Source: Sordariomycetes sp. S80-01Y
Lineage: Eukaryota; Ascomycota; Sordariomycetes
Direction of reading: 5' to 3'
Assembly: GCA_037042185.1 (NCBI GenBank)
Contig: JAXQJY010000020.1
Coordinates: 1-64,000, forward strand
DNA: 64,000 bases
Shown here: positions 1 through 64,000 of the stretch, piece after piece
Layout: each line of letters starts with the position of its first letter
How positions within the stretch are numbered: the stretch's first letter is position 1
Translations under genes and position numbers: made by a program
The notes under the pieces: generated by a model
What the model was told of the DNA's origin: nothing
Seen by the model: the letters and a program-made list of their open reading frames with translations, nothing else
Database searches by the model: none

Positions 1-757
1 ACTGAGACAAGGCGTCGTCGTATGAGGTTGTCGTGTGGGTTTCCCTTATGCAACTAACGAAGCAGCTGACTAGGCACCTGATGATGGGGACGCTTACATA
101 ACACGCAGCAGTGCTGAGCCTGACTCGGAGTGGCACCTGCCACCCCACCGCCAGTGGCACTGCACTGCACTGGCATTGCGCAGCTGAGCAGCTCTCCCGA
201 GCCCCAACAATTCAGGAGCCAGGCTTGCCAGGGACCGGGCCTCGGACGATACGGCGCCCTGATTGGCCCCTTTTCCCACCCTCGATGATGGCACGCCTCA
301 CCAGCCCAGCTGTTCCTCGTCACCACCCAGGCAGGTCGCCATGGCTGAGACCAAGGCACGCGTGCTCCGTACTCCGTACTTGCATCCCATGCGTTGCCAC
401 TAACGCTTAGCACTCACCCTTCTTATAACTACCGCTCTGCCCAGGCACTCCCGAGGTCCTTCGTTCCTGAAAGCCTTCTGAAGGGACTCGGCGAGCCGTC
501 TTTCCCCAACAGCATAGCATCCCTGCAAAGAGCAGCTAAGAGCAGCTCCTACGTGCTGCTACCTCCTCCAGCTACCACCAGTACTACTGCCACCGTCACC
601 CTGCTGCCTGTAGGTACGGTAGCCATTCCTACTACTACTACTATTATTACTACTAAGTACTACCTTGCGTAGTACAGCGCTCTGTCGGTGCTAGCGGTAC
701 CCTGCGCCGGGAGGACCACCACCTCTTCGGTTTCGATCAACGATAACATTCCTCGCA
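1..757. other. Upstream intergenic region with ACT/ATT microsatellite
   Basis: No gene is supported here. Overlapping open frames of about 60-120 codons exist on both strands, but none has a recognisable domain or convincing start context. A short trinucleotide tract of ACT/ATT units lies at about 629-664. The last 100 bases are presumably the promoter and leader of the TLC-domain gene that starts at 758. Confidence 0.6.
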
Positions 758-1805
758 ATGCGTGACCCTTTCATCGTCGCGCCAATCCCCTGGCTGGCCG
801 ACCTAGTCCAGCCCTGGTGCGACCGCCTGAAGCTCACGACCCTCCCCCTTCACATTCACGAGGTCGTCATCTCGGCGCTCCTTTACTCCGTTGTCTTCTG
901 GCCCATATCACCTCTCATTTCGAATTACTTGGCGCCGGAACACTACCCCAAGCTGTCCCGCAAGAAGCGCCTCAACTGGGATGCTCACGTCGTCTCCATG
1001 GTCCAGAGCTGCCTCATCAACGCTTTGGCTATCTGGGTCCTCTTCGCCGATGGCGAGCGTGCGGCTATGGGCTGGGAGGAGCGTATCTGGGGGTACACGG
1101 GCGCTTCCGCCATGATTCAGGCCATGGCTGCTGGTTACTTCGTTTGGGATCTGGTCGTCACGAGCTTCAATTTGGACGTCTTCGGAATCGGCACCCTGGC
1201 TCATGCCATTGCTGCCCTGTTGGTCTATGCCTTAGGCTTCGTATGTTGGACTTGATTCAGGAGCTGCGAATCCTCTGCTGACTCCGCCCTTTTAGCGTCC
1301 TCTGGTAAACTACTACTCCAGCATCTTCATCCTCTGGGAACTGTCAACCCCCTTCCTGAACCTTCACTGGTTCATGGATAAGGTCAACATGACTGGCTCC
1401 AAAGCCCAATTGTACAACGGCATTCTTCTTCTGTTCAGCTTCTTTACGGCCCGTCTTGTCTTTGGAACTTACTACTCTTACTCTGTCATGGGTGATCTCT
1501 GGAGATCGATTGGTGCCAGCCCCGAGCTCGAGAAGCTGACTACCAACGCGATGGCTTTTGTCCACGAGGACACAACGGTACCTATCTGGGCAGCACTGTC
1601 ATACCTCGGCAGCAATATTACGCTCAACTTCCTCAACTTTTACTGGTTCTTCAAGATGGTCGCTGCAGTCCGGAAGCGCTTCGTGCCGTCCAAGGAGCCC
1701 GCCCAGCCTGTTGCCGCTGAGCCGCTCACTGAGGCTGAGATCGACATGTCGTCCATTACTTCTGGTATTCCTGAGAAGACCAGAATCACTCACCGCAGGG
1801 CGTGA
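758..1805 (+). CDS. TLC-domain multi-pass membrane protein
   Basis: Two exons, 758-1240 and 1296-1805, encode 330 aa; the intron (1241-1295, GTATGT...TTTAG) keeps the frame between Gly-Phe and Arg-Pro. The product has several hydrophobic segments, around residues 26-50, 82-98, 112-135, 145-165 and two or three more in exon 2, with a short polar C-terminal tail containing Ser, Glu and Arg. Its arrangement matches the TRAM-LAG1-CLN8 (TLC) superfamily, closest in style to the TMEM56/TLCD4 group. The ceramide-synthase double-His motif is not evident; the equivalent position reads LAHAIAALL, so ceramide synthase activity should not be assumed. Proteins of this group act in ER or plasma-membrane lipid handling, but the substrate cannot be told from sequence. 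The start at 758 is the first Met of the open frame. Confidence 0.82.
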
Positions 1806-2326
1806 AGGATCTAATACTGTCAATTTTAGCCGAGCAAGAAGTGCTGCCCCAAGACAAGTGCGCGCAGGTCAGTTCAGTTGTAGGCAAAGTCGACCCGGAG
1901 ACTATCCCGCAGCGGACCAGGGTGAGTACATGACGTCGGAGCGCGGCGTCATCCGGCGGTGTTGGATGGACATTATCTTGTGTGAGCATGGAATGTTGAG
2001 GTTTGATCATTAGAGAGGTTGGAAATAGACGAGGAGTCCAACTCCGAGCAGGACCAGATTTATGTTTGATATAATGGGGAGCATTAGACCTCAATATCTT
2101 CACAAAACACTAGATTCAGAATATTATACGCTGGATTCAAAAAAGAGAGGGTGACTATGTACAAAGGCAGCTAGGTCTGTTGGGCAGCAACGAGGTCCCA
2201 GGCACTTATCGCCGTTCTCCCCAGCTCCTAGATCGGATGCTACATTGCCGTTAGAATTAACAGGAGAGGCGCGCTTGATGCTTATACACTTGCTGCTGCA
2301 CCTTGGTTAATGGCTGGCTGTACAAC
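1806..2326. other. Convergent 3' intergenic region
   Basis: This stretch separates the 3' ends of the TLC-domain gene (+) and SLA1 (-). Short open frames occur on both strands but none shows a domain or splice partner. It presumably holds both 3' UTRs and polyadenylation sites. Confidence 0.6.
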
Positions 2327-5300
2327 CTAGAAGCCAAAGGGGTTCGAAGGAGCTAGGGATATTTAGTGGGAGTTGCTAGACGAGGATGGTAATCAACTTA
2401 CTGGCTTGCGCTAGGTTTGCCTTCCGGCCTGTTTGCTGAGGGGTCAGCTTGCTCTGTGTTCCAAAGCGAACAGGGGGGGCAGGGCCTGTTTGCTGAGGCT
2501 GTAAAGGTGCCGCGGCCGGTGCCTGTTGTTGCTGAGGCGGTTGGCCGAAGCCAGTAGGCTGAGGCTGCAAAGGCGGAGGCAGGTAGCTGTTGATGCCACC
2601 CTGAGGGGGCTGTTGACCAAAACCAGTTGGCTGAGGCTGGAACGGGGGCTGGTATCCAGTCTGCTGAGGCTGCATTGGCATGGGGGCTGATCGTCCAGGG
2701 TCGGCGAAGGGGCTTTGCTGTGGCATGCCCGTCATCATAGGCTGCATGAACTGGCCTTGTTGCTGTTGGAATTGGGGCTGGAAGCCAGTTTGCTGAGGCT
2801 GCATATGCTGAGGCTGCTGCTGACCAGGGAAGCCTGTGTACTGGGGCTGCATGGCGGTGTATTGCTGCTGCAAACGCTGCTGTGTAATATCATTCAAGCT
2901 CTGCCCAGGAGGAGCGACCTGGCCTTGAACGAGGCCTGTCATCTGGGGCTGAAGACCCGGAGTAGGGTAGGCGCTGGGCTGAGCTGACTGCGGTGCTGAA
3001 AGGGGTCTCTGAGGGGGAGGTGGCATGATGGCACCGCCCAAGGGCGAAGTTTGCTGAGGAGGCGCTGGCCTTTGGCGAGCAGCAGCAGCAGAGTTCTGCT
3101 GGGCCATCGAGGAGAAGAAGCCAGGAGTCGCCCCAGGCATGGGTTGGGCCGCGGCTTGTGGGGGGCTTGTGGTCGTGGCACCCGTTGCTTGAGGGGGAAG
3201 CGGAGGTGGTGACGCCGTCTTCGTCGGTTGCAAGGGCTCGGACAGTAGCGAAAGCTCCTTCATCGAACCAGTCAGAGTAGGAGGCGGCGGCGAAGCAGCC
3301 TTTGCGGCTGGTGGAGGAGACTGTGCCTTGGTTGGAGCCGCAGCCTGCTTGCTGGGCTTCACATCCCACGCATCATCGTCAAAACCGCCACCGGTTGAGG
3401 TGACAGACTTGGGCTCTGCGGTAGCGCTAGGCGGAGGGCTGATGGCAGCAGGCGACCGGGCCTCGCCATTCTCAGAGGCGTTGTCCTTCTTTCCACCAAA
3501 GGCTGAAGCATCCACCACGTCACTGGTTTGAACTGCTGGCGCGGGACGCCCCTTTCTTGTGTTGTTCCTCAGCGCGCCGCCAGGGCCCGAGAACAGCCCC
3601 CCGTCGTTGTCCTTGGGGCGATTCCGTCCAAACTTAGCATCAAGAGTGCGCATGACCTTGATGATATCTCCTTCGCGGAGACCCAGATTCCGCAGAATAC
3701 CCGCATCAACATCTGGGAGCACACTTTCATCCATTGAGTCTTTATGGAAAGCTTGCGCATACCGCTCGCAAAGACCGACGGCAACATTGCAATCTAAAAA
3801 GAATTGGAACCAGTCGTACTCGGGCTTCGAGTCCTTCTCGGCCTTGACGCCGGCGTCGGGACTAGAGCGCCCTTGGCCTGCGCTTCTCGATTTACGGTTG
3901 TCGGCCTTTGGCTTCTCGTCCTGCAATGAGATACCAGTCATGCTTTCAACGTACTCAAGATCCTCTTGTGACATCTTGGCTACCGGAACAGCAATTTTGA
4001 CTCCATTCATCTTATGTAGATGAATCTTGCCGTCCTTGAGACCGAGAAACTGGGCGCCAACACTAAATGACTTTGACCTATCCGTCCAGGTGCGGACTTT
4101 AAGGGGATCTGGCTCTGTAGAGAAGTGTCAGCCCCCTGCTAGTTCCAATGCTGCAACTGACTTACTAGACTTGGACTTGGAGCTCGAGCCCTCGCTTCGA
4201 CCGTTCTGGCGCCGGCTAGACTGCTGCTCCGCATTATTAAGACTGCTGCCCCGTTCGGGAAGAGACATCCCAGGGCCTACCTTTTCTTGCTGCTTGCTCG
4301 CCTTGAGCGCTTCCTTTGTTAGTCTTATCTCCTCCATCCGGTTGTTCTCGATCGTGGATCGCAGTCCGTCGCCTGCGCTTGGTGGCGGCGTCATCGTGCC
4401 CGTAATTTCGATGTAGCTACTAGGCACAACACCCTCCTTGCCGTTTTTGAGGCGTCGAACTTGCCACCACTCTTCGCTTTTGGAATCGTCAATGATGATG
4501 ACCTCGTCGCCCTCGGCAACGGTGACTTCATCCTCGCTCTGTGCCATGAAGTCGTAGAGCACTTGGCCTTTCCGCACGCTCTTCTTGGTGCCAGCCGCGA
4601 TGACTTCTTTGAGACCCTCGGCTCTGATGGCACCGGCCATCTCGCCCAAAGCACGGACAATCTCCTCGGCTGTATCTTTAGCTCCAGCGTGGAAGTCGAC
4701 ACTCTTGCTCGGTCTAACAAGCTCCAAGAAGACATGCTTCTCTTCCCTCGAGTAATGCGTCATCCGGTCTGCTGACCACTCCTGTGAGGGACCATCTGAC
4801 GTGCGCTCCGGCGCGATCAAGATCGTACCTGTCCGCAAGTTGATGCCCAGAGTAGTTGGCATCTTCTTTCTCTTTCCCATAACAGACACCATCTCATTGA
4901 TGTTGTACATGTGAAATCCACCAGGCGACCGCATCTCGTCTTCCCTCGAAGTGTCCACCACGTCGGAGTCGTACTGATCGTACCGGGGCTCGGGCTGTGG
5001 GCGCGGTCGACTCGGAAGGGCGGGAGATCGAACTTGCGGATCCTCGTCGGAAGCATGGTGGTAGTCATCGTACTGCGACTGGCTCCTCTGCGGCTGCCGA
5101 GGCGGGGACGCGGGTGACTCGGGCTGGGGAGGCGCAGAGCGACCTGACATCACCCCGGCAAGTGCGGCGGCTGGACCTGTTGGCGCGGGAGGAGAATGGG
5201 GCTCCTCAACGGGACTCTCTGGCGCCTGAGCAACAGACGCCGGCCGCGCAGGGAGTGATGGAGGCGGGGGTGATGCTGCACGAGGCGACTCAGCACCGCC

Positions 5301-5732
5301 ATCCATATCGATATAGTTTGCGGGGACGAATCCGTAGTCTTCGTCGAGGCCGACTAAGATCCAATCGGGGTCCGACGTATCAAAGATCTCGAGGAGGGCG
5401 TCTTCGGGGAACGAAAGCTCTTCGTCGGTCTGCCGCGTGTATTCGTACAGGGCGCGAGCTTTGCCGACAGCAGGGGCCTGGAAAACATCTCGTCAGCGTG
5501 GGTGAGGAAGACGCGGTAATCAGGGCGGACATACCTCTTCCACGTAGTTGTGAGGGACCAGGCCCTCGGGCTCATCCTCATCCATTGGGCCCGCCTTCTT
5601 CTTTGCCTTCCACCATCCATCGTCTGAGTTCTTCTCGAGTACATAGAGCAGGTCATTCTCCTCAATAGTGAGCTCTCCCGCCGCTTGGGGCGCGTAGTCA
5701 TAGAGGGCCCGGTACACGCCGACGAACCCCAT
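2327..5732 (-). CDS. SLA1: Actin cytoskeleton/endocytosis adaptor SLA1
   Basis: Four exons (5535-5732, 4166-5477, 2402-4114, 2327-2352) encode 1,082 aa. SH3 domains lie at about residues 4-63, 73-122 and 369-425. The SHD1 homology domain, which binds NPFxD cargo signals in yeast Sla1, spans about 504-568 and crosses the exon 2/3 junction. A SAM-like SHD2 domain lies at about 603-668. The C-terminal third is Gln/Pro-rich with nine QxTG repeats, the sites phosphorylated by Ark1/Prk1 kinases in yeast. The last exon contributes only 26 coding bases, ending in SNPFGF, which is the conserved end of fungal Sla1. Sla1 links clathrin, cargo and the Las17/Arp2/3 machinery at cortical actin patches. Introns are 57, 51 and 49 nt. 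Family assignment is secure; the terminal exon was chosen because it restores the conserved tail. Confidence 0.95.
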
Positions 5733-6563
5733 GGCGACGTTATTCGATCAATCTTTCCGCTATACGAAGCTGGCGTGGCGATTGCGACAAGGCGGGCTGC
5801 GCAGGCTGCGGATCTAGTCGTTGGACGGCAGCAGGGTTGGCGAGGTGCTGGTCCAAGGTTCGCTGACCCAACCGTGGCACGGACAAGGAGTTAGGGCCGT
5901 GTCAGCGCGGTAGTCGAGGCGAGAGGTGGCACCACGTAGCGATACAACGACGGCCGAACCTGGGGAGAGTCGGATCAGCTGGGACGGGCCGGGTCGTGGG
6001 TGCATGTAGAAATCGTAAGGTGAGGTAGCACGAGGAACGAACGGGTGGTGACGGATATGGGTACGGAGTACGGGTACCAAGGTACGTAATTAACGGCGCC
6101 AGGTCTGCCTCTGCCCAGTGCTACCATCCTGAGTCGGAGTGTCTGCAGTGGGCGTCAGGTCCCACTGGCAGGCTGTCACCACCAACAGGTTGACAGGGTA
6201 CCCACTTCCGCCTTCACCAGCCACGCACTATCTACAGCACCACCTTGGTGTGCTCCGAACTTCTTCCAAACCTTCCAGAAGCCCCACGCCCTGTCCAGCC
6301 CGCCTCGTGTCTCTCCAGCGATCGTGCTGTCGTGCCAAGCTTCACGGATTTTTGATTGATTTATCTGATTAGCTGTCCAGAGCCAACATCAACGCCGCTG
6401 CCGCCCGTTCAATCCTACAAGCCAGGCTTTGCCGTCCTTTTCCTGAAGGTCTACGCATAGTTGTGACCGTTACACCTGAGTCTACCCGAAAACCTTATTG
6501 CCATTACATCGCGTTCATGCATACTACTTTCGAACACGGTGCCTTTTATTGAACGCTCCTCTT
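5733..6563. other. Intergenic region: SLA1 promoter and AMD1 3' flank
   Basis: No coding region is supported. The part next to 5732 is the upstream region of SLA1, which reads away on the minus strand. The part next to 6563 is the 3' flank of the AMP deaminase gene, also on the minus strand. Frames of about 77-88 codons are present but have no domain or codon pattern that stands out. Confidence 0.6.
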
Positions 6564-9547
6564 CTACTGTGAGCTGCCTCCCTCGGCCGTCTCGTGCGAT
6601 CCAGCGGCACCATCGTCCTTACGCGTGCTGCCGCTCCTAGTTCCACGAGTGAAAATGCCAGGGAAAGCTCTCGCTTCGTGACCGGATAGATGCGTCCCGT
6701 AGTCGGCCAGAGACGCTGAGCTTTGGGATTGGTGGACGGCCTGCGGTGATTCCACAACGCCAGATGCCGACTGGGGGAAGAAGGATGCGTCGGTTGACAC
6801 AGAAGGCTGCTTCGCCGTCCTGACACTGCCGTTGGCTTCAGGTGCCGGCGCGCTGGTCGGAACAGCAGCGCTAGCAGTTTCCTGGTTCTGGTTGGCATCG
6901 TGCATGACATACTGTCTCAGTCTGCGATGGTCAGTGAACAGCAACAGATAAGGCCAGTGGTGCAACTCACACGTCCCTCTCCTGCAAAAGTGTGTGGTAT
7001 CTGAACTCCTCTCTTCGATCAGGCACATTCGTTTTCACTGTCGTATTTCCCTGCGCACCAGGCTGGTCACAGTTCGGACCCAGCCACTTCTCCTTGATTG
7101 ACAACTCGTACCCACTCTGTAAAACCGAGTTCTTCGCCAGCTCGCACATATCGACTGGACTAAGCTTGTAGATCTGCGCCGCCACAGCGTACTCCTCGAT
7201 GAGGGGTTCCTTCGTAAATGCAAACTGCAGAGGGTCATCACTTGAGAGCGAGACGTTGAGACCTCGGCGAAAGTATGTGTGGAAGGGGTTGCGATCGTAT
7301 GCCAGGAACAGGGCATTGTTACTAAGGGGCGACATAGCGATGCCGATTTGCTCGAGGTAGAAGACGTACTGCAGCAACGGAACTTTGCGTAGCAGGAGAC
7401 CATGGCTGATGCTGTGGCAGCACAAAGCCGCAACGGCCAAATGCTCGCTGTCGCCAGCCTCTCCGCAGTGTGGTCGCAAAACCAACGTGTTGAAGCCGCG
7501 CTTCTTCCGCCAGAAGTTCAAGGACGACATGTTGGAGAACAGGTAGTACGTCCAATATGTGTACGGCGGGTTCTGCTTCGAATCCCAAGCTTTCGGAACG
7601 GGAAACTTTTTGAAGAGGCGACGCTCAACCTTGCTTTCATCGTCGACTGAGTCAAAGCCGATCACTCGCTGCAGGAAGACGTGCAGCTTGGGGTGGCTGG
7701 ACGGGTCCTTGGTGACCTCGAACAAGGGCTGGAAAATGTTCTTGACAATGGACTCATAAGTGTCCATCAAGCCGCTCGCCTTGTACACGTCGTAGAGGCG
7801 TGGGATCTGAACGAGCCATCGCACGTTGTGTGAGAAGAGTTTGTTGTCGACGACCCAAGCAGCAAGCTTGTCCCACTCATCGATAGACTTGCCGTAGATA
7901 GAGACGCGCCACTCAACCATTTGGTACTTGCTGGACTCCAAATCGGAGATGACCTCCTTGGTGATCTCCGCCAAATATCGGCCATGAATGAAGTTGTCAG
8001 TCTTGAGGAAGATTGTCCGCAGGCGCGACTCGCCAATAGGATTGTACTTCAAGTTGAATTTATCGAAGCGGTGGAACGAGTCGGTGTGAGCATGCATATC
8101 GAGTGTGTCAATGCTCAGATCGTAGGCTGTCAAGTTGATACTGGCAAAAACCTCCGCCAGCGTCAAGTGCTTCCCATCTCGGTACAACACAACCTCGTTC
8201 GGGAATTTCTTCATCTTGCTCTTAATAAAGCGCAGGAGATGCTTCTGGTTCATGCAGGCCGAGTGGTGCACGTGCGTATCGACTTTACGAACATTGTAGA
8301 AGTCACGGTGAGGCACCTTCTTGCTGTCGGCTGTCTCTTGGTACTCATTAAGTAGCGCATACAGGTTGAATTTGCCCTCGAGGTATTGCAGTCGCCTGAA
8401 AGCAAAGCTCTTAGTGGGGCCGTCCGAAGATGTGTCGAGAATCTCGTCGAGGTCCATGTAGAATTCTCGGATGGTGGGGACCTTCACAGCTGGCTCCTTG
8501 GAGTCCTTGGTTTGAAAAACCTGATACACTCCACTCTCATCAAGCTCAAAGGTCATCCCATCGTCGCCGGGAAGTGGGAGAAGGTCGTCCATCTCGAAGT
8601 CCTCGCCAATGTCTTGACCGGGCTTCCTCTGGCGATTTGGACGTTTCGGCTTCTTGTCGGAGGTGGAATAGGACTCGTCCTGCCCGGCTGACAGCCCACC
8701 AGGACCACTGTACCCTCTCTGGCTCTCCTTCCAAGCCGGCTCTGGCGGAGGAGGGTAGATCTCCCAGTCCGGGCCGTCTCGCGGGTTGTCATTGGGACCC
8801 TGGTTGGATAGATCGATGTATCGCCGCCTGAGGTCTACAATCCTCTGGATGTTCTTCGAGATGGCGCTCAACTCGGATGTGATGTGCGGCTCGGTATCAA
8901 ACACGGCGCTTCCCAACAGCCCGACGTTGGTGACGTTGTTCTGGGCACTGGCAGACCCATGCCCTGCTGAGGAGGCACCAGGATGGCTGGTGGGAGGGAA
9001 TCCGTTGCCCTTTGCCTGCGCTGGCGAGGCGCCCACTCCGGTGTACTCGGGCACCTGCGCGGGCGTCTCAATGCCACTCTTCCACGACCCAGGAACTTCG
9101 GAGTGCCGGTCGGACTCCAGCACCAGGGAATCGGCTCCGTATTCGGTCGCAGGCTGAGATCCAGAGACCATCATCGGACTGCCGAACGGGGTCGGCCGCT
9201 GCTCAGCCTTGCTTCGTTGATAGAACATCTTCGCGTCGGTCTGGCTCATCTGTCGCTCGGCCGCCGGGTCGTAAAAGGTAGTGCGCTTCGGTAGATCACG
9301 GTACAGCATGCCGTCTGGAAGCTCGCCATGCTCGTCTGTTTCTTCGGGTTGCTCCCACGGGCTGTTCAGGTCGCCAGAGGCCTCGAAGCCAGCTGCTCCC
9401 GCACCGGCGGCGCCATCGTCCTCGCCGTCAGATTCTCGCGTTCGCACATTGTATGGATCTTGGTGGGAGCTGACATTTTCTGCGCCCGGACCTGTTAGTC
9501 ATAGATCGAATGAGGGACAGGACGGCGTGGTGGGACAAACCGGCCAT
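6564..9547 (-). CDS. AMD1: AMP deaminase
   Basis: Three exons (9541-9547, 6971-9491, 6564-6921) encode 961 aa. The enzyme converts AMP to IMP plus ammonia in purine interconversion. The metal-binding motif HVHHSACM is at about residues 409-416 and the diagnostic AMP/adenosine deaminase motif SLSSDDPLQF is at about 750-759. The first 300 or so residues are low-complexity and Pro/Ser/Gly-rich, as in other fungal AMP deaminases, where the N-terminus is regulatory. The first coding exon has only seven bases (ATGGCCG); the 49-nt intron after it keeps the frame and yields MAGPGAENV. The second 49-nt intron joins the conserved catalytic end (LLQERDV) to a 119-codon low-complexity Ser/Ala-rich tail. 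That tail is unusual in length and is the least certain part of the model. Confidence 0.95.
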
Positions 9548-10124
9548 GGCAACTGGATCTCGAGTGCGGAGGGGCTGATGTTGACTCGTCTTGATTGTTC
9601 AGAGGTCAGCTTCACAGGCGGCGCAGGTTGTTGGCTCGCAAATTCTTCGGGCGTTTTGCTGACTCTGGCCCCGGAGGCAACTTAGAAGTTGCAACGGAGT
9701 TCCGCAGAAGACGGGCGGTCGACGCTTGGCTTTGAAGTCACTGGGGTCCGTGATGCCGCCGGGGCTCCACTAGAGTGGCCTCGCTCAACTCCAATGGCCG
9801 GACCCGTCAATTCCAGCCGGAGGATGCCTATAGCGGTCTTATGCGTGTAAGAGAGTCACGACGACATCCGGAGCCCCCTTACCGCACGCTCTTGTTATGT
9901 GACCTTGATATCTTGTCGTGCTCATACCCACTCTCGCGATAATCCAATAGCTCACCCCAAAGGCCATGAGGTAGTACTCATTAGTCTAGTCTTCTGCCAA
10001 CTTTGTGGTCTCCGACGATAAAACTCGGCCTCTAAGGGGTCACCGAGGCGTACCAGTCTAGTACCTGTCTACGTCCCCGTAAAAGATGCCACTGGACAAC
10101 TTGAACCAAGTTGAAGCTCATCCT
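9548..10124. other. Intergenic region: AMD1 promoter side
   Basis: This holds the upstream region of AMP deaminase (9548 upward) and the 3' flank of the transporter gene ending at 10125. I see no supported gene. Confidence 0.6.
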
Positions 10125-11347
10125 TCATTTCGGCTTTCCGTTCTTCTCCTCTCCCTTTGGCTGATGCTTCTTCTTCCCGCCCATCGAATACAGGCCTCCA
10201 GCAGAGAATACCACCATTGCCCCAACCAACGTCCCCATTGCCAGCTCGTTGCCAAATAGCCAGATGCTCAAAAGCAAGCTTACCAACTTCCTGATATTCA
10301 GCACAATCGTGACCGTCAATGCACTGCTCACAGCAGCTAGCAAGTTGACGCCCCTGATGCACGCATACTGCGTGAACACATTCATCCACAGATACGCGAC
10401 CTGGCTCGGAGTCTGCGCAGCCAATGTGTTGACCAGAGATATAGGTGTGGACAGTTGAAGAGGAGCGGTTCTGGTCATGCGGGAAAAGCATGACCACATT
10501 GAGGGTGCGAAGGGGAGGAAGAGCGGCAGGGAGAGAATGTGGCTGTAGAAGAGATTCTCGCGCCATTGGGGGCCGTATTGTTTGTATGTCACTTCTGTGT
10601 AGATTCCCATGATTGCAGAGAGAATCTGGGCGATGAAGAGGACGATGAGGCCGACACCGAAGGCTGGGCGGTCACTGTCTTTCGTGTTGCCCTAAATTCG
10701 TGTTAACGGTGGCTATATGCCTACTGGTTCTTGTCAGGGGTGTTTTACCTTGGTCTGCGCATCGGAGTAGGCAGCCAATATCACCCCAAGGGTGAGTAAG
10801 ATCACCGCGACGACTTGAATCCGGGGGTACCTTTTTCCCCATAGATATCCAGCGGCCATGGTCGTGATGCTCCCGCCGGACCTCAAAATGATGTGCACCG
10901 GGACGGATATGTCGTAGCTGAAAGCGTGGTTGTTGAGGACATTGATGCCAAAGAAGAGCACAATGTTGACTAACCAGCGGCTGATGGGCACCTTATTCGG
11001 TGTAAGGAAGAAGGGAGGCCGCGTGATGTCAAATTGGGCGATGTACCCAGTAACCGCCACGAAGAGGAATTGAGTAAACGTGAGAAGTATGCCGCTTGAT
11101 GGCTCGAAACTGGATCGTGTCAATGCGTGTGCTTTGCTTGGAACTTGATGAAAGCAGCAGAAACTCACTTGACCACTTGCTCCAGGGCATAGACGTTTGA
11201 GCAGCAACCTCCAAAGATCAGGCTCAGCATGACCAGCACCGCCAGGAGTGACGGCCCCGTCTCACGAACAATATCCTTGACTGACGACTTGATATCTCGG
11301 CTCCCGAGGTCCTGGCTACCGCCAGTCCGCCGTCGTACCTGAGCCAT
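10125..11347 (-). CDS. YEA4: UDP-N-acetylglucosamine transporter, YEA4/SLC35B4 type
   Basis: Three exons (11169-11347, 10749-11109, 10125-10691) encode 368 aa with about ten hydrophobic segments, the layout of the nucleotide-sugar/triose-phosphate transporter superfamily. Family-like features include the GGCCSNVYALE segment in the first membrane helix, FTQFLFVAVTGY in the second, and a repeated NIRKLVSLLLSIWLFGN segment near the C-terminus. The tail is Lys-rich (KGEEKNGKPK), consistent with an ER or Golgi membrane protein. Yeast Yea4 is an ER UDP-GlcNAc transporter needed for normal chitin synthesis, so a role in supplying UDP-GlcNAc to the ER/Golgi lumen is likely. The substrate is inferred from family, not from a unique residue. 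Introns are 59 and 57 nt and both preserve frame. Confidence 0.88.
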
Positions 11348-12188
11348 GTCGAGTGATGCGCGCCGGCAGTTGATGGGGTCTGGGTAGAGAATGAGGGCGA
11401 GCAGCCCAATGAAAATCTCCTCCTTCTCAGCGTTTCATTTGCGACGAGAACCAGCCTTTATTGAGGCGGAATGTAGTAGAGGTGAATCGTTGTGGGAGTC
11501 AATGTAGTGTTACCTTGGGTGTCAGTTCTCAAGTAGATGAAAGCAGCGGAGAGTCTGTGGAAGGCCACCGGTGTTCGTTGAATCTCACCCTGGCTCGGGT
11601 GGTGGTGGGTCGAGTAAGGTACACAAGACATCCCGGGCCCGCGCCAAGACACGACTACGCTTGTACACTACAGAAGTACCTCAACCGGGTCGAGGGGATT
11701 CCATGTGGCCATAACCATTCCATGCCTGTTTCACACAGCTCGATCAAGTACCAGAACACCCAATTGGCTAAGCCGGGCTCTACTGTAGGTTTTGAGTGAA
11801 CGTTAAATCTACGGAGACAATCGTTGGACCCTGCGTCCCGCGAGGGCTATCCTTGGCGAAGCTCCCAGGCTTACAGACATTCGCGCTTGATCACAATGTC
11901 ACACATAGACGCTAACCAGCCGTTGACTGTATCTTTTGTCTTATTCTCTTTGCTGACTTCTGCCTAGGCCGAGCAGCGGAGCGTCCGGCCGTGTCTCATG
12001 ATACTCCTCCGCCACCCCGGGCGCACCGTCAACGACTGCTCATGCTTCCCAAATACGTACTAAAGCTGATGCCCAATAGTTATCGCATGCGTGGCCGAGT
12101 AACTCCGTTTGCCCGATCCGCCGCCATCCCTGCGGCCCGCAATGATGTTGCCGAACGCCACAGCCGTCGTCTAAGCCCCTGGTGAAGT
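11348..12188. other. Intergenic region: transporter promoter and PP2A-B 3' flank
   Basis: No gene is supported. A 112-codon plus-strand frame at 11461-11799 has no domain and atypical composition. The 11348-11500 side is the transporter's upstream region, and the 12188 side is the 3' UTR of the PP2A regulatory subunit gene. Confidence 0.55.
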
Positions 12189-13974
12189 CTACAACGCGGA
12201 GAAAACAAAGAGCTGGAACAGGTTAGCGCGCGTTGGCGTACTCTTGTTTTGACAGGAAAGCTTACATTATTCGTTGCCGCAATTGCAATGCTGTCCTCGA
12301 AGGGGTGCCAGCTCATGTGGAGGATCTTCTTGTTAAAGTCGATCTGATCGGCGTCCGTCTCCTTGCGCATGCGTTGACCCCCGGCTGGACTGTTCGCCCG
12401 CGATCCATTCTTCTTGCCGCCGTTAGCGGTGGGACTGGTGGCCGAGTTGATGGGCGTGGGCACCCCGATCTTCTTGGCCTTGAACGCCGACTTATCAGCT
12501 TGCAGCACCACTTCTGTCTCCTTCTCGGGGTCGGACGGGTATATCATGAAGTTGTTGTTGTAGCTGCCGGTCATCACGTTCTTGGAATCTCCTGAGAACA
12601 CCACCTCAAATTTGTCGAAGATGCTGTCGTTTTCGTACGTGTCGCACAAGCGCGGCCTAAGGTGCTCGTGTATCGGTATCGTCTTGACAGGCTGGCGCTC
12701 CATGGCCACGTCCCAGATCTTGACCGTCAAATAGTCACGCGACAAGATGTAACGGCCATCTTGGGAGAATCGAACATCGGAGATGGAGGAGATGATTTCG
12801 GAGAAGAAAGATCTACTAGATGGGTCTTCTTCCTGTTCGAACACTGGGCGGTTGTTAGCTAGAGCACTTGTGTAGAGTTGGATGACTGGTGATAAGGGAG
12901 GTAGGGCAGAGTCCCCACTGGGCGTTGATATGGCGGCAAAACGAGTAACAAGTAGGAGTAGGGGGGAGACGCACTTTTTGCGTGCTGGTCGCATAGGGCA
13001 CTCTCGCGCATGTCGGCAAGTTTAATCGTGCCCTTGGAGCTGGCGTACATGAACCAGTTGCAGCTTTGCGGGTGGAACTCGGCAGCCGTGATGACTTCGG
13101 TCAACTCCTCCATATTAGCAGGTTTGATGTCAACAATGTTGAAGCTCTGATCTTGAATGTTCAAGTTCCAGAGGTTGATGCGCAGATCATCGCTGCTGAT
13201 GTAGGTCTCCCCATCGCTGTTGACGGAAATGCTGTTGATGTGGTAGGCGTGGGCGTTGGCATACGTCCTCCTAGGTACTGCAGCGACCACAGTATCATGA
13301 TGTGTGAGGCGGGGCAGCTTCAGATCGGCGGCATTCCTGAATGCTGAGGCGGGTTGCGGACGAGGGGCACCGCCGCCACCTGCGCCGGCGGGTGTGACAT
13401 CGTGGGACAGGTTGTTCTCGGCGACAACCTTGAGCGACTTCTCGAAGACTTTCCACAACTTGATAGTTTTGTCGTTTGTGGATAGGAGATAGTGTGAGGC
13501 GTTCTGGCGGCGGCACCACTTGATCTTGTTGATCTTTTCTTCTATTTCGAGCGACTTGAGGTAATCGAACTCGGGTTCATGGGACTGGAACTCGGTGTGG
13601 AATTTGTATTCGCAGGACTTTTTCTGCAGGGATGTCAGCGCGCGGCAACAGCGAGTCTGGAAGGCGACAGACCGTCTCGTTGCGTTCAAAGAGGACGACG
13701 CGTCCGCCTTTGTCGCCAGTTGCCAGGTAGTTACCCGTGTGGTCGAACTCGACGGTCGAGATGATATCAGCTTTTGTGACGTTAGCAGGTACATCACGGC
13801 TGGCGAGGTGGTGCAGATCTGATGTACCTTCCGTGATGTCCTCCACATCTCCCTTGTCGCCAAAGCATCTACACGAAGTTGTTGGTCATTGTCCCATCAC
13901 GTAGCACTAGCACAGGTTGCGGGCACGTACTGCGTAAACTTCCACGTCGGGGAGCTGGAGTCGCTGTCGACCAT
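12189..13974 (-). CDS. CDC55: Protein phosphatase 2A regulatory subunit B (PR55/Cdc55)
   Basis: Six exons (13931-13974, 13828-13868, 13673-13770, 12975-13623, 12266-12843, 12189-12212) encode 477 aa. The product is a WD40 beta-propeller that directs PP2A to substrates in mitotic exit, morphogenesis and stress control. Conserved landmarks are WKFTQCFGDKG at the start, [20 protein letters not shown], the hairpin [19 protein letters not shown], and the last residues LFVFSAL, encoded by a 24-base terminal exon. Two fungal insertions interrupt the propeller: a Gly/Ala/Pro-rich one at about residues 137-162 and a Ser/Gly/Lys-rich one at about 402-440 with Ser-Pro sites. Introns are 62, 57, 49, 131 and 53 nt; the 131-nt one is long for this locus. 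The exon 1 donor was placed so that Gln-Cys is restored across the junction. Confidence 0.95.
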
Positions 13975-15500
13975 GGTGGTGGACAGCCGGTGGGTTCGGA
14001 CGAGGAGAGAGAAGCGTGATCAGACGGTGATGGAGGTGACGTTCGGAGATGGGGATTCGAGGCGTCCGCCGGGGGGGAGGGAGCTCGCGGTTCGACGGTG
14101 GGAGCTGCTTGGGGTGTTGGACGCGGCGACACGGCAAACAGTGGCGGGAGGCGGACAAAGGGCGGAAAACACGCTCGGATAGGCGCCAGATGATGTGCCG
14201 TCGTTTTGGGTCGCAAGGTGGTGGACGGCGTTGGAGTTGCGGCGGATAGATGATGTCGTTGGCTGGTGATGCGTGGAGGGGACCGGAGTGGAGGATGGTA
14301 CGGATTTGCTTGGTCTTGCTGCCAGTGGGAGGTCTGCAGCGACTCCCTCACGACTGATGGATGGATGGTGGGGAACCTGCACCTCTACCTGAACCTTGCC
14401 GCACTGTCACTGGAAGCTGAGCTTGAGCTCGAGGTTCCCGTTTTGGGACGATGACCTCACTGAGCAAGGTATTTGTAGCGTGATATCTTCACCACCGAGT
14501 TTGGCTTTTCGTGTTTTGATGTTTGGACGCTGCTACTTATCGTCGGCCTGAGGTGCAGACATGGTGAGGCGGTCACCGACGTCGATTGCCCTTGATGCAA
14601 TGGTGCCAGTGCCCGCTTGGGTGGATCGAGTATCGGGATAAGCTATCGTGGGCTGATAAGGCACTATCAATCTCGACAGTCATGATGACCCTCCAGCTCT
14701 TTGCCAGCAACTTCGCCATTGACTCCAGAAGGCGGCCAGAGCAGGTGTTGCTGCCCCGCCATCCGCAGCACTGCAGCATCCGGGTCCTATGCCTGATGAT
14801 TAATGCCAACCGTACGAAGTAGATCGCGTCCGATACCCCGATGCAAAGAAGGGAGAGGCCACTGGAACTGCTGGATAGCCGCTGTTTCTCCACGCGAGAT
14901 ATCGAAATGCACGGCAATCTCGATCACTTCGGGCATCGGGATCCTGCGTCTATTAAATGCAGTAAGTATCTAATCTTGTGTTGAGTAGTAAGTCCTTGCC
15001 TTAGGTGCGCACTCCCGAGTACTAAAGTGAGAGGTGCACTTTGTAGGCAGCGCTAACACATCACATGCGAGGGGAGGTTTACTGTGTTGGGCTGCGGGAC
15101 CTAGGTGCACAGAGGCTCAAGCTGGCAGGCAGTACCTAGGTAGACCTAAAGCTAGCACCCACTATTACTACATTAGCATGCATCAGTTCCTCGGCCATTA
15201 TGTTCGAGCTGTTCGATATGTGCAGGCCATACGGTGGTACTTAATTTCTTATGAACTGGTATTATAAGTCCTCCTTGTGGGCGCACTTGCCTTTGCCGGA
15301 TGCCCCGCTAGTCCGGGGCCGAGCCGAGATCTGCCTACAACCTAGACCGTGAACCGTGAATCACGCTGCCAGCCTCTTCTTCTTCCTTCATTTCTTCTCC
15401 TCCACTGGAACCTTAGTTGGGGTAACTCTACCAGCAAGACGGAATTATATCATAGTCGTCCGCCCAACAAAGGTGGTGAAAGCGAGCACCTTGAATCAGT
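13975..15500. other. Divergent intergenic region, 1.5 kb
   Basis: This divergent spacer serves PP2A-B (-) and the orphan gene at 15501 (+). The PP2A-B side (13975-14400) is purine-rich on the plus strand and GC-rich, so the PP2A-B transcript may carry a long pyrimidine-rich leader. Short overlapping frames occur throughout but none is supported as a gene. Around 15132-15150 there is a TACCTAGGTAG-type motif also seen in other intergenic regions of the window. Confidence 0.55.
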
Positions 15501-16493
15501 ATGGACGAAAACGGGCGCGATGGGCTACCGGATGACACCAACAAGAGCGCATCGGACAAGGGCAAGTCAAAATCCCCATGGGAGGAGCAGGAGGAAAAGG
15601 GGCCATCGATGATATCTCGCCTCCAGGATTCTGCCCGAATGGCTGGCGGGACCTTCGTCAATGCGAGGTCAGGCTTACCAGAAAACATGCCATCAACGTC
15701 AGAGGGCAAGGTTGTGCCGTCAGGATCAGCCTCGGGCTCCAACAGCTATCAGATTAAGGCTGGTCCTACATCTGCCCATGCAGCGAGCAGACCGATAAAG
15801 AGGGTGGATATCCAAGAGACGTTCAGGCGTTCACAGCAGAGTAGCTCCGATGTGGCGAGGGCGTACGACCACTTTGTCGACACGCATCAGTCTTTGCCTG
15901 ATGTTGAGAGCCTTCAATTACAACCTAGTGCATCTGTGGAGCTAGAACAGCGGCCTGTGTTTGCTTCGGATTTCACAGACCGTCAGCATGCGACAGCAAA
16001 GGGCAGATCAGTTGCTGAAGTCGAAGCCACAGACGGCGCTGCAGTAGCGGACATCCTTTCGCAGCCAGAGGCCTACTCCATGCTTCCTGCGGTGGAGGAG
16101 CAGGATGAAATTATTTCCCCCGACGTCGACGCCAATATCCGAGCAGCCCTTTTCAACACTGGCTCTTCTGGTCGCCTACCCTGGGATCATCTGCTGAACT
16201 TCACCCCCAGCTTCATCTCCGCCCCTGACTCCTCCGAGCAGCCTGAAAAGTATCAGGCTGAGAGGGCTGCACATTTAGGGGCCGTCGATCAGGGCGAGGT
16301 GGCGGAAATGTGGCTGCGTGGATGGAGCGATGTGCTCTCCTCGTACACAGATGAAGTTTGGGGTGATCTTGGAGCATTGGTTCAGGCAGCCAAACACGAA
16401 GTTGAGGAATTATCGACCGATGGTACCGGGAGAACAGAGACCCCAGCCCTAAGCCGGCTAAAAATGATATTGGGGCATGTCCGGGGCTCGTAG
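15501..16493 (+). CDS. Unrecognised protein, 330 aa, disordered N-terminus
   Basis: This is a single uninterrupted frame starting at an ATG preceded by a purine-poor leader, encoding 330 aa. I do not recognise the family. The N-terminal two thirds are rich in Ser, Gly, Asp, Glu and Lys and look disordered, with charged clusters such as SPWEEQEEKG. The segment around residues 115-140 is more hydrophobic and amphipathic (DVARAYDHFVDTHQSLPD). The C-terminal 90 residues look folded and carry several Trp in a helix-like stretch, including MWLRGWSDVLSSYTDEVW. There is no signal peptide or membrane segment. The length of the frame and its composition support a real gene. Neighbours give no functional hint. 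Confidence 0.75.
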   Translation: MDENGRDGLPDDTNKSASDKGKSKSPWEEQEEKGPSMISRLQDSARMAGGTFVNARSGLPENMPSTSEGKVVPSGSASGSNSYQIKAGPTSAHAASRPIKRVDIQETFRRSQQSSSDVARAYDHFVDTHQSLPDVESLQLQPSASVELEQRPVFASDFTDRQHATAKGRSVAEVEATDGAAVADILSQPEAYSMLPAVEEQDEIISPDVDANIRAALFNTGSSGRLPWDHLLNFTPSFISAPDSSEQPEKYQAERAAHLGAVDQGEVAEMWLRGWSDVLSSYTDEVWGDLGALVQAAKHEVEELSTDGTGRTETPALSRLKMILGHVRGS

Positions 16494-16961
16494 CAATTAC
16501 AATCAGCGGCACAATACACATCGTTCGTTGTCTGTGTCAATCGTCGCGAGGGTTGCTTGGCCAACCTCGATCAAGCCCAGTGACATCATCCAAAACCGAG
16601 CAACAAAGGGGATTTGCATCACGAGCAGCCTCATCTCAAAATCCATTAATAAATATCAGAACCCTCTTCGCGGCGATCTAAAGCTCCCGACTACTCCGCC
16701 CTGTCACAATAAGCTAGCACACCGCTTGCTATCGTTATTCTTATTTAGCCTTTGTGCCTTGCAGCCCGATCTGGTGAGGGGATCTGCCCAAATCGTCCCA
16801 TCCCTGCACCAAGCGGAAGCTTGCTTTGACCGCACTTCAGCACTCCAACTACATCTTGCCGGCGAACCAAGGCCCTCAAAACCTTCCTTGGTCATTATCA
16901 TTTGCATTATAATCGCAAGATCGACTACTGCAACCCGCTTCCACCTACCACATCCGCCAGC
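16494..16961. other. Intergenic region between two plus-strand genes
   Basis: This holds the 3' flank of the orphan gene and the promoter and leader of the GPI-type protein. A 327-codon frame at 16477-17460 crosses it but lies out of frame over the downstream gene and has no domain, so it is treated as spurious. Confidence 0.6.
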
Positions 16962-17711
16962 ATGCCCGAACGGATACGATTTCCCCTGTGGTCAGCTCTG
17001 GCTACACCAACCCTCGCCATGCTGCCTCCCGCCCCGACACCAGCGCCCACGTCTAACTACAATGGTGCCTCTTCCCTGCTTATGCGCAGGGCCGAATGTC
17101 CAGCCAACATGTTCCAATGTCCGACCTCGCTTGGCCCAGCCTTCGAAGATGTTTGTTGCCAGAACGGGCAGACGTGCGCAGTGGACAACAACAACAATCC
17201 TGCCTGTTGTCCCACAGGGTATGCCCCTCTACTGTTCCAGCCGTGTCTTGGACTATGTTGCTGACTTGGCGAAAGGGCCGTCTGCACAGGTACAGCACCA
17301 AGCGGCCAACCCACAGACATCGCAACCCAACCAGTGTCCTACGTCTCGAACTCTTACTTCTCCTTCCCATATGCGCTCACGGACTTCGATGACCGTGCTG
17401 CCTGTCGAGCCGCAGTCGACGCCTGCTCCGAGAATTACGACGCCTGCACGAACAACCTAGCCGGTGGAGGCGGAAACTTCCAGGTCACGGTGGAGGTCCC
17501 GGGCGGAGGAGGTATCACAGTTGGAGGATCGGCGCAAGACCTTGGTCAGGCGGAGGCCACGAGCGTTTGTGAGAGTTTGAGCAGCGAGGCCTGTTCTGCC
17601 CTGGAGGCGACGAGCTGCGACAACTATGATAACGGGGCTTCGAGGTCGGGTTCCATAGTAGCAACTGCGATCCTGACTGTTGCTGCCATTGCGGCTGCGC
17701 TGTTGGGCTGA
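16962..17711 (+). CDS. Cys-rich GPI-anchored cell-surface protein
   Basis: Two exons (16962-17218, 17276-17711) encode 230 aa; the 57-nt intron lies in a Gly codon. The N-terminus is moderately hydrophobic (FPLWSALATPTLAML), consistent with a secretion signal. The mature part has a Cys cluster at residues 46, 53, 65, 66, 72, 82 and 83, including CC-x5-C and ACCPTG motifs that are common in fungal extracellular proteins. More Cys residues follow in the second half (AACRAAVDACSENYDACTNN). The C-terminus ends in Gly-Ala-Ser-Arg-Ser-Gly followed by a hydrophobic Ala/Val/Ile stretch and LLG, a typical GPI attachment signal. It is likely bound to the plasma membrane or cell wall. An in-frame Met at 16902 would add 20 polar residues and spoil the signal peptide, so 16962 was chosen. 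Confidence 0.82.
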
Positions 17712-18211
17712 CCCCAGGTTTCCAAAGTCAAAGAGCACGGTGTAGGGCGTTTTGATTTGAGGAAACTGTTCTCGAGCAAAAGAAACAGCGTATCTTATCG
17801 GACGTCGGACGTTCTGGGATGCGAATTGCTTCACGCCAAGGACACTGCTCGTCAAAGGATTTTGGTATCGACTGAGGCACGCCGTGCGTTTGGCCCGGAA
17901 GGCACATTATTGAGGCCACTGTTAGAGGCAAAAGTAAGATACCGCTGCTTCTGCTGCAACCTCAAGCCTTACTAGGAATTGACAAACACTGATGGGTCTT
18001 GGATCTGAGGACACCGCCGGTACGGTACTTTGGGGAGTTTGGACCAATCGATTGGTCTACATGGCTTTCATGTGGCCTGGAATGATTAATGAATGTAGAG
18101 CATCGCCCCGCCCCTTTAGCGACAGGCAAACATATAGCGGACATCAGTACATAAAGGCCTTCAGGGCTAAAATATATTCATCCCAGATCTCCGAGGTCTT
18201 CAAAGCGATTC
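17712..18211. other. Convergent 3' intergenic region
   Basis: This stretch lies between the 3' ends of the GPI-type gene (+) and MSH5 (-). It is somewhat AT-richer than the flanking coding DNA. No gene is supported; frames of 60-80 codons lack any recognisable feature. Confidence 0.6.
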
Positions 18212-21200
18212 TCAATTTCCTCTACTATCCGGTGTGAGAATTTGTGTCAGCAAATCCTTCGGCTTCCCTCTCTGGTCGTGCCCTTGTAGCCCAGAATCGA
18301 AATCTACCCCCAGAAACCGGCGAGCGACTTCTTCAGCCACCTGAAGCTTTACTTCTTCCTGCTCAGACAACTTAGCACATGCCGATACTAGATCCTCATT
18401 GCGCGAGATAAGTGTTGAAATAGCCTCCGCTCGCCGAACAACGGCACCAGGGACGCCATTAAGAGCGGCGCATCGACCGCCAAAGCTAGAGTTGCTGTGT
18501 CCGACCTTGAGAGTGAACAGGTAGGTGATTTGGCTTTCGGGCTGGATTGCCTCAGGATCTGTTACCACTTCCATGTGGAATACACCAAGGTTGGGGCACC
18601 CGACAAGATACCCACCCTCGAAGAGCTCGTGAAAGTGAGTCGCTAAGAGAAAGCGAGGTACACTGTTGCCCGCTGTCAGAAAGTGATCGAGAGTTGCTGC
18701 AAGGAGGCCAGCGCCATCATCAGCATTCGTGCCCTTACCAAACTTATCGATAAGAACAAGGCTCTGGGGGGTGGCAGACTTGATCGCCGTACTGACTTGG
18801 CGAAGCTCGATTGCAAAAGCACTTTCGTTTCGTGAAACGCTTTCTGCCGTTGACAGTCTCGTCAAAATCTTGTCCGTGACACCAATTATGGCCTTGTCAG
18901 CAGGCACAAAGCTACCGATGTGCGCCAGGTACACAATGATAGCCGTTTGCTTAATATAAACGCTCTTGCCAGAATGGTTAGGGCCAGTCAAGACCATTGC
19001 CGAGCATGCGTTATGGGGACCAAATGGAGTTCTTCCCGTACCAATTGCGCAGTTGTTCGGTACGAAGGATGGTACGACCAGTTCTTGTAAAGGATGTCGC
19101 CCAGATGTGATCTCTATCGTTGCCGACTGCATGACTTGGGGGCAACTCCAAGCGTACTTTTCCGCCCCCTTTGCCAGGGCTAAATGAGCGTCAAACTCGC
19201 CACAGATATCAGAAGCTGTGCCCAAAGCATTTTCGGAAAGCAGAACATCTCTGGCTAGCTGGTGAATGATCTCGACCTCCCTATCTGGTCCTGTGAGCCA
19301 TGAATTCGTGGAGCGACTGTGTATATCTTACCTCCAATCTCGCTGTACATATCTCCGTATTGCTGATCAAGTTCGTCCATGAACTTATTCTTGTAGCAAA
19401 CGACGTCGGAGTCAACAATTTTACGCTGCCATTGGCCCTCATCAGAGCCTTCCCCTTCGTATTTACCCGCCCGCCTTGCTGAATCACGCTCGACAACAGT
19501 CAAGAAGCCTAACTGAGGCAGAAAGATGCATGATTTGATATACTGTGCCGCCCACTGTGGGATTCGTTGATTGATATCGTTCACAATATTGGTCAGGAAG
19601 CTGTCCATTCCTTCATATTGCCGCCTCATATCGTCAAGTCGGGGATCAATGCCGGCTTTGACAGAAGGGCGACGCCTGTCTTTCGATTGTTCGAAGTCGA
19701 TAGTCCTATCAATGGCATCGCCAATAGCCATAAGCTTAGCTGGCAATATCGCGTCCAGGACTCTGCGAATGATACACAATCCTCCCCCATCTGCGAGGTT
19801 GCTGGCTAACTCCCGTAACCTAAGGGCATACGCGGAGAAGCCCCGAAGCGTGGCCCACACTCCCCTGTAGAAAGATTGCCTGGTCGATGAAGAATCTATC
19901 CCTCGTTTCAGATTTGCGATTGCTGACCTAATATTCCTTACTCGCTTCAAAAGCTGAGAGGCATGTTTGACGAAGTCTGTATTGGTAGGGCGCACAAACA
20001 GAGATATAGTACGCTGTCTCTCTAAAATCAAACTGACGTCCAGCGAAGGGCGCATGAACATCAGGCGCAAAGCGTCTCGGCCCTGAGGTGTACAAACCAG
20101 GAGATGAAACAGCCCGTACACAGATAAGCCCTCCTTTGGGTCAGCAGGACTTGGGCCTGGCCCGCAGATCTGGCTGCCTGGGTGTCTTTCCGATTGAATG
20201 ATTTGCAGAGACTGTAGAGTTTCGGCGCTGACAAACATGTGGTTTGATAAAGAGAACATCCGAAGCGTACGAATATGGAACACTACCTCTGCAGCTTGAC
20301 CGTCCGGCAGGAAGCCGACTGAGCGACGGCGATGGAGATCCGCGAGTACGGCGCCTGCGGCGTTGACCTGGTAAATGTAAGTCTTGAACGTGGTGAAATT
20401 TCTTTGCTGCCTACCGAGACATAGCTGTCCAGATTGATGACTGTACCGCATCGTAAAGCCTCAATGTGCCCAGCCTCACGTGGGCGTCCAGCGCCATCCA
20501 TCTCTTCTGCAACTAGGTCACCTTCATTTGCCAAAGTCACTATTGCTTGAATATGCTGATTGTCATCGAGCTGAAGACTCAGCAATCTATCGCGAGCGGT
20601 TTCGTTGACGAAGTCGGATGATGCTAATGCACGCAAGATGTAAATCGCAGACCCAGCGTCTGACCTTTGTTAGCGCAAGCAATTCGTACGCGGGTTTCCA
20701 TACCTTCTCCAGGACCATGTGAACGGGCTTCCAAGAACCCGAGAAGCTGTTCAGGGGCTCTGCAGGATATCAGGATGGTAGTCGGTTGGATGTGCACGAC
20801 GAGCTGCTCAACAACATCAAGGGTTGCCCAGGGGATGTCTTGACAGAGCGCCAGTGTCCCATCTCCCGTGTTGAAAGCGGCGCAACCTATAGTAGCCTTC
20901 TCTCTCATGTCGATGGCCATAATGATCTCGTCCACTACAGACTCTTCAAATTCAGGCTGACCCCGTAGAAGCTCGTCACCTACCACACTTTGGACAGTTG
21001 AGGGACTTGCTCTGGCCGCGGACCTCGATCTGACTAAAGCTGAAGATGGCATGCCCGGACTGTAAGTCTGACCTGGGGTGCCGCCGCGACTAAAATTGGA
21101 TGGTGTTCGGGGATTATCTTGCTGGTCTTGTTGTCCCTGCCTTCCATGTGAGCGTGGCGTGCCTTTGCGACCTGGCCTAGATGGCAGGCCCAGGGTAAAT

Positions 21201-21313
21201 GGGCTGCCTCTGGAAACGGCTCTCCGCCTCCCCATAGCTTGCGGCTCGGATCTTGACGAACTTGAAGCTGGTGTGTTGCCACGAGAGCGGGAACAGTGCA
21301 GTCTTTGCCGCAT
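18212..21313 (-). CDS. MSH5: Meiotic MutS homologue MSH5
   Basis: Four exons (20704-21313, 20415-20659, 19332-20367, 18212-19284) encode about 987 aa. Msh5 pairs with Msh4 as MutS-gamma to stabilise recombination intermediates and promote meiotic crossovers. Identity rests on the MSH5-type N-terminal block (AIDMREKATIGC), the long MutS core and lever region, and the ATPase domain with Walker A GPNHSGKS at about residues 731-738, the AHIGSFVPA block, and the SRNESAF block. The first 120 residues are Arg/Ser/Pro-rich. The Walker B region reads LVLIDKFGKGTN: the catalytic Glu of the usual ID-E-FGKGT is replaced by Lys (AAG at 18743-18745), which may impair ATP hydrolysis. The rest is intact. Introns are 44, 47 and 47 nt. 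The third acceptor could instead be six bases earlier (41-nt intron, two extra residues). Confidence 0.9.
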
Positions 21314-21845
21314 TTTGATGGACCTGCAGCAGAATCGTCGCAGAATGACCGATACTAGATGCAGGGCAACTGGCTACTTACCTTAGCTACCTTAGTTAGG
21401 TACTCACTTTGAGTTACGGTGTGAAGGTAAGGTAATGTAAGGTAAGGTATTGGGCCTGGGGTCATGTGGCTGCAGTCCCATTGTTGCGGTCGGCGTTGGC
21501 AGGGCAGGAGCGAGCCTGTGAGCCTCGACTTCAGCACATCCGCCATTTATTGTCTACATGATCTTAATCATCTGCACAGGTATCTACCTTATCAATCATT
21601 GAATTGCTCACCATGAACTCCGGATGAGAACTGTTGCAGGACCGTGTATGAATAGTAGGGCAGATCTCGCTTGTCCCATTTCAGGTGTTGCTGAAGTTGG
21701 GCGTAAGTACCAAGCCAAGTGTGTGTTAAAGCTGGAACGAGACGCGCGAGAAATGGCATCCGTATATCGTATCATTGAGCGCCCTACTCACAGCACACAC
21801 CTCAGCCAAACGTGGTGGACTGGCCTTTGTCGATACTCATTCCAG
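21314..21845. other. MSH5 promoter region with repeated TACCT/AGGTA motifs
   Basis: This is the upstream region of MSH5 and the 3' flank of the EMC5-like gene, both on the minus strand. At about 21371-21451 there are many TACCTTA units followed by the reverse complement, TAAGGTA, giving an imperfect inverted arrangement. No gene is supported. Confidence 0.6.
21371..21451. repeat. Inverted cluster of TACCTTA / TAAGGTA units
   Basis: The left half carries TTACCTTA and CTACCTTA units; the right half carries AAGGTAAGGTA twice. The two halves are partly complementary and separated by about 25 bases. It lies 60-140 bases upstream of the MSH5 start. Its function is unknown; similar units recur elsewhere in the window. 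Confidence 0.6.
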
Positions 21846-22296
21846 TCATTTTCCCTCCCCCTGCCCCTTAGCCCACTCAGAAAACTCCTTCCTCTGCCTT
21901 CTGATGTCCACAAACCCCGGTCTCGCCTCCAGTACCGCAAATGGATTTCCCCTGAAGTTCTTCTCATCCTCCCCGGTCAAGCCCTCCTTGCCCTGGCGCT
22001 CAATCTTGCCCGCCCACACATCCCAGCGAATCGGACGGAGCTCGGGGCTGCCAAGAACAAGCCCCAGAACAACAACGAGAGTCGCTACTATGGTTTCGGC
22101 GGTTATGTCAAGCGGCAGAGAGGGCGTCGAGGAGGCAGGAGAGTGCGTGGTTATGGCCGAGGAGAGGACGGCGTGTTCTTGGGCGGAGTAGCCGCTGGAA
22201 GATGTTAGTTGAAGATTTGACGGGCGGAGTGGGAGCCTACGCGTGGGCTAGCAGCACCAGACCAGCAACGGTGATGACTCGGGGTACGAAAGCCAT
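21846..22296 (-). CDS. EMC5: ER membrane complex subunit 5 (EMC5/MMgT family)
   Basis: Two exons (22241-22296, 21846-22194) encode 134 aa; the 46-nt intron (GTAGGC...TTCCAG with a CTAAC branch) lies inside an Ala codon. The start reads MAFVPRVITVAGLVLLAHAG, a first membrane helix, followed by YSAQEHAVLSS. A Ser/Thr/Pro linker then leads to LPLDITAETIVATL and a second hydrophobic helix ending in VLGSPELRPI. The C-terminal cytosolic part has the fungal EMC5 blocks WAGKIERQG, NPFAVLEARPGFVDIR and RKEFSEWAKG. EMC5 is a core subunit of the ER membrane protein insertase. The gene is easily missed because neither exon is long and the opposite strand carries a longer open frame (21624-22208), which I regard as antisense noise. 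Confidence 0.88.
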
Positions 22297-23023
22297 TGTG
22301 ACGTTGAGAGCGAGGTCTTTCCAGACGAAGCTGTTGCTGGACTCCAGCAAAGCTCACCTTTGCTGTCGAGCTTAGATCTGGCAGCCGATCCAGATGACTA
22401 AGATGGCCCCACCGGGCCAACCTCACCTCCCCGTGGTACCATCATGTAACGCCAATCAACTTGGATTAAGGTAAGGTAGGCTCGAGTTTTGGACGGTAAT
22501 TGGACAGTGGATGCATCCATTGAACGCTTTGCGAGGCCCGAAGTACTCTACGAGGCCGGTTTTGGTCGTGGTCAAGTCAACAGGATCCCCGGTGTCGGCG
22601 CGCCATCTGGTGGCCTGAGACCCGGGTATCCTAAGCAGCAGTCATCTGACCCATCGCTTCCTTTCAGATCAGTTGGCAATCCGTGTGAACTCTATTTTGG
22701 TTCTCTGTTCAGTGTGATCCTCTATCACTTTCCACCTCTGCCCAAGGAACATCTCATGGCAGATCACCCACAGGACCCAGCTGGTGAACACCGTGATTGA
22801 CAATAAGGAGGTACTATCCAAGAATCTATAATCAAAGAGAAAAACAAAACACCAAAGACTCCTATCCACATCTACAACCGTGGTTTTCGCAATGCATCTG
22901 AAGAGCAAATACGCACCAAGCGCCCATCTCCATATCCACGCCGTTCATGATATACTTCATCGCACGCTCAGTAAAATAAACCCGCAGAGTATTCAAAATC
23001 TGCAGCCCCGAAGCCCAGAGTAA
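22297..23023. other. Intergenic region: EMC5 promoter and HMG-box 3' flank
   Basis: The 22297-22500 side is the upstream region of the EMC5-like gene and includes a short AAGGTAAGGTAGG tract near 22468-22482. The 22800-23023 side is AT-rich and probably the 3' UTR of the HMG-box gene. No gene is supported. Confidence 0.6.
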
Positions 23024-24577
23024 TCAAATACGTGCCGAGGCATCGCCGAACTCGTGCTCCCAATCATTGTGGTCCCACGTGAAGCCCTGTAGTGGCTCAT
23101 TCTTCTCCAGAGCCTCCAGATGCCAGTAGTTTTGGTCGGCAATGGAATAAGTGAGGTCATCGGAAGGAAGAGATGAGAGAAACGCATCAGGCATTGATTG
23201 CCACGGCTCCTCAGATGCGCAACGGGACATCGCCGGGTTTGAAACCCAGTCGCCAGAATTGTGCATGCCGCCATATGTTCTGACAATTGGCTCAGCGGAG
23301 GCAAACCGGGAGGAGGCGAGTTGCGAGGGCACGACGAATCCAGGCTCCTCCGATACCTCCCGGGAGGGTAAAAAGTCAGAGCCAGCATCAGGCAAGCTCG
23401 GGTCGATCGGGATATTGTCCGCAGTGATGTATGAGAACTGGGAAGGTGCCGGAGAGACCGATCGTTCTAGATCATGCCGCCACCCGAGGCGGGTAGGGTG
23501 GAGAAAACTATTCGCACGATCTGTTATCATCGGCCCAGCCTCATGGGCCACCGACATTGACGGCATGTAGAAGCCTCCGGTCAGATAGGAGCTCTCGAAG
23601 GGTTGAAGGATGGTCGGATCACTGTAAGGCATCCCATCGTAGACGTCATCTTGTACGTCTTGCGTAGGTTCCATGAATTCGGCGTCGTACTCATGTTTAG
23701 GATGATTCGGCGAGCTGAAAGCGGTGCCAGCACGACCCTCGTCATACTGACCCTTGCTCTGCGCCTTCTTGGCACCAGGCTTGTATTTGTAGTCGGGGAA
23801 GGCTTTCTTTAAGCCTTGCTTCTCAAGCTCTGAGTACTTCTCGTATGATCGCTTGAACTCGTCTGTCTCCATCTTCCAAGACTTCCCGACCAAAGCTACC
23901 AGCGGTGGCTGAGTTTTGGGCTGGTCAGGACGGAATCGGGCCAGCCACTCTTGTCCAACCTTGTTGTACGCCCGTTTGTAGAGGAAAAATATGTTGAGAT
24001 TCCTCTTAACGTATCCGTTTTGGTCGTAATCTGCAATTCTCTTTTCAATGCTTCGCGTTGCGTAGTCGGCGACGTCTATTGGCTGTATCCTGTTGTTGGC
24101 GGCCCAAACGGACAGAGGGCCCTCCAAGTCGTCGAAGCTGTCCTTTCCTACTTTATTCGATGCTCTCTTGGAAGCCCTAGTGTGTGGCCTTGTGTTTCTC
24201 GTTTGTCGGTAACTACCGTGGTCATTGTGGTCATCGTGGTCAACGTGTATCTTTGTGCGACATGGTGATTCTCGCGATCGTAACGCCATCTCACGAGAGC
24301 TAGCCCAAGGGGTGTCCTGATCCCGTTAGTCAAATGTGGAAAGCAAGGTGCTCCATCCACTCACCATTCCATAGTTCGGTATCCCGTGATGGCTTGGATG
24401 TAGGTCGAAAGACATCCCGTCGTCAGGTGGCGGTGTGCTGTAGTGCAACTGCCTAGCAGAGCATTTGCTCACTCGCGACCCGGGCCACGGACTGCTAGTG
24501 TGGTTGGTACCTGGCGTCGGTATGTATTGAAACCCGTCTGCAGAAGGGGTTGGCGAGGGCGTCACCATCTGAACCAT
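23024..24577 (-). CDS. HMG-box DNA-binding protein
   Basis: Two exons (24365-24577, 23024-24316) encode 501 aa, split by a 48-nt intron at codon phase 0. A single HMG box lies at about residues 174-250. It starts KRNLNIFFLYKRAYNK, has LVALVGKSWKMETDEFKRSY in the middle and ends FPDYKYKP, the style of fungal MATA_HMG/sequence-specific HMG proteins rather than abundant chromatin HMGB proteins. A basic His/Arg/Thr-rich segment precedes it. The remaining 250 residues are Ser/Pro/Glu/Asp-rich and probably disordered, as expected for an activation region. HMG proteins of this type regulate mating or sexual development in filamentous ascomycetes, but no mating-type locus marker (APN2, SLA2) is present here; the neighbouring SLA1 is a different gene from SLA2. 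The first ATG at 24577 was taken as the start. Confidence 0.85.
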
Positions 24578-25931
24578 GATGGCAAGGCTCGATGCTCGAC
24601 AGGGCAAGCGGTGTCTGGACTTGGTCTTCTGCGCTTATGGAATATCAGACCGATGATGAGATCGACAAGACCATGTGCCTTGATCAATTTCAAAAGGGGT
24701 TGAGTGTAGAGATAAGGAAGAAAGAAGTTCAAGAATGAAAGGGTGGGATGTGGTTTGTAGTATATTCAGATGCAAGTGGCTTCCAGCCACCTCGACCACC
24801 TATCCTCCTTTCGTCCATTAGGACATTCCGTTTAAGGCTCTAACGCTGTGCTGCGCCCAGAGCTTTGGAGGTAACAGATTATGGCCCTTTGTCGGCAGCA
24901 GCGATTCGCAGTGCCGGGCAGAGAGGCGACGCCATCGTAGTGGGTGCCTTAAGCCTCTGCAGCGTGAAGGCCACATCCACAAATAGGAAGTCAAGCGATA
25001 CTGCATACGGCCTAAAGGAAGATCCAAGATAGCAATAACTTAGTCGGGCCATGGTCGTTCTGCATCCCATGGGTCAAGAGCATGAGCTCAAACTACCGCG
25101 CAGGTGCCATTGTCTGGCCACGGCTAGACAAGCACCCCAAAAAAGTAATCAGGGAGATCCAATGGTCCAAGCTCCCGCATATTCTGCCAGATGGCAGACG
25201 CCACAAAGCTGCGATCCCTTGTGCGATTGGAATGATGGTTTCCAGGGATGGTGTGATTGCCATTCTGATTGGCTCAGGCGACGACCCAAGCAGCCATCAT
25301 TCGTGTCTGAATAGACTGTCAAACTCCATTCATACCGCCACCGCAGATGTTGGCTCGTCTCAAATCAAGGTCGAAAAGAGCTGCTGCGCAGCCCTTGGTT
25401 AAGCTTGATCGAACAGACCCTGAATGAAGTACCATATGCAGAGCATAAGGGACTAGGTTATCAGAGGCCTCAACTATTGCGAGGGGGGTAGGCATCGTTT
25501 GCCCGTTTACGCAAACGCAAACGGAACGAGATCCAGCGGAGATTGTGTCGGATGTTGTTTTGCCTAGGCATATATGCTGCAGCTTCCCTTCTCATGTGTT
25601 CCAATAAACAACGACACAGGTTGCGCTATAAGCTGCCAACAGTTGCCGGCATGACTTGCAATATCCATTACTAAGAAGCTGAGTCGCCTAACCATGCCTG
25701 TCGGAAGTACAGTTTTTTGTGGTCGACGTAGCACCAATATTCATGCTTAACACCTGCACTGCTGGACGGCTGTTTTGTTCTCGGATGGGAGAACGGAAGC
25801 CTTCTGGCAGATGAGTGCGTTGCTCTGGAGCAATGGATCGCTGGCTTGTTCAGAAGAGTAGGCGAGATGTTTAGGCCTGGTCTTTTGGTGTACCTTGCGC
25901 AGACCACATCCTTGCCTAGATCAATCCCTGG
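24578..25931. other. Intergenic region, 1.35 kb, no supported gene
   Basis: This holds the promoter of the HMG-box gene and the 3' flank of the PHD-finger gene. Frames such as 25082-25402 (+, 106 codons) and 25671-25907 (-, 78 codons) exist but have no recognisable domain, and I could not find splice partners. The region from about 25430 to 25700 is AT-richer than its surroundings. Confidence 0.5.
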
Positions 25932-28315
25932 TTACTTGGGAGCGGCAGGCCACAGAGGCTCTTGGTGTTTCGTCGGTGGAGTAAGAATAGGCTCTTGAGG
26001 CGAAGGCGTCAGTGTAATGCCCGGTGGTATCTTCGCAGGAGTCGCGCCATTGCTATTTGCCACGGATGCAAACGAATTCTGTGGAGAGTGCTTTGTCGGA
26101 GAGTTACCACCTTGAGATGGGAGGTTTCCGTTCTCCAAATGCGTGGCCCTGTAAATATCGCGGCTAATCGCAGGGGTACTGAGAGCTGATTCGGATACTG
26201 GATGCTGGTCTTGCAATTGCCCAAAGGAGCTTGAAGGCGTCTTCAGGAGAGATGCATCAGAAGAAGGCATAGGCGATTGCTGCACACCAACCATGCTGCT
26301 CCCTGCCCGCGTGTCGTGCGACGAAAATGCCTCCTTTTCCGGTGATGTCTTCAGGGGGGCCGTTGGCTGTTCATGGTTCCAACCGTTGAGGTGGTCAGCC
26401 GGTTGCCCATTCAGCTGATTCGGGTGTTCAATCGGAGCCAGCGGTGCCGGGCGAGCAACGGGAGCTAGATTCGGTGCTTCTTGAACAATCGAGGCGGGAA
26501 GTTGCTGATTCAGACCTTGCTGCGTGTCGGTGGAGTGAGTAGGAGGCCCCGGCTCTTTAGTAACTGCATTCGAGGGTACTTCAACACCAACATGTGTCTT
26601 GTCCCGACTCGGAAATTGCTCTGCCTCATGCGACTGTTGAGACTGGGAGCTTGAGGGGCGGACCTTGAGCTTGATGGTGGTCTTGGGGCGGTTCAGGGCC
26701 TCTCGCTTACGTTTCTGACACTCGCCGCACACGAAGTGAAAGTCAGGACGCTCGGCCTCGGATTCACTGATACCAAGGCACTGGCTGTGCTGCCAGACAT
26801 TGCACTCCTCACAAGCGACGCTGTGTGTGCCATCATCCACCTGACCATAGAGACCACAGATGCAGTCAAATATCCAATCTTCATCCTCATCCTCGAGATC
26901 TTTCAATGCCTGCTTGTTCTTCTCAATTTCGGCTTGCAGGCGACGTTCGGAAGAGCGACCGGAACCATCGTCCAGACGGCGGCTGTCTTCTGACAGCTGA
27001 GCTAGCTCTTCCTCGTGTTGGATGCGACGTGCTTCTCTCTCCCTTAAGCGCTGGCCTCTGGAGGCCATTCTGAAGTCTCTCTCTTTCTCTCTCTTTACGC
27101 GAGCTTGCTCTTCAAGACGCTCCGCCTCTTCCGCCCGACGTTGCTGCAAAAGCTCCTCTCGTGCCTGTTCCTCGTGCTTCTTTTGCTCTTCCTTGCCAGC
27201 TAGTCGACTCGATCGCTTCGCATTGGCCATCTTGGCGAGGCTGAGGAGTTCGCGTTCCCTTTGTTGGATCTTCCTCTTTCTGCTCTCTTCCTGCTTCTCA
27301 AGTATTGGCAATAAGTGTTCTTCGATTTGTCGGCGCAAGATTTTCTCGTTCTCGTCGCGAGACTTGCGGAATCCATCGACTAGCCGGCGGACTTCCTCGA
27401 CGGTGACGGCAAGGCATTCCCACTTCTGGCCACCGAGCCCGTCATCCGGTGTTCCGTGAGGTTCGTGCTCTTGTACTTCCATTGGAACGTCTCCTTCATC
27501 CTCGTTCTCAAGAGTTACTCTGCGTCGCTTGCTCGATCGTCGGCCGGCCCGGAAAGCCTTCGTACTCTTCTTCTTCTTCGTCGCCTTGGGCGGCTCTGGA
27601 GGGGCATCGGTCAGGCGGTACACTCGGTTGTCGTCGAGAACAAAGTAGGTGCGGTCTTCGCTATCCCAGCCGTAAGGTTCTATCCGCTGCCAAGAAGTCA
27701 GCCTCGTCACGTCCGAACTCGATGGTGGTGACCTACCCATTCAGCTTGCTCACTATCCTTCTGCTCCTCCATTTTGTCCCTGATGCGGTCGGGATATATC
27801 ATGGTCCATTGTGTCAATTGCTGCAGAACGCGGATCTGCACCGCCGTTAGCACATGAGGTTGTCGATAGGCCAAACAACACACCTTTGTAAAAACGTCGA
27901 AGTCTCGAAACGGGAGGGGGGTCTCGTCATCGCCGAAGGGGTTGCGATCGGGTGCCTTGTCGAGGTATTGCTTTCGTGCTTGGCTGTCAAAGATATCGTG
28001 CCTGAAGAAAAGTAAGCATTGCACTGCTTTGCTTGGGGCGGTTGCAACATACGTTAAGCCGCGATGTGACGATATTAGCTTGAGGATGGCTAGGGCGATG
28101 TCTGAGAGCAAGTCTGAAGATGGTTTTAGACACTCCATTTCAAGGTCCTCGATGTCGATAGCCTCGTCGATCTTGGCAGCCTTCCCGAAAATGAAGATCC
28201 ATTGCGACAAGTTGGCAAACTGCCACATGCTGCGAATGCGTGTGAGCAGCGAGTTGTCGGTTGGTGCCGTGCCGTCATCGGCGTCCTCGACGACGGATCT
28301 TTTGCGGGACGGCAT
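25932..28315 (-). CDS. PHD-finger chromatin protein with RSF1/DDT-like N-terminus
   Basis: Four exons (28053-28315, 27884-28001, 27737-27835, 25932-27686) encode 744 aa. The N-terminal 160 residues resemble the DDT/RSF1-type region of chromatin-remodelling accessory proteins, with HRGLTHDIFDSQARKQYLDK, RNPFGDDE and FTKIRVLQQLTQWTM, followed by RIEPYGWDSEDRTYFVLDDN. Residues 273-427 are a long Glu/Arg/Lys-rich coiled coil. A PHD finger with a Cys4-His-Cys3 pattern (CICG... CEECNVWQHSQC ...CGEC) lies at about 434-483 and probably reads a histone tail. The C-terminal 260 residues are Ser/Pro/Gln-rich and disordered. It is probably nuclear. Introns are 51, 48 and 50 nt; the first two are multiples of three without stops, so an unspliced message would still be readable. 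It diverges from CCH1 across about 630 bp. Confidence 0.88.
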
Positions 28316-28947
28316 CGTCGCAGCGAGAAGGGGCGTACGGACGCCTCAATAGTTCTGGTCGGGCAGAACAATGTAGAAGAGACGTGAGCGCGAAATTTGA
28401 GATTAGGCTTGCAACGAAAGTTTGTAAAGCGCGTGTTGAGGTTGGTCAAAAACCTCGTCCGAATCGAGGCGCGTTTTGGGCGGTGCAGGTCAAAGTTGGC
28501 GCGTTCGCCTTCCCTGTATGCGTAGTAATTTTTGGAGCTAAGGCGCCTCAGCCATAGCCGTCAGACTGCCCCACAACAATGCGCGGCCCCGGGGGAACCT
28601 GGAGGTGCGAGGGCCAAATCGCACGGTAGATATCCCCCATGATAAGAGTAGCTGTACAGTGCGGGTAGCAGAACCCTGTTCGTAATCCTCGTCTGAACCA
28701 CCCTTGGACCCTCGCTCCTCCTGCATTGGCATGTGCCTGTGCCTGTGCCTGTCGACGGGCAACACCACAGCTGCGACAGATCTGACGGCTGCTTCGCCTC
28801 ATCGTTCACTTCTTCGTTCGTTTCTCCTAATCTTTCTCCCTTTCCTTCCTGTTGGTCATGTTGCGCATCACCCCCCGATTTTAAGCGATACACGCGGCTG
28901 TAGGACCACATTGAATCTAATTCGGGGGCAGATTGTCGTCGACGCCT
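28316..28947. promoter_or_regulatory. Shared divergent promoter of the PHD-finger gene and CCH1
   Basis: The two start codons face away from each other across 632 bp, so the interval must contain both promoters. It includes three tandem TGTGCC units at about 28732-28751 and pyrimidine-rich stretches around 28790-28850 on the CCH1 side. No gene is supported inside it. Confidence 0.7.
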
Positions 28948-31900
28948 ATGTCTTCCGGACCTCCGGGCGGCCATGGGGCGCCGCGACGACAGTCAATCCC
29001 TTTGCGAGACCTTGCCCACGATGACGCCTATCGCGACGACTCCAGCCGGCATCTGGAGCCTGTGCGGCGACCCGCATCGCCTGGCCATCAGCCTGCCGCG
29101 TCGAATTACTGGGATCAGCCCTACGACGCTCGATCAGATGGGGGAATCAGCGATGTCTCGTCAATCGATCCAGCTGCTTTGCAGTTTGCCTTGCCCCCCG
29201 AATTCCGCGACCCCGGACCTGTGACTTCGACACCATATCAAGCGCCGTATGCGGAGGACTCTCCAAATGGCGACTACCCAGATCTTGCCGACACGGATAC
29301 GGTGCCCTTGACCTCCCGCGCCCAGCCGATCTCTGGTGGACTTTCGCCAAATGCCACCGACACCAACGATGCGAAGAATCGAGATAGCTTCCAGACTGTC
29401 TCCGACGTTGACAACAGGGGATCCAGAGGGCGAGAGACCCTACACCCGGACGTTGACATGGAACAAGGTCGGAGGGGAAGAAGGAACAACTTTGGCATGT
29501 CTTTGATGCCACAAGAATACCATCGATCCTCGCGGTCTTCGTCTCCGTCAGGGGCGCTGCAGCGCGCTGGCTCAGTCGTGCGCGCCATGTCACAGAGAGT
29601 TGTCAACATCAGTGGTGATGCTGAAATAGCGGAACAAAGAGCTTCAAGACATCGATCTAGGTCGCCTGCAGGCTCGGAGCGAAGCTACGGTCGTGAACGA
29701 GCCTCTTCAGTCTTCCAAGATACCGCATATCATTCACCTGCTGCGCAAGCCAACATGGAAAAGACAAGTGGACAGGAGTATCTGTCCACCGAGATGCCAA
29801 TGCCGGGACCCCGACAGCCTGCCCCGAATCCTCTCAAAGGGACGACTTTAAACGTCTTCAGCTCAGACAGTCGCGTCAGGAACTGGTTTTGCAATCTTCT
29901 GGTTAATGCCTATACCGAACCGCTCATTCTATTACTCATCGTGTTGCAAACAATCGTCCTCACAATTGAGTCTGCACCGAACGTCTTCAAAGATGGTAAA
30001 GGCAGACCGGAAAGATGGGGTCAGCAATGGACGGACTGGGCAATGCTTGCCCTGTTCATTGTCTTCACATTTGAGCTCATTGCTCGAATTATCGTGTCAG
30101 GATTCATCCTGAATGCCGCCGAGTACAGCACTATCGACCGCTCAAAGGGCATTCGTGTAGCTGTCGCCAACCAGTACAGGGCTATTTTCCAGCCGCAACG
30201 ACACAAAACGATCAAAGCGAATAGCATGCAATTCCCTCCCGAACCCTCAGCCATAGCGCGCTCTCTGACGACTCTGATGCAAGGACAACAGGCTTTACCG
30301 GAGACCCTCGAGGAGCAGCAACGTTACCAGCTCGCCCGTCGGGCATTTTTGCGACACTCCTTCAACCGACTGGATTTCGTTGCCGTTGTTTCATTCTGGC
30401 TGTCATTTATTCTGGGGATAAGCGGTCTTGAGAGTCAGCATCATATCTATATCTTCAAGATGCTCAGCTGTCTTCGTATTCTGAGGCTACTCGCCCTAAC
30501 ACACGGGACGGCCATCATACTGCGAAGCTTGAAGAAGGCAGCGCCGCTTCTGGTTAGGGTCGCGTTCTTGATTGTCTTCTTCTGGTTGCTCTTCGCCATT
30601 ATCGGTGTCCAGAGTTTCAAATCAAGTCTGAGCCGCCAATGCGTATGGCTCGACCCCCAGAATCCAAGCGATCTCGATGCCTCATATACCAATGAATTCC
30701 AGTTCTGTGGGGGGTATAGACAAAACGATACTGGTGAGGTGCAGCCATGGGTCCAAATGTCGATCCCTGGATCACTCAACGATCTGAGAGATGGCACCAA
30801 CAAAGGCAAAGGCTTCATATGCCCTCGAGGGTCCTTGTGTCTTGAGCAAGAAAACCCATACGAAAACACTGTCAACTTCGACAACATCATTCATTCGCTC
30901 GAGCTTGTCTTCGTCATCATGAGCGCCAATACTTTCACGGACCTTATGTACTACACCATGGACTCGGACTACTCCTTCGCGGCTTTGTTCTTCGGAGCTG
31001 GTATCATGATTCTCACTCTGTGGCTCGTCAACTTGTTGATTGCCGTCATCACATCCTCTTTCCAAGTCATCCGAGAAGAGAGCAAGTCGAGTGCTTTCAC
31101 GGCCGATCATCACCGGTCGCTTACCCCCGACCCCGAGGAATCATATCGTCGAGCGCCTCCATTGCAGAGGATTTACCACAAGACTCGATTTTTCTGGGTA
31201 GTCGTGATAGCCTTTGGCTTGCTGTGCCAGTCTATGCGGTCATCAACCATGTCCGCACAACGGGAAGAATTTATCGACGTTGCAGAAATCGTCGTCACCA
31301 TCGTGCTTGACATTGATATGGTGCTACGAATCCTAGCCAATTGGCGCAATTTTCATCGGAGCAGACGGAATCTTTTTGATCTTTTTCTTGCGGTAATTAC
31401 GTCAATCATTTTGCTGCCGCCTATTCGCGAGCACCGCGCCTACCAATGGCTTACGGTCTTTCAAATCTTGCGAGCATATCGAGTGGTCATGGCCATTCCC
31501 ATCACACGCAAGCTCATCATGCTGGTATTGGGAAATGCAGCCGGTATCGCCAACCTCATGATGTTTGTTTTCCTGATGACATTCCTGATGGCCATCCTGG
31601 CAGCTCAGCTCTTCCGAGGCGAGATTCCCGTATACGACGATGGTGAACTCAACACCGTCTCGTTCTATACGATCTACAACTCTTTCCTTGGCATGTACCA
31701 AGTTTTAACCTCAGAGAATTGGACGGGCATTCTTTACTCGGTCACATCCTATACGACTCAGCACCACACCTCTTGGATAGGTGCAGCTTTCTTGGTTGGA
31801 TGGTTCATTCTGTCCTTTTTCATTCTCATCAACATGTTTATTGCTGTCATTCAGGAAAATTTCGACATATCCGAAGACGAAAAACGACTCGAGCAAGTCA

Positions 31901-34900
31901 AGGCTTTCTTACAGCGGAAGGAATTGGGGAGCTCCTCAAGTAATCTGGCCCTCTCGACAATTTTCACACTCGGCAGGAACCGCCAGAGGCGAGATCCCCT
32001 CGACTATGGACCAGCAATGACGGAAATGCTGCTCAAAGACGCAGTCGTCCGCGAGTTCCTCGACGAGCCCGGCCAACCACAGCAGGATACATCGGACGGC
32101 CAGCAAGGACCGCCAACCCGTGCGACAACCAATCTCTTGGGTGACATCAAACCTGGACTCTTGTCCAAGGCCTGGGGCAAGATAGTTCGAAGAATTGCTC
32201 GGAGGGAGCCAAATCCCTTTTATTCGAATATCGACTTCAATAAGATGAAGGAAACCCTGGATGCTCGACAAATGGCACAGCAGGCTGTTTCGGCATCTAC
32301 CGAACGGCGGAAAGCTCAGCGCGAGTACCTCACGAAGCACCCCAAGTATAACATCTCGCTATATATATTCAAGCCAAGCAACAAAATCCGCCGCATGTGC
32401 CAGAGACTTGTCGGCCCGGCAAGGGGAAGCGAGCGGTTCGATGGTCTGGAGCCCAACAAGATCGCATGGTACTCTTTCTCAGCTTTCATTTACGCAGCCA
32501 TTGTTGCAATGGTGGTCATAGCATGCATTACTACGCCGCTGTACCAAAGGGAGTATCAGGATACTCCGGGGAATCATGTCCTGAATTGGTACGTATGGAC
32601 AGACCTGGGTTTTGCTGTCTTGTTCTCGGCGGAGAGCGTGATCAAAGTCATTGCCGATGGCCTTATCGCCACGCCTAACGCATACCTTCGAAGCTCGTGG
32701 GGCATCGTCGATGCTGTGGTATTGATAACCCTATGGATTAACGTCGGAACCCTAATTGTCAACGACGGCACTATCTCGAGGGCCATCGGCGCCTTCAAGG
32801 CTTTCAGAGCGCTGCGTCTCCTCAACGTCAGTAACAGTGCACGGGATACCTTCCACTCGCTTATCATTGTCGGATGGTGGAAGATCTTTGGAGCTGCCTT
32901 CATCTCCATCTCGCTGTTGATCCCGTTCGCCATCTACGGCCTCAATCTTTTTCACAGTCTTCTCGTATCTTGCAACGACGGCTCTGACAATATTGTCACA
33001 CTCAACCAGTGCTTTGGCGAATTCGACAGCGCCCCATTCAGCGAGGACTGGCCATTCCTCGCACCTCGCGTTGCTCAAAACCCGGCCAGAAACTTTGATG
33101 ACTTTGCCTCGTCACTCTTCACGCTCTTCCAGATCGTCAGCCAGGAAGGCTGGACCGACACGTCTTTCGCTGTTCAAGCCATCACCCAGGTTGGGATGCA
33201 GCCACGGGACCTCGCTTCCGAAGGCAACGCGCTCTTCTTCGTGGCCTTCAACCTTCTGGCAACTGTCTTCGTCCTTACTCTGTTCATCTCCGTCTTTATG
33301 CGAAACTACACCGAGCAGACGGGCGTCGCCTACCTCACGGCCGAGCAACGGTCGTGGCTCGAGCTTCGCAAGCTCTTGCGACACATCTCACCCTCTAAGA
33401 GCTCATATGACCGTTCTGGCGCTCAGAAATGGAAACTTTGGTGCCACAAGAGAGCGATTGAGAAACGAGGCAAGTGGCATCAAGGCATCACAGTCGTCCT
33501 GGTGCTGCACCTGATTCTGCTGGTTGTTGAATACAGAGGAGAGCCTGACTGGTGGTCTATCGTTCGGAGCGTCATGTTCCTCGTCTTCATTCTGATCTAT
33601 ATCGTCAACATAACGATCAGAATAGTTGGTCTGGGCTGGGCGCGCTTCCGACGCAGCTCCTGGGACCTCTACTCCTTGGCATGTGTTTTTGGATCATTTG
33701 TTTCGACCATTGCGCTGATCGGCTCCGCTGAGGCGCGCGAAACATTGATGCAAGTCCATAAGTTCTTCCTGGTATCGGTGCTCCTGCTTATTATCCCTCG
33801 AAACGATGCACTCGACCAACTCTTCAAGACAGCCGCCGCCTCCCTGCCAGTCATCGGCAATCTTCTCGCAACATGGCTTGTGCTGTTCCTGGTCTTCGCA
33901 ATAGCATTTACGCAAGCGTTCAGTCTCACTCGCTTTGGAGCAGAGGCAGAAAGCGACATTAACTTCCGCAGCGTTCCTAAAGCTCTGATTCTGCTGTTTA
34001 GGATGAGTTTTGGAGAGGGCTGGAACGATGTGATGGAGGACTATGCCGGTATCGAGCCACCCCTGTGCGTGGAGGGCGAGGACTTTTTCGAAAGCGACTG
34101 CGGCAGCAAGCCGTGGGCCAGGTTTCTGTTCGTTTCATGGAACCTTCTCAGCATGTACATCTTTGTCAACTTGTTCGTCTCGCTCATCTACGAGAGCTTT
34201 TCGTACGTCTACCAAAGGTCCAGTTGGGTGGCTGCCGTTGATCGAGACGAAATTCGTCGCTTCAAAGAGGCCTGGCGCAGCGTCGATCCCAACGGAACGG
34301 GCGCCATCAGCAAAGAGACCTTCCCACGTCTTCTTGGCGAACTTTCCGGTGTCTTCCAGATGCGCATTTACGATCCCGAGGACTCAGTCAACAATATCAT
34401 GGAAGACGTTCGTGGAGGAGACGTGAAAACAGCGCGCCACATGTCTATGGCGACGACCAGTAACCTCCATGAGGATCTCGACATCGACAAGCTCAATCAC
34501 AGACTAGCACAACTGGATGTAGCCAAGATCCGCGAAAGACGCCGTCTCTTTAACATCTTCTACGAGGAGGTGCTCGTGAGCGCTGACCCGGACAAGGGCA
34601 TCACGTTCACTAGCGTGCTGATGATTCTTGCGCACTACAACATCATCAACGACAGCAAGAGTTTGAAGTTAGTTGCGCCTGCCGTATGTCCCTATCGTTT
34701 GCTAACATGCTTAGGCTGGACGAATTTTTACGTCGCCGTGCTCGTCTCCAGCGAGTCGACGACTCAGTACGTCGAAAGACGGTCCAAGGTTTCTTCGATA
34801 CGCTGTACTGGTCGAGGCGTTTCAAGAAACACATGCAAGCCAGGCAATCCGCGCGTATGACTGGTATTCCGCAGTTGGGCATACCTGACATCTTTGTCGA

Positions 34901-35285
34901 CGACGAAGAGGGCGACGGCGACGTTAAACGCCAGAGCTCACGGCGGCCTTCAACCCACGCTGGCTCGCCCACACATCTCAGCGTTGATGCCAATTTCGGT
35001 CAGCGAGGCTCGGTGGGATCATCGGACCTGGTATGGCAAAGCGGAACGACGCACCCATTGAGCCTTCCTCGTTCCACGACGTCGACGCCATCACCCCCAG
35101 GGACACCTTCTGGATTTGGCTTCGACCTACTGGAATCCCAGAGCCAGTCTGGCGAGCTCAGCCGGCGAGGCAGCGCAGTCAGCCCGGCACAGGCGCGCAA
35201 CATGCTGGAGGACACGGTCTGGCTCGACAGCATTCGTCGCAGCACCACGACGCGACGATCAGACCGGGGATCAGGGTACCGATAA
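28948..35285 (+). CDS. CCH1: High-affinity voltage-gated-type calcium channel alpha subunit Cch1
   Basis: Two exons (28948-34667, 34715-35285) encode 2,096 aa. The protein has four repeated six-helix ion-channel domains; S4-like segments rich in Arg are visible, for example LRILRLLALTHG, ILRAYRVVMAIPITRKL and FKAFRALRLLN. Pore-loop residues read Asn661 (SANTFTD), Glu923 (TSENWTG), Glu1400 (SQEGWTD) and Glu1690 (FGEGWND). An EF-hand-like segment follows domain IV (about 1770-1830). The N-terminal 300 residues are Ser/Arg-rich and disordered. With Mid1, Cch1 forms the plasma-membrane high-affinity calcium influx system used in low calcium, mating and ER or azole stress. The 47-nt intron near the 3' end joins the channel to a Ser/Pro-rich 190-residue tail. 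The true start is the ATG at 28948; the open frame extends slightly upstream without another ATG. Confidence 0.96.
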
Positions 35286-36080
35286 GCGGATCTAGGCTAG
35301 GCCGAGAGCTTAGCACGCCCGCCTGGACCCTCTGGACAGTGCCGGTAAACAAGACCCTAGATTTCACGATGCGATGCAATTTTGAATAGTTAGTATAGAT
35401 CTCAACCAGAAGCGTGGCGTTTGTGGTTATTTTGGGAGTCAAAGACATAGAGGACGATGCATGGTGTATGTAGTATCAAAGGAGAAGTTAGGGAGGAATC
35501 TTCCCCTGCTGGAGTTTCAAGTCAAAGAGAAGCATGAATGCTCAACACTGCCGCACAAGCGAACACTGCCGTTTCCGTCAATTGCTCTGCCTCGTGACAG
35601 GAGCGCGAACCGTTTTCAGGGGCACCAGCGTCGCAGAACCGTGGACCTGAAACGACGGGGCCGGCACGGATCCCTGCCACCGTCACGATGGTGCCTCAGT
35701 CTCTCAGGTTGGGGGAGAGAGGCCGTTTGATGAGCCCTTTTTGCTGAGGCCAGTTTGGGATTCGGGATCCTGATGGACTGAATAAAATACGATGGGCTGC
35801 TCTCCGGTCGGGGGTTTTTTCTACGTCGTTCGTTGTCGTTGCTCAAGTGTAGCGCTGTTTTGCTGGCTGAATTACACCTTTCTTCTCTTCACTCTTTTCA
35901 CATCAAATCCAACTTTAGTATCAGGCAGGCCCTGAATCCATTCTTTCCGAAAACTTCCCAGAGTGTTGCGCTTACTGCCCTCCTATACGCCAACTCTCAT
36001 CACACGGCCGCCGACCACAGACCGCACTACACCACCACCACCACACACATTCCCACTCTAAGCGCCCAAAACGACGCACC
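35286..36080. other. Intergenic region
   Basis: This holds the 3' flank of CCH1 and, from about 35830, a pyrimidine-rich leader with CACCACCACCAC-type repeats just before the small gene at 36081. Frames here (for example 35461-35730) have no recognisable domain. Confidence 0.55.
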
Positions 36081-36362
36081 ATGTCTCCACGACCCTCAAC
36101 CCACTTCCGCTCCATCGCCGAGCGCTTCTCGTTCACCCGGTCTCTCCGACGCACGTCATCGTCGTCGTGGGACTCGGCCCGTTCCGCAGCCACCGTGTCG
36201 AGCACCGCCAGTGCCATCAACTATGCGATCTCGAGAGTGCCCTCCATCGCGGATCTGGAAGAGGAGAGGAGGAGGTTCCCGAGCGAGCTAAGCGTCCTGG
36301 AGCCGAGACCGATCGTGTACTGGGAGAGCATGGAGGGTAAGATGGGTTCGCTGAACCTGTGA
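36081..36362 (+). CDS. Small unrecognised protein, 93 aa
   Basis: This is an intronless frame with a good start context (CGCACCATGTCTCC) after a pyrimidine-rich leader. The N-terminal half is basic and Ser/Arg-rich (RFSFTRSLRRTSSSSWDSAR). The middle is Ala/Ser-rich, and the C-terminal part is acidic then ordered-looking (ADLEEERRRF, then RPIVYWESMEGKMG). I do not recognise a family. There is no signal peptide or membrane helix. Small Ser/Arg-rich proteins with a conserved VYWESMEG-like end are plausible lineage-specific fungal genes. The main support is the start context, leader type and composition. Confidence 0.55.
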   Translation: MSPRPSTHFRSIAERFSFTRSLRRTSSSSWDSARSAATVSSTASAINYAISRVPSIADLEEERRRFPSELSVLEPRPIVYWESMEGKMGSLNL

Positions 36363-37288
36363 GAGCTTTGGGCATGTGGTTTTCAAACGGTGGATGTGGC
36401 AAGATGTGTTACGCCCGAGGTGGTCGCATATACTTCTCATGACTTTTTACGACGTACGGATATTCACTCTTTGAGAGAGGCGGGCGGTTTGGGGATCTTT
36501 AGCTTATTGGGCGTTTGGGGTGACGGACTGCGTGTAATAGGCCGGTCCACACGAAGTAATACGAGTCCTTTTCGGTTTGAAAGTATGTACTAGGCGTTTT
36601 CAATGGTGAAGCTAGTAACACTGGCCTTGATGCCAGAACGGGAGCCATGTAACCAACCCCATCGCTACTCTGTGACTTCTTTGAATCAGCTGTCGGACAC
36701 TCCCAGCGACTGTTTCTCCACATGTAGACCAGAGCAGACGTAGCGACAAACGCGATCAAACCCTCAGCTGCTGCAAGCCAGAAGAGGATCAAGCCAGTCA
36801 TTTCAGGAACTCAAGAAACACGGTCGCGCGCCGGAGGAGGGGTCGGTATCAATCCCGGGGGGCATTTCTTTTCTTTCCAGCCTCCATATTGTTGTTTCGA
36901 TGGCCTGCCGTACACCATGGAATTATAGGCACCAAGTCGACGCTGGGAAACGAGATAGCCACAAATGAACAGAGACAGGGTATTGAGCATGGTTACGTTA
37001 CGGGCTAGAGATGTTGACTGCCATTTGCATACTGTTCTCCATATTCGGGTGCTGTTGACCGCTTTGTTCGCAAATGCAGCGACGGAATCTGGAAGCATCC
37101 CCTTTGTTCAAGAGCTGGTCTGTACTTAGAAAAGCTAGGTTGGGACCGAAGAGACTGAATGCTTTAATAGAAAGAGAGAACATTCTTACCTTGAGTACAT
37201 ACGTCAAGATCTACATCAGCGCAACTTGCAACTGCAGCGAATATTGCAACATAGCCCGAAAAACCGTGACCCCTTTTTCAAACTCACC
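36363..37288. other. Intergenic region with two weak minus-strand frames
   Basis: Two consecutive minus-strand frames, 36499-36801 (100 codons, N-terminus MTGLILFWLAAAEGLIAFVA, hydrophobic) and 36811-37098 (95 codons), lie here. Neither has a known domain and I could not join them by convincing splice sites, so they are not called as genes. The plus-strand side near 37200 is the upstream region of the gene at 37289. Confidence 0.4.
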
Positions 37289-38344
37289 ATGGCGAGCTCA
37301 TCTTCTAGCTCGCTTGACTACCCCTACTGGCACCACCCCCTCGCCAAGAGGCGCACGCTAATCCGCCGCAATCACCATTTCGACGCCACGTATAGCGAAA
37401 CCATAGACCGCGGGCGGCCGGATGAATGCAACTTCAGCCAGTGCCTCTCGTCCGAGTGCGATCGATGCGGCTACCTTGACTTTCCGCTCATCGCTGTTCT
37501 TCGCCCAAAGGACACGAACGACCAGTGTACCTGCTGTCGCGAGAAGCTCTTCTTCGATGCCGTGGTTGTGCAGTTTTGGGGTATAGTACCTGGAGATGAT
37601 CAGGAGAGGTGTCGGCTCAGGGGCAGAGTTGAGAGCTTTCTGTACTCGCCCCCTGTCAAGGGCGTCTTGGCCCAGCTCCTGCATTACCTGGAAAGAAACG
37701 ACCGTGGAATGAAGAGTGATTCAGTATCTGTTGCCGCAGCACTAACTGAGCATCGTAAGACTTTCATTGCCTACCTTGAAACGCTTCGACGCGGCAGGCT
37801 CAACGAAATAGACGAGCACCGGTTTTTCTTCAGACGCAGCACCAACTTGTGCCGCGTCCTCCCGAACTGGACCATGGAGAAGCTCATGTTGCAGTTCTTC
37901 CTCGTCTCAGAGTCCTGGCGTCTGTTCGCCGTCGAGGCGCAAGGGGCGCGGGTGTGGGACCTGCCCGGCGCCACGGCAGAAAGGATGACGGATGTCCTGA
38001 GCGCGGCCCTCTTGAATTTTGTCGAGATGAGGAGCCGAGGTGCCATGCATTTAAGGGCACTCGACGCGAAGATGCAGGTCGAGATCTGGGCGGGCTGGGA
38101 CGACAAGTATCAGGTCTTTGCGGAGGAGCTGGCGAGGAGGGCAGGGGAGGCTTCGAGGAGAAGGGGAATGGGCCAGCTCATGGGGGAAAGCCAAATCCCC
38201 ACGCAGCGCAACGAGCGTGGAGCTGAGGCCGACGACGGGGAGGAGTGTTTTGACGGCTACGGAAAGGGGGAGGATGCAGAGACTTGGATGACCAAGAGGA
38301 TGAAGACGTCCCTCGGATGGTCGGTCCCAGGGTACGAGGCATAA
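37289..38344 (+). CDS. Unrecognised protein with Cys cluster, 351 aa
   Basis: This is an intronless frame; the start at 37289 has a strong context (CTCACCATGGCGAGC), whereas the open frame begins 21 codons earlier with a weaker Met. The first 90 residues are basic and contain a Cys cluster at 47, 52, 57, 60, 80, 82 and 83 (CNFSQCLSSECDRCG, then CTCC), which could bind zinc or form disulfides. Residues 90-300 are mostly helical-looking with conserved-style Trp and Leu (WTMEKLMLQFFLVSESWRL, VWDLPGATAERM). The C-terminal 60 residues are charged and low complexity. No signal peptide or membrane helix is seen. I do not recognise the family, and the neighbours give no hint. Confidence 0.7.
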   Translation: MASSSSSSLDYPYWHHPLAKRRTLIRRNHHFDATYSETIDRGRPDECNFSQCLSSECDRCGYLDFPLIAVLRPKDTNDQCTCCREKLFFDAVVVQFWGIVPGDDQERCRLRGRVESFLYSPPVKGVLAQLLHYLERNDRGMKSDSVSVAAALTEHRKTFIAYLETLRRGRLNEIDEHRFFFRRSTNLCRVLPNWTMEKLMLQFFLVSESWRLFAVEAQGARVWDLPGATAERMTDVLSAALLNFVEMRSRGAMHLRALDAKMQVEIWAGWDDKYQVFAEELARRAGEASRRRGMGQLMGESQIPTQRNERGAEADDGEECFDGYGKGEDAETWMTKRMKTSLGWSVPGYEA

Positions 38345-39016
38345 GCATAGACGGCGCAGGACACTTGGGAGAAAGCAACGCCCCAGCCGGCCCCAGGATC
38401 TCACCACTCTGGGCTCCAGGTCACCCCATGTCCGGCTAGTCACGTCACGTCACGTCACGTCACGGGCGATCCCCCATGGTGCTCACGGCTCGGGAACGCA
38501 ACCCGAGCTACATGCGCTCGAATGGAGGGAGGCTGGCCACATGTGCGGGTGGTACAGCAGTACGTGAGATCATGGATGGGCACGGCACCAGGCAATGGCA
38601 ATGGGAAGGACAGGTGCGCATGCCGGTGCGACCTCAGCGACCTCAGCTAATTCGCTACGAATAGCGTACTACCTTGGTAATGGACGGAGGCAAGGCAACG
38701 GCAGCGCGAGGTAATAGGTAGCAGTGAAGGTGTGTAGCCGACGACATAACCGGGATGCCGTGCCCCGGAAGCTCCCGGTAGGCCGAGCCAGTGGCCAGCG
38801 GCCTGGGGCCTGTGGCCGTATAAGTCGGACCACCGCTCGGAGGTAGCAGCAGCCTCACGACGCCTGACGCTGTTTGATGGATAAATTAATCAAATAGACG
38901 CAGTAGCCGCTTGTCGACGGCTCAACAGCTCGGACTTCAACCGAAAGCGAGAAAATTAAGGTCCTCTGCTCTGCTCTGCCCTGATTACCTTCCTTGACTT
39001 ATACTACTACCGCACA
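38345..39016. other. Intergenic region with GTCAC repeat
   Basis: No gene is supported. It includes a tandem GTCAC pentamer repeat at 38439-38464 and, close to 39016, the leader of the small membrane-protein gene. Confidence 0.6.
38439..38464. repeat. Tandem GTCAC pentamer, five copies
   Basis: Five perfect head-to-tail copies of GTCAC occur, giving a run of overlapping TCACGTCA/TGACGTGA sites. Each junction creates an ACGT core, the centre of bZIP/CRE-type binding sites. The array lies about 100 bases downstream of the Cys-cluster gene and 550 bases upstream of the gene at 39017. Confidence 0.85.
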
Positions 39017-39392
39017 ATGTCCACCTTCTCTACCGCCGCAAAGGTGTATCCCGCCCACCTCCCGCAAATGCACCTCCAACAACAAACCCGTCGACTGCCC
39101 AAAAAATGGTACCTGAACCACCCTCGCACTTCCCGCAACGCTCGAGCGCGCCTCAGTTTGCTGACGGGTGGAAACAAACAGGTTGACGACCGTCGCCGCC
39201 GTGGGCGCCGCAGGCTACGCCGCCAACACCTACGTCGCCCACGCCCGTGATCGCCGAGAAGCCGAGGCCCGCATCGCCGAGCAGGCAGAGCTGGCGCGGC
39301 GACGAGCGCTCGAGGACCTGGCGGACGAGTACGGCGCCCGCGAGGGGCTCGAGGAGCTCGAGAGGGCTGTGGCGCATTACGAGAAGAAATGA
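39017..39392 (+). CDS. Small single-pass membrane protein, 79 aa
   Basis: Two exons, 39017-39045 and 39182-39392, encode 79 aa; the 136-nt intron uses a GTATCC donor and an AAACAG acceptor and splits a Val codon. The product begins MSTFSTAAKVLTTVAAVGAA, a Thr/Ala/Val-rich hydrophobic segment, continues YAANTYVAHARDRREAEAR, and ends in a long charged helix rich in Glu, Arg and Ala (EEYGAR-like, LEELERAVAHYEKK). This layout of one short N-terminal membrane anchor plus an amphipathic charged helix resembles small mitochondrial or ER tail proteins, but I do not recognise a family. An alternative donor two bases upstream is excluded because it breaks the frame. Confidence in the gene is moderate. 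Confidence 0.6.
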
Positions 39393-39751
39393 ACGGGGTG
39401 CTGGGAGCGAGGACACGACTGCATCGGGAAAGGCGTTTCGGGGGGTTTGGCTCTTTGATTGAGGATACCAAATTGATTTACACGCGCACGCGGCCGCGTT
39501 TTGGATTCGGATTGCGGGGGGATGAGCCTCACGAGTCAGCGCAAGATCGGCAGGGGTCTTTTGCTGCGGAATGAAAAGGGTTGCAGGCCAGGTATCGACT
39601 GAATGTCAAATGGTATCATGTATTCAAGCGCTAGCGAAGCCCAGGCGAAATCATACAGCAACGACTGCTACCTTTACACCCTCGAACCAACAAGCTCCCA
39701 CAGGCCGTTACAAACTTCACAACACCCCCCCTCACGCGTCGTGCGTCTTCT
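39393..39751. other. Convergent 3' intergenic region
   Basis: This lies between the small membrane-protein gene (+) and the secreted-protein gene (-). Nothing codes here that I can support. Confidence 0.6.
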
Positions 39752-40657
39752 TTACAGAAGGTAAGCCGCGGCGGCAGCGGTGAGCGCAGCCCAGCCGGCG
39801 AACTTGCCCACGGTGACGGCCGCGTCGGGGAAGGGGTTCTCAGCGCCGTCGGCGACGGTGTCGGGCATCAGGCAGCGGACCTCGGCGTAGGGCTCGTCGT
39901 CGGACTCGCTGGCGCTGCCAAAGACGTTGACGACGGCGACGGGCATGACGGCCGCCTCCTGGAGCGACGCCATGTCGTCGTCCTCGGCGTGCACGCCGTC
40001 GGCGCGGCGGAAGAAGGACGAGTTGCCCGAGAGCATCTGCTCGGCGTTGTCGGCTGCCGCTCGTTAGCAATCAACACAACGAACAATCCTGCGTCAGCGC
40101 GGCTTACCGTTGATGGTGGTGCTCCAGCCCGTCTGCTCGTTCAGGTCACGGAGGCAGCTGGGCTTGATGCCGTAGCCTTCGCAGCCGGCACCGAAGTTCT
40201 TGCGACCCTGCTTCCTCAGGTCGTCGACGCACTCCTGGGCGACGAGGCCCTTGCAGTCCGGCTCGAACTCGTGGCCCCAGCCGTCGCCGGCGGAAGAGCC
40301 CTTGACGGGGAAGACGTGCACGCACACCCTCCAGCTGTCGTCGAAGTCGGTGTCGCCGTCGGGAGCGGACAGCGAGATGGTGGTGGCGGTCAAGAGGTCC
40401 TCGTCGGCGTCCTCGGGGGCCTCGAGGTCGTCCTTGACCGCAAGAGTCAGCTCCCAGCCCTTCTGGTCGGAGCCGGGGTAGGGCGAGGAGACGTCCTTGC
40501 CGGTGAAGGTCTGCTGGGCCGTCAGGTTGGGGTCTTCGGCGACCGAGTCCCAGTCGTCGCTGGACACATCCTTGGCGAGTTCGCCCTGGACAATGGCGTC
40601 CTGGGCCCTGGCGACGGCCAGGAGAGCGGCGGCAGAGACGGCGGGGGTGAACTTCAT
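39752..40657 (-). CDS. Secreted, probably membrane-anchored protein, 283 aa
   Basis: Two exons (40108-40657, 39752-40053) encode 283 aa, with a 54-nt intron in an Ala codon. The start MKFTPAVSAAALLAVARAQD is a clear signal peptide with a likely cut after ARA. The mature domain has five Cys in the middle (SWRVCVHVFPVKG, PDCKG, QECVDDL, GAGCEGYG, PSCLRDL) and many acidic residues. The last 19 residues (VGKFAGWAALTAAAAAYLL) form a hydrophobic tail, with small residues upstream that could act as a GPI attachment site. An acidic, Ala/Asp-rich linker separates the two parts. I do not recognise the family. It is probably a cell-wall or plasma-membrane surface protein. Codon use is strongly GC-biased, suggesting high expression. 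Confidence 0.8.
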
Positions 40658-42468
40658 CTTGTTCGGTGGTAAGGCTGGAAAGGTGGCAGAGGGATGGGAA
40701 AGGGGGGAAACGGCACGCGAGGATGATAAAGGCGATGGGAAGCGACCGGGGTCATCTTGCAAGCCTAAACGGTCATATACTAGCCGACATCTGGGGCGGG
40801 ACTCAGACCCAGCGTCACAGCGTCACAGTGTCACGGTATCCTGCTCCTCCTACTGTTCATCCATCCTCCGAAGGCTTCTAGAGGGCCAATCCTCCCAGGG
40901 GAACCAATCATGGCGGTCGCATAGAGATGAGTGCGGCTGAAGATGGCGGGAAGGCCTGGGTTCCACCCCGAGGTTGGCAAGGATCGCTAGACGAGTGGGA
41001 AGTCCCCGCGACCCACGGTCGACATCGCCAAGAAGCCTCATCAACCCGCGCAGGCCAACAGCCACCAACGAGGAGTCGGCGGCTGCGCCGCACTCTGGTC
41101 ACTGGAACTGTGCCACCAGCAACGCGCCTGGGCATCCATTGTCCACGATAACGATCCATTTGGCCAACGACGTAGAAGGGAGTCGCCGAATGTTGATGCT
41201 GGGTCACGATGATGGTCCATAGTCGAGACATGAATATGAGGTAGCGGTGCCCCGACGTACGTCGTCGTAGAGTTACGTTGGTGACGGGGGCAGCTCTTAC
41301 CCCGGATTCCAGGGCTCCGACCACTCAAGGCCACGGATCATTCTGAGCGGCACCCCGCTGCCGCCCCTGGTGAGGTGGCGTTCGACTTAAGGTTTCTCTC
41401 CGCCCCTCCAAGGCCACACCGTAGCACAGTGCCGGTTACGTACTCAGCCCTCCACGACACCGGAAGAGGAAGCTGCACAGAAGGACGCGGCCCGAGCTAG
41501 AAGGCTGGCCAAGCTGTATATACGTATAGTAGGTAGTAGGTAAGAACCCCTCGTAATGCCTTGGACTTTGTGCCTTGAGGTCTGCCTTGCGTCGAGCCTC
41601 AACCTGCTGTTGTTGGGTCTCACCGTCTCGGCCGGTGACTCGGCTTAGATCGGACGGGCTCCCCAGCGTTCGGGCCCGAAGGGACGTGGAATCGTCGCGC
41701 AGCTCCCAGGCGAAACGAGCGGCGAACAAATGAGCTTTGCAAACACGCGGCGCATGTCCAACAGGCCTCAGAAATAATTGGGTTGTTGACAAGCTTGGGC
41801 TTGCTGTTTGCCAAAGGCACACTCGTGAAGTAAAGATAACACGCTCCTTCATCCGCCTGACTGGCCCTCCCCCCTTCTTCTCTTGGCACCAAGACTGAGG
41901 GACGGCAAGCTCGGGATTCCAGATGAAGTCAAGACCGAAATTTACAGGAGCAATGCAGTGAACAATCCATCGCGGCGTTCTTATCTTGCAAAGTGCAAGC
42001 ACCGAGACTGCGCCTCCTCGTCCTCACACACTTATGCCATTTATGCCATCGACTTGAGTCACCACCGCTGTTGCACCAGACTCAGTGCTGGGATCGCTAT
42101 TCAAGAAGCTCAGCAACGGCTTCGAAAGTCGGACCGCATCCTCAGGAGCACCCACATCCCAGTTCGCCGTGCCCAGGACCGGACCCATGCTGTTAGCCCC
42201 TGTTAGTGAGCTGGTGGTAATCTCCGTGAACCCTTAGCAACTCCACAAGCTCGCATCCGCCTCCAGCTTCAACCTCAACTCAACTTCACCCTCGTTGCGA
42301 GCGCGGTGCTGCGTTTCTCGAGAGTTGGGCAGCGCTCAAATCTATATTTTGTTTTACTATCTACTTCGCTATACGCCCACTCCTAGAACCAGTTCCCGCA
42401 CCTGCGCAGCTAAAGCCAATGTCGGGGAGGCCTATTAGCTTCTGCCGGACTCCTCAGCCAATCTTTGA
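40658..42468. other. Gene-free gap, 1.8 kb
   Basis: This is the longest stretch without a supported gene. The 40658-40900 side is the promoter of the secreted-protein gene. A 188-codon minus-strand frame at 41436-42002 and a 138-codon one at 40908-41324 have no domain, Arg/Ser/Pro-heavy composition and no splice partners, so I do not call them. A short tract at 40812-40834 repeats a CAGCGTCACAGTGTCACGG pattern. Confidence 0.5.
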
Positions 42469-43320
42469 CTAGGATTCTTCCTCCCACTTGATAGCCAGCA
42501 TTTCCCTCCTGCGATGCTTTCTCCCCTTGATGAGCTCCCCCAGCTTGGTAGAGAAAGACCTGCCGACCGCAGTCACGAACCTCGGCCTGTCCTTCTGGAC
42601 GTCCGCCATGCTCGTCGCCCAGAAGTCGTAGTTGATCGACCCGGCAAAGTACTCAATCATCTTCTCGGAAAGGGCCTTCTGAGCCGGCAGGTTCATCTCC
42701 AACGCCTCGTACCCATCCGCGAAGTCCCTGGTCAGTGCCTTGTGTAGATTCTCATCCGTGTGCGCCCTGAACATGGCCCTGTGCCCGTCCGCAATCGCCA
42801 CGCCCAGGCACCTCTGCACAAAGTGCCCCATCTTGGCCGCTACGAACCGATCGCACAGCTTCCACACCTCCACGAGATCCCTCATAGGTGTGCGGTCCTT
42901 CTTGCATTGCGGGTTGTCGGCCACGGTCGGCGGCTGCACGGGGACAAGGCTGCAGTGGGCGTAGGCGACACCCACGAAGAGGGCGAGGTAGCAAGGTTCG
43001 ACGTTATCGAACGTGATGGCGCCGCGGTGAGCTTCCTCCCAGGGCTTCCGGAGGCATCTTTCGAAGTACTCGGAGTTGTCGGTGAGGATCTTGCGGTGGC
43101 ACGAGAGGGTCTCGCCTTTGGCGATGAGGTCGACGCCCTGCTCAGCGCTTCTTGGCGGAGGTGTCAGCGTGCTGTAAACTTACCAGATGTAGGGAACTGA
43201 CTGGACCAGCCATCCAGATCGATTGTCGGAAAGGAGCGCAGAGGGTCGCGGCTCGGCCTCCTTGTCTTTGTCTTTGCCATGTGTTCCCAGCGTCTTGGCA
43301 CGCTTCTTCGGGGGAGGCAT
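42469..43320 (-). CDS. BTB/POZ-domain protein, 271 aa
   Basis: Two exons (43184-43320, 42469-43147) give 271 aa. After a basic N-terminus (MPPPKKRAKTLGTHGKDKD), the BTB fold runs from about residue 46 to 165: GVDLIAKGETLSCHRKILTD, then NSEYFERCLRKPWEEA, then ITFDNVEP and a helical part with LVEVWKLCDRFVAAKM. This matches the fungal BTB pattern in which a small CHRKIL/VHRxIL motif is followed by a Phe-x-x-x-Leu block. Fungal BTB proteins of this size are usually adaptors, often for cullin-3 ligases, but no partner domain is present here. The predicted intron (43148-43183) is only 36 nt, shorter than any other in the window, so this junction and the residues around it are uncertain. The C-terminus is Lys/Arg-rich (KGRKHRRREML). 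Confidence 0.78.
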
Positions 43321-43745
43321 CGTGTAATGTTGATGATGTAGGGCGGTGTTTGGATTGAGAACTATTGCTGTTTTCTGGGGTTGAAGGTGAGCGATTCCTG
43401 GCGGTCGTTCTTGCCCTGTGCTCAGCCTTTCAAAATGTGAAGGTGGGATGAGTTAGAGTTGCTTTGAAGGTAATGAAATTAGAAGGACTAAGGTAAGGTG
43501 CCTGGGTTGGTAGCTGTAAAAGGGGCGACTCAGCCTAGCAGCCGCTACCAGTAGCGGACGGTACTACTACTTAGTACTAGTTGTGGTCATGAGGTACCTG
43601 GGTAGGTAGGCACGTCAATAGGCACCGTGCATGTAGGTTCTAGTGAAGGTAAGTTACCACCACAAGCGGGGCTCACACCAGGCTGTCGTAACAAAAGCAT
43701 ATTCGCTTCGAACGCTCAATCTTACAGTTAATAGTAGTACATTCC
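43321..43745. other. Intergenic region with TACCT/AGGTA motifs
   Basis: This holds the upstream region of the BTB gene and the 3' flank of the CSN8/PSMD8/eIF3K-family gene. AAGGTAAGGTG at about 43490 and GAGGTACCTGGGTAGGTAGG at 43591-43610 belong to the motif group seen upstream of MSH5. No gene is supported. Confidence 0.6.
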
Positions 43746-44720
43746 TCACTTCCTCTTTGCACTCCTCACTCTCACGGTTCCCCCCTCCTCCAGCTCCCAG
43801 CCCACCCCGTCGACCCTCTTCAACTCTTCCCACCCTCGCCCCGTCACCCTCTCCAAGAAGCCCCTGTCCACGGACATGTACGTTCTCCCGAAAGCTTTCA
43901 ACGTAGTCACCCTCATCTCGCCCTCCGCAAACTCCATGATCCGCGCCTTCAGCCCATCAACTCTCCCCTTCAGCCTGCGGAACGCAACCCAATTGTCATG
44001 CACCAGCGCCTTGAGCACTGCGTCTACCCTGGCGTCCTTCAACCGGAATTTCTTTCTCAGATAGTACGCTTCCGCCAGCTCTCTCCTACGGCAAGCTGCG
44101 TCGAGCACTAGGAAGCCCACCACCTCCTGCAGTTCGATCGCTGTGAGGGGACTCTGCGGATGCAACACCCTGAGAAGGTACAGGATGGCAACGTGGTAGG
44201 ACTCAGGCTGCGCGACCAGGACTGAGGTGCGCACGCAGAAGAGGTATGCCTGCACGCTGAAGTCGTCGACCCGCTTGGAGGCTACTATGCCCTCGCGGAG
44301 TTTCCGAAGTCCCATCATGACGTCGGCTATGGGTTTGGAGTTGGAGGGGTTCGACAAAGCCTCTGCGGACGGTTTCGGCAGAAGGTTTGATGTTGAACCC
44401 TTCTCCTTTTTGGATTCCTTTGCTTCCTCACTTAAACCTTTCGCCTCCTTGGGACTTGAAGGCACAGCAGCTGGTTCATCCCTCACATCCAGCGCCGCGA
44501 ACCTTCTCAGCAGCTCATCCCGATTCCCCGCATCCGTGCACATGCTCAAATACCGATCCACAATCTTGGTATAGTACCTTTCCTGCTGCTTGTGGTCGAG
44601 CAGCCGCTTATCGCCCTTGGATACGAGGCCAATCGCCTCGAGGGGATCCATTTCCACGGGCTTGAGTCGGCTCCAGGGACCCGAAGGAAGGCGACTCCCT
44701 TTTTTGCCCCGTTGCGACAT
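43746..44720 (-). CDS. CSN8/PSMD8/eIF3K-family protein
   Basis: This is an intronless frame of 324 aa. After a basic N-terminus (MSQRGKKGSRLP), a helix-rich region contains a low-complexity linker (about residues 75-120, Lys/Glu/Ser). The conserved core follows: VMMGLRKLREGIVASKRVDD, then SVQAYLFCVRTSVLVAQPES, YHVAILYLLRVLHPQSPL and LVLDAACRRRELAEAYYLRK, then a winged-helix-like end (VLKALVHDNWVAFRRLKG). This pattern matches the SAC3/GANP/CSN8/PSMD8/eIF3K superfamily, whose members are scaffolding subunits of the proteasome lid, COP9 signalosome and eIF3. Which of these complexes it joins cannot be told from sequence, and it may be a fungus-specific member. The C-terminus is basic (VRSAKRK). 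Confidence 0.8.
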   Translation of the reverse strand: MSQRGKKGSRLPSGPWSRLKPVEMDPLEAIGLVSKGDKRLLDHKQQERYYTKIVDRYLSMCTDAGNRDELLRRFAALDVRDEPAAVPSSPKEAKGLSEEAKESKKEKGSTSNLLPKPSAEALSNPSNSKPIADVMMGLRKLREGIVASKRVDDFSVQAYLFCVRTSVLVAQPESYHVAILYLLRVLHPQSPLTAIELQEVVGFLVLDAACRRRELAEAYYLRKKFRLKDARVDAVLKALVHDNWVAFRRLKGRVDGLKARIMEFAEGEMRVTTLKAFGRTYMSVDRGFLERVTGRGWEELKRVDGVGWELEEGGTVRVRSAKRK

Positions 44721-45399
44721 GACGGGCAGAGAAAATATTAGGGTCTAGCCATTGATGAATGCTCCGTTGGCAATGAATCCTGAGTGGGTAAACCCGACAG
44801 TGATGGTTCGGGTTACTGGGGTGCGTTGCGCGGTCGGCACTGTTGTTGACGTTGAGTGAGACTTCTGGCGGGGTAACCACCAAGTTGCCCGCGTCTGCCC
44901 CGCGATTTCCATCTGGTAGAGGAAAAGGGTCTTGACGCGAAATCACATGTGCACCATCCGAGAGGGCGCAGTCCCACTTGATGATATTAGTAGTAGTAAC
45001 ATATGATAAATCTTTGTACATATCTGAAGAAGAAGAAAATGTACGTTCCATTATCAAACTACGCTATATAAGCCGTACTCGCCGTCATACAGCACGCTGT
45101 CACAAGCAACAATAATCCTCCACCGCTTTACGGGTATCATCAATCGCTCGCCATCCTCCATCAAATCTGGAAACCATCAAACCAGTTCAGAGCGACCATC
45201 TCTGGAGCCGGATTTGATCAGGTCTTTCGCATCCGTAGTTCAGAGGCCACGGGGGACGGGCTCTCCAACGAATATCAACTGCGTTTGCCTGCATCCCCCG
45301 GTTTGACGCATCCGCCCGTCCAGTTGACGGTGGCCTCCTCATCTCATCAAATTTCGCCCGCCCAGTGCCCCGTTTGAAAGGCCACGGGAGACGTTTTAT
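44721..45399. other. Intergenic region
   Basis: This holds the upstream region of the CSN8/PSMD8/eIF3K-family gene and the 3' flank of the sphingoid-base kinase gene. A 149-codon frame at 44608-45057 overlaps the gene start and has no domain. No further gene is supported. Confidence 0.6.
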
Positions 45400-47075
45400 C
45401 TAAGCCACCACGCCCTCTGCCCTCTGCGATTTAGGAGCCTGCACTGACGGCCGTGCGTTATCATGTTCGGCTTTTGACGCCCGAGGCGTTGGCTGCTTTG
45501 CCAATTTATCCCACCCATTCGGGCCCGCAGCCTGGAACTTCCCCGGAACCTTGCTGATGACACGTCCCAAAGCTTGATGCATCTCAGCCTGGAAAGGCTG
45601 GAAAGGAAACTTCTCGCCATCGATGCTGAGATACCCCTCCTTCTGCTTAGGGATGATGCGGTAGGCTTTGATCTTTTGGTACCGAACTTGTTCCATATCG
45701 AAGAACTTACCGCTCTCGACCGCCAGCAGGGTTGATGTGGCCTTCAGGATAGCGAGGTCGCCATTAATACGAACCAGGTCCATGCAGCCGTCAGCTGGCA
45801 GAGCACCGGGAAAGAAGTTGGCGTCGGGAGCCATAAAGGCCAGCTGGAATTGTTAGTGTCCACCATCTTGTCTAACGCGCGGGGAATACTTACGTTGCCG
45901 CAATAGAAATTACCCAGATTGTTGTGCGGAACCAGCTCCCAGCCTTCTGGTAGCGCCTCATTCACATTGCCATATCTCAACTCGGGCAGACCATCTGATT
46001 CGTCGGCTGCATTATCAAGAGTGTCTTGTTCAGCTTGAGGGGCCAATATGCGCTGTCTGTAATGAGTCTTGACCCCGTCTTTCGTGTCTTCGACAACCTT
46101 GATTGCCAGATCGCACGGGAAGCACTTCTTTTGGAAGACCCGCTGTGTAAGACCAACCTCAAACCGGTGGGCGCCCATCCATCGCAAGTGCTCCGTACCC
46201 AGGTCACTCTCCGCGATGATGCCGAGCGCCTGCGACAAAAATGAGACATACCTCTTGTCACCCTGGGTGATGCTGACTAGATCAAGTTTGGTCGTGTAGC
46301 CCTTGATGATGGCCAGGGCCGCAGCCGGGGGCTTGTTGGTCCCATATAGGTTCAAGGCGAGGGCGTTCCCGGAACCTGTGGGGATGTGGGCGATGGGCAT
46401 GGTACGAAGGGCCCTTCCACCATGGTCTTTCTTTGCAAGCCCGTTGAAGATTTCATGCGGCGTGCCGTCTCCTGAAACAGAGACGATCATGTCGTAACCG
46501 TCGATTGCGAGATTTGTTACCAACTCGGTAGCCTCACCACCCTTTTTAAGAAATACAACATCGTACGTAATTCTGGCCGCATCGAACAAAGGTCGTACGT
46601 CGTGTTCCCACTTCTTGGCGCCATTTCCAGGACCAGAGTTGGGGTTCACCACAATATAGGCCCTCTTTCCAAACTTGACACCAGCAGGGTACGCCAGATG
46701 ATGCAGCTTATCCCTAAACGCCTCAAGATTCGGCTCGTTGTTCTTATCGCTGACCTGCCACGACTCCTTCTCGATCTTGAAGTTCAGCTTCTCGGGATTG
46801 GCGACAAACTCGATGTTGAGACGGATGGAGGGACCGCCACGGCCGATCTCGACGCAGGTGATGTTGTAGTAGGGTATGGTGCGCGTAGAAGCGTGGGAGC
46901 CTGAACTGGTCAGTCTCAGGCACGGCCCACAAGATCCTCCATCCGTACCTCTAGCTTTGCCCGAGTTGCTGACTCTGAGGCCTTCCGCAAGAGCCGTCAG
47001 GGTCACAGGGTTGCCACGGACGTCGATGGCGAGGAGGCTCGTGCTGGGGTCGTCCAGGGCATTGGCACCGGCCAT
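45400..47075 (-). CDS. LCB4: Sphingoid long-chain base kinase (diacylglycerol-kinase fold)
   Basis: Two exons (45894-47075, 45400-45843) encode 541 aa; the 50-nt intron falls between Asn and Leu. The enzyme phosphorylates long-chain bases such as phytosphingosine or dihydrosphingosine, feeding sphingolipid breakdown and stress signalling. The DAGK catalytic domain begins at about residue 138: VVNPNSGPGNG, then VSVSGDGTPHEIFNGL with the nucleotide-binding SGDG at 201-204, and IPTGSGNALALNLYG with PTGSGN at 232-237. These are the family signature blocks. The rest has the C-terminal lid domain (APDANFFPGALPADGCMDLV and GEKFPFQPFQAEMH). The tail is Pro/Ala/Lys-rich. The first in-frame ATG (47075, GTCAAGATGGCC) was used; the frame stays open upstream but has no other ATG. 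Confidence 0.93.
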
Positions 47076-47919
47076 CTTGACGGCTCCCCAAGTACGTCTT
47101 GGATGATTGAGGTGGGTACGGATCGGTGGAATCGTATACGCCTTGATTATGTACGGCGTGTCGCATGTCAGGGGGGTGGGTCGCGAGCTTCGGGGTTTCG
47201 GGAGCCGCGGGTCGGAGGAGGAGGAAATTAAAGTATACACAAAAGCCAAAACCTCTGCAGCGAGGGATATGAAGTAAAAGAGCGTTTAAGAAGTGATGCA
47301 ATTGAGCAAGGAGCGTGGTGAGCAAACACAAAGGCGCAAGGAAGCTGACGTTGTTGTTTCGAGGTTGCCGAGCTGCGCCTGAGGTCAGCACTTCCATTCT
47401 GAGATGAGGTGAACCCATGGTCACGGTCACGGTCACGCTGCAACTGCCACCGCCCGCCTGCATCATGCTGCGGAATGACGGTGGCGTCCGCGCCCGCGGC
47501 GCCCGCGCGTCGTCAGCTTTATTTCAGCTGGCAAAGGCAATATGCGAATATTGACAGCTACTGTATCACTAGACGCCTCGTCGGACTGGTAGAGGGAGAA
47601 ACGAAATGACCGACGCATGTAGCAGTCGCACAAGCATAGAAGCCTGTCATCCTGGAGCGACGCTCAGGCGCCATGTAGAATATTGCAATATACTCTTCCT
47701 TTCTTTTTTGTATACCGTTACTCAAATCAACTCCCGAAATGGCCCTCGACCCTCCCTGCTTCACTACATGCAAAGATGCTCTTCTATATGCCCGTCCCCT
47801 GAGGGTCTGTAACCCTTCCTCTCGCCGCGGTGAACTGGCGTACAAGTCTAGGTCTTGCTCCTTGTTTTCTTCATCGACACGTCTGTCTCGTCATATCGTC
47901 GCATTCGAATGTCCTCCCC
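47076..47919. other. Intergenic region
   Basis: This holds the upstream region of the sphingoid-base kinase and the 3' flank of NAA15. A GGTCACGGTCACGGTCACG tract lies at about 47417-47436. The frames found here (95 codons or fewer) have no recognisable domain. Confidence 0.6.
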
Positions 47920-50413
47920 TCACGACAGCCTCGTCACATTCGGGAACTTGGCCTGGGCGGCCTTCTTGAAGGTCTCCTCCTCGGGACTCCTCCATCGTCG
48001 CAGCGTCTCCAAGGCTTCTATGGCGTCCTCAAACGTCACATCAGCCATATCGAGCACGCTCGACATCTCCTTTTCGACCTTGCTCCTGTCCTCGCCTAGG
48101 GTTCTTTTTGCCCGAATGGCAGCGATCGCATGGCGTGGGCTGGCCTTGTTTTTCGCTTGAAACTCGTTGTTGACCTTCTTGAGGTCGGCAGAGGAATCGA
48201 TAATGGTGAACTGTTCCTTCAACACCTCGGCAACCGTAGGCGGGAGAGCCTTGGCCCCGTTGACAGCCTGGCGCAAAGCGATTGCCTGTTCGTGGACCTT
48301 GGGGTTGTTAGGGTCAACAGCAGCGGCGTGGTTGAGGCATCGGAGTGCAAGCACGTATTTTTCTGCACCATATTAGTTTGAATCGACTTATCTTGGATGA
48401 AAGAGACCTACGGCGGCGCAGGTATACTTCGACACCCGCCAGCTGAGCCTCTGGGCTCTTCGGGCAGGCCTGCAGCAACGGCGCCAAAAGCTTCGTCGCC
48501 TCGCCCAATGGATCCTCCGTGGCGGCCAACTTCAACCCCAATGGATCTTCATCCTTCTTCTTCACCTCGCCGTCCGGCTGCTTTCCCTTATTAGGGTCCT
48601 GCTTGGCCTGCTTCTCTGCCGCCTCGCGCTCCAGCCTCTGCTGCTCCTTCTTCGCTTTCTTCGCAGCCTTCTTCCGCTCAAGCGCATCTTCTTCGCTGTC
48701 GCCATTGACACCATTTGCTGAGGGCTTGTCCGCTAGCTTCAGGTAGATGTCGACGGCGTCGAGGGCGGCTCGTGCGTAGAAGGGATGATCACGGAGGTGG
48801 TCTTCCCAGCGGATCATGTCAATGTAGGCACGGATCTGGCCTTTTCGCAAAGAGAAGCTGTGGAAGTCGAATTGGTCTTCTTGCCAAACGTCAAAGATGT
48901 TGGTGACGGCGTGGAGGCGCTTCAGCGCCATGCCGATGTTGCCATTCCTTGCAAATGCCTCGCCATCCTCCGTCAGGAACCACACACATTGCATATCGAG
49001 AAGATCCGCTAGGGGTCCCCCAACGGTGTCCTGGCGAGTGAACATGCCGACCGTCTTGAGGGCCTTCTCGTTCTCGTTGTTCCGCAGCATATACTTGGCA
49101 GCTTTGCTGTTGATATAACGATCCTTGAGATCCAGCGAGCGCGCGTAATCCATCGCCTTGGCCGCCTCGGCAATATTTCCATGATGCTTCAATATGCGCG
49201 CCCTCGTCATGTTGAAATCTACGCTCTTTGGGTCCTTCTCAATCGCCTTTTGCACGTATTCTTCCGCTTTAGCCAGGTCCCGGCTCATGTGGTAGTTGTA
49301 GTGTTGGGCAAGGTAGTACAAACCCGCAGCCTCGCCCTTGTCTTTGCTCTCAGAGTCGGCGTCTTGGGATTGCAGATAGTTCTCGGCAAGCCCACGGAGG
49401 GTGTCCTTCTTGAACTCGTCCGAGTAGAGATGCTTGAGATTCGCAAACGTAGAGGGGACACCCTTGTTCAGCATGAGGGTCAAGTATGATTCTGCGGCCT
49501 TCTTAAACTCGTTCCCTGATAAGAAGTCGAGTGGGAGGCGCTTGGCGGCGTCACATCGAGGGTACTTGGTGGCATATTCGTCGTAGATTGCTTTGCGCCC
49601 TGCAGCGTCATCTACCCCGAGTTCTGCCAACAGTTTCTCGTAGTAGTCCTGGTGATCAGGGTTTCTATCGAGCAGAGCACGGTATGCCTTGGCGGCGTCC
49701 TCTTTCCGCCCGAGCTTCGAAAGGTACTCTGCTCGGTATTCCAGCACCGCCAAGCGATCCAGGTTCTGCTTGCAGGCGTCCTCGAGGTGGTCCAACGCCC
49801 GTTGGTAGTCGCCCTGCTCAGCAATCAGGGAGTTCTTGTACATAACAGCCTCCGAATGCTCGATGTCGTACTTTGATGGTGTCGACTTCAACGTTCCCTC
49901 GTACGTTGTGAGCACGTTTTCGGCCTCCTGCAGATTTCCTCCAAGATGATGTGCAATCGCCAGCGCCGTCCAGCTCTGTCTCGTCTGGGGCCTTGCCGTG
50001 AGCATGGCCTGCCGACTCGCCGCATACCCAGCATAGTCCCTCATCTGTATCTGCAGGATGGCCAAGTCCCTCTGGATCTGTGCGCTATCGGGGTCAAGTC
50101 GCAACGCAAACTTGTACGCCTTGATAGCTTCCTCAAAGTTTTTCGCTGCTCGGTACAACAAGCCGTAAACGTGCCAACAGATATGACTCTTCATGTCTGC
50201 GGTCAGAGCGTCCTTCCCCAGCGCAAAGGCCTCGTCGGTCTTGCCTTGAGCGTTGAGGATGAGAGCCTTCATGGCCATTGTGTCGCCATGTTTGGGGTTC
50301 TTCTTGAGAATACCATCGGCAGTCTTGAGGCCGCGCTTGTATTGTTTGTCCTCGTACGAGCGCACGAGCGCGCGGAAGTTGGACTGGTCCTTCGGATTTA
50401 GTGGTTGAGGCAT
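47920..50413 (-). CDS. NAT1: NatA N-terminal acetyltransferase auxiliary subunit NAA15/Nat1
   Basis: Two exons (48412-50413, 47920-48362) encode 814 aa, separated by a 49-nt intron. The protein is a chain of tetratricopeptide-like helical repeats that anchors the catalytic subunit Naa10 to the ribosome; NatA acetylates Ser, Ala, Thr, Gly and Val N-termini. Family landmarks include the start PLNPKDQSNFRALVRSYEDK, the repeats HICWHVYGLLYRAAKNFEEA and RPQTRQSWTALAIAHHLGGN, and the block GFNGNIGMALKRLHAV-like (NGNIGMALKRLHAVTNIFDV) with QFDFHSFSLRKGQIRAYIDM. A Lys/Glu-rich low-complexity segment (about 585-640) precedes the C-terminal conserved part, as in other fungal homologues. The length matches the usual 800-850 aa. 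No frame problem is seen. Confidence 0.95.
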
Positions 50414-51053
50414 GGTGGGCGGGAGGCGAATGTCGCAGGAAGGGCTTAATTTCGGTTATGAAATCGTTCGGCTATTCCACCATCGAAGGAATCTTTGGAA
50501 GGTTCACGGAGGGCGCGTGTCGGGAATCACTGAGCGCAATGCTCTTGCGGGTGGTGCAGAGGCTGTTGGGACGCAAGCGAGGTCAAGGCGTGGGTTCACC
50601 GCACTTGGTCGCTGCCAGCTGCTCTTTCGCGGTCGGAATCCTGCAGGCGACAATCAATGTCTCATTGACCACAGCAGGGAGGTTCAAGAAACCGTGGCTT
50701 GCGTTTGTGGTCAAGCAAGCTCGAGGTTGTGACCGGCGGATCCTCGGAGACGGGGCCCATTCTTCCACCCTCGTAGTGGGGTCAGGCAGGTGTTCTCTGT
50801 GTTTCGACAGCTCGCCTCAACAGCTTCACTCGCTCGACACTCTTCAGGAAACCCAAAATATTGGTATGAGCTCTATTTTAGTCTCGAGGTTGAACATACC
50901 CGGCCGCTAGTCATACAGTATATACAATACAGAGAGTACAAAAGTACGCCTCGGCTTGCTTGGTGGTACATATATAAGGTACTGTACAAGTGCTTCCTCC
51001 ACTGACTCGAAGCTCCTGGTAGTCGCATTTGCAAAGCGATTGTTTCTTCGCCC
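50414..51053. other. Intergenic region: NAA15 promoter and MIX23 3' flank
   Basis: This holds the upstream region of NAA15 and the 3' flank of the MIX23-like gene. AT-rich sequence with repeated TATA-like steps lies around 50915-50990. No gene is supported. Confidence 0.6.
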
Positions 51054-51681
51054 TCACTTCTTCGCTTGGCCCTCCTTCCACTTTGTCATAGCCTTGTCCC
51101 ATGGCTCTCCGATTCCCTCGCATCTAGCTTGAACGCTCGCCCACGTCCGACTTCTAACGATGTCCTCGACCCTGTTTTCCTGCCGTATCAAGCTCGCCAA
51201 GATTTCCGTGCGCGCCTCCCTGGGGAAGAATCTCGCTGAATAAGGGTCCAGACGCTCATCGACTATCCTGTGACTGTCTTTCTCCTTCTCCATCTCGCGC
51301 AACGTTGTCTCGGGGTCATCAGGGTCGGGGCTGGCAGCAACAACGCCACAGTAGTACAGCACGTCTCTGCGTGATTGCCATGACGGGAAGAGGACTTTGT
51401 TTTTGAAGTCCTCGCATGCTCGAGTATCGATTTGTCTGGGGCCGGGGCGTGCAGTGCGGTGAGAGGTCGACGAGGGATCGAAGCCGGCTTTGGCCGGCGT
51501 GACGAGAGCGTTCAGGTTTTGGGTAATGGAATCGTCTATTGATGAACGGGAAAGCCGTAAGAACTCTGTGCAACAGGTTAATACTGGTCTTCTATATTTC
51601 ATATACGCCATTACCTCGTAAAGCGCTTGTGGTGAAGCAGAACTGTGGCGTCAACGACGGGGCGTGCGAAGGCTCCGTCAT
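51054..51681 (-). CDS. MIX23: MIX23 / caffeine-induced death protein 2 (Cid2) family protein
   Basis: Two exons (51615-51681, 51054-51565) encode 192 aa. The first exon supplies MTEPSHAPSLTPQFCFTTSA; the 49-nt intron then joins LRE to FLRLSRSSIDDSITQNLNAL, restoring the N-terminal block typical of the family. Later blocks are TRACEDFKNKVLFPSWQSRR, DVLYYCGVV, DERLDPYSARFFPREARTE and ENRVEDIVRSRTW. Yeast and human relatives (Mix23, CCDC58) are small mitochondrial intermembrane-space proteins with a twin-Cys signature linked to protein import. Here Cys residues occur in the QFCF, RACED, YYCG and ARCEG contexts, so oxidation-dependent import is possible but not shown. A longer frame starting inside the intron is rejected. 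It shares a divergent upstream region with KES1. Confidence 0.85.
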
Positions 51682-52678
51682 AGCGAGCTCTGGTTTGGGA
51701 GCGTTGTCCGTGACCTCAGCTTGACCTGAGGTGGTCCAAAATATTCCAGCCAGGGTGAAAAAAACTCTATCAATAGGTATTAAAACTCTTTGAAAGCTGA
51801 ATTATGTCTGTGGGAGATGGGGAGAAGACGATTGGAAGTCGTGATGTTGATGCTGTCATGATCTGGCGGAGCTCGGGAGGTGCCGACGCATTCCGTCAGC
51901 CTTCTTGAGGCTGGAGAAACGAAATCCCGGCGCATTTTCACACCACCTTCACCTTTGATCTCTCGTTTCTTGACGAGACCGCTTGAAATCTCACTGGCAG
52001 GCTTCGAATGGATATTCCAGATGTCGTCATCGTCCAGAGTGAACGGCACCGGCTCGGCAGTGAACACATGGTCAAGCATGGGCAGGGCGCGGCGCGCCTA
52101 GATCCACCGTAGGCCACCAACAACATTAACGTTCTAGCAGCGCCACGGGCCACCTCACAGTGGCAAAGGCTCCCGCTGAGTGGGCAACGCTGGCATCGTT
52201 AAGTCGGAGGTGTGGTTTCGATCCATCCATCTTTGAGACAAAAGTGCGAGTTGGTCGCGTGGTAGAGCTTGAAGACTGGATGACGTCTGTTGGCCACCGC
52301 ACCGCCTTCCTTAAACGGTCCGGATGGACATTCAAAGGGCAGCAATCTCGAACCATCATCACCTGCGCCTCGGAAGTCCATCAGGCCGTGATTGTTTCCG
52401 TCTCTACTCCTGTAGACTCTTGCATTTGCTTTCTTTGGATCTAAGCTGCTTCGAGGCCAAGTTTCTCATCGAATCACCAAGACTTAGTCCTCCTGCCTGC
52501 CTTCCAATCTCGTCTTCAAGTTCCCTTCGACTCGCCAACCCTGCTGCCCCTCCCTCCACAGACCCCACGTTCGCGCAGCCTGTCCCACCGACTTGGACTC
52601 ATTCCCAGGTTGCGCACTTGATCACGAAGCCCCCTTTCCTACAAAATTCATAGGCTCGACTGTGATTTCAACAACGCC
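51682..52678. promoter_or_regulatory. Divergent promoter region of MIX23 and KES1
   Basis: The start codons face away from each other across about 1 kb. Several open frames of 70-100 codons occur on both strands (for example 51780-52079 on minus, 52160-52444 on plus), but I could not assign any domain. The part next to 52678 is pyrimidine-rich, like other highly expressed fungal leaders. Confidence 0.55.
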
Positions 52679-53967
52679 ATGTCCGCTCCGGCTCCGGGAA
52701 CACCTGCTGCCGTTAATGCCGGCAACGGCAGCTGGTCTGCCTTCATCAAGGTAAAGCCTTCAACCCCTATTGTGGACCATTGCTAACATGGCAGTCTATC
52801 GCATCATTCAACGGCGACCTTTCATCCCTCACCGCGCCCCCATTCATTCTCTCGTCCCAGTCCCTCACCGAATTCTCCGCCTACTGGGCCACCCATCCGA
52901 CCATCCTCACAGCTCCAGCCGCTGAGTCCGACCCCGCCAAGCGTGCCGCCCTCGTCCTGAAATGGTTCCTCTCGACCTTGAAACACCAGTATGCCAGTCG
53001 CAGCGAAGAGTATGGAAATGAGAAGAAGCCCCTCAACCCCTTCTTGGGCGAACTATTCCTGGGCAAGTGGGAGGATGAAGCTGGCGAGACAGAGTTGATC
53101 TCGGAGCAGGTCAGCCACCATCCCCCTGCGACTGCGTACTGCATTCGCAACAAGAAGACCGGAATTCAGTTGGAAGGATACAATGCGCAAAAGGCCAGCT
53201 TCAAGAGCACAATTATCGTCAAGCAGATCGGGCACGCTGTCCTAACCATCCCTGTGAACGGCGAGCCGGAGAAGTACCTCATCACCCTGCCGAGTCTGCA
53301 CATCGAAGGCCTCCTCTTCGGCGCACCCTTCGTCGAGCTCGATGGTCACACCTACATTGTCAGCTCCACAGGCTTCACATCTAAGATTAAGTTTACTGGC
53401 AAGGGCTGGGTCAGCGGCGAGAAGAACTCGGTGCACGCGACACTCTTCCCTACCGGCAAAGAGGACAAGGAGAAAGAGGTCTTATACAATATGTCTGGCC
53501 AGTGGATCAAAGAGTTGACCCTTTATGAGGGCCCTGTCAAGAAGAAGAGTTTGGTCGAGGTTTACGACGCGGCCAAAACGCCGCAGGCGGAGCTTAAGGT
53601 CAAGCCTATTGAGGAACAGCACCCGCTCGAGTCGCGTCGCGCGTGGTCCAAGGTCGCCGAAGCCATATCCAAGGGAGACATGGACATGACTTCAGTGGAG
53701 AAGAGCAAGATTGAACAGGCTCAGCGTGACATGCGCGCGAACGAGCGGTCTGAGGACAAGACCTGGGAGAGGAGGTATTTCACAGATGCTAAGTCCGACG
53801 ACACCCTGAACAAGTTGGGCGACATGGCTGGCATCCCTACGGACGGTGAGGCCGACAAGACGGGTGGGCTCTGGAGGTTTGATGCCGCAAAGGCCGATAA
53901 GGCTGAGGCCGAGAAGCTGAGCGCAGAGGACACGGGAAAGCTTGAGAAGGAGCTTTTGGGGCGATAG
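52679..53967 (+). CDS. KES1: Oxysterol-binding protein KES1/OSH4
   Basis: Two exons (52679-52750, 52795-53967) encode 414 aa; the intron is 44 nt, the same minimal size as one in MSH5. The protein is an ORD-only oxysterol-binding homologue that exchanges sterol and phosphatidylinositol-4-phosphate between membranes, affecting Golgi traffic. The hallmark EQVSHHPP lies at about residues 128-135, with NPFLGELFLGKWED before it. The lid-like N-terminus includes SWSAFIKSIASFNGDLSSLT. The C-terminus has WRFDAAKADKAEAEKL, a family feature in fungi, plus a charged helical end. No PH or ankyrin domain is present, which separates it from the long OSH proteins. No signal peptide or membrane helix is seen. 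Confidence 0.94.
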
Positions 53968-54965
53968 TATACACCCCTTGAGCTAGGGAAGACCGAGAAG
54001 AGACGGAGTCGGTTCAGTCTACCGCGACCGATTTTGCGCCACAAGCCCCGCTAGGTCTTCGGTATGGATTGAGAATTATTTATAGCATAGCACGGAATGA
54101 GGCAACCTCAAGTTTTACTTGGTAAAAATCAGGTGTATTCACCACCTTTGCAATTACTGAGAGTGTGGGTGCAAGTTTGAACATCTTCATTAGTTTTCTA
54201 GAGGAAAGACTAAGCATGCATGAGTAAGCTGTGAGTCTGTTTGATGTTGTAGGAAGGTTACTGTCTGGGAATGCTGGCTCCTCTAACATACTGTTCGTTA
54301 TGGCTGTCTCATCTCAAGTATCACACAGAGCTCTCTACGTGCTGACTAGCTCAACGAAGCATCTGCAGCCACTGTACAACATGAGGTACCTGCAGTGTGC
54401 CGATCGAACGACTGTCACATCGTATGGAGCTGGTGTAACCAGATAAGAGTCCACAGATGGTCTGAATGGTGTGACCTTCATGCAGTGCTTAATGCAATTT
54501 TGTTTTACGACCACGTCTGAAATAGCTACACAGCTATTTAGTGCCCCTAAAAAAGCCCACTTGAGCACCCACAATCTCCTAGACAGGGGCCAGAATAGTC
54601 TGCAGTTGAATCCGCCCTCCAGGTAAGTACGTGGACAGTTGGGGTCGGTAGCGGAGGGCTGCTGCAGGAATGAAGTGTATCAAAGTGACCTGCCAGAATA
54701 TGAAGGCTTAGGTCTCTCTGGACGACAAGAGATGAGCGGCTTCGCGAAGCTGTGACTTTCAGTGCCCGGAAGAGCTTTACTTGATCTCACAAGCGGAAAG
54801 GGTGGCGACACCAGGTGCTTAGGGAGGCTCTTTTTTATCATAATTATTTTTGTCATTTGTATTTATTTTCACCACTACGCTAACACCCCCAGTCGTGGAA
54901 GACGAGACCAGTACTCAACAAATGCAATTTTAGGTTGGATGTGTCGGTCGTCACGATATAGCTGT
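53968..54965. other. Convergent 3' region, AT-richer, no supported gene
   Basis: This lies between the 3' ends of KES1 (+) and FBA1 (-). From about 54060 to 54600 it is visibly AT-richer than its neighbours. I found no open frame worth calling and no clear terminal repeats, so I cannot say whether it is an old repeat remnant or simply relaxed intergenic DNA. Confidence 0.5.
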
Positions 54966-56142
54966 TTAAACCTGGTTGGCGCAGTTGAAGTCCTTGAGCG
55001 CCTCGGCGACACGCTTGGACATGGTCTTTTCACCCTCACGAACCCAGACACGGGGCTGTAATGGTCAGCACAATTCAAGTTTCTAAGGACTGGATCACCT
55101 ACGTCAAAGTACTTCTTGTTGGGCTTGTCGGCGCCGTCGGGGTTGCCAACGGCGGTCGAAAGGTAGTCCTTCTTGCTGACCATGTAGTCACGGATACCAG
55201 CGCAGTAGGCGAACTGCATGTCAGTGTCGACGTTGACCTTGATGACGCCGTAGCCGATGGCGTCGAGGTACTCCTGCTTGCTGGAGCCAGATCCACCGTG
55301 GAAGACGAAGAAGACGGGCTTGTCGTTCTTGGAGGAGATCTTCTCCTTGACAAAGGCCTGGTGCTTGCCGAGCAGCTCGGGGTGCAGTCTGACGTTGCCA
55401 GGCTTGTAGACACCGTGGACGTTGCCGAAGCCGGCAGCGATGGAGAAGTAGGGGCTGATGGGGGAGAGGGTGTTGAAGATGTTGAGGATGTCCTCGGGCT
55501 GGGTGTACAGCGAGTTGTTGTCAACATCCTCGTTGTTGACACCATCCTCCTCGCCACCGGTGATACCAATCTCCATCTCGAGCCACTGCTTCATAGGGGC
55601 AGCGCGCTTGAGGTACTTGGCGGTGGTCTCGACGTTCCAGTCGACGGGCTCCTCAGACAGATCGATCATGTGGGAGGAGAAGAGGGGCTCGCCGTTGGCC
55701 TTGTGGTAGGCCTCGTCGGCGTCGAGCATGCCGTCCAACCAGGGCAGCAGCTTCTTGGCGCAGTGGTCGGTGTGCAGGACGACGGGGATGCCGTAGGCCG
55801 GGGCCAAGGCGCGGATGTAGTGGGCGGCGGCGACGGAGCCGGCAATGGAAGCGGCCTGGTCGGTGTTGGAAACGCCCTTGCCGGCAAAGTAGGCAGCGCC
55901 ACCCTGGGACATCTGCAGAATGATAGGGGCCTTGGCATCGCGGGCAGCCTCGAGGGAGGCGACAACGGTGGAGGAGGAGGTGACGTTCTGGTTCATCAGC
56001 GGGTTGGCAGCAAGAGTGTTGCCGTGACACTTACAATGGCAGGGATGGCGAACTGCTTCTCACGAGCGTACTCGAACAGACGCAGAACGTCGTCGCCGAC
56101 AATGACGCCGGACTTGCGGCTCAAGACATCAGTGACGCCCAT
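54966..56142 (-). CDS. FBA1: Class II fructose-bisphosphate aldolase
   Basis: Three exons (56035-56142, 55103-55987, 54966-55055) encode 360 aa, the usual length for the family. The enzyme cleaves fructose-1,6-bisphosphate to glyceraldehyde-3-phosphate and dihydroxyacetone phosphate in glycolysis, using a zinc ion. Landmarks are LRLFEYAREKQFAIPAI at the end of exon 1, PVVLHTDHCAKKLLPWLDG with the zinc-binding His and substrate Asp, FGNVHGVYKPGNV with another zinc ligand, and FHGGSGSSKQEYLDAIGYGV with INVDTD-like VNVDTDMQFAY for the phosphate. The end reads KRVAEALKDFNCANQV. Both introns are 47 nt. Codon use is strongly biased toward C- and G-ending codons, typical of a very highly expressed gene; this explains the long open frame on the opposite strand (55061-56209), which is not a gene. 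Confidence 0.97.
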
Positions 56143-57751
56143 CGTGACGGTGTTGGAGTCGTGTCGTGGGATGGAGGGGTATCGAGGTCGATCGAGAAGA
56201 GCTTGCTGATCGGGGATCACAAGCTGTAGATGACGGGAGTGGTAGAGTCCTGTACAGGGCGAAGAATCGAGTATTAGCGAAAAGAGATATCGCAAGATTT
56301 GAGTGCTTTTTTGTTGAAGATGGCTCGGGAGAAGGTTTGCGCAGGAGCTGAGGGAAGGGGAGCGCGGGGTTTTTGGCGTAGCTCTATCGATAAAACGATG
56401 AGGGGCAGCACTTGAACAGACTGAGCTACCTCAGGCCGTGGCAGCAACGCCAGCCAGGGCATCAAGGGATGACTTCACTCCTTGTCGTCATACGTGAGGT
56501 AATTGGGGGTGCAGCCGGCCGTAATCGCTCTCGTCTCGAGCGCAATTGGTGGCGGCGCGCAATCTCGACCCATCACTGCCTCGCTCGTCCACTCAGCTCG
56601 TCGGCCGCGAGACACTTGTTGAGAGTTTTTTTCTCCTCTCCCCCACGCGCCCTACGCGCCCGTGGCTCTGTCGGGCCGTCTTCTCTCTCCTCTCGACTCT
56701 TCAGAGACTTCTCGGTGTAATGGAAGGTGAGGCCATTGGAGGGGCTCGGTGTACGTAGGTATCAGGTGTAAGGTGGGGCAGTGACTTACAAGCAGACGCA
56801 ATGTACTAACTGTACCTGTAGTGTGGTACCTTGAGTGAAGACTGACAGAAATGACAAGGAGGGGAAGACTGCCAGGCAAAGAGGGGGAGGGGCAGGCCAA
56901 CTATATAAACATCGTGACATCGAAAAGGCAATCCCGATGGGTGACCTCCAATTCTCGTCATTGGTTTGCCGAGCGCCCCATCTCCCGTTCCCCGTGCGAC
57001 TCCTCCTCCTACTACAGCCGAGCCCAACGGAAACATGCGGGACACGATGCCCTCCTTTACCAAATGGTAACCACAATTGTCGGGGAAGGTGGCCCACGGC
57101 CTTGGGGCACGTCTAGGATGATCGCGATCTGATGACGATGCGCCTGGGTCTGGTCCCCATCTCTTTTCCGGCTGTCTTTTGACGGCTTGTCTGTGCTCTA
57201 CGCAGTACGCAGAGCCGTCAACGGTACGCGTCTGGAGCATTCAACGGCCCTCGCCCCCGGAATTTCTCAGACATTTCCCGATTGAGCCCACTTGATCGGA
57301 GCGCAGTCGATATCCCGCTTCTACCCCGTGAAAGCGCGGCTTGCACCCGGGCGTTGCAGAGGCCGGAGTGGTCAGCGCTCCGAGAGATGCACCTCGGGGT
57401 CTTGTCCGTTGAGGTAGTCAAAACATCCCGTCTTTCAGCCCCGCCGCGCTTTCGCCGACACGATGCATTGCGGAACAGTACAGAGTATGAAGGTTCCTTT
57501 CTTAAGATGAAAGCTAGATCAGCAGGTTTCTGTGAACGGCAGTGACTGGGAAATGTTGAGTTATAGAACAGACCGGTGTGTAATGTAATATGGCAGTCCG
57601 CAGAACCGGCCCACCACCTCCGAGTCGTGCTCGTCCCGGTTACATCACTGCCATTCCCGAAGGTACCTAACAGTACGGGGGCTCGTCTGCTTAGTCACAC
57701 ACCTTCAAAAATGTCCAACACCGTCAACTCTGATTGATCTCCAGCAACATC
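56143..57751. promoter_or_regulatory. Divergent promoter region of FBA1 and BCS1
   Basis: The starts of FBA1 (-) and BCS1 (+) face away across 1.6 kb. The FBA1 side holds a CT/AG-rich tract (about 56630-56720), common in strong fungal promoters. The motif TACGTAGGTATCAGGTGTAAGG at 56751-56773 is similar to the AGGTA clusters seen elsewhere. Several frames of 70-140 codons (for example 56806-57240 on minus) have no recognisable domain, so no gene is called. Confidence 0.55.
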
Positions 57752-59152
57752 ATGTCCTCGGAATCATCCTCGGCCTCCGTGCTCGGCCTCAGCACTCTCC
57801 TTGATAACCCTCTTTTCGCTGGAGGCATCGGCCTCGGTGCCCTCGGCGCAGCCGCCGCCTTCGCCCGCAAAGGAGCCATCCGCATCGCCGACGTCGCCCG
57901 TCACCGCCTGCTCGTCAACGTCGAAATCTCCAAGCAAGATCCCGCCTACCCCTGGATCCTAGCATGGCTATCTCAGCCACGTCCCACGCCGGGATGGATA
58001 GCCTCGAGGATCACGAGAATCCATAACCTGAGTGTCGCCACCACGAGGAGTCAAGGCGCGTTTGGGACTGGCGGTGCCGGAGGGGCGCATTTCTTCTTGC
58101 AGCCGGGATACGGTCGACATGTGGTAAAGCACGGGAGTGCGTATATTGCCGTCAACCGGGAGAAGCACAACACGGCCAATATGAACACCGGCGAACCGCA
58201 TGAGATTGTGCAGTTGACGACATTGTGGGCGCACCGACATGTATTCGAGCAGGTTTTCTCGGAAGCGCATCGTCTGGCGGCGCAGGCGAACCAGGGCAAG
58301 ACAACCATCTACTCCGCCAGAGGCATGGATTGGATGCCGCTTGGAGAACCCAAGACGAAGCGCCCACTCGAGTCTGTGCTGTTGGACGAGGGTGTCAAGG
58401 AGGATTTGCTGCGTGATGTACGGGACTTCTTGGGGAGTCAGGAATGGTATGTCGGACGGGGTATTCCCTATAGACGGGGCTACCTCTTGTTTGGGCCTCC
58501 CGGCAGCGGAAAGAGCTCTTTTATCCACGCTTTGGCGGGTGAGCTTGACTTCAACGTTGCCATGATCAACCTCAGCGAGATGGGCATGACGGACGACAAA
58601 CTCGCCTATCTCCTCACCAAACTACCGAAAAGGAGTCTCCTTGTGCTCGAAGATGCGGATGCTGCCTTCGTGAACCGCAAACAACGCCAGTCTGACGGCT
58701 ACAGCGGAGCCACAGTAACTTACTCTGGCTTGTTGAACGCCCTGGATGGCATTGCAGCTGGCGAGGAGAGGATAGCCTTCTTGACGACAAATCACATCGA
58801 CCGATTAGATCCGGCGCTGATAAGGCCTGGGCGCGTCGACATGATGATGCGTATTGGTGAGGCGACGAGACACCAAGCAGCGCAGATGTGGGATCGCTTC
58901 TATGGAGATGTCGACAAGGATCACTCGGCAAGGGAGCGGTTCCTAACCCGTCTGGATGAACTCGGTCTATTCGGTGTTGGAAAGGATGGCAAGCCGTCGA
59001 ACTTACACACGAGCACCGCTGCCATCCAGGGGCTGTTTTTGTTCAACAAAGGGGATGTGCAAGGGGCAATAGATACGGCTGAGGCGTTGATCCCCCGGAA
59101 GTTTGAGGCAACAGACGCCGTGCCCGAAGGGGCCATCAAAACCAAGGCTTGA
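57752..59152 (+). CDS. BCS1: Mitochondrial AAA ATPase chaperone Bcs1
   Basis: This is an intronless gene of 466 aa. Bcs1 sits in the mitochondrial inner membrane and translocates the Rieske iron-sulphur protein during complex III assembly. The N-terminus holds a Gly/Ala-rich membrane helix (FAGGIGLGALGAAAAFARKG), followed by a basic internal targeting region and the BCS1_N domain (VEISKQDPAYPWILAWLSQ). The AAA domain has Walker A GPPGSGKSS at about 248-256 and Walker B LLVLEDADAAF at about 296-306. The second region of homology includes FLTTNHIDRLDPALIRPGRV. The block WYVGRGIPYRRGYLLFG before Walker A is diagnostic of BCS1. The open frame extends six codons upstream without an ATG, so 57752 is taken as the start. 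The C-terminus is basic (EGAIKTKA). Confidence 0.94.
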   Translation: MSSESSSASVLGLSTLLDNPLFAGGIGLGALGAAAAFARKGAIRIADVARHRLLVNVEISKQDPAYPWILAWLSQPRPTPGWIASRITRIHNLSVATTRSQGAFGTGGAGGAHFFLQPGYGRHVVKHGSAYIAVNREKHNTANMNTGEPHEIVQLTTLWAHRHVFEQVFSEAHRLAAQANQGKTTIYSARGMDWMPLGEPKTKRPLESVLLDEGVKEDLLRDVRDFLGSQEWYVGRGIPYRRGYLLFGPPGSGKSSFIHALAGELDFNVAMINLSEMGMTDDKLAYLLTKLPKRSLLVLEDADAAFVNRKQRQSDGYSGATVTYSGLLNALDGIAAGEERIAFLTTNHIDRLDPALIRPGRVDMMMRIGEATRHQAAQMWDRFYGDVDKDHSARERFLTRLDELGLFGVGKDGKPSNLHTSTAAIQGLFLFNKGDVQGAIDTAEALIPRKFEATDAVPEGAIKTKA

Positions 59153-59557
59153 GATGCGTCATGTACAACATGTTGTACCAACTACTGTAAGAATAGTAAT
59201 GATACCCGGAAGCCAGCACTCGCTAGGCTCGACCATGCATAATTGAAGCCCTCGCGGCAAATACTCATCTGATCGAAATGATCGAAAAGACTTGCATTCA
59301 ACAACCCAGTGTGCAGCTAGCAAGCTTCCTTTTTCGAGGCGCTGGGCGGTGCATTCACGGGCTTGAGCCTTGCGGTGCGAGACTAGGCTGCGGCTGACGT
59401 CCGGCGTGACTCCTACCTATCATAACGTGCAGTGCTACTTAACGAAGGCAGCCTAACGAGCTGCACGCTCAACCTCACTACACCTCCTCAACCTCGCTGT
59501 GCGTTTTCCTTTCTGCCATACCAATCCATCTGAACTGTTGTTCAAGCAATTCCCGAA
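59153..59557. other. Intergenic region
   Basis: This holds the 3' flank of BCS1 and the promoter of the PARG-like gene. No gene is supported. Confidence 0.6.
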
Positions 59558-60559
59558 ATGGAGTCGTCGAATTCAAGCCCGCGCGGCCAGCGCACCCTCG
59601 ACGGCTGGCTCGCGGTTTCATCACGCTCAAAACAACCATCAAGCACTTCGAATCCCAGCGCGCACGACACTTCACCCAGGACTACTGCACAAGGCCGCTT
59701 CAAAGCACCCCGCGACAATCAAGGTCAACGCGCAGCTCTCGCAGCAACAGCCAAGGAAACTCGTCAAAAGCTGCCCGAGATTCTCCACGAGCTCCCGCAT
59801 ATCGCGGCGTCAAAGTCTCAGGCACTCTTCCTCTCCACGCTCCCGCCCTTGTCCGCATCGGATTGTCCGCAGCTCCCCAGGACGGCGATTCAGATTGTCA
59901 ATGAAGACACCTTGAATGCAGCTATCGCCCTAGCGGCCGCAAAGCCAAATTCGGGGAGGGTAGCAGTTCTGAACATGGCGAGTCACTCCCACCCCGGCGG
60001 TGGATGGTTGAAAGGTGCCATGGCGCAGGAGGAAGCGTTGTGTTACAGGAGCAGTCTGGCGTTGAGCCTGCACAAGCGGTATTATCCCTGGAAACAGAAA
60101 ATGAGCATTTATACACCCGACTGCGTGGTCATACGCGGAGATGTACCGTCTGGCCACAAACTGTTGACCCCAGGGACTAGTGAGAGAGATCTGCCCGTCG
60201 TAAGTGTCTTAAGCATCGCAGCGTTGCGATGCCCGGATCTTGCCACAATCACCCTGCCCGATGGTGGACAGAGAAAGGGTTTCAAGGATCCGAGGGATAG
60301 GAGCTTGACAAAGGATAAGATGAGACTGTGCCTTCGTATGGCCGCCTCCGGGGGGCATAGACTGCTGGTGTTGGGAGCATTGGGGTGTGGCGCCTTCAGG
60401 AATCCCAAGAGGGAGGTCGCGGATTGCTGGTCGGAGGTGTTGCGAGAGAGCGAGTTCAGCGGAGGCTGGTGGGACGGTGTTGTCTTTGCGGTGTATGACG
60501 TTAAGAAAGAGGGGAACTTTGAGGTTTTCGAGGAGAAGCTGGGGGGTGTTGAGGTGTAG
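59558..60559 (+). CDS. Microbial-type poly(ADP-ribose) glycohydrolase
   Basis: This is an intronless gene of 333 aa. The family hydrolyses poly(ADP-ribose) chains made by PARP in DNA-damage and chromatin signalling. The diagnostic macrodomain signature GGG-x7-QEE is present: PGGGWLKGAMAQEEALCYRS, with GGG at 147-149 and the catalytic Glu pair at 158-159. Preceding it is AVLNMASHSHPGGG, and later blocks are GHRLLVLGALGCGAFRNPKR and FSGGWWDGVVFAVYD, all matching the DUF2263/TIGR02452-type bacterial and fungal PARG. The N-terminal 100 residues are Ser/Thr/Pro-rich and disordered. Residues 11-18, QRTLDGWL, resemble a PCNA-interacting (PIP) box, which would be an unusual addition. Length and frame are clean. 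Confidence 0.9.
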   Translation: MESSNSSPRGQRTLDGWLAVSSRSKQPSSTSNPSAHDTSPRTTAQGRFKAPRDNQGQRAALAATAKETRQKLPEILHELPHIAASKSQALFLSTLPPLSASDCPQLPRTAIQIVNEDTLNAAIALAAAKPNSGRVAVLNMASHSHPGGGWLKGAMAQEEALCYRSSLALSLHKRYYPWKQKMSIYTPDCVVIRGDVPSGHKLLTPGTSERDLPVVSVLSIAALRCPDLATITLPDGGQRKGFKDPRDRSLTKDKMRLCLRMAASGGHRLLVLGALGCGAFRNPKREVADCWSEVLRESEFSGGWWDGVVFAVYDVKKEGNFEVFEEKLGGVEV

Positions 60560-61790
60560 AAAGGGTGTCACTCCAACCCAGTCCAAGGCCCTTTGGTCTA
60601 GATCTCGCAGGTGCAACGCTTGTTGAATATTTCCTATACAACACTACCCGACGCTCTCGGAGTTCCTGCGAGGACTTGTCGATGAGCTTATGTCTCGTGC
60701 TTGCATCTCGACATGGCACTGGTGAAAGGGGCCTCCGGATGTGTCACATTGCCTACCCGGCACCTTTCGCTCTAGCTACCTCAAGCCAGCTTTGTAGGTC
60801 TAGGCTTCGTTAAGGATGAATTGAATATCATCTTTGAGAAAGGTTGAGTTCCGATATATCCTGGTCTGATCTGCCAACGGTGCCTTGGAGTTAAGATAAT
60901 GCTCGTAAATAACTTTTACACATGACGTGGGAACAATTTGTTTCAATCAGTGTGCAGAATCGTTGAATAATTGGCGACGAGATGCGGCAGAATTTACTCT
61001 TCTTTCAAAAGCCTGCAGATGCGGGAAGATTGTGAACCATGTGCCGACAGCGGCAGAGAAGTGATCAATAACTGAAATTAAAGGCTTCCGGACCGCTCAC
61101 ATCGACATTCAAGTCTGGTCCAGCAGATTTTCGGGATCTCACCGTCGCCGCATCGGGAAGCCCACAATTTGCCATGGCGGTGTCTAAGGTGAGTGCTGGA
61201 TCCAGATCCCAGATCCCGGATCTGGATGGCGGCGGGGCCTGATTCGCCGCTTTCCGGTGGTCGCAACAAGCTAAATGCGCGAACGACAGAAGCGCCGCAA
61301 ATGTCGTGATTTTGTTCCAGATTGGTGCCACTGCCACTGCCATCAGTCGCAGCCTCGCCCGAGTCAGACGTCGCCGCACAAGCTGCTGAGTCTGATGGAG
61401 CCTCTGTGGCGAGGAGGGGGATAAATTTGAAGAGTCTTCAGGGAGATAGCGGAGATAGGCCCCCTTCTCAGGTGTCGAGCCAGCCGAGCCAAGCAGAACC
61501 CCCACAGTTTGCGCCTGCGCATCCCGCTGGTTCGCGATGCGCCTCTGCGAATGGATGACGGACGGCTGGCCCCAGGAAGAACAGCTCCGTTTCTGTTAGA
61601 CCCTGGACTACCGACACTTTGGACTAGCAATATCAGCCTCTCACAGAAGACTGGCGGCCCATCGTGATGACGTGACGAACCAGCGACGGGCCGACAGGCA
61701 GCCCAGCAGAAATCCTTTTCTTTCCTCACTTTGTGCCTCCCCCCCTCTCTCCTCTTCCCATCCCCCTCTGGGAAACATCGTCAATTGAAG
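60560..61790. other. Intergenic region: permease promoter
   Basis: This is a 1.2-kb upstream region of the amino-acid permease. Two AGATAG sites (61444-61449 and 61453-61458), nine bases apart, are the clearest candidate regulatory elements. The 146-codon minus-strand frame at 61065-61505 has no domain and is rejected. Confidence 0.6.
61444..61458 (+). promoter_or_regulatory. Paired GATA sites upstream of the permease
   Basis: Two copies of AGATAG occur in tandem, starting nine bases apart and about 335-345 bases before the permease start codon. HGATAR sites are bound by AreA/NIT2-type nitrogen regulators in filamentous fungi, and paired sites bind better than single ones. The role here is inferred from sequence and position. 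Confidence 0.5.
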
Positions 61791-63443
61791 ATGCACGTCC
61801 CCAAAGATGACGCCGCGGCGCCCCATCCCGCTGACGGCCTCCACGACTTCGAAGCCGCGCGCCCGTCCGTCGACAATGCCGACCACAGCGCGTCGCTGCA
61901 CGATCCCGACAGCGGCGTCAAGCGTGGTCTCAAGAACCGGCATTTGTCCATGATGGCCCTCGCTGGAATTATCGGGCCCGGGCTGCTCGTCGGAGCGGGT
62001 GGCGCGCTGAGCAACGGCGGCCCGGCGTCGCTGCTCATCGGCTTCGGAGTGATTGGGATAATTGCCTTCTTTATCATGCAATCGCTGGGCGAAATAACCA
62101 CCATCTTCCCGGGCGGCGGCAGTTTCGTGTCTCTGGCCGAGCGCATGGTGGATAAGTCCTTCTCGGTCGCCGTGGGCTGGAATTACTTCATCATCTGGGC
62201 GACGGTTCTCGCCAACGAATACAACGTCGTCTGCAGCATCATGACGTACTGGGTCCCCGAGGTGCCATTATGGGGCTGGTTCTTGATTCTCTGGACTTTC
62301 TTCATGGGCTTCCAGCTCCTCGGCATCGCCGCCTTCGGAGAGGCAGAGTTCTGGCTGGCCCTGTTCAAGCTGATGGGCCTGACGGCCTACTTCATCTTCT
62401 CCATCGTCTACGCCTCCGGTGGCCTGATCGGCCAGGACGAGCCCCTGGGCTTCCGCTACTGGAGCAATCCCGGCGCCTTCAATGGCAACGGCTTCCGCGG
62501 CGTGGCGACAGTCTTTGTTTTCTGCTCGACCTTTTACGCCGGCGTCGAATCCATCGCCGTCGCCGCGACTGAGACACGGAATCCGGGCACAGCCGTTCCC
62601 CAGGCCATCCGACAGGTCTTCTGGCGCATCATCTTTGTGTACATGGGCTCGGCCTTCTTCTTCGGCATCACCTGTCCTGCGAACGCCACGGAGCTCGTCG
62701 GTGCGGAGGCTAAAGCTCTGCAGAGCCCTATGACGGTTGCGATCCAGAATGCCGGCTTTGACGGGGGCGTGCACCTGATCAATGCCTTTATTCTGGTTAC
62801 CTGTCTTTCGGCCATCAACTCCTCCATTTTTATTGGATCGAGGACGGTCTTGTACATGGCGCAGCACGGAAAGGCGCCCAGGATCTTGGGCTGGGTGAAC
62901 AGTCGCGGTGTCCCGGTCTGGGCCATTCTGATCACGAATGCTGTCGGGTCGATCGCGATGATGAACGTTTCCACTGGCGCCGCCAAAGCATACGGCTACA
63001 TCGTCACACTGTCCGGTGTCAGCACGTTCCTCGTCTGGGGCAGCATCAGCTTCATTCACATCCGCTTCCGCCGCGCCTGGTCCTTCCAGGGACGCAGCGT
63101 CGCCGACCTGCCCTTCAAGAGCATGCTGTGGCCCTTCAACGCCTACTTCGGACTCGGAGCGAACATCTTCCTCGCCTTGGTCCAGGGCTGGACGAACCTC
63201 TCGCCCTTTTCAGCGGCCAACTTTGTCGTAGCGTACATCCTGTTTCCGGTCTTCGGAATCATCTACGTCGTTTGCAAGATCTACTGGCGAGGCAGGGACA
63301 ATTTTAAGAGAGCCGCCGAGATTGACCTGGATAGTGGACGGAGGACGGATCTGGATAAGGCGGGCATTTCGACGTTGGATGGGGAAGACGAGCAGGGTAT
63401 GGTCAAGAAGCCTTTCTGGACGAGGGTCTGGGATTGGTTCTAG
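61791..63443 (+). CDS. Amino-acid permease (YAT family)
   Basis: This is an intronless gene of 550 aa with about twelve membrane helices, a member of the fungal amino-acid/polyamine/organocation transporter family. The N-terminus is acidic and cytosolic (DLEAARPSVDNADHS-like), followed by the family start LKNRHLSMMALAGIIGPGLL, which is helix 1 with its substrate-binding Gly-rich break. Other landmarks are SLGEITTIFPGGGSF, a Glu-rich loop (AATETRNPG) before helix 7, and NSSIFIGSRTVLYMAQHGKA. The C-terminus is charged and contains Lys residues suitable for ubiquitin-dependent turnover, ending RVWDWF. The exact substrate is not clear; it is most like broad-specificity or basic amino-acid permeases of filamentous fungi. 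The paired GATA sites upstream suggest nitrogen control. The chosen start is the first in-frame ATG. Confidence 0.92.
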   Translation: MHVPKDDAAAPHPADGLHDFEAARPSVDNADHSASLHDPDSGVKRGLKNRHLSMMALAGIIGPGLLVGAGGALSNGGPASLLIGFGVIGIIAFFIMQSLGEITTIFPGGGSFVSLAERMVDKSFSVAVGWNYFIIWATVLANEYNVVCSIMTYWVPEVPLWGWFLILWTFFMGFQLLGIAAFGEAEFWLALFKLMGLTAYFIFSIVYASGGLIGQDEPLGFRYWSNPGAFNGNGFRGVATVFVFCSTFYAGVESIAVAATETRNPGTAVPQAIRQVFWRIIFVYMGSAFFFGITCPANATELVGAEAKALQSPMTVAIQNAGFDGGVHLINAFILVTCLSAINSSIFIGSRTVLYMAQHGKAPRILGWVNSRGVPVWAILITNAVGSIAMMNVSTGAAKAYGYIVTLSGVSTFLVWGSISFIHIRFRRAWSFQGRSVADLPFKSMLWPFNAYFGLGANIFLALVQGWTNLSPFSAANFVVAYILFPVFGIIYVVCKIYWRGRDNFKRAAEIDLDSGRRTDLDKAGISTLDGEDEQGMVKKPFWTRVWDWF

Positions 63444-64000
63444 ATTCTAGGGCGTGGAGGAGGGGTTTACACCTTAATGTATATGATGCATGATAGGCTC
63501 TCGCGGAGAGATGAACAAACGAACACGAACGAGGACATTACGTCCTTGAAGCAACTGGCGGACATTCCGAACTGAATCGTGAGGGGGAATCATCGCACAG
63601 ACCCTCAATGTCCACCAGTCTGGAGCCGCTATGGCATCCTGTTGCCCATGAGGCCTTGGGTGCGAGGGACACGGAGCTACTACGGAGTTCCTCCGGAGTA
63701 AGACATCCCCTTCAATGGCGAAGGATCATTGAACCCTAGAAAAGTCCAAAAAATCTTGGCAATACCACCCGCCGATACGGCGTGAAGGATGAGAAATCGG
63801 ATTACGTGCGCTTGACCTTAGTGTTGGCGCGCTGAGAAGCAACGCCCACGTGGTTTTCCCAGCCATCTGGAACACTTGGAATGCACATGAGCGGCCCATT
63901 CATTACGGTTCTGACCTGTAACTTTGTAGAACAAAGGATTTGGCGCCTCGTGAACTCCCGGTTAGAGAACCATGAACTTGCTTTGTCTTGCCTTGTCCGA
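63444..64000. other. Downstream flank of the permease to window end
   Basis: This holds the 3' flank of the permease gene and sequence that continues beyond the window. No gene is supported. Any gene starting here would be truncated at position 64000. Confidence 0.55.

Follow-up and report, generated by a model that had tools for sequence, protein, structure and literature searches.

A Lysine Codon at the Walker B Glutamate Position of MSH5 in a Sordariomycete: A Candidate Site for Restorative A-to-I Editing

MSH5 of Sordariomycetes sp. S80-01Y encodes a lysine (Lys813) at the place of the catalytic glutamate of the Walker B motif, and this codon is predicted to lie in the loop of an exceptionally long RNA hairpin with a U directly ahead of its first A. 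From the predicted fold and from analogy with the edited transcripts of related fungi, we consider it probable that the lysine is undone in the mRNA by restorative A-to-I editing during the sexual stage. Editing accounts for the anomaly better than the four causes that had been listed in a preliminary description of this DNA, namely a hydrolysis-impaired Msh5, relaxed selection on meiosis in a mostly asexual lineage, an RIP-like change, and a sequencing error.

The MSH5 Gene and Its Lysine Codon

MSH5 lies on the minus strand of the window, the whole stretch of 64,000 nucleotides that was analysed (contig JAXQJY010000020.1, positions 1 to 64,000). Its coding sequence (21313..18212) was modelled from open reading frames, the spliced frame, and Pfam matches as four exons (21313-20704, 20659-20415, 20367-19332, and 19290-18212), and the spliced frame is open for 989 aa when counted from the first Met. 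The three introns, placed by frame and splice signals, span 44 nt (20660..20703, GTATGG...CAG), 47 nt (20368..20414), and 41 nt (19291..19331) and all have GT-AG ends. The spliced protein matches the Pfam families MutS_III and MutS_V; the mismatch-binding MutS_I was not matched in the Pfam search at E values up to 1e-3, nor were MutS_II and MutS_IV. An NCBIfam search returned four matches to MutS-type and related models, all under their cut-offs. The MutS domain V ATPase (PF00488 profile search, E 2.4e-46) covers 18413..18997 and is stop-free, and the Walker A motif, with the pattern GPNxxGKS, is intact as GPNHSGKS. The Walker B stretch is found in the last exon as the frame LVLIDKFGKGTN, in which 18745..18743 read AAG, with the first A of the codon at 18745 and the U at -1 at 18746. 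MutS ATPases require the Walker B Glu to hydrolyse ATP, and at the DNA level MSH5 has Lys in its place.

A profile search of the genome (30.87 Mb in 16 contigs) found six MutS_V matches, which were assigned to MSH1 through MSH6 by motif and resemblance rather than by a tree. On this assignment, MSH5 is single copy and distinct from MSH1, MSH2, MSH3, MSH4, and MSH6, and its partner MSH4 is present. All five paralogs have Asp-Glu at the position equivalent to Lys813. A Glu was also found at this place in 80 of 80 prokaryotic MutS loci, the best 80 of at least 591 relatives retrieved with an alignment of all six paralogs as the query (79 of 79 by script and the 80th inspected individually). Two search patterns were used, one that omitted the Walker B residue and one that allowed only E or K there; the former was also matched by 58 of the 79 scripted prokaryotic loci. 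Within the ATPase domain, MSH5 departs from its paralogs at 10 of 38 paralog-invariant columns, and the Glu-to-Lys change is the sole one of these departures that takes away a catalytic group. The solved structures that were recovered comprise 37 distinct sequences of Msh3, MutS, Msh2, Msh6, and MutS2, with MSH5 not among them. In viral contigs, eight stretches matched a search pattern, and none was an MSH5 relative by tblastn. The preliminary description had claimed a Lys in place of the Walker B Glu at 18743..18745, a G-to-A transition from GAG to AAG, and an intact gene otherwise, and all of this is borne out by the codon, the Asp-Glu of the paralogs, and the open frame with its Walker A motif.

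A Predicted Hairpin at Codon 813

The coding strand around the lysine codon is predicted to fold into a hairpin (minus strand, 18730..18758) with arms at 18758-18747 and 18741-18730 and a loop at 18746-18742. The fold, UGUUCUUAUCGA-[UAAGU]-UUGGUAAGGGCA, has 12 contiguous pairs, four of them G-U, and holds the AAG codon inside the five-nucleotide loop UAAGU. With 41-301 nt of context, the stem pairs are predicted at probabilities of 0.78-1.0; when the context is widened to 401 nt, the eight inner pairs hold at 0.94-0.97 and the four outer ones drop to 0.56-0.77. The A at 18745 is unpaired with a probability of 0.95-1.0 in contexts of 41-401 nt. Should the closing A-U pair open, the model would give a seven-nucleotide loop with UA at places 2 and 3, like U33-A34 of a tRNA anticodon loop.

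The exceptional character of the site rests, within these predictions, on stem length and robustness and not on fold energy. The 41-nt fold has an energy z-score of -2.49, with 4 of 200 shuffles equally low, and total fold energy is ordinary in wider contexts (z -1.15 at 61 nt, -0.24 at 91 nt, and -0.46 at 121 nt). The background for the stem comparison was 102 open reading frames of at least 250 aa, some perhaps not genes, from the window and the other loci under study; the reading frame of the MSH5 site itself falls outside this set because it is overlapped by a longer one. A stem of at least 12 bp was found at none of the 3402 other U-preceded coding adenosines in a 201-nt context, where at least 10 pairs occurred once, at least 8 pairs 8 times, and at least 6 pairs 55 times, and where 356 sites had a robust small loop. 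These stem-length counts do not demand that the A itself be unpaired; when this was required, the numbers became 51 (at least 6 pairs), 8 (at least 8), and 1 (at least 10). Placement in a predicted loop is in itself common, being seen at 1276 of 3235 background sites in 61-nt minimum free energy folds and at 1740 of 3235 in 41-nt folds; at 158 of the 3235, a loop goes together with a 41-nt energy at least as low. The measure of stem length was picked after the fold was known; the folding itself was a test of the editing preferences, taken as background.

When the 20 residues that surround Lys813 were redrawn with synonymous codons, at least 12 pairs were reached in 4 of 4000 cases with the codon usage of MSH5 and in 5 of 4000 with that of five other genes. 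The looser combination of a loop, a U at -1, and an equally low energy arose in 107 and 132 of 4000 redraws, respectively. Among the 112 U-preceded adenosines of the MSH5 coding sequence, the codon-813 site comes first by stem, the runner-up having 7 pairs, and the equivalent codon of the five paralogs sits in no such loop. Small predicted hairpin loops also hold a U-preceded A at Thr319 (stem of 7 pairs) and Lys601 (stem of 5 pairs) of MSH5; editing would turn the former codon into one for Ala and the latter into one for Glu.

Fit to the Editing Rules of Sordariomycetes

Sexual-stage A-to-I mRNA editing in Sordariomycetes is reported to be carried out by Tad2-Tad3 with Ame1 (PMC11156358, PMC11087585). 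The main preferences described for this editing are a U at -1 and a position in a hairpin loop (PMC11156358, PMC9600606), and the other preferred bases are given as C/U at -2, A/G at +1, G at +2, and A/G at +3 and +4 (PMC9600606). The MSH5 site has the U at -1 (GAU-AAG), and its A at 18745 is predicted to stand in the loop of a stable hairpin. It has preferred bases in the A at +1 and the G at +2 and lies off-preference at -2, +3, and +4, where its A, U, and U are bases reported as depleted around F. graminearum sites (PMC9600606). With inosine at its first position, AAG is read as Glu, and of the missense classes named for F. graminearum, Lys-to-Glu is the largest, at 22% (PMC4817773).

The scheme that we favour would run as follows. 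The genomic Lys would be a G-to-A change that is reversed at the RNA level. As the fruiting body develops and MSH5 is required, the tRNA deaminase Tad2-Tad3, acting with Ame1, would deaminate the leading A of codon 813, which would be offered to it in a loop like that of a tRNA anticodon with U at -1. GAU-AAG would then be read as GAU-GAG, and Msh5 would recover its Walker B Glu and ATP hydrolysis. Co-expression of MSH5 with the editing complex in this fungus is presumed here, as are the editing of this A and the level that it attains. The yeast msh5-R685W allele, an ATP-hydrolysis-type mutant, is reported as null and its msh4 counterpart as tolerated (PMC2928781, PMC3828297); by analogy with this null phenotype, the Lys form translated from unedited mRNA would be expected not to function, which would make crossovers dependent on editing. 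Relatives that all carry Lys and are yet fertile would be the expected outcome under editing.

In the collection of papers searched, none was found on MSH5 together with RNA editing in Fusarium or on a Walker B motif spelled with Lys; among the matches listed, MSH5 was mentioned only in a glioblastoma paper. PMC5381528 and PMC4817773 do not contain the string "msh" in their main text.

Editing Machinery and Other Candidate Sites in the Genome

The genome encodes three DUF726 proteins, and only one of them, the AME1-like protein L019 (G000:C13:1431556-1432602), has the MV pair. In FgAme1 numbering, it reads MV500-501, E546, R548, D589, and H629 without gaps, in a register counted from the catalytic-serine position against the published FgAme1 residues rather than against the letters of FgAme1 itself. 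These are the residues described for FgAme1, among which MV500-501 is reported as editing-specific, with KN in the ancestors (PMC11087585). The nucleophile position of L019 is a Gly (GYGLA), in agreement with the reported dispensability of Ser531 of Ame1 (PMC11087585). This residue suggests that alpha/beta-hydrolase activity has probably been lost naturally in L019. The Tad3-contact residues are retained in the same protein. An in-frame TAG in a second DUF726 protein, L017, was considered as an edited stop and is instead read as the 3' end of an intron. From its HAE and PCVMC motifs, we take the deaminase L061 to be TAD2-like, whereas TAD3 was not identified in the genome.

A second candidate for editing is found in a CBK1/NDR-like kinase gene (L051, G000:C15:3046500-3049500), whose product has CBK1 as its nearest match in a comparison with solved structures (E 8.4e-36). 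Two in-frame TAGs occur at 824-826 and 1764-1766 of this locus, one of them in the DWW motif. The latter reads CDW-TAG-SIGIILYECLYG, falls inside conserved kinase sequence, and has an open frame on both sides, and its adenosine is predicted to lie unpaired (P 0.99) in a loop of 6 nt. For the TAG at 824-826, the prediction puts the A in the innermost part of a stem, where it is paired (P unpaired 0.05), and not in a loop. In F. verticillioides, PUK1 has a TGG-TAG arrangement that is reported to be edited in perithecia, and of the two TAGs only the DW-TAG corresponds to the described PUK1 site (PMC4817773). On the strength of this motif, L051 is the probable PUK1 counterpart. A 42-nt GT...TAG intron at this place was rejected since it would delete conserved kinase sequence that aligns with CBK1; wrong PUK1 gene models are described as removing conserved kinase sequence likewise (PMC4817773). 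Seven of 140 kinase matches hold a TAG, and six of these, L051 being the exception, were ascribed to an intron or to the edge of the match.

SPO22 is named among the stop-edited genes of F. graminearum (PMC4817773), and RID is another gene reported as stop-edited in that species. The SPO22 counterpart here has no obvious in-frame stop, its frame changes being read as introns, and the frame of the RID-like counterpart L015 is open with no obvious in-frame stop. A census of in-frame stops in the window and the loci (69 sequences, 315005 bases) left four candidates, all TAA and uninformative; the filters of this census also removed both TAGs of the PUK1-like gene. On the minus strand of the window, an in-frame TAA at 62185 is flanked by open frames of 67 and 133 codons whose composition resembles that of coding sequence, and the script test gave no intron there.

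Alternative Explanations

The alternative that survives best, loss of function, is in our view unlikely. On this view sex is rare, MutS-gamma crossovers have become dispensable to the strain or its lineage, and a G-to-A change, maybe favoured by the loop, removed the Glu and left an Msh5 that binds ATP and cannot hydrolyse it. A Lys at this position should indeed abolish hydrolysis, from what is generally known of MutS proteins, and MAT1-1 is the only mating type recognised, so that sex would need a partner. An alpha box of MAT1-1-1 is present in a stop-free match, next to a frame that is presumably MAT1-1-2, and both point to a Sordariomycete-like ascomycete. Of six HMG-box matches, five were inspected, and no MAT1-2 gene was recognised. 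An easily mutating loop would also account for the coincidence of hairpin and change; a loop-exposed base may mutate more often, and the hairpin may on that account be a mutational cause instead of an editing signal. However, the MSH5 frame is open through all of its 989 codons, and the matched stretches of MSH4, SPO22, a HORMA protein, and an SPO11-type protein (a TP6A_N domain without internal stops) are stop-free. Unless the loop does have such an effect, a random change that A-to-I editing could reverse would be unexpected in so exceptional a hairpin loop. Relaxed selection or asexual decay, as put forward in the preliminary description, thus finds no support in these genes, among them MSH4, whose integrity had been proposed there as a check.

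A regulated variant of the editing scheme was also weighed, and we hold it to be distinctly unlikely. Editing at codon 813 would be partial, so that a Glu form of Msh5 (competent) and a Lys form (hydrolysis-dead) share one ascus; the edited fraction would set the dwell of the MutS-gamma clamp on recombination intermediates and tune the number of crossovers, with MSH5 off outside the fruiting body.

Very unlikely, as we see it, is a clade-wide functional Msh5 that is hydrolysis-dead, in which the Lys is fixed and MutS-gamma runs on hydrolysis by Msh4 only; under the editing scheme, a hydrolysis-dead Msh5 would instead be the product of unedited mRNA. MutS heterodimers are asymmetric, which would suit such a division of labour, but of the two yeast subunits it is Msh4 whose hydrolysis-type mutant is reported as tolerated, and the corresponding Msh5 mutation equals the null one (PMC2928781). 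The Glu of all five paralogs and of the 80 prokaryotic loci described above speaks against this explanation as well.

An assembly or sequencing error seems very improbable. Only one base is involved, and strong inverted repeats are generally known to disturb sequencing, but the assembly is one of large contigs, the MSH5 frame is undamaged, and an error with many other places to fall would have struck the very adenosine that ranks first by stem in its coding sequence.

The weakest explanation, an unrestored G-to-A change left by RIP or RIP-like leakage, is extremely improbable in spite of the RIP context on the plus strand (CpA to TpA) and of the RID-like methyltransferase L015, given that MSH5 is one copy and that its TpA/ApT of 0.64 and (CpA+TpG)/(ApC+GpT) of 1.37 lie within the ranges of 12 other genes (0.42-0.76 and 1.06-1.51). 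The values taken to indicate RIP are general background. Of the earlier interpretation as a whole, the Glu-to-Lys replacement and its origin in a G-to-A transition stand, as does the integrity of the gene elsewhere; RIP and asexual decay find no support as causes. Elsewhere in the window, 1-1000 and 43501-44500 have TpA/ApT of 1.32 and 1.38 and G+C of 0.58 and 0.56; they were the only 1-kb windows (step 500) that the script flagged.

Significance and Comparison with Known Systems

Editing of this type is already known, and the MSH5 candidate is unusual in that the residue concerned is a catalytic one in an ATPase at the core of meiosis. If the reading is true, the crossover machinery of meiosis has a catalytic residue that is present only in edited RNA, chromosome segregation is directly tied to the Tad2-Tad3-Ame1 system, and annotation from the genome only may miscall the meiotic genes of such fungi as broken or the lineage as asexual.

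The nearest likeness is to PUK1 and the approximately 70 stop-corrected genes of F. graminearum, in which coding A-to-I editing is reported to restore a broken sexual-stage protein, with a U at -1 and a preference for loops (PMC4817773, PMC11156358). Those sites are stop codons that are edited, whereas the site in MSH5 is a missense codon at a catalytic residue and a candidate. With the conserved missense sites of F. graminearum and N. crassa, such as CME11, it shares nonsynonymous A-to-I recoding in Sordariomycetes; in contrast to CME11, which is described as requiring both the edited and the unedited form, an MSH5 edit would restore an otherwise invariant residue (PMC11156358). The yeast msh5 and msh4 ATPase-domain mutants concern the same protein and the same catalytic step, but they are laboratory alleles at G648 and R685 (PMC2928781), and the change seen here is a natural one at the Walker B Glu. 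Finally, ADAT (Tad2-Tad3) editing of tRNA A34 has in common with the MSH5 site a U before the A and a small, anticodon-like loop, and an opening of the closing A-U pair would make the A third in a seven-nucleotide loop, just as A34 is. The target in MSH5 would differ from that of ADAT in being an mRNA and in its need for Ame1.
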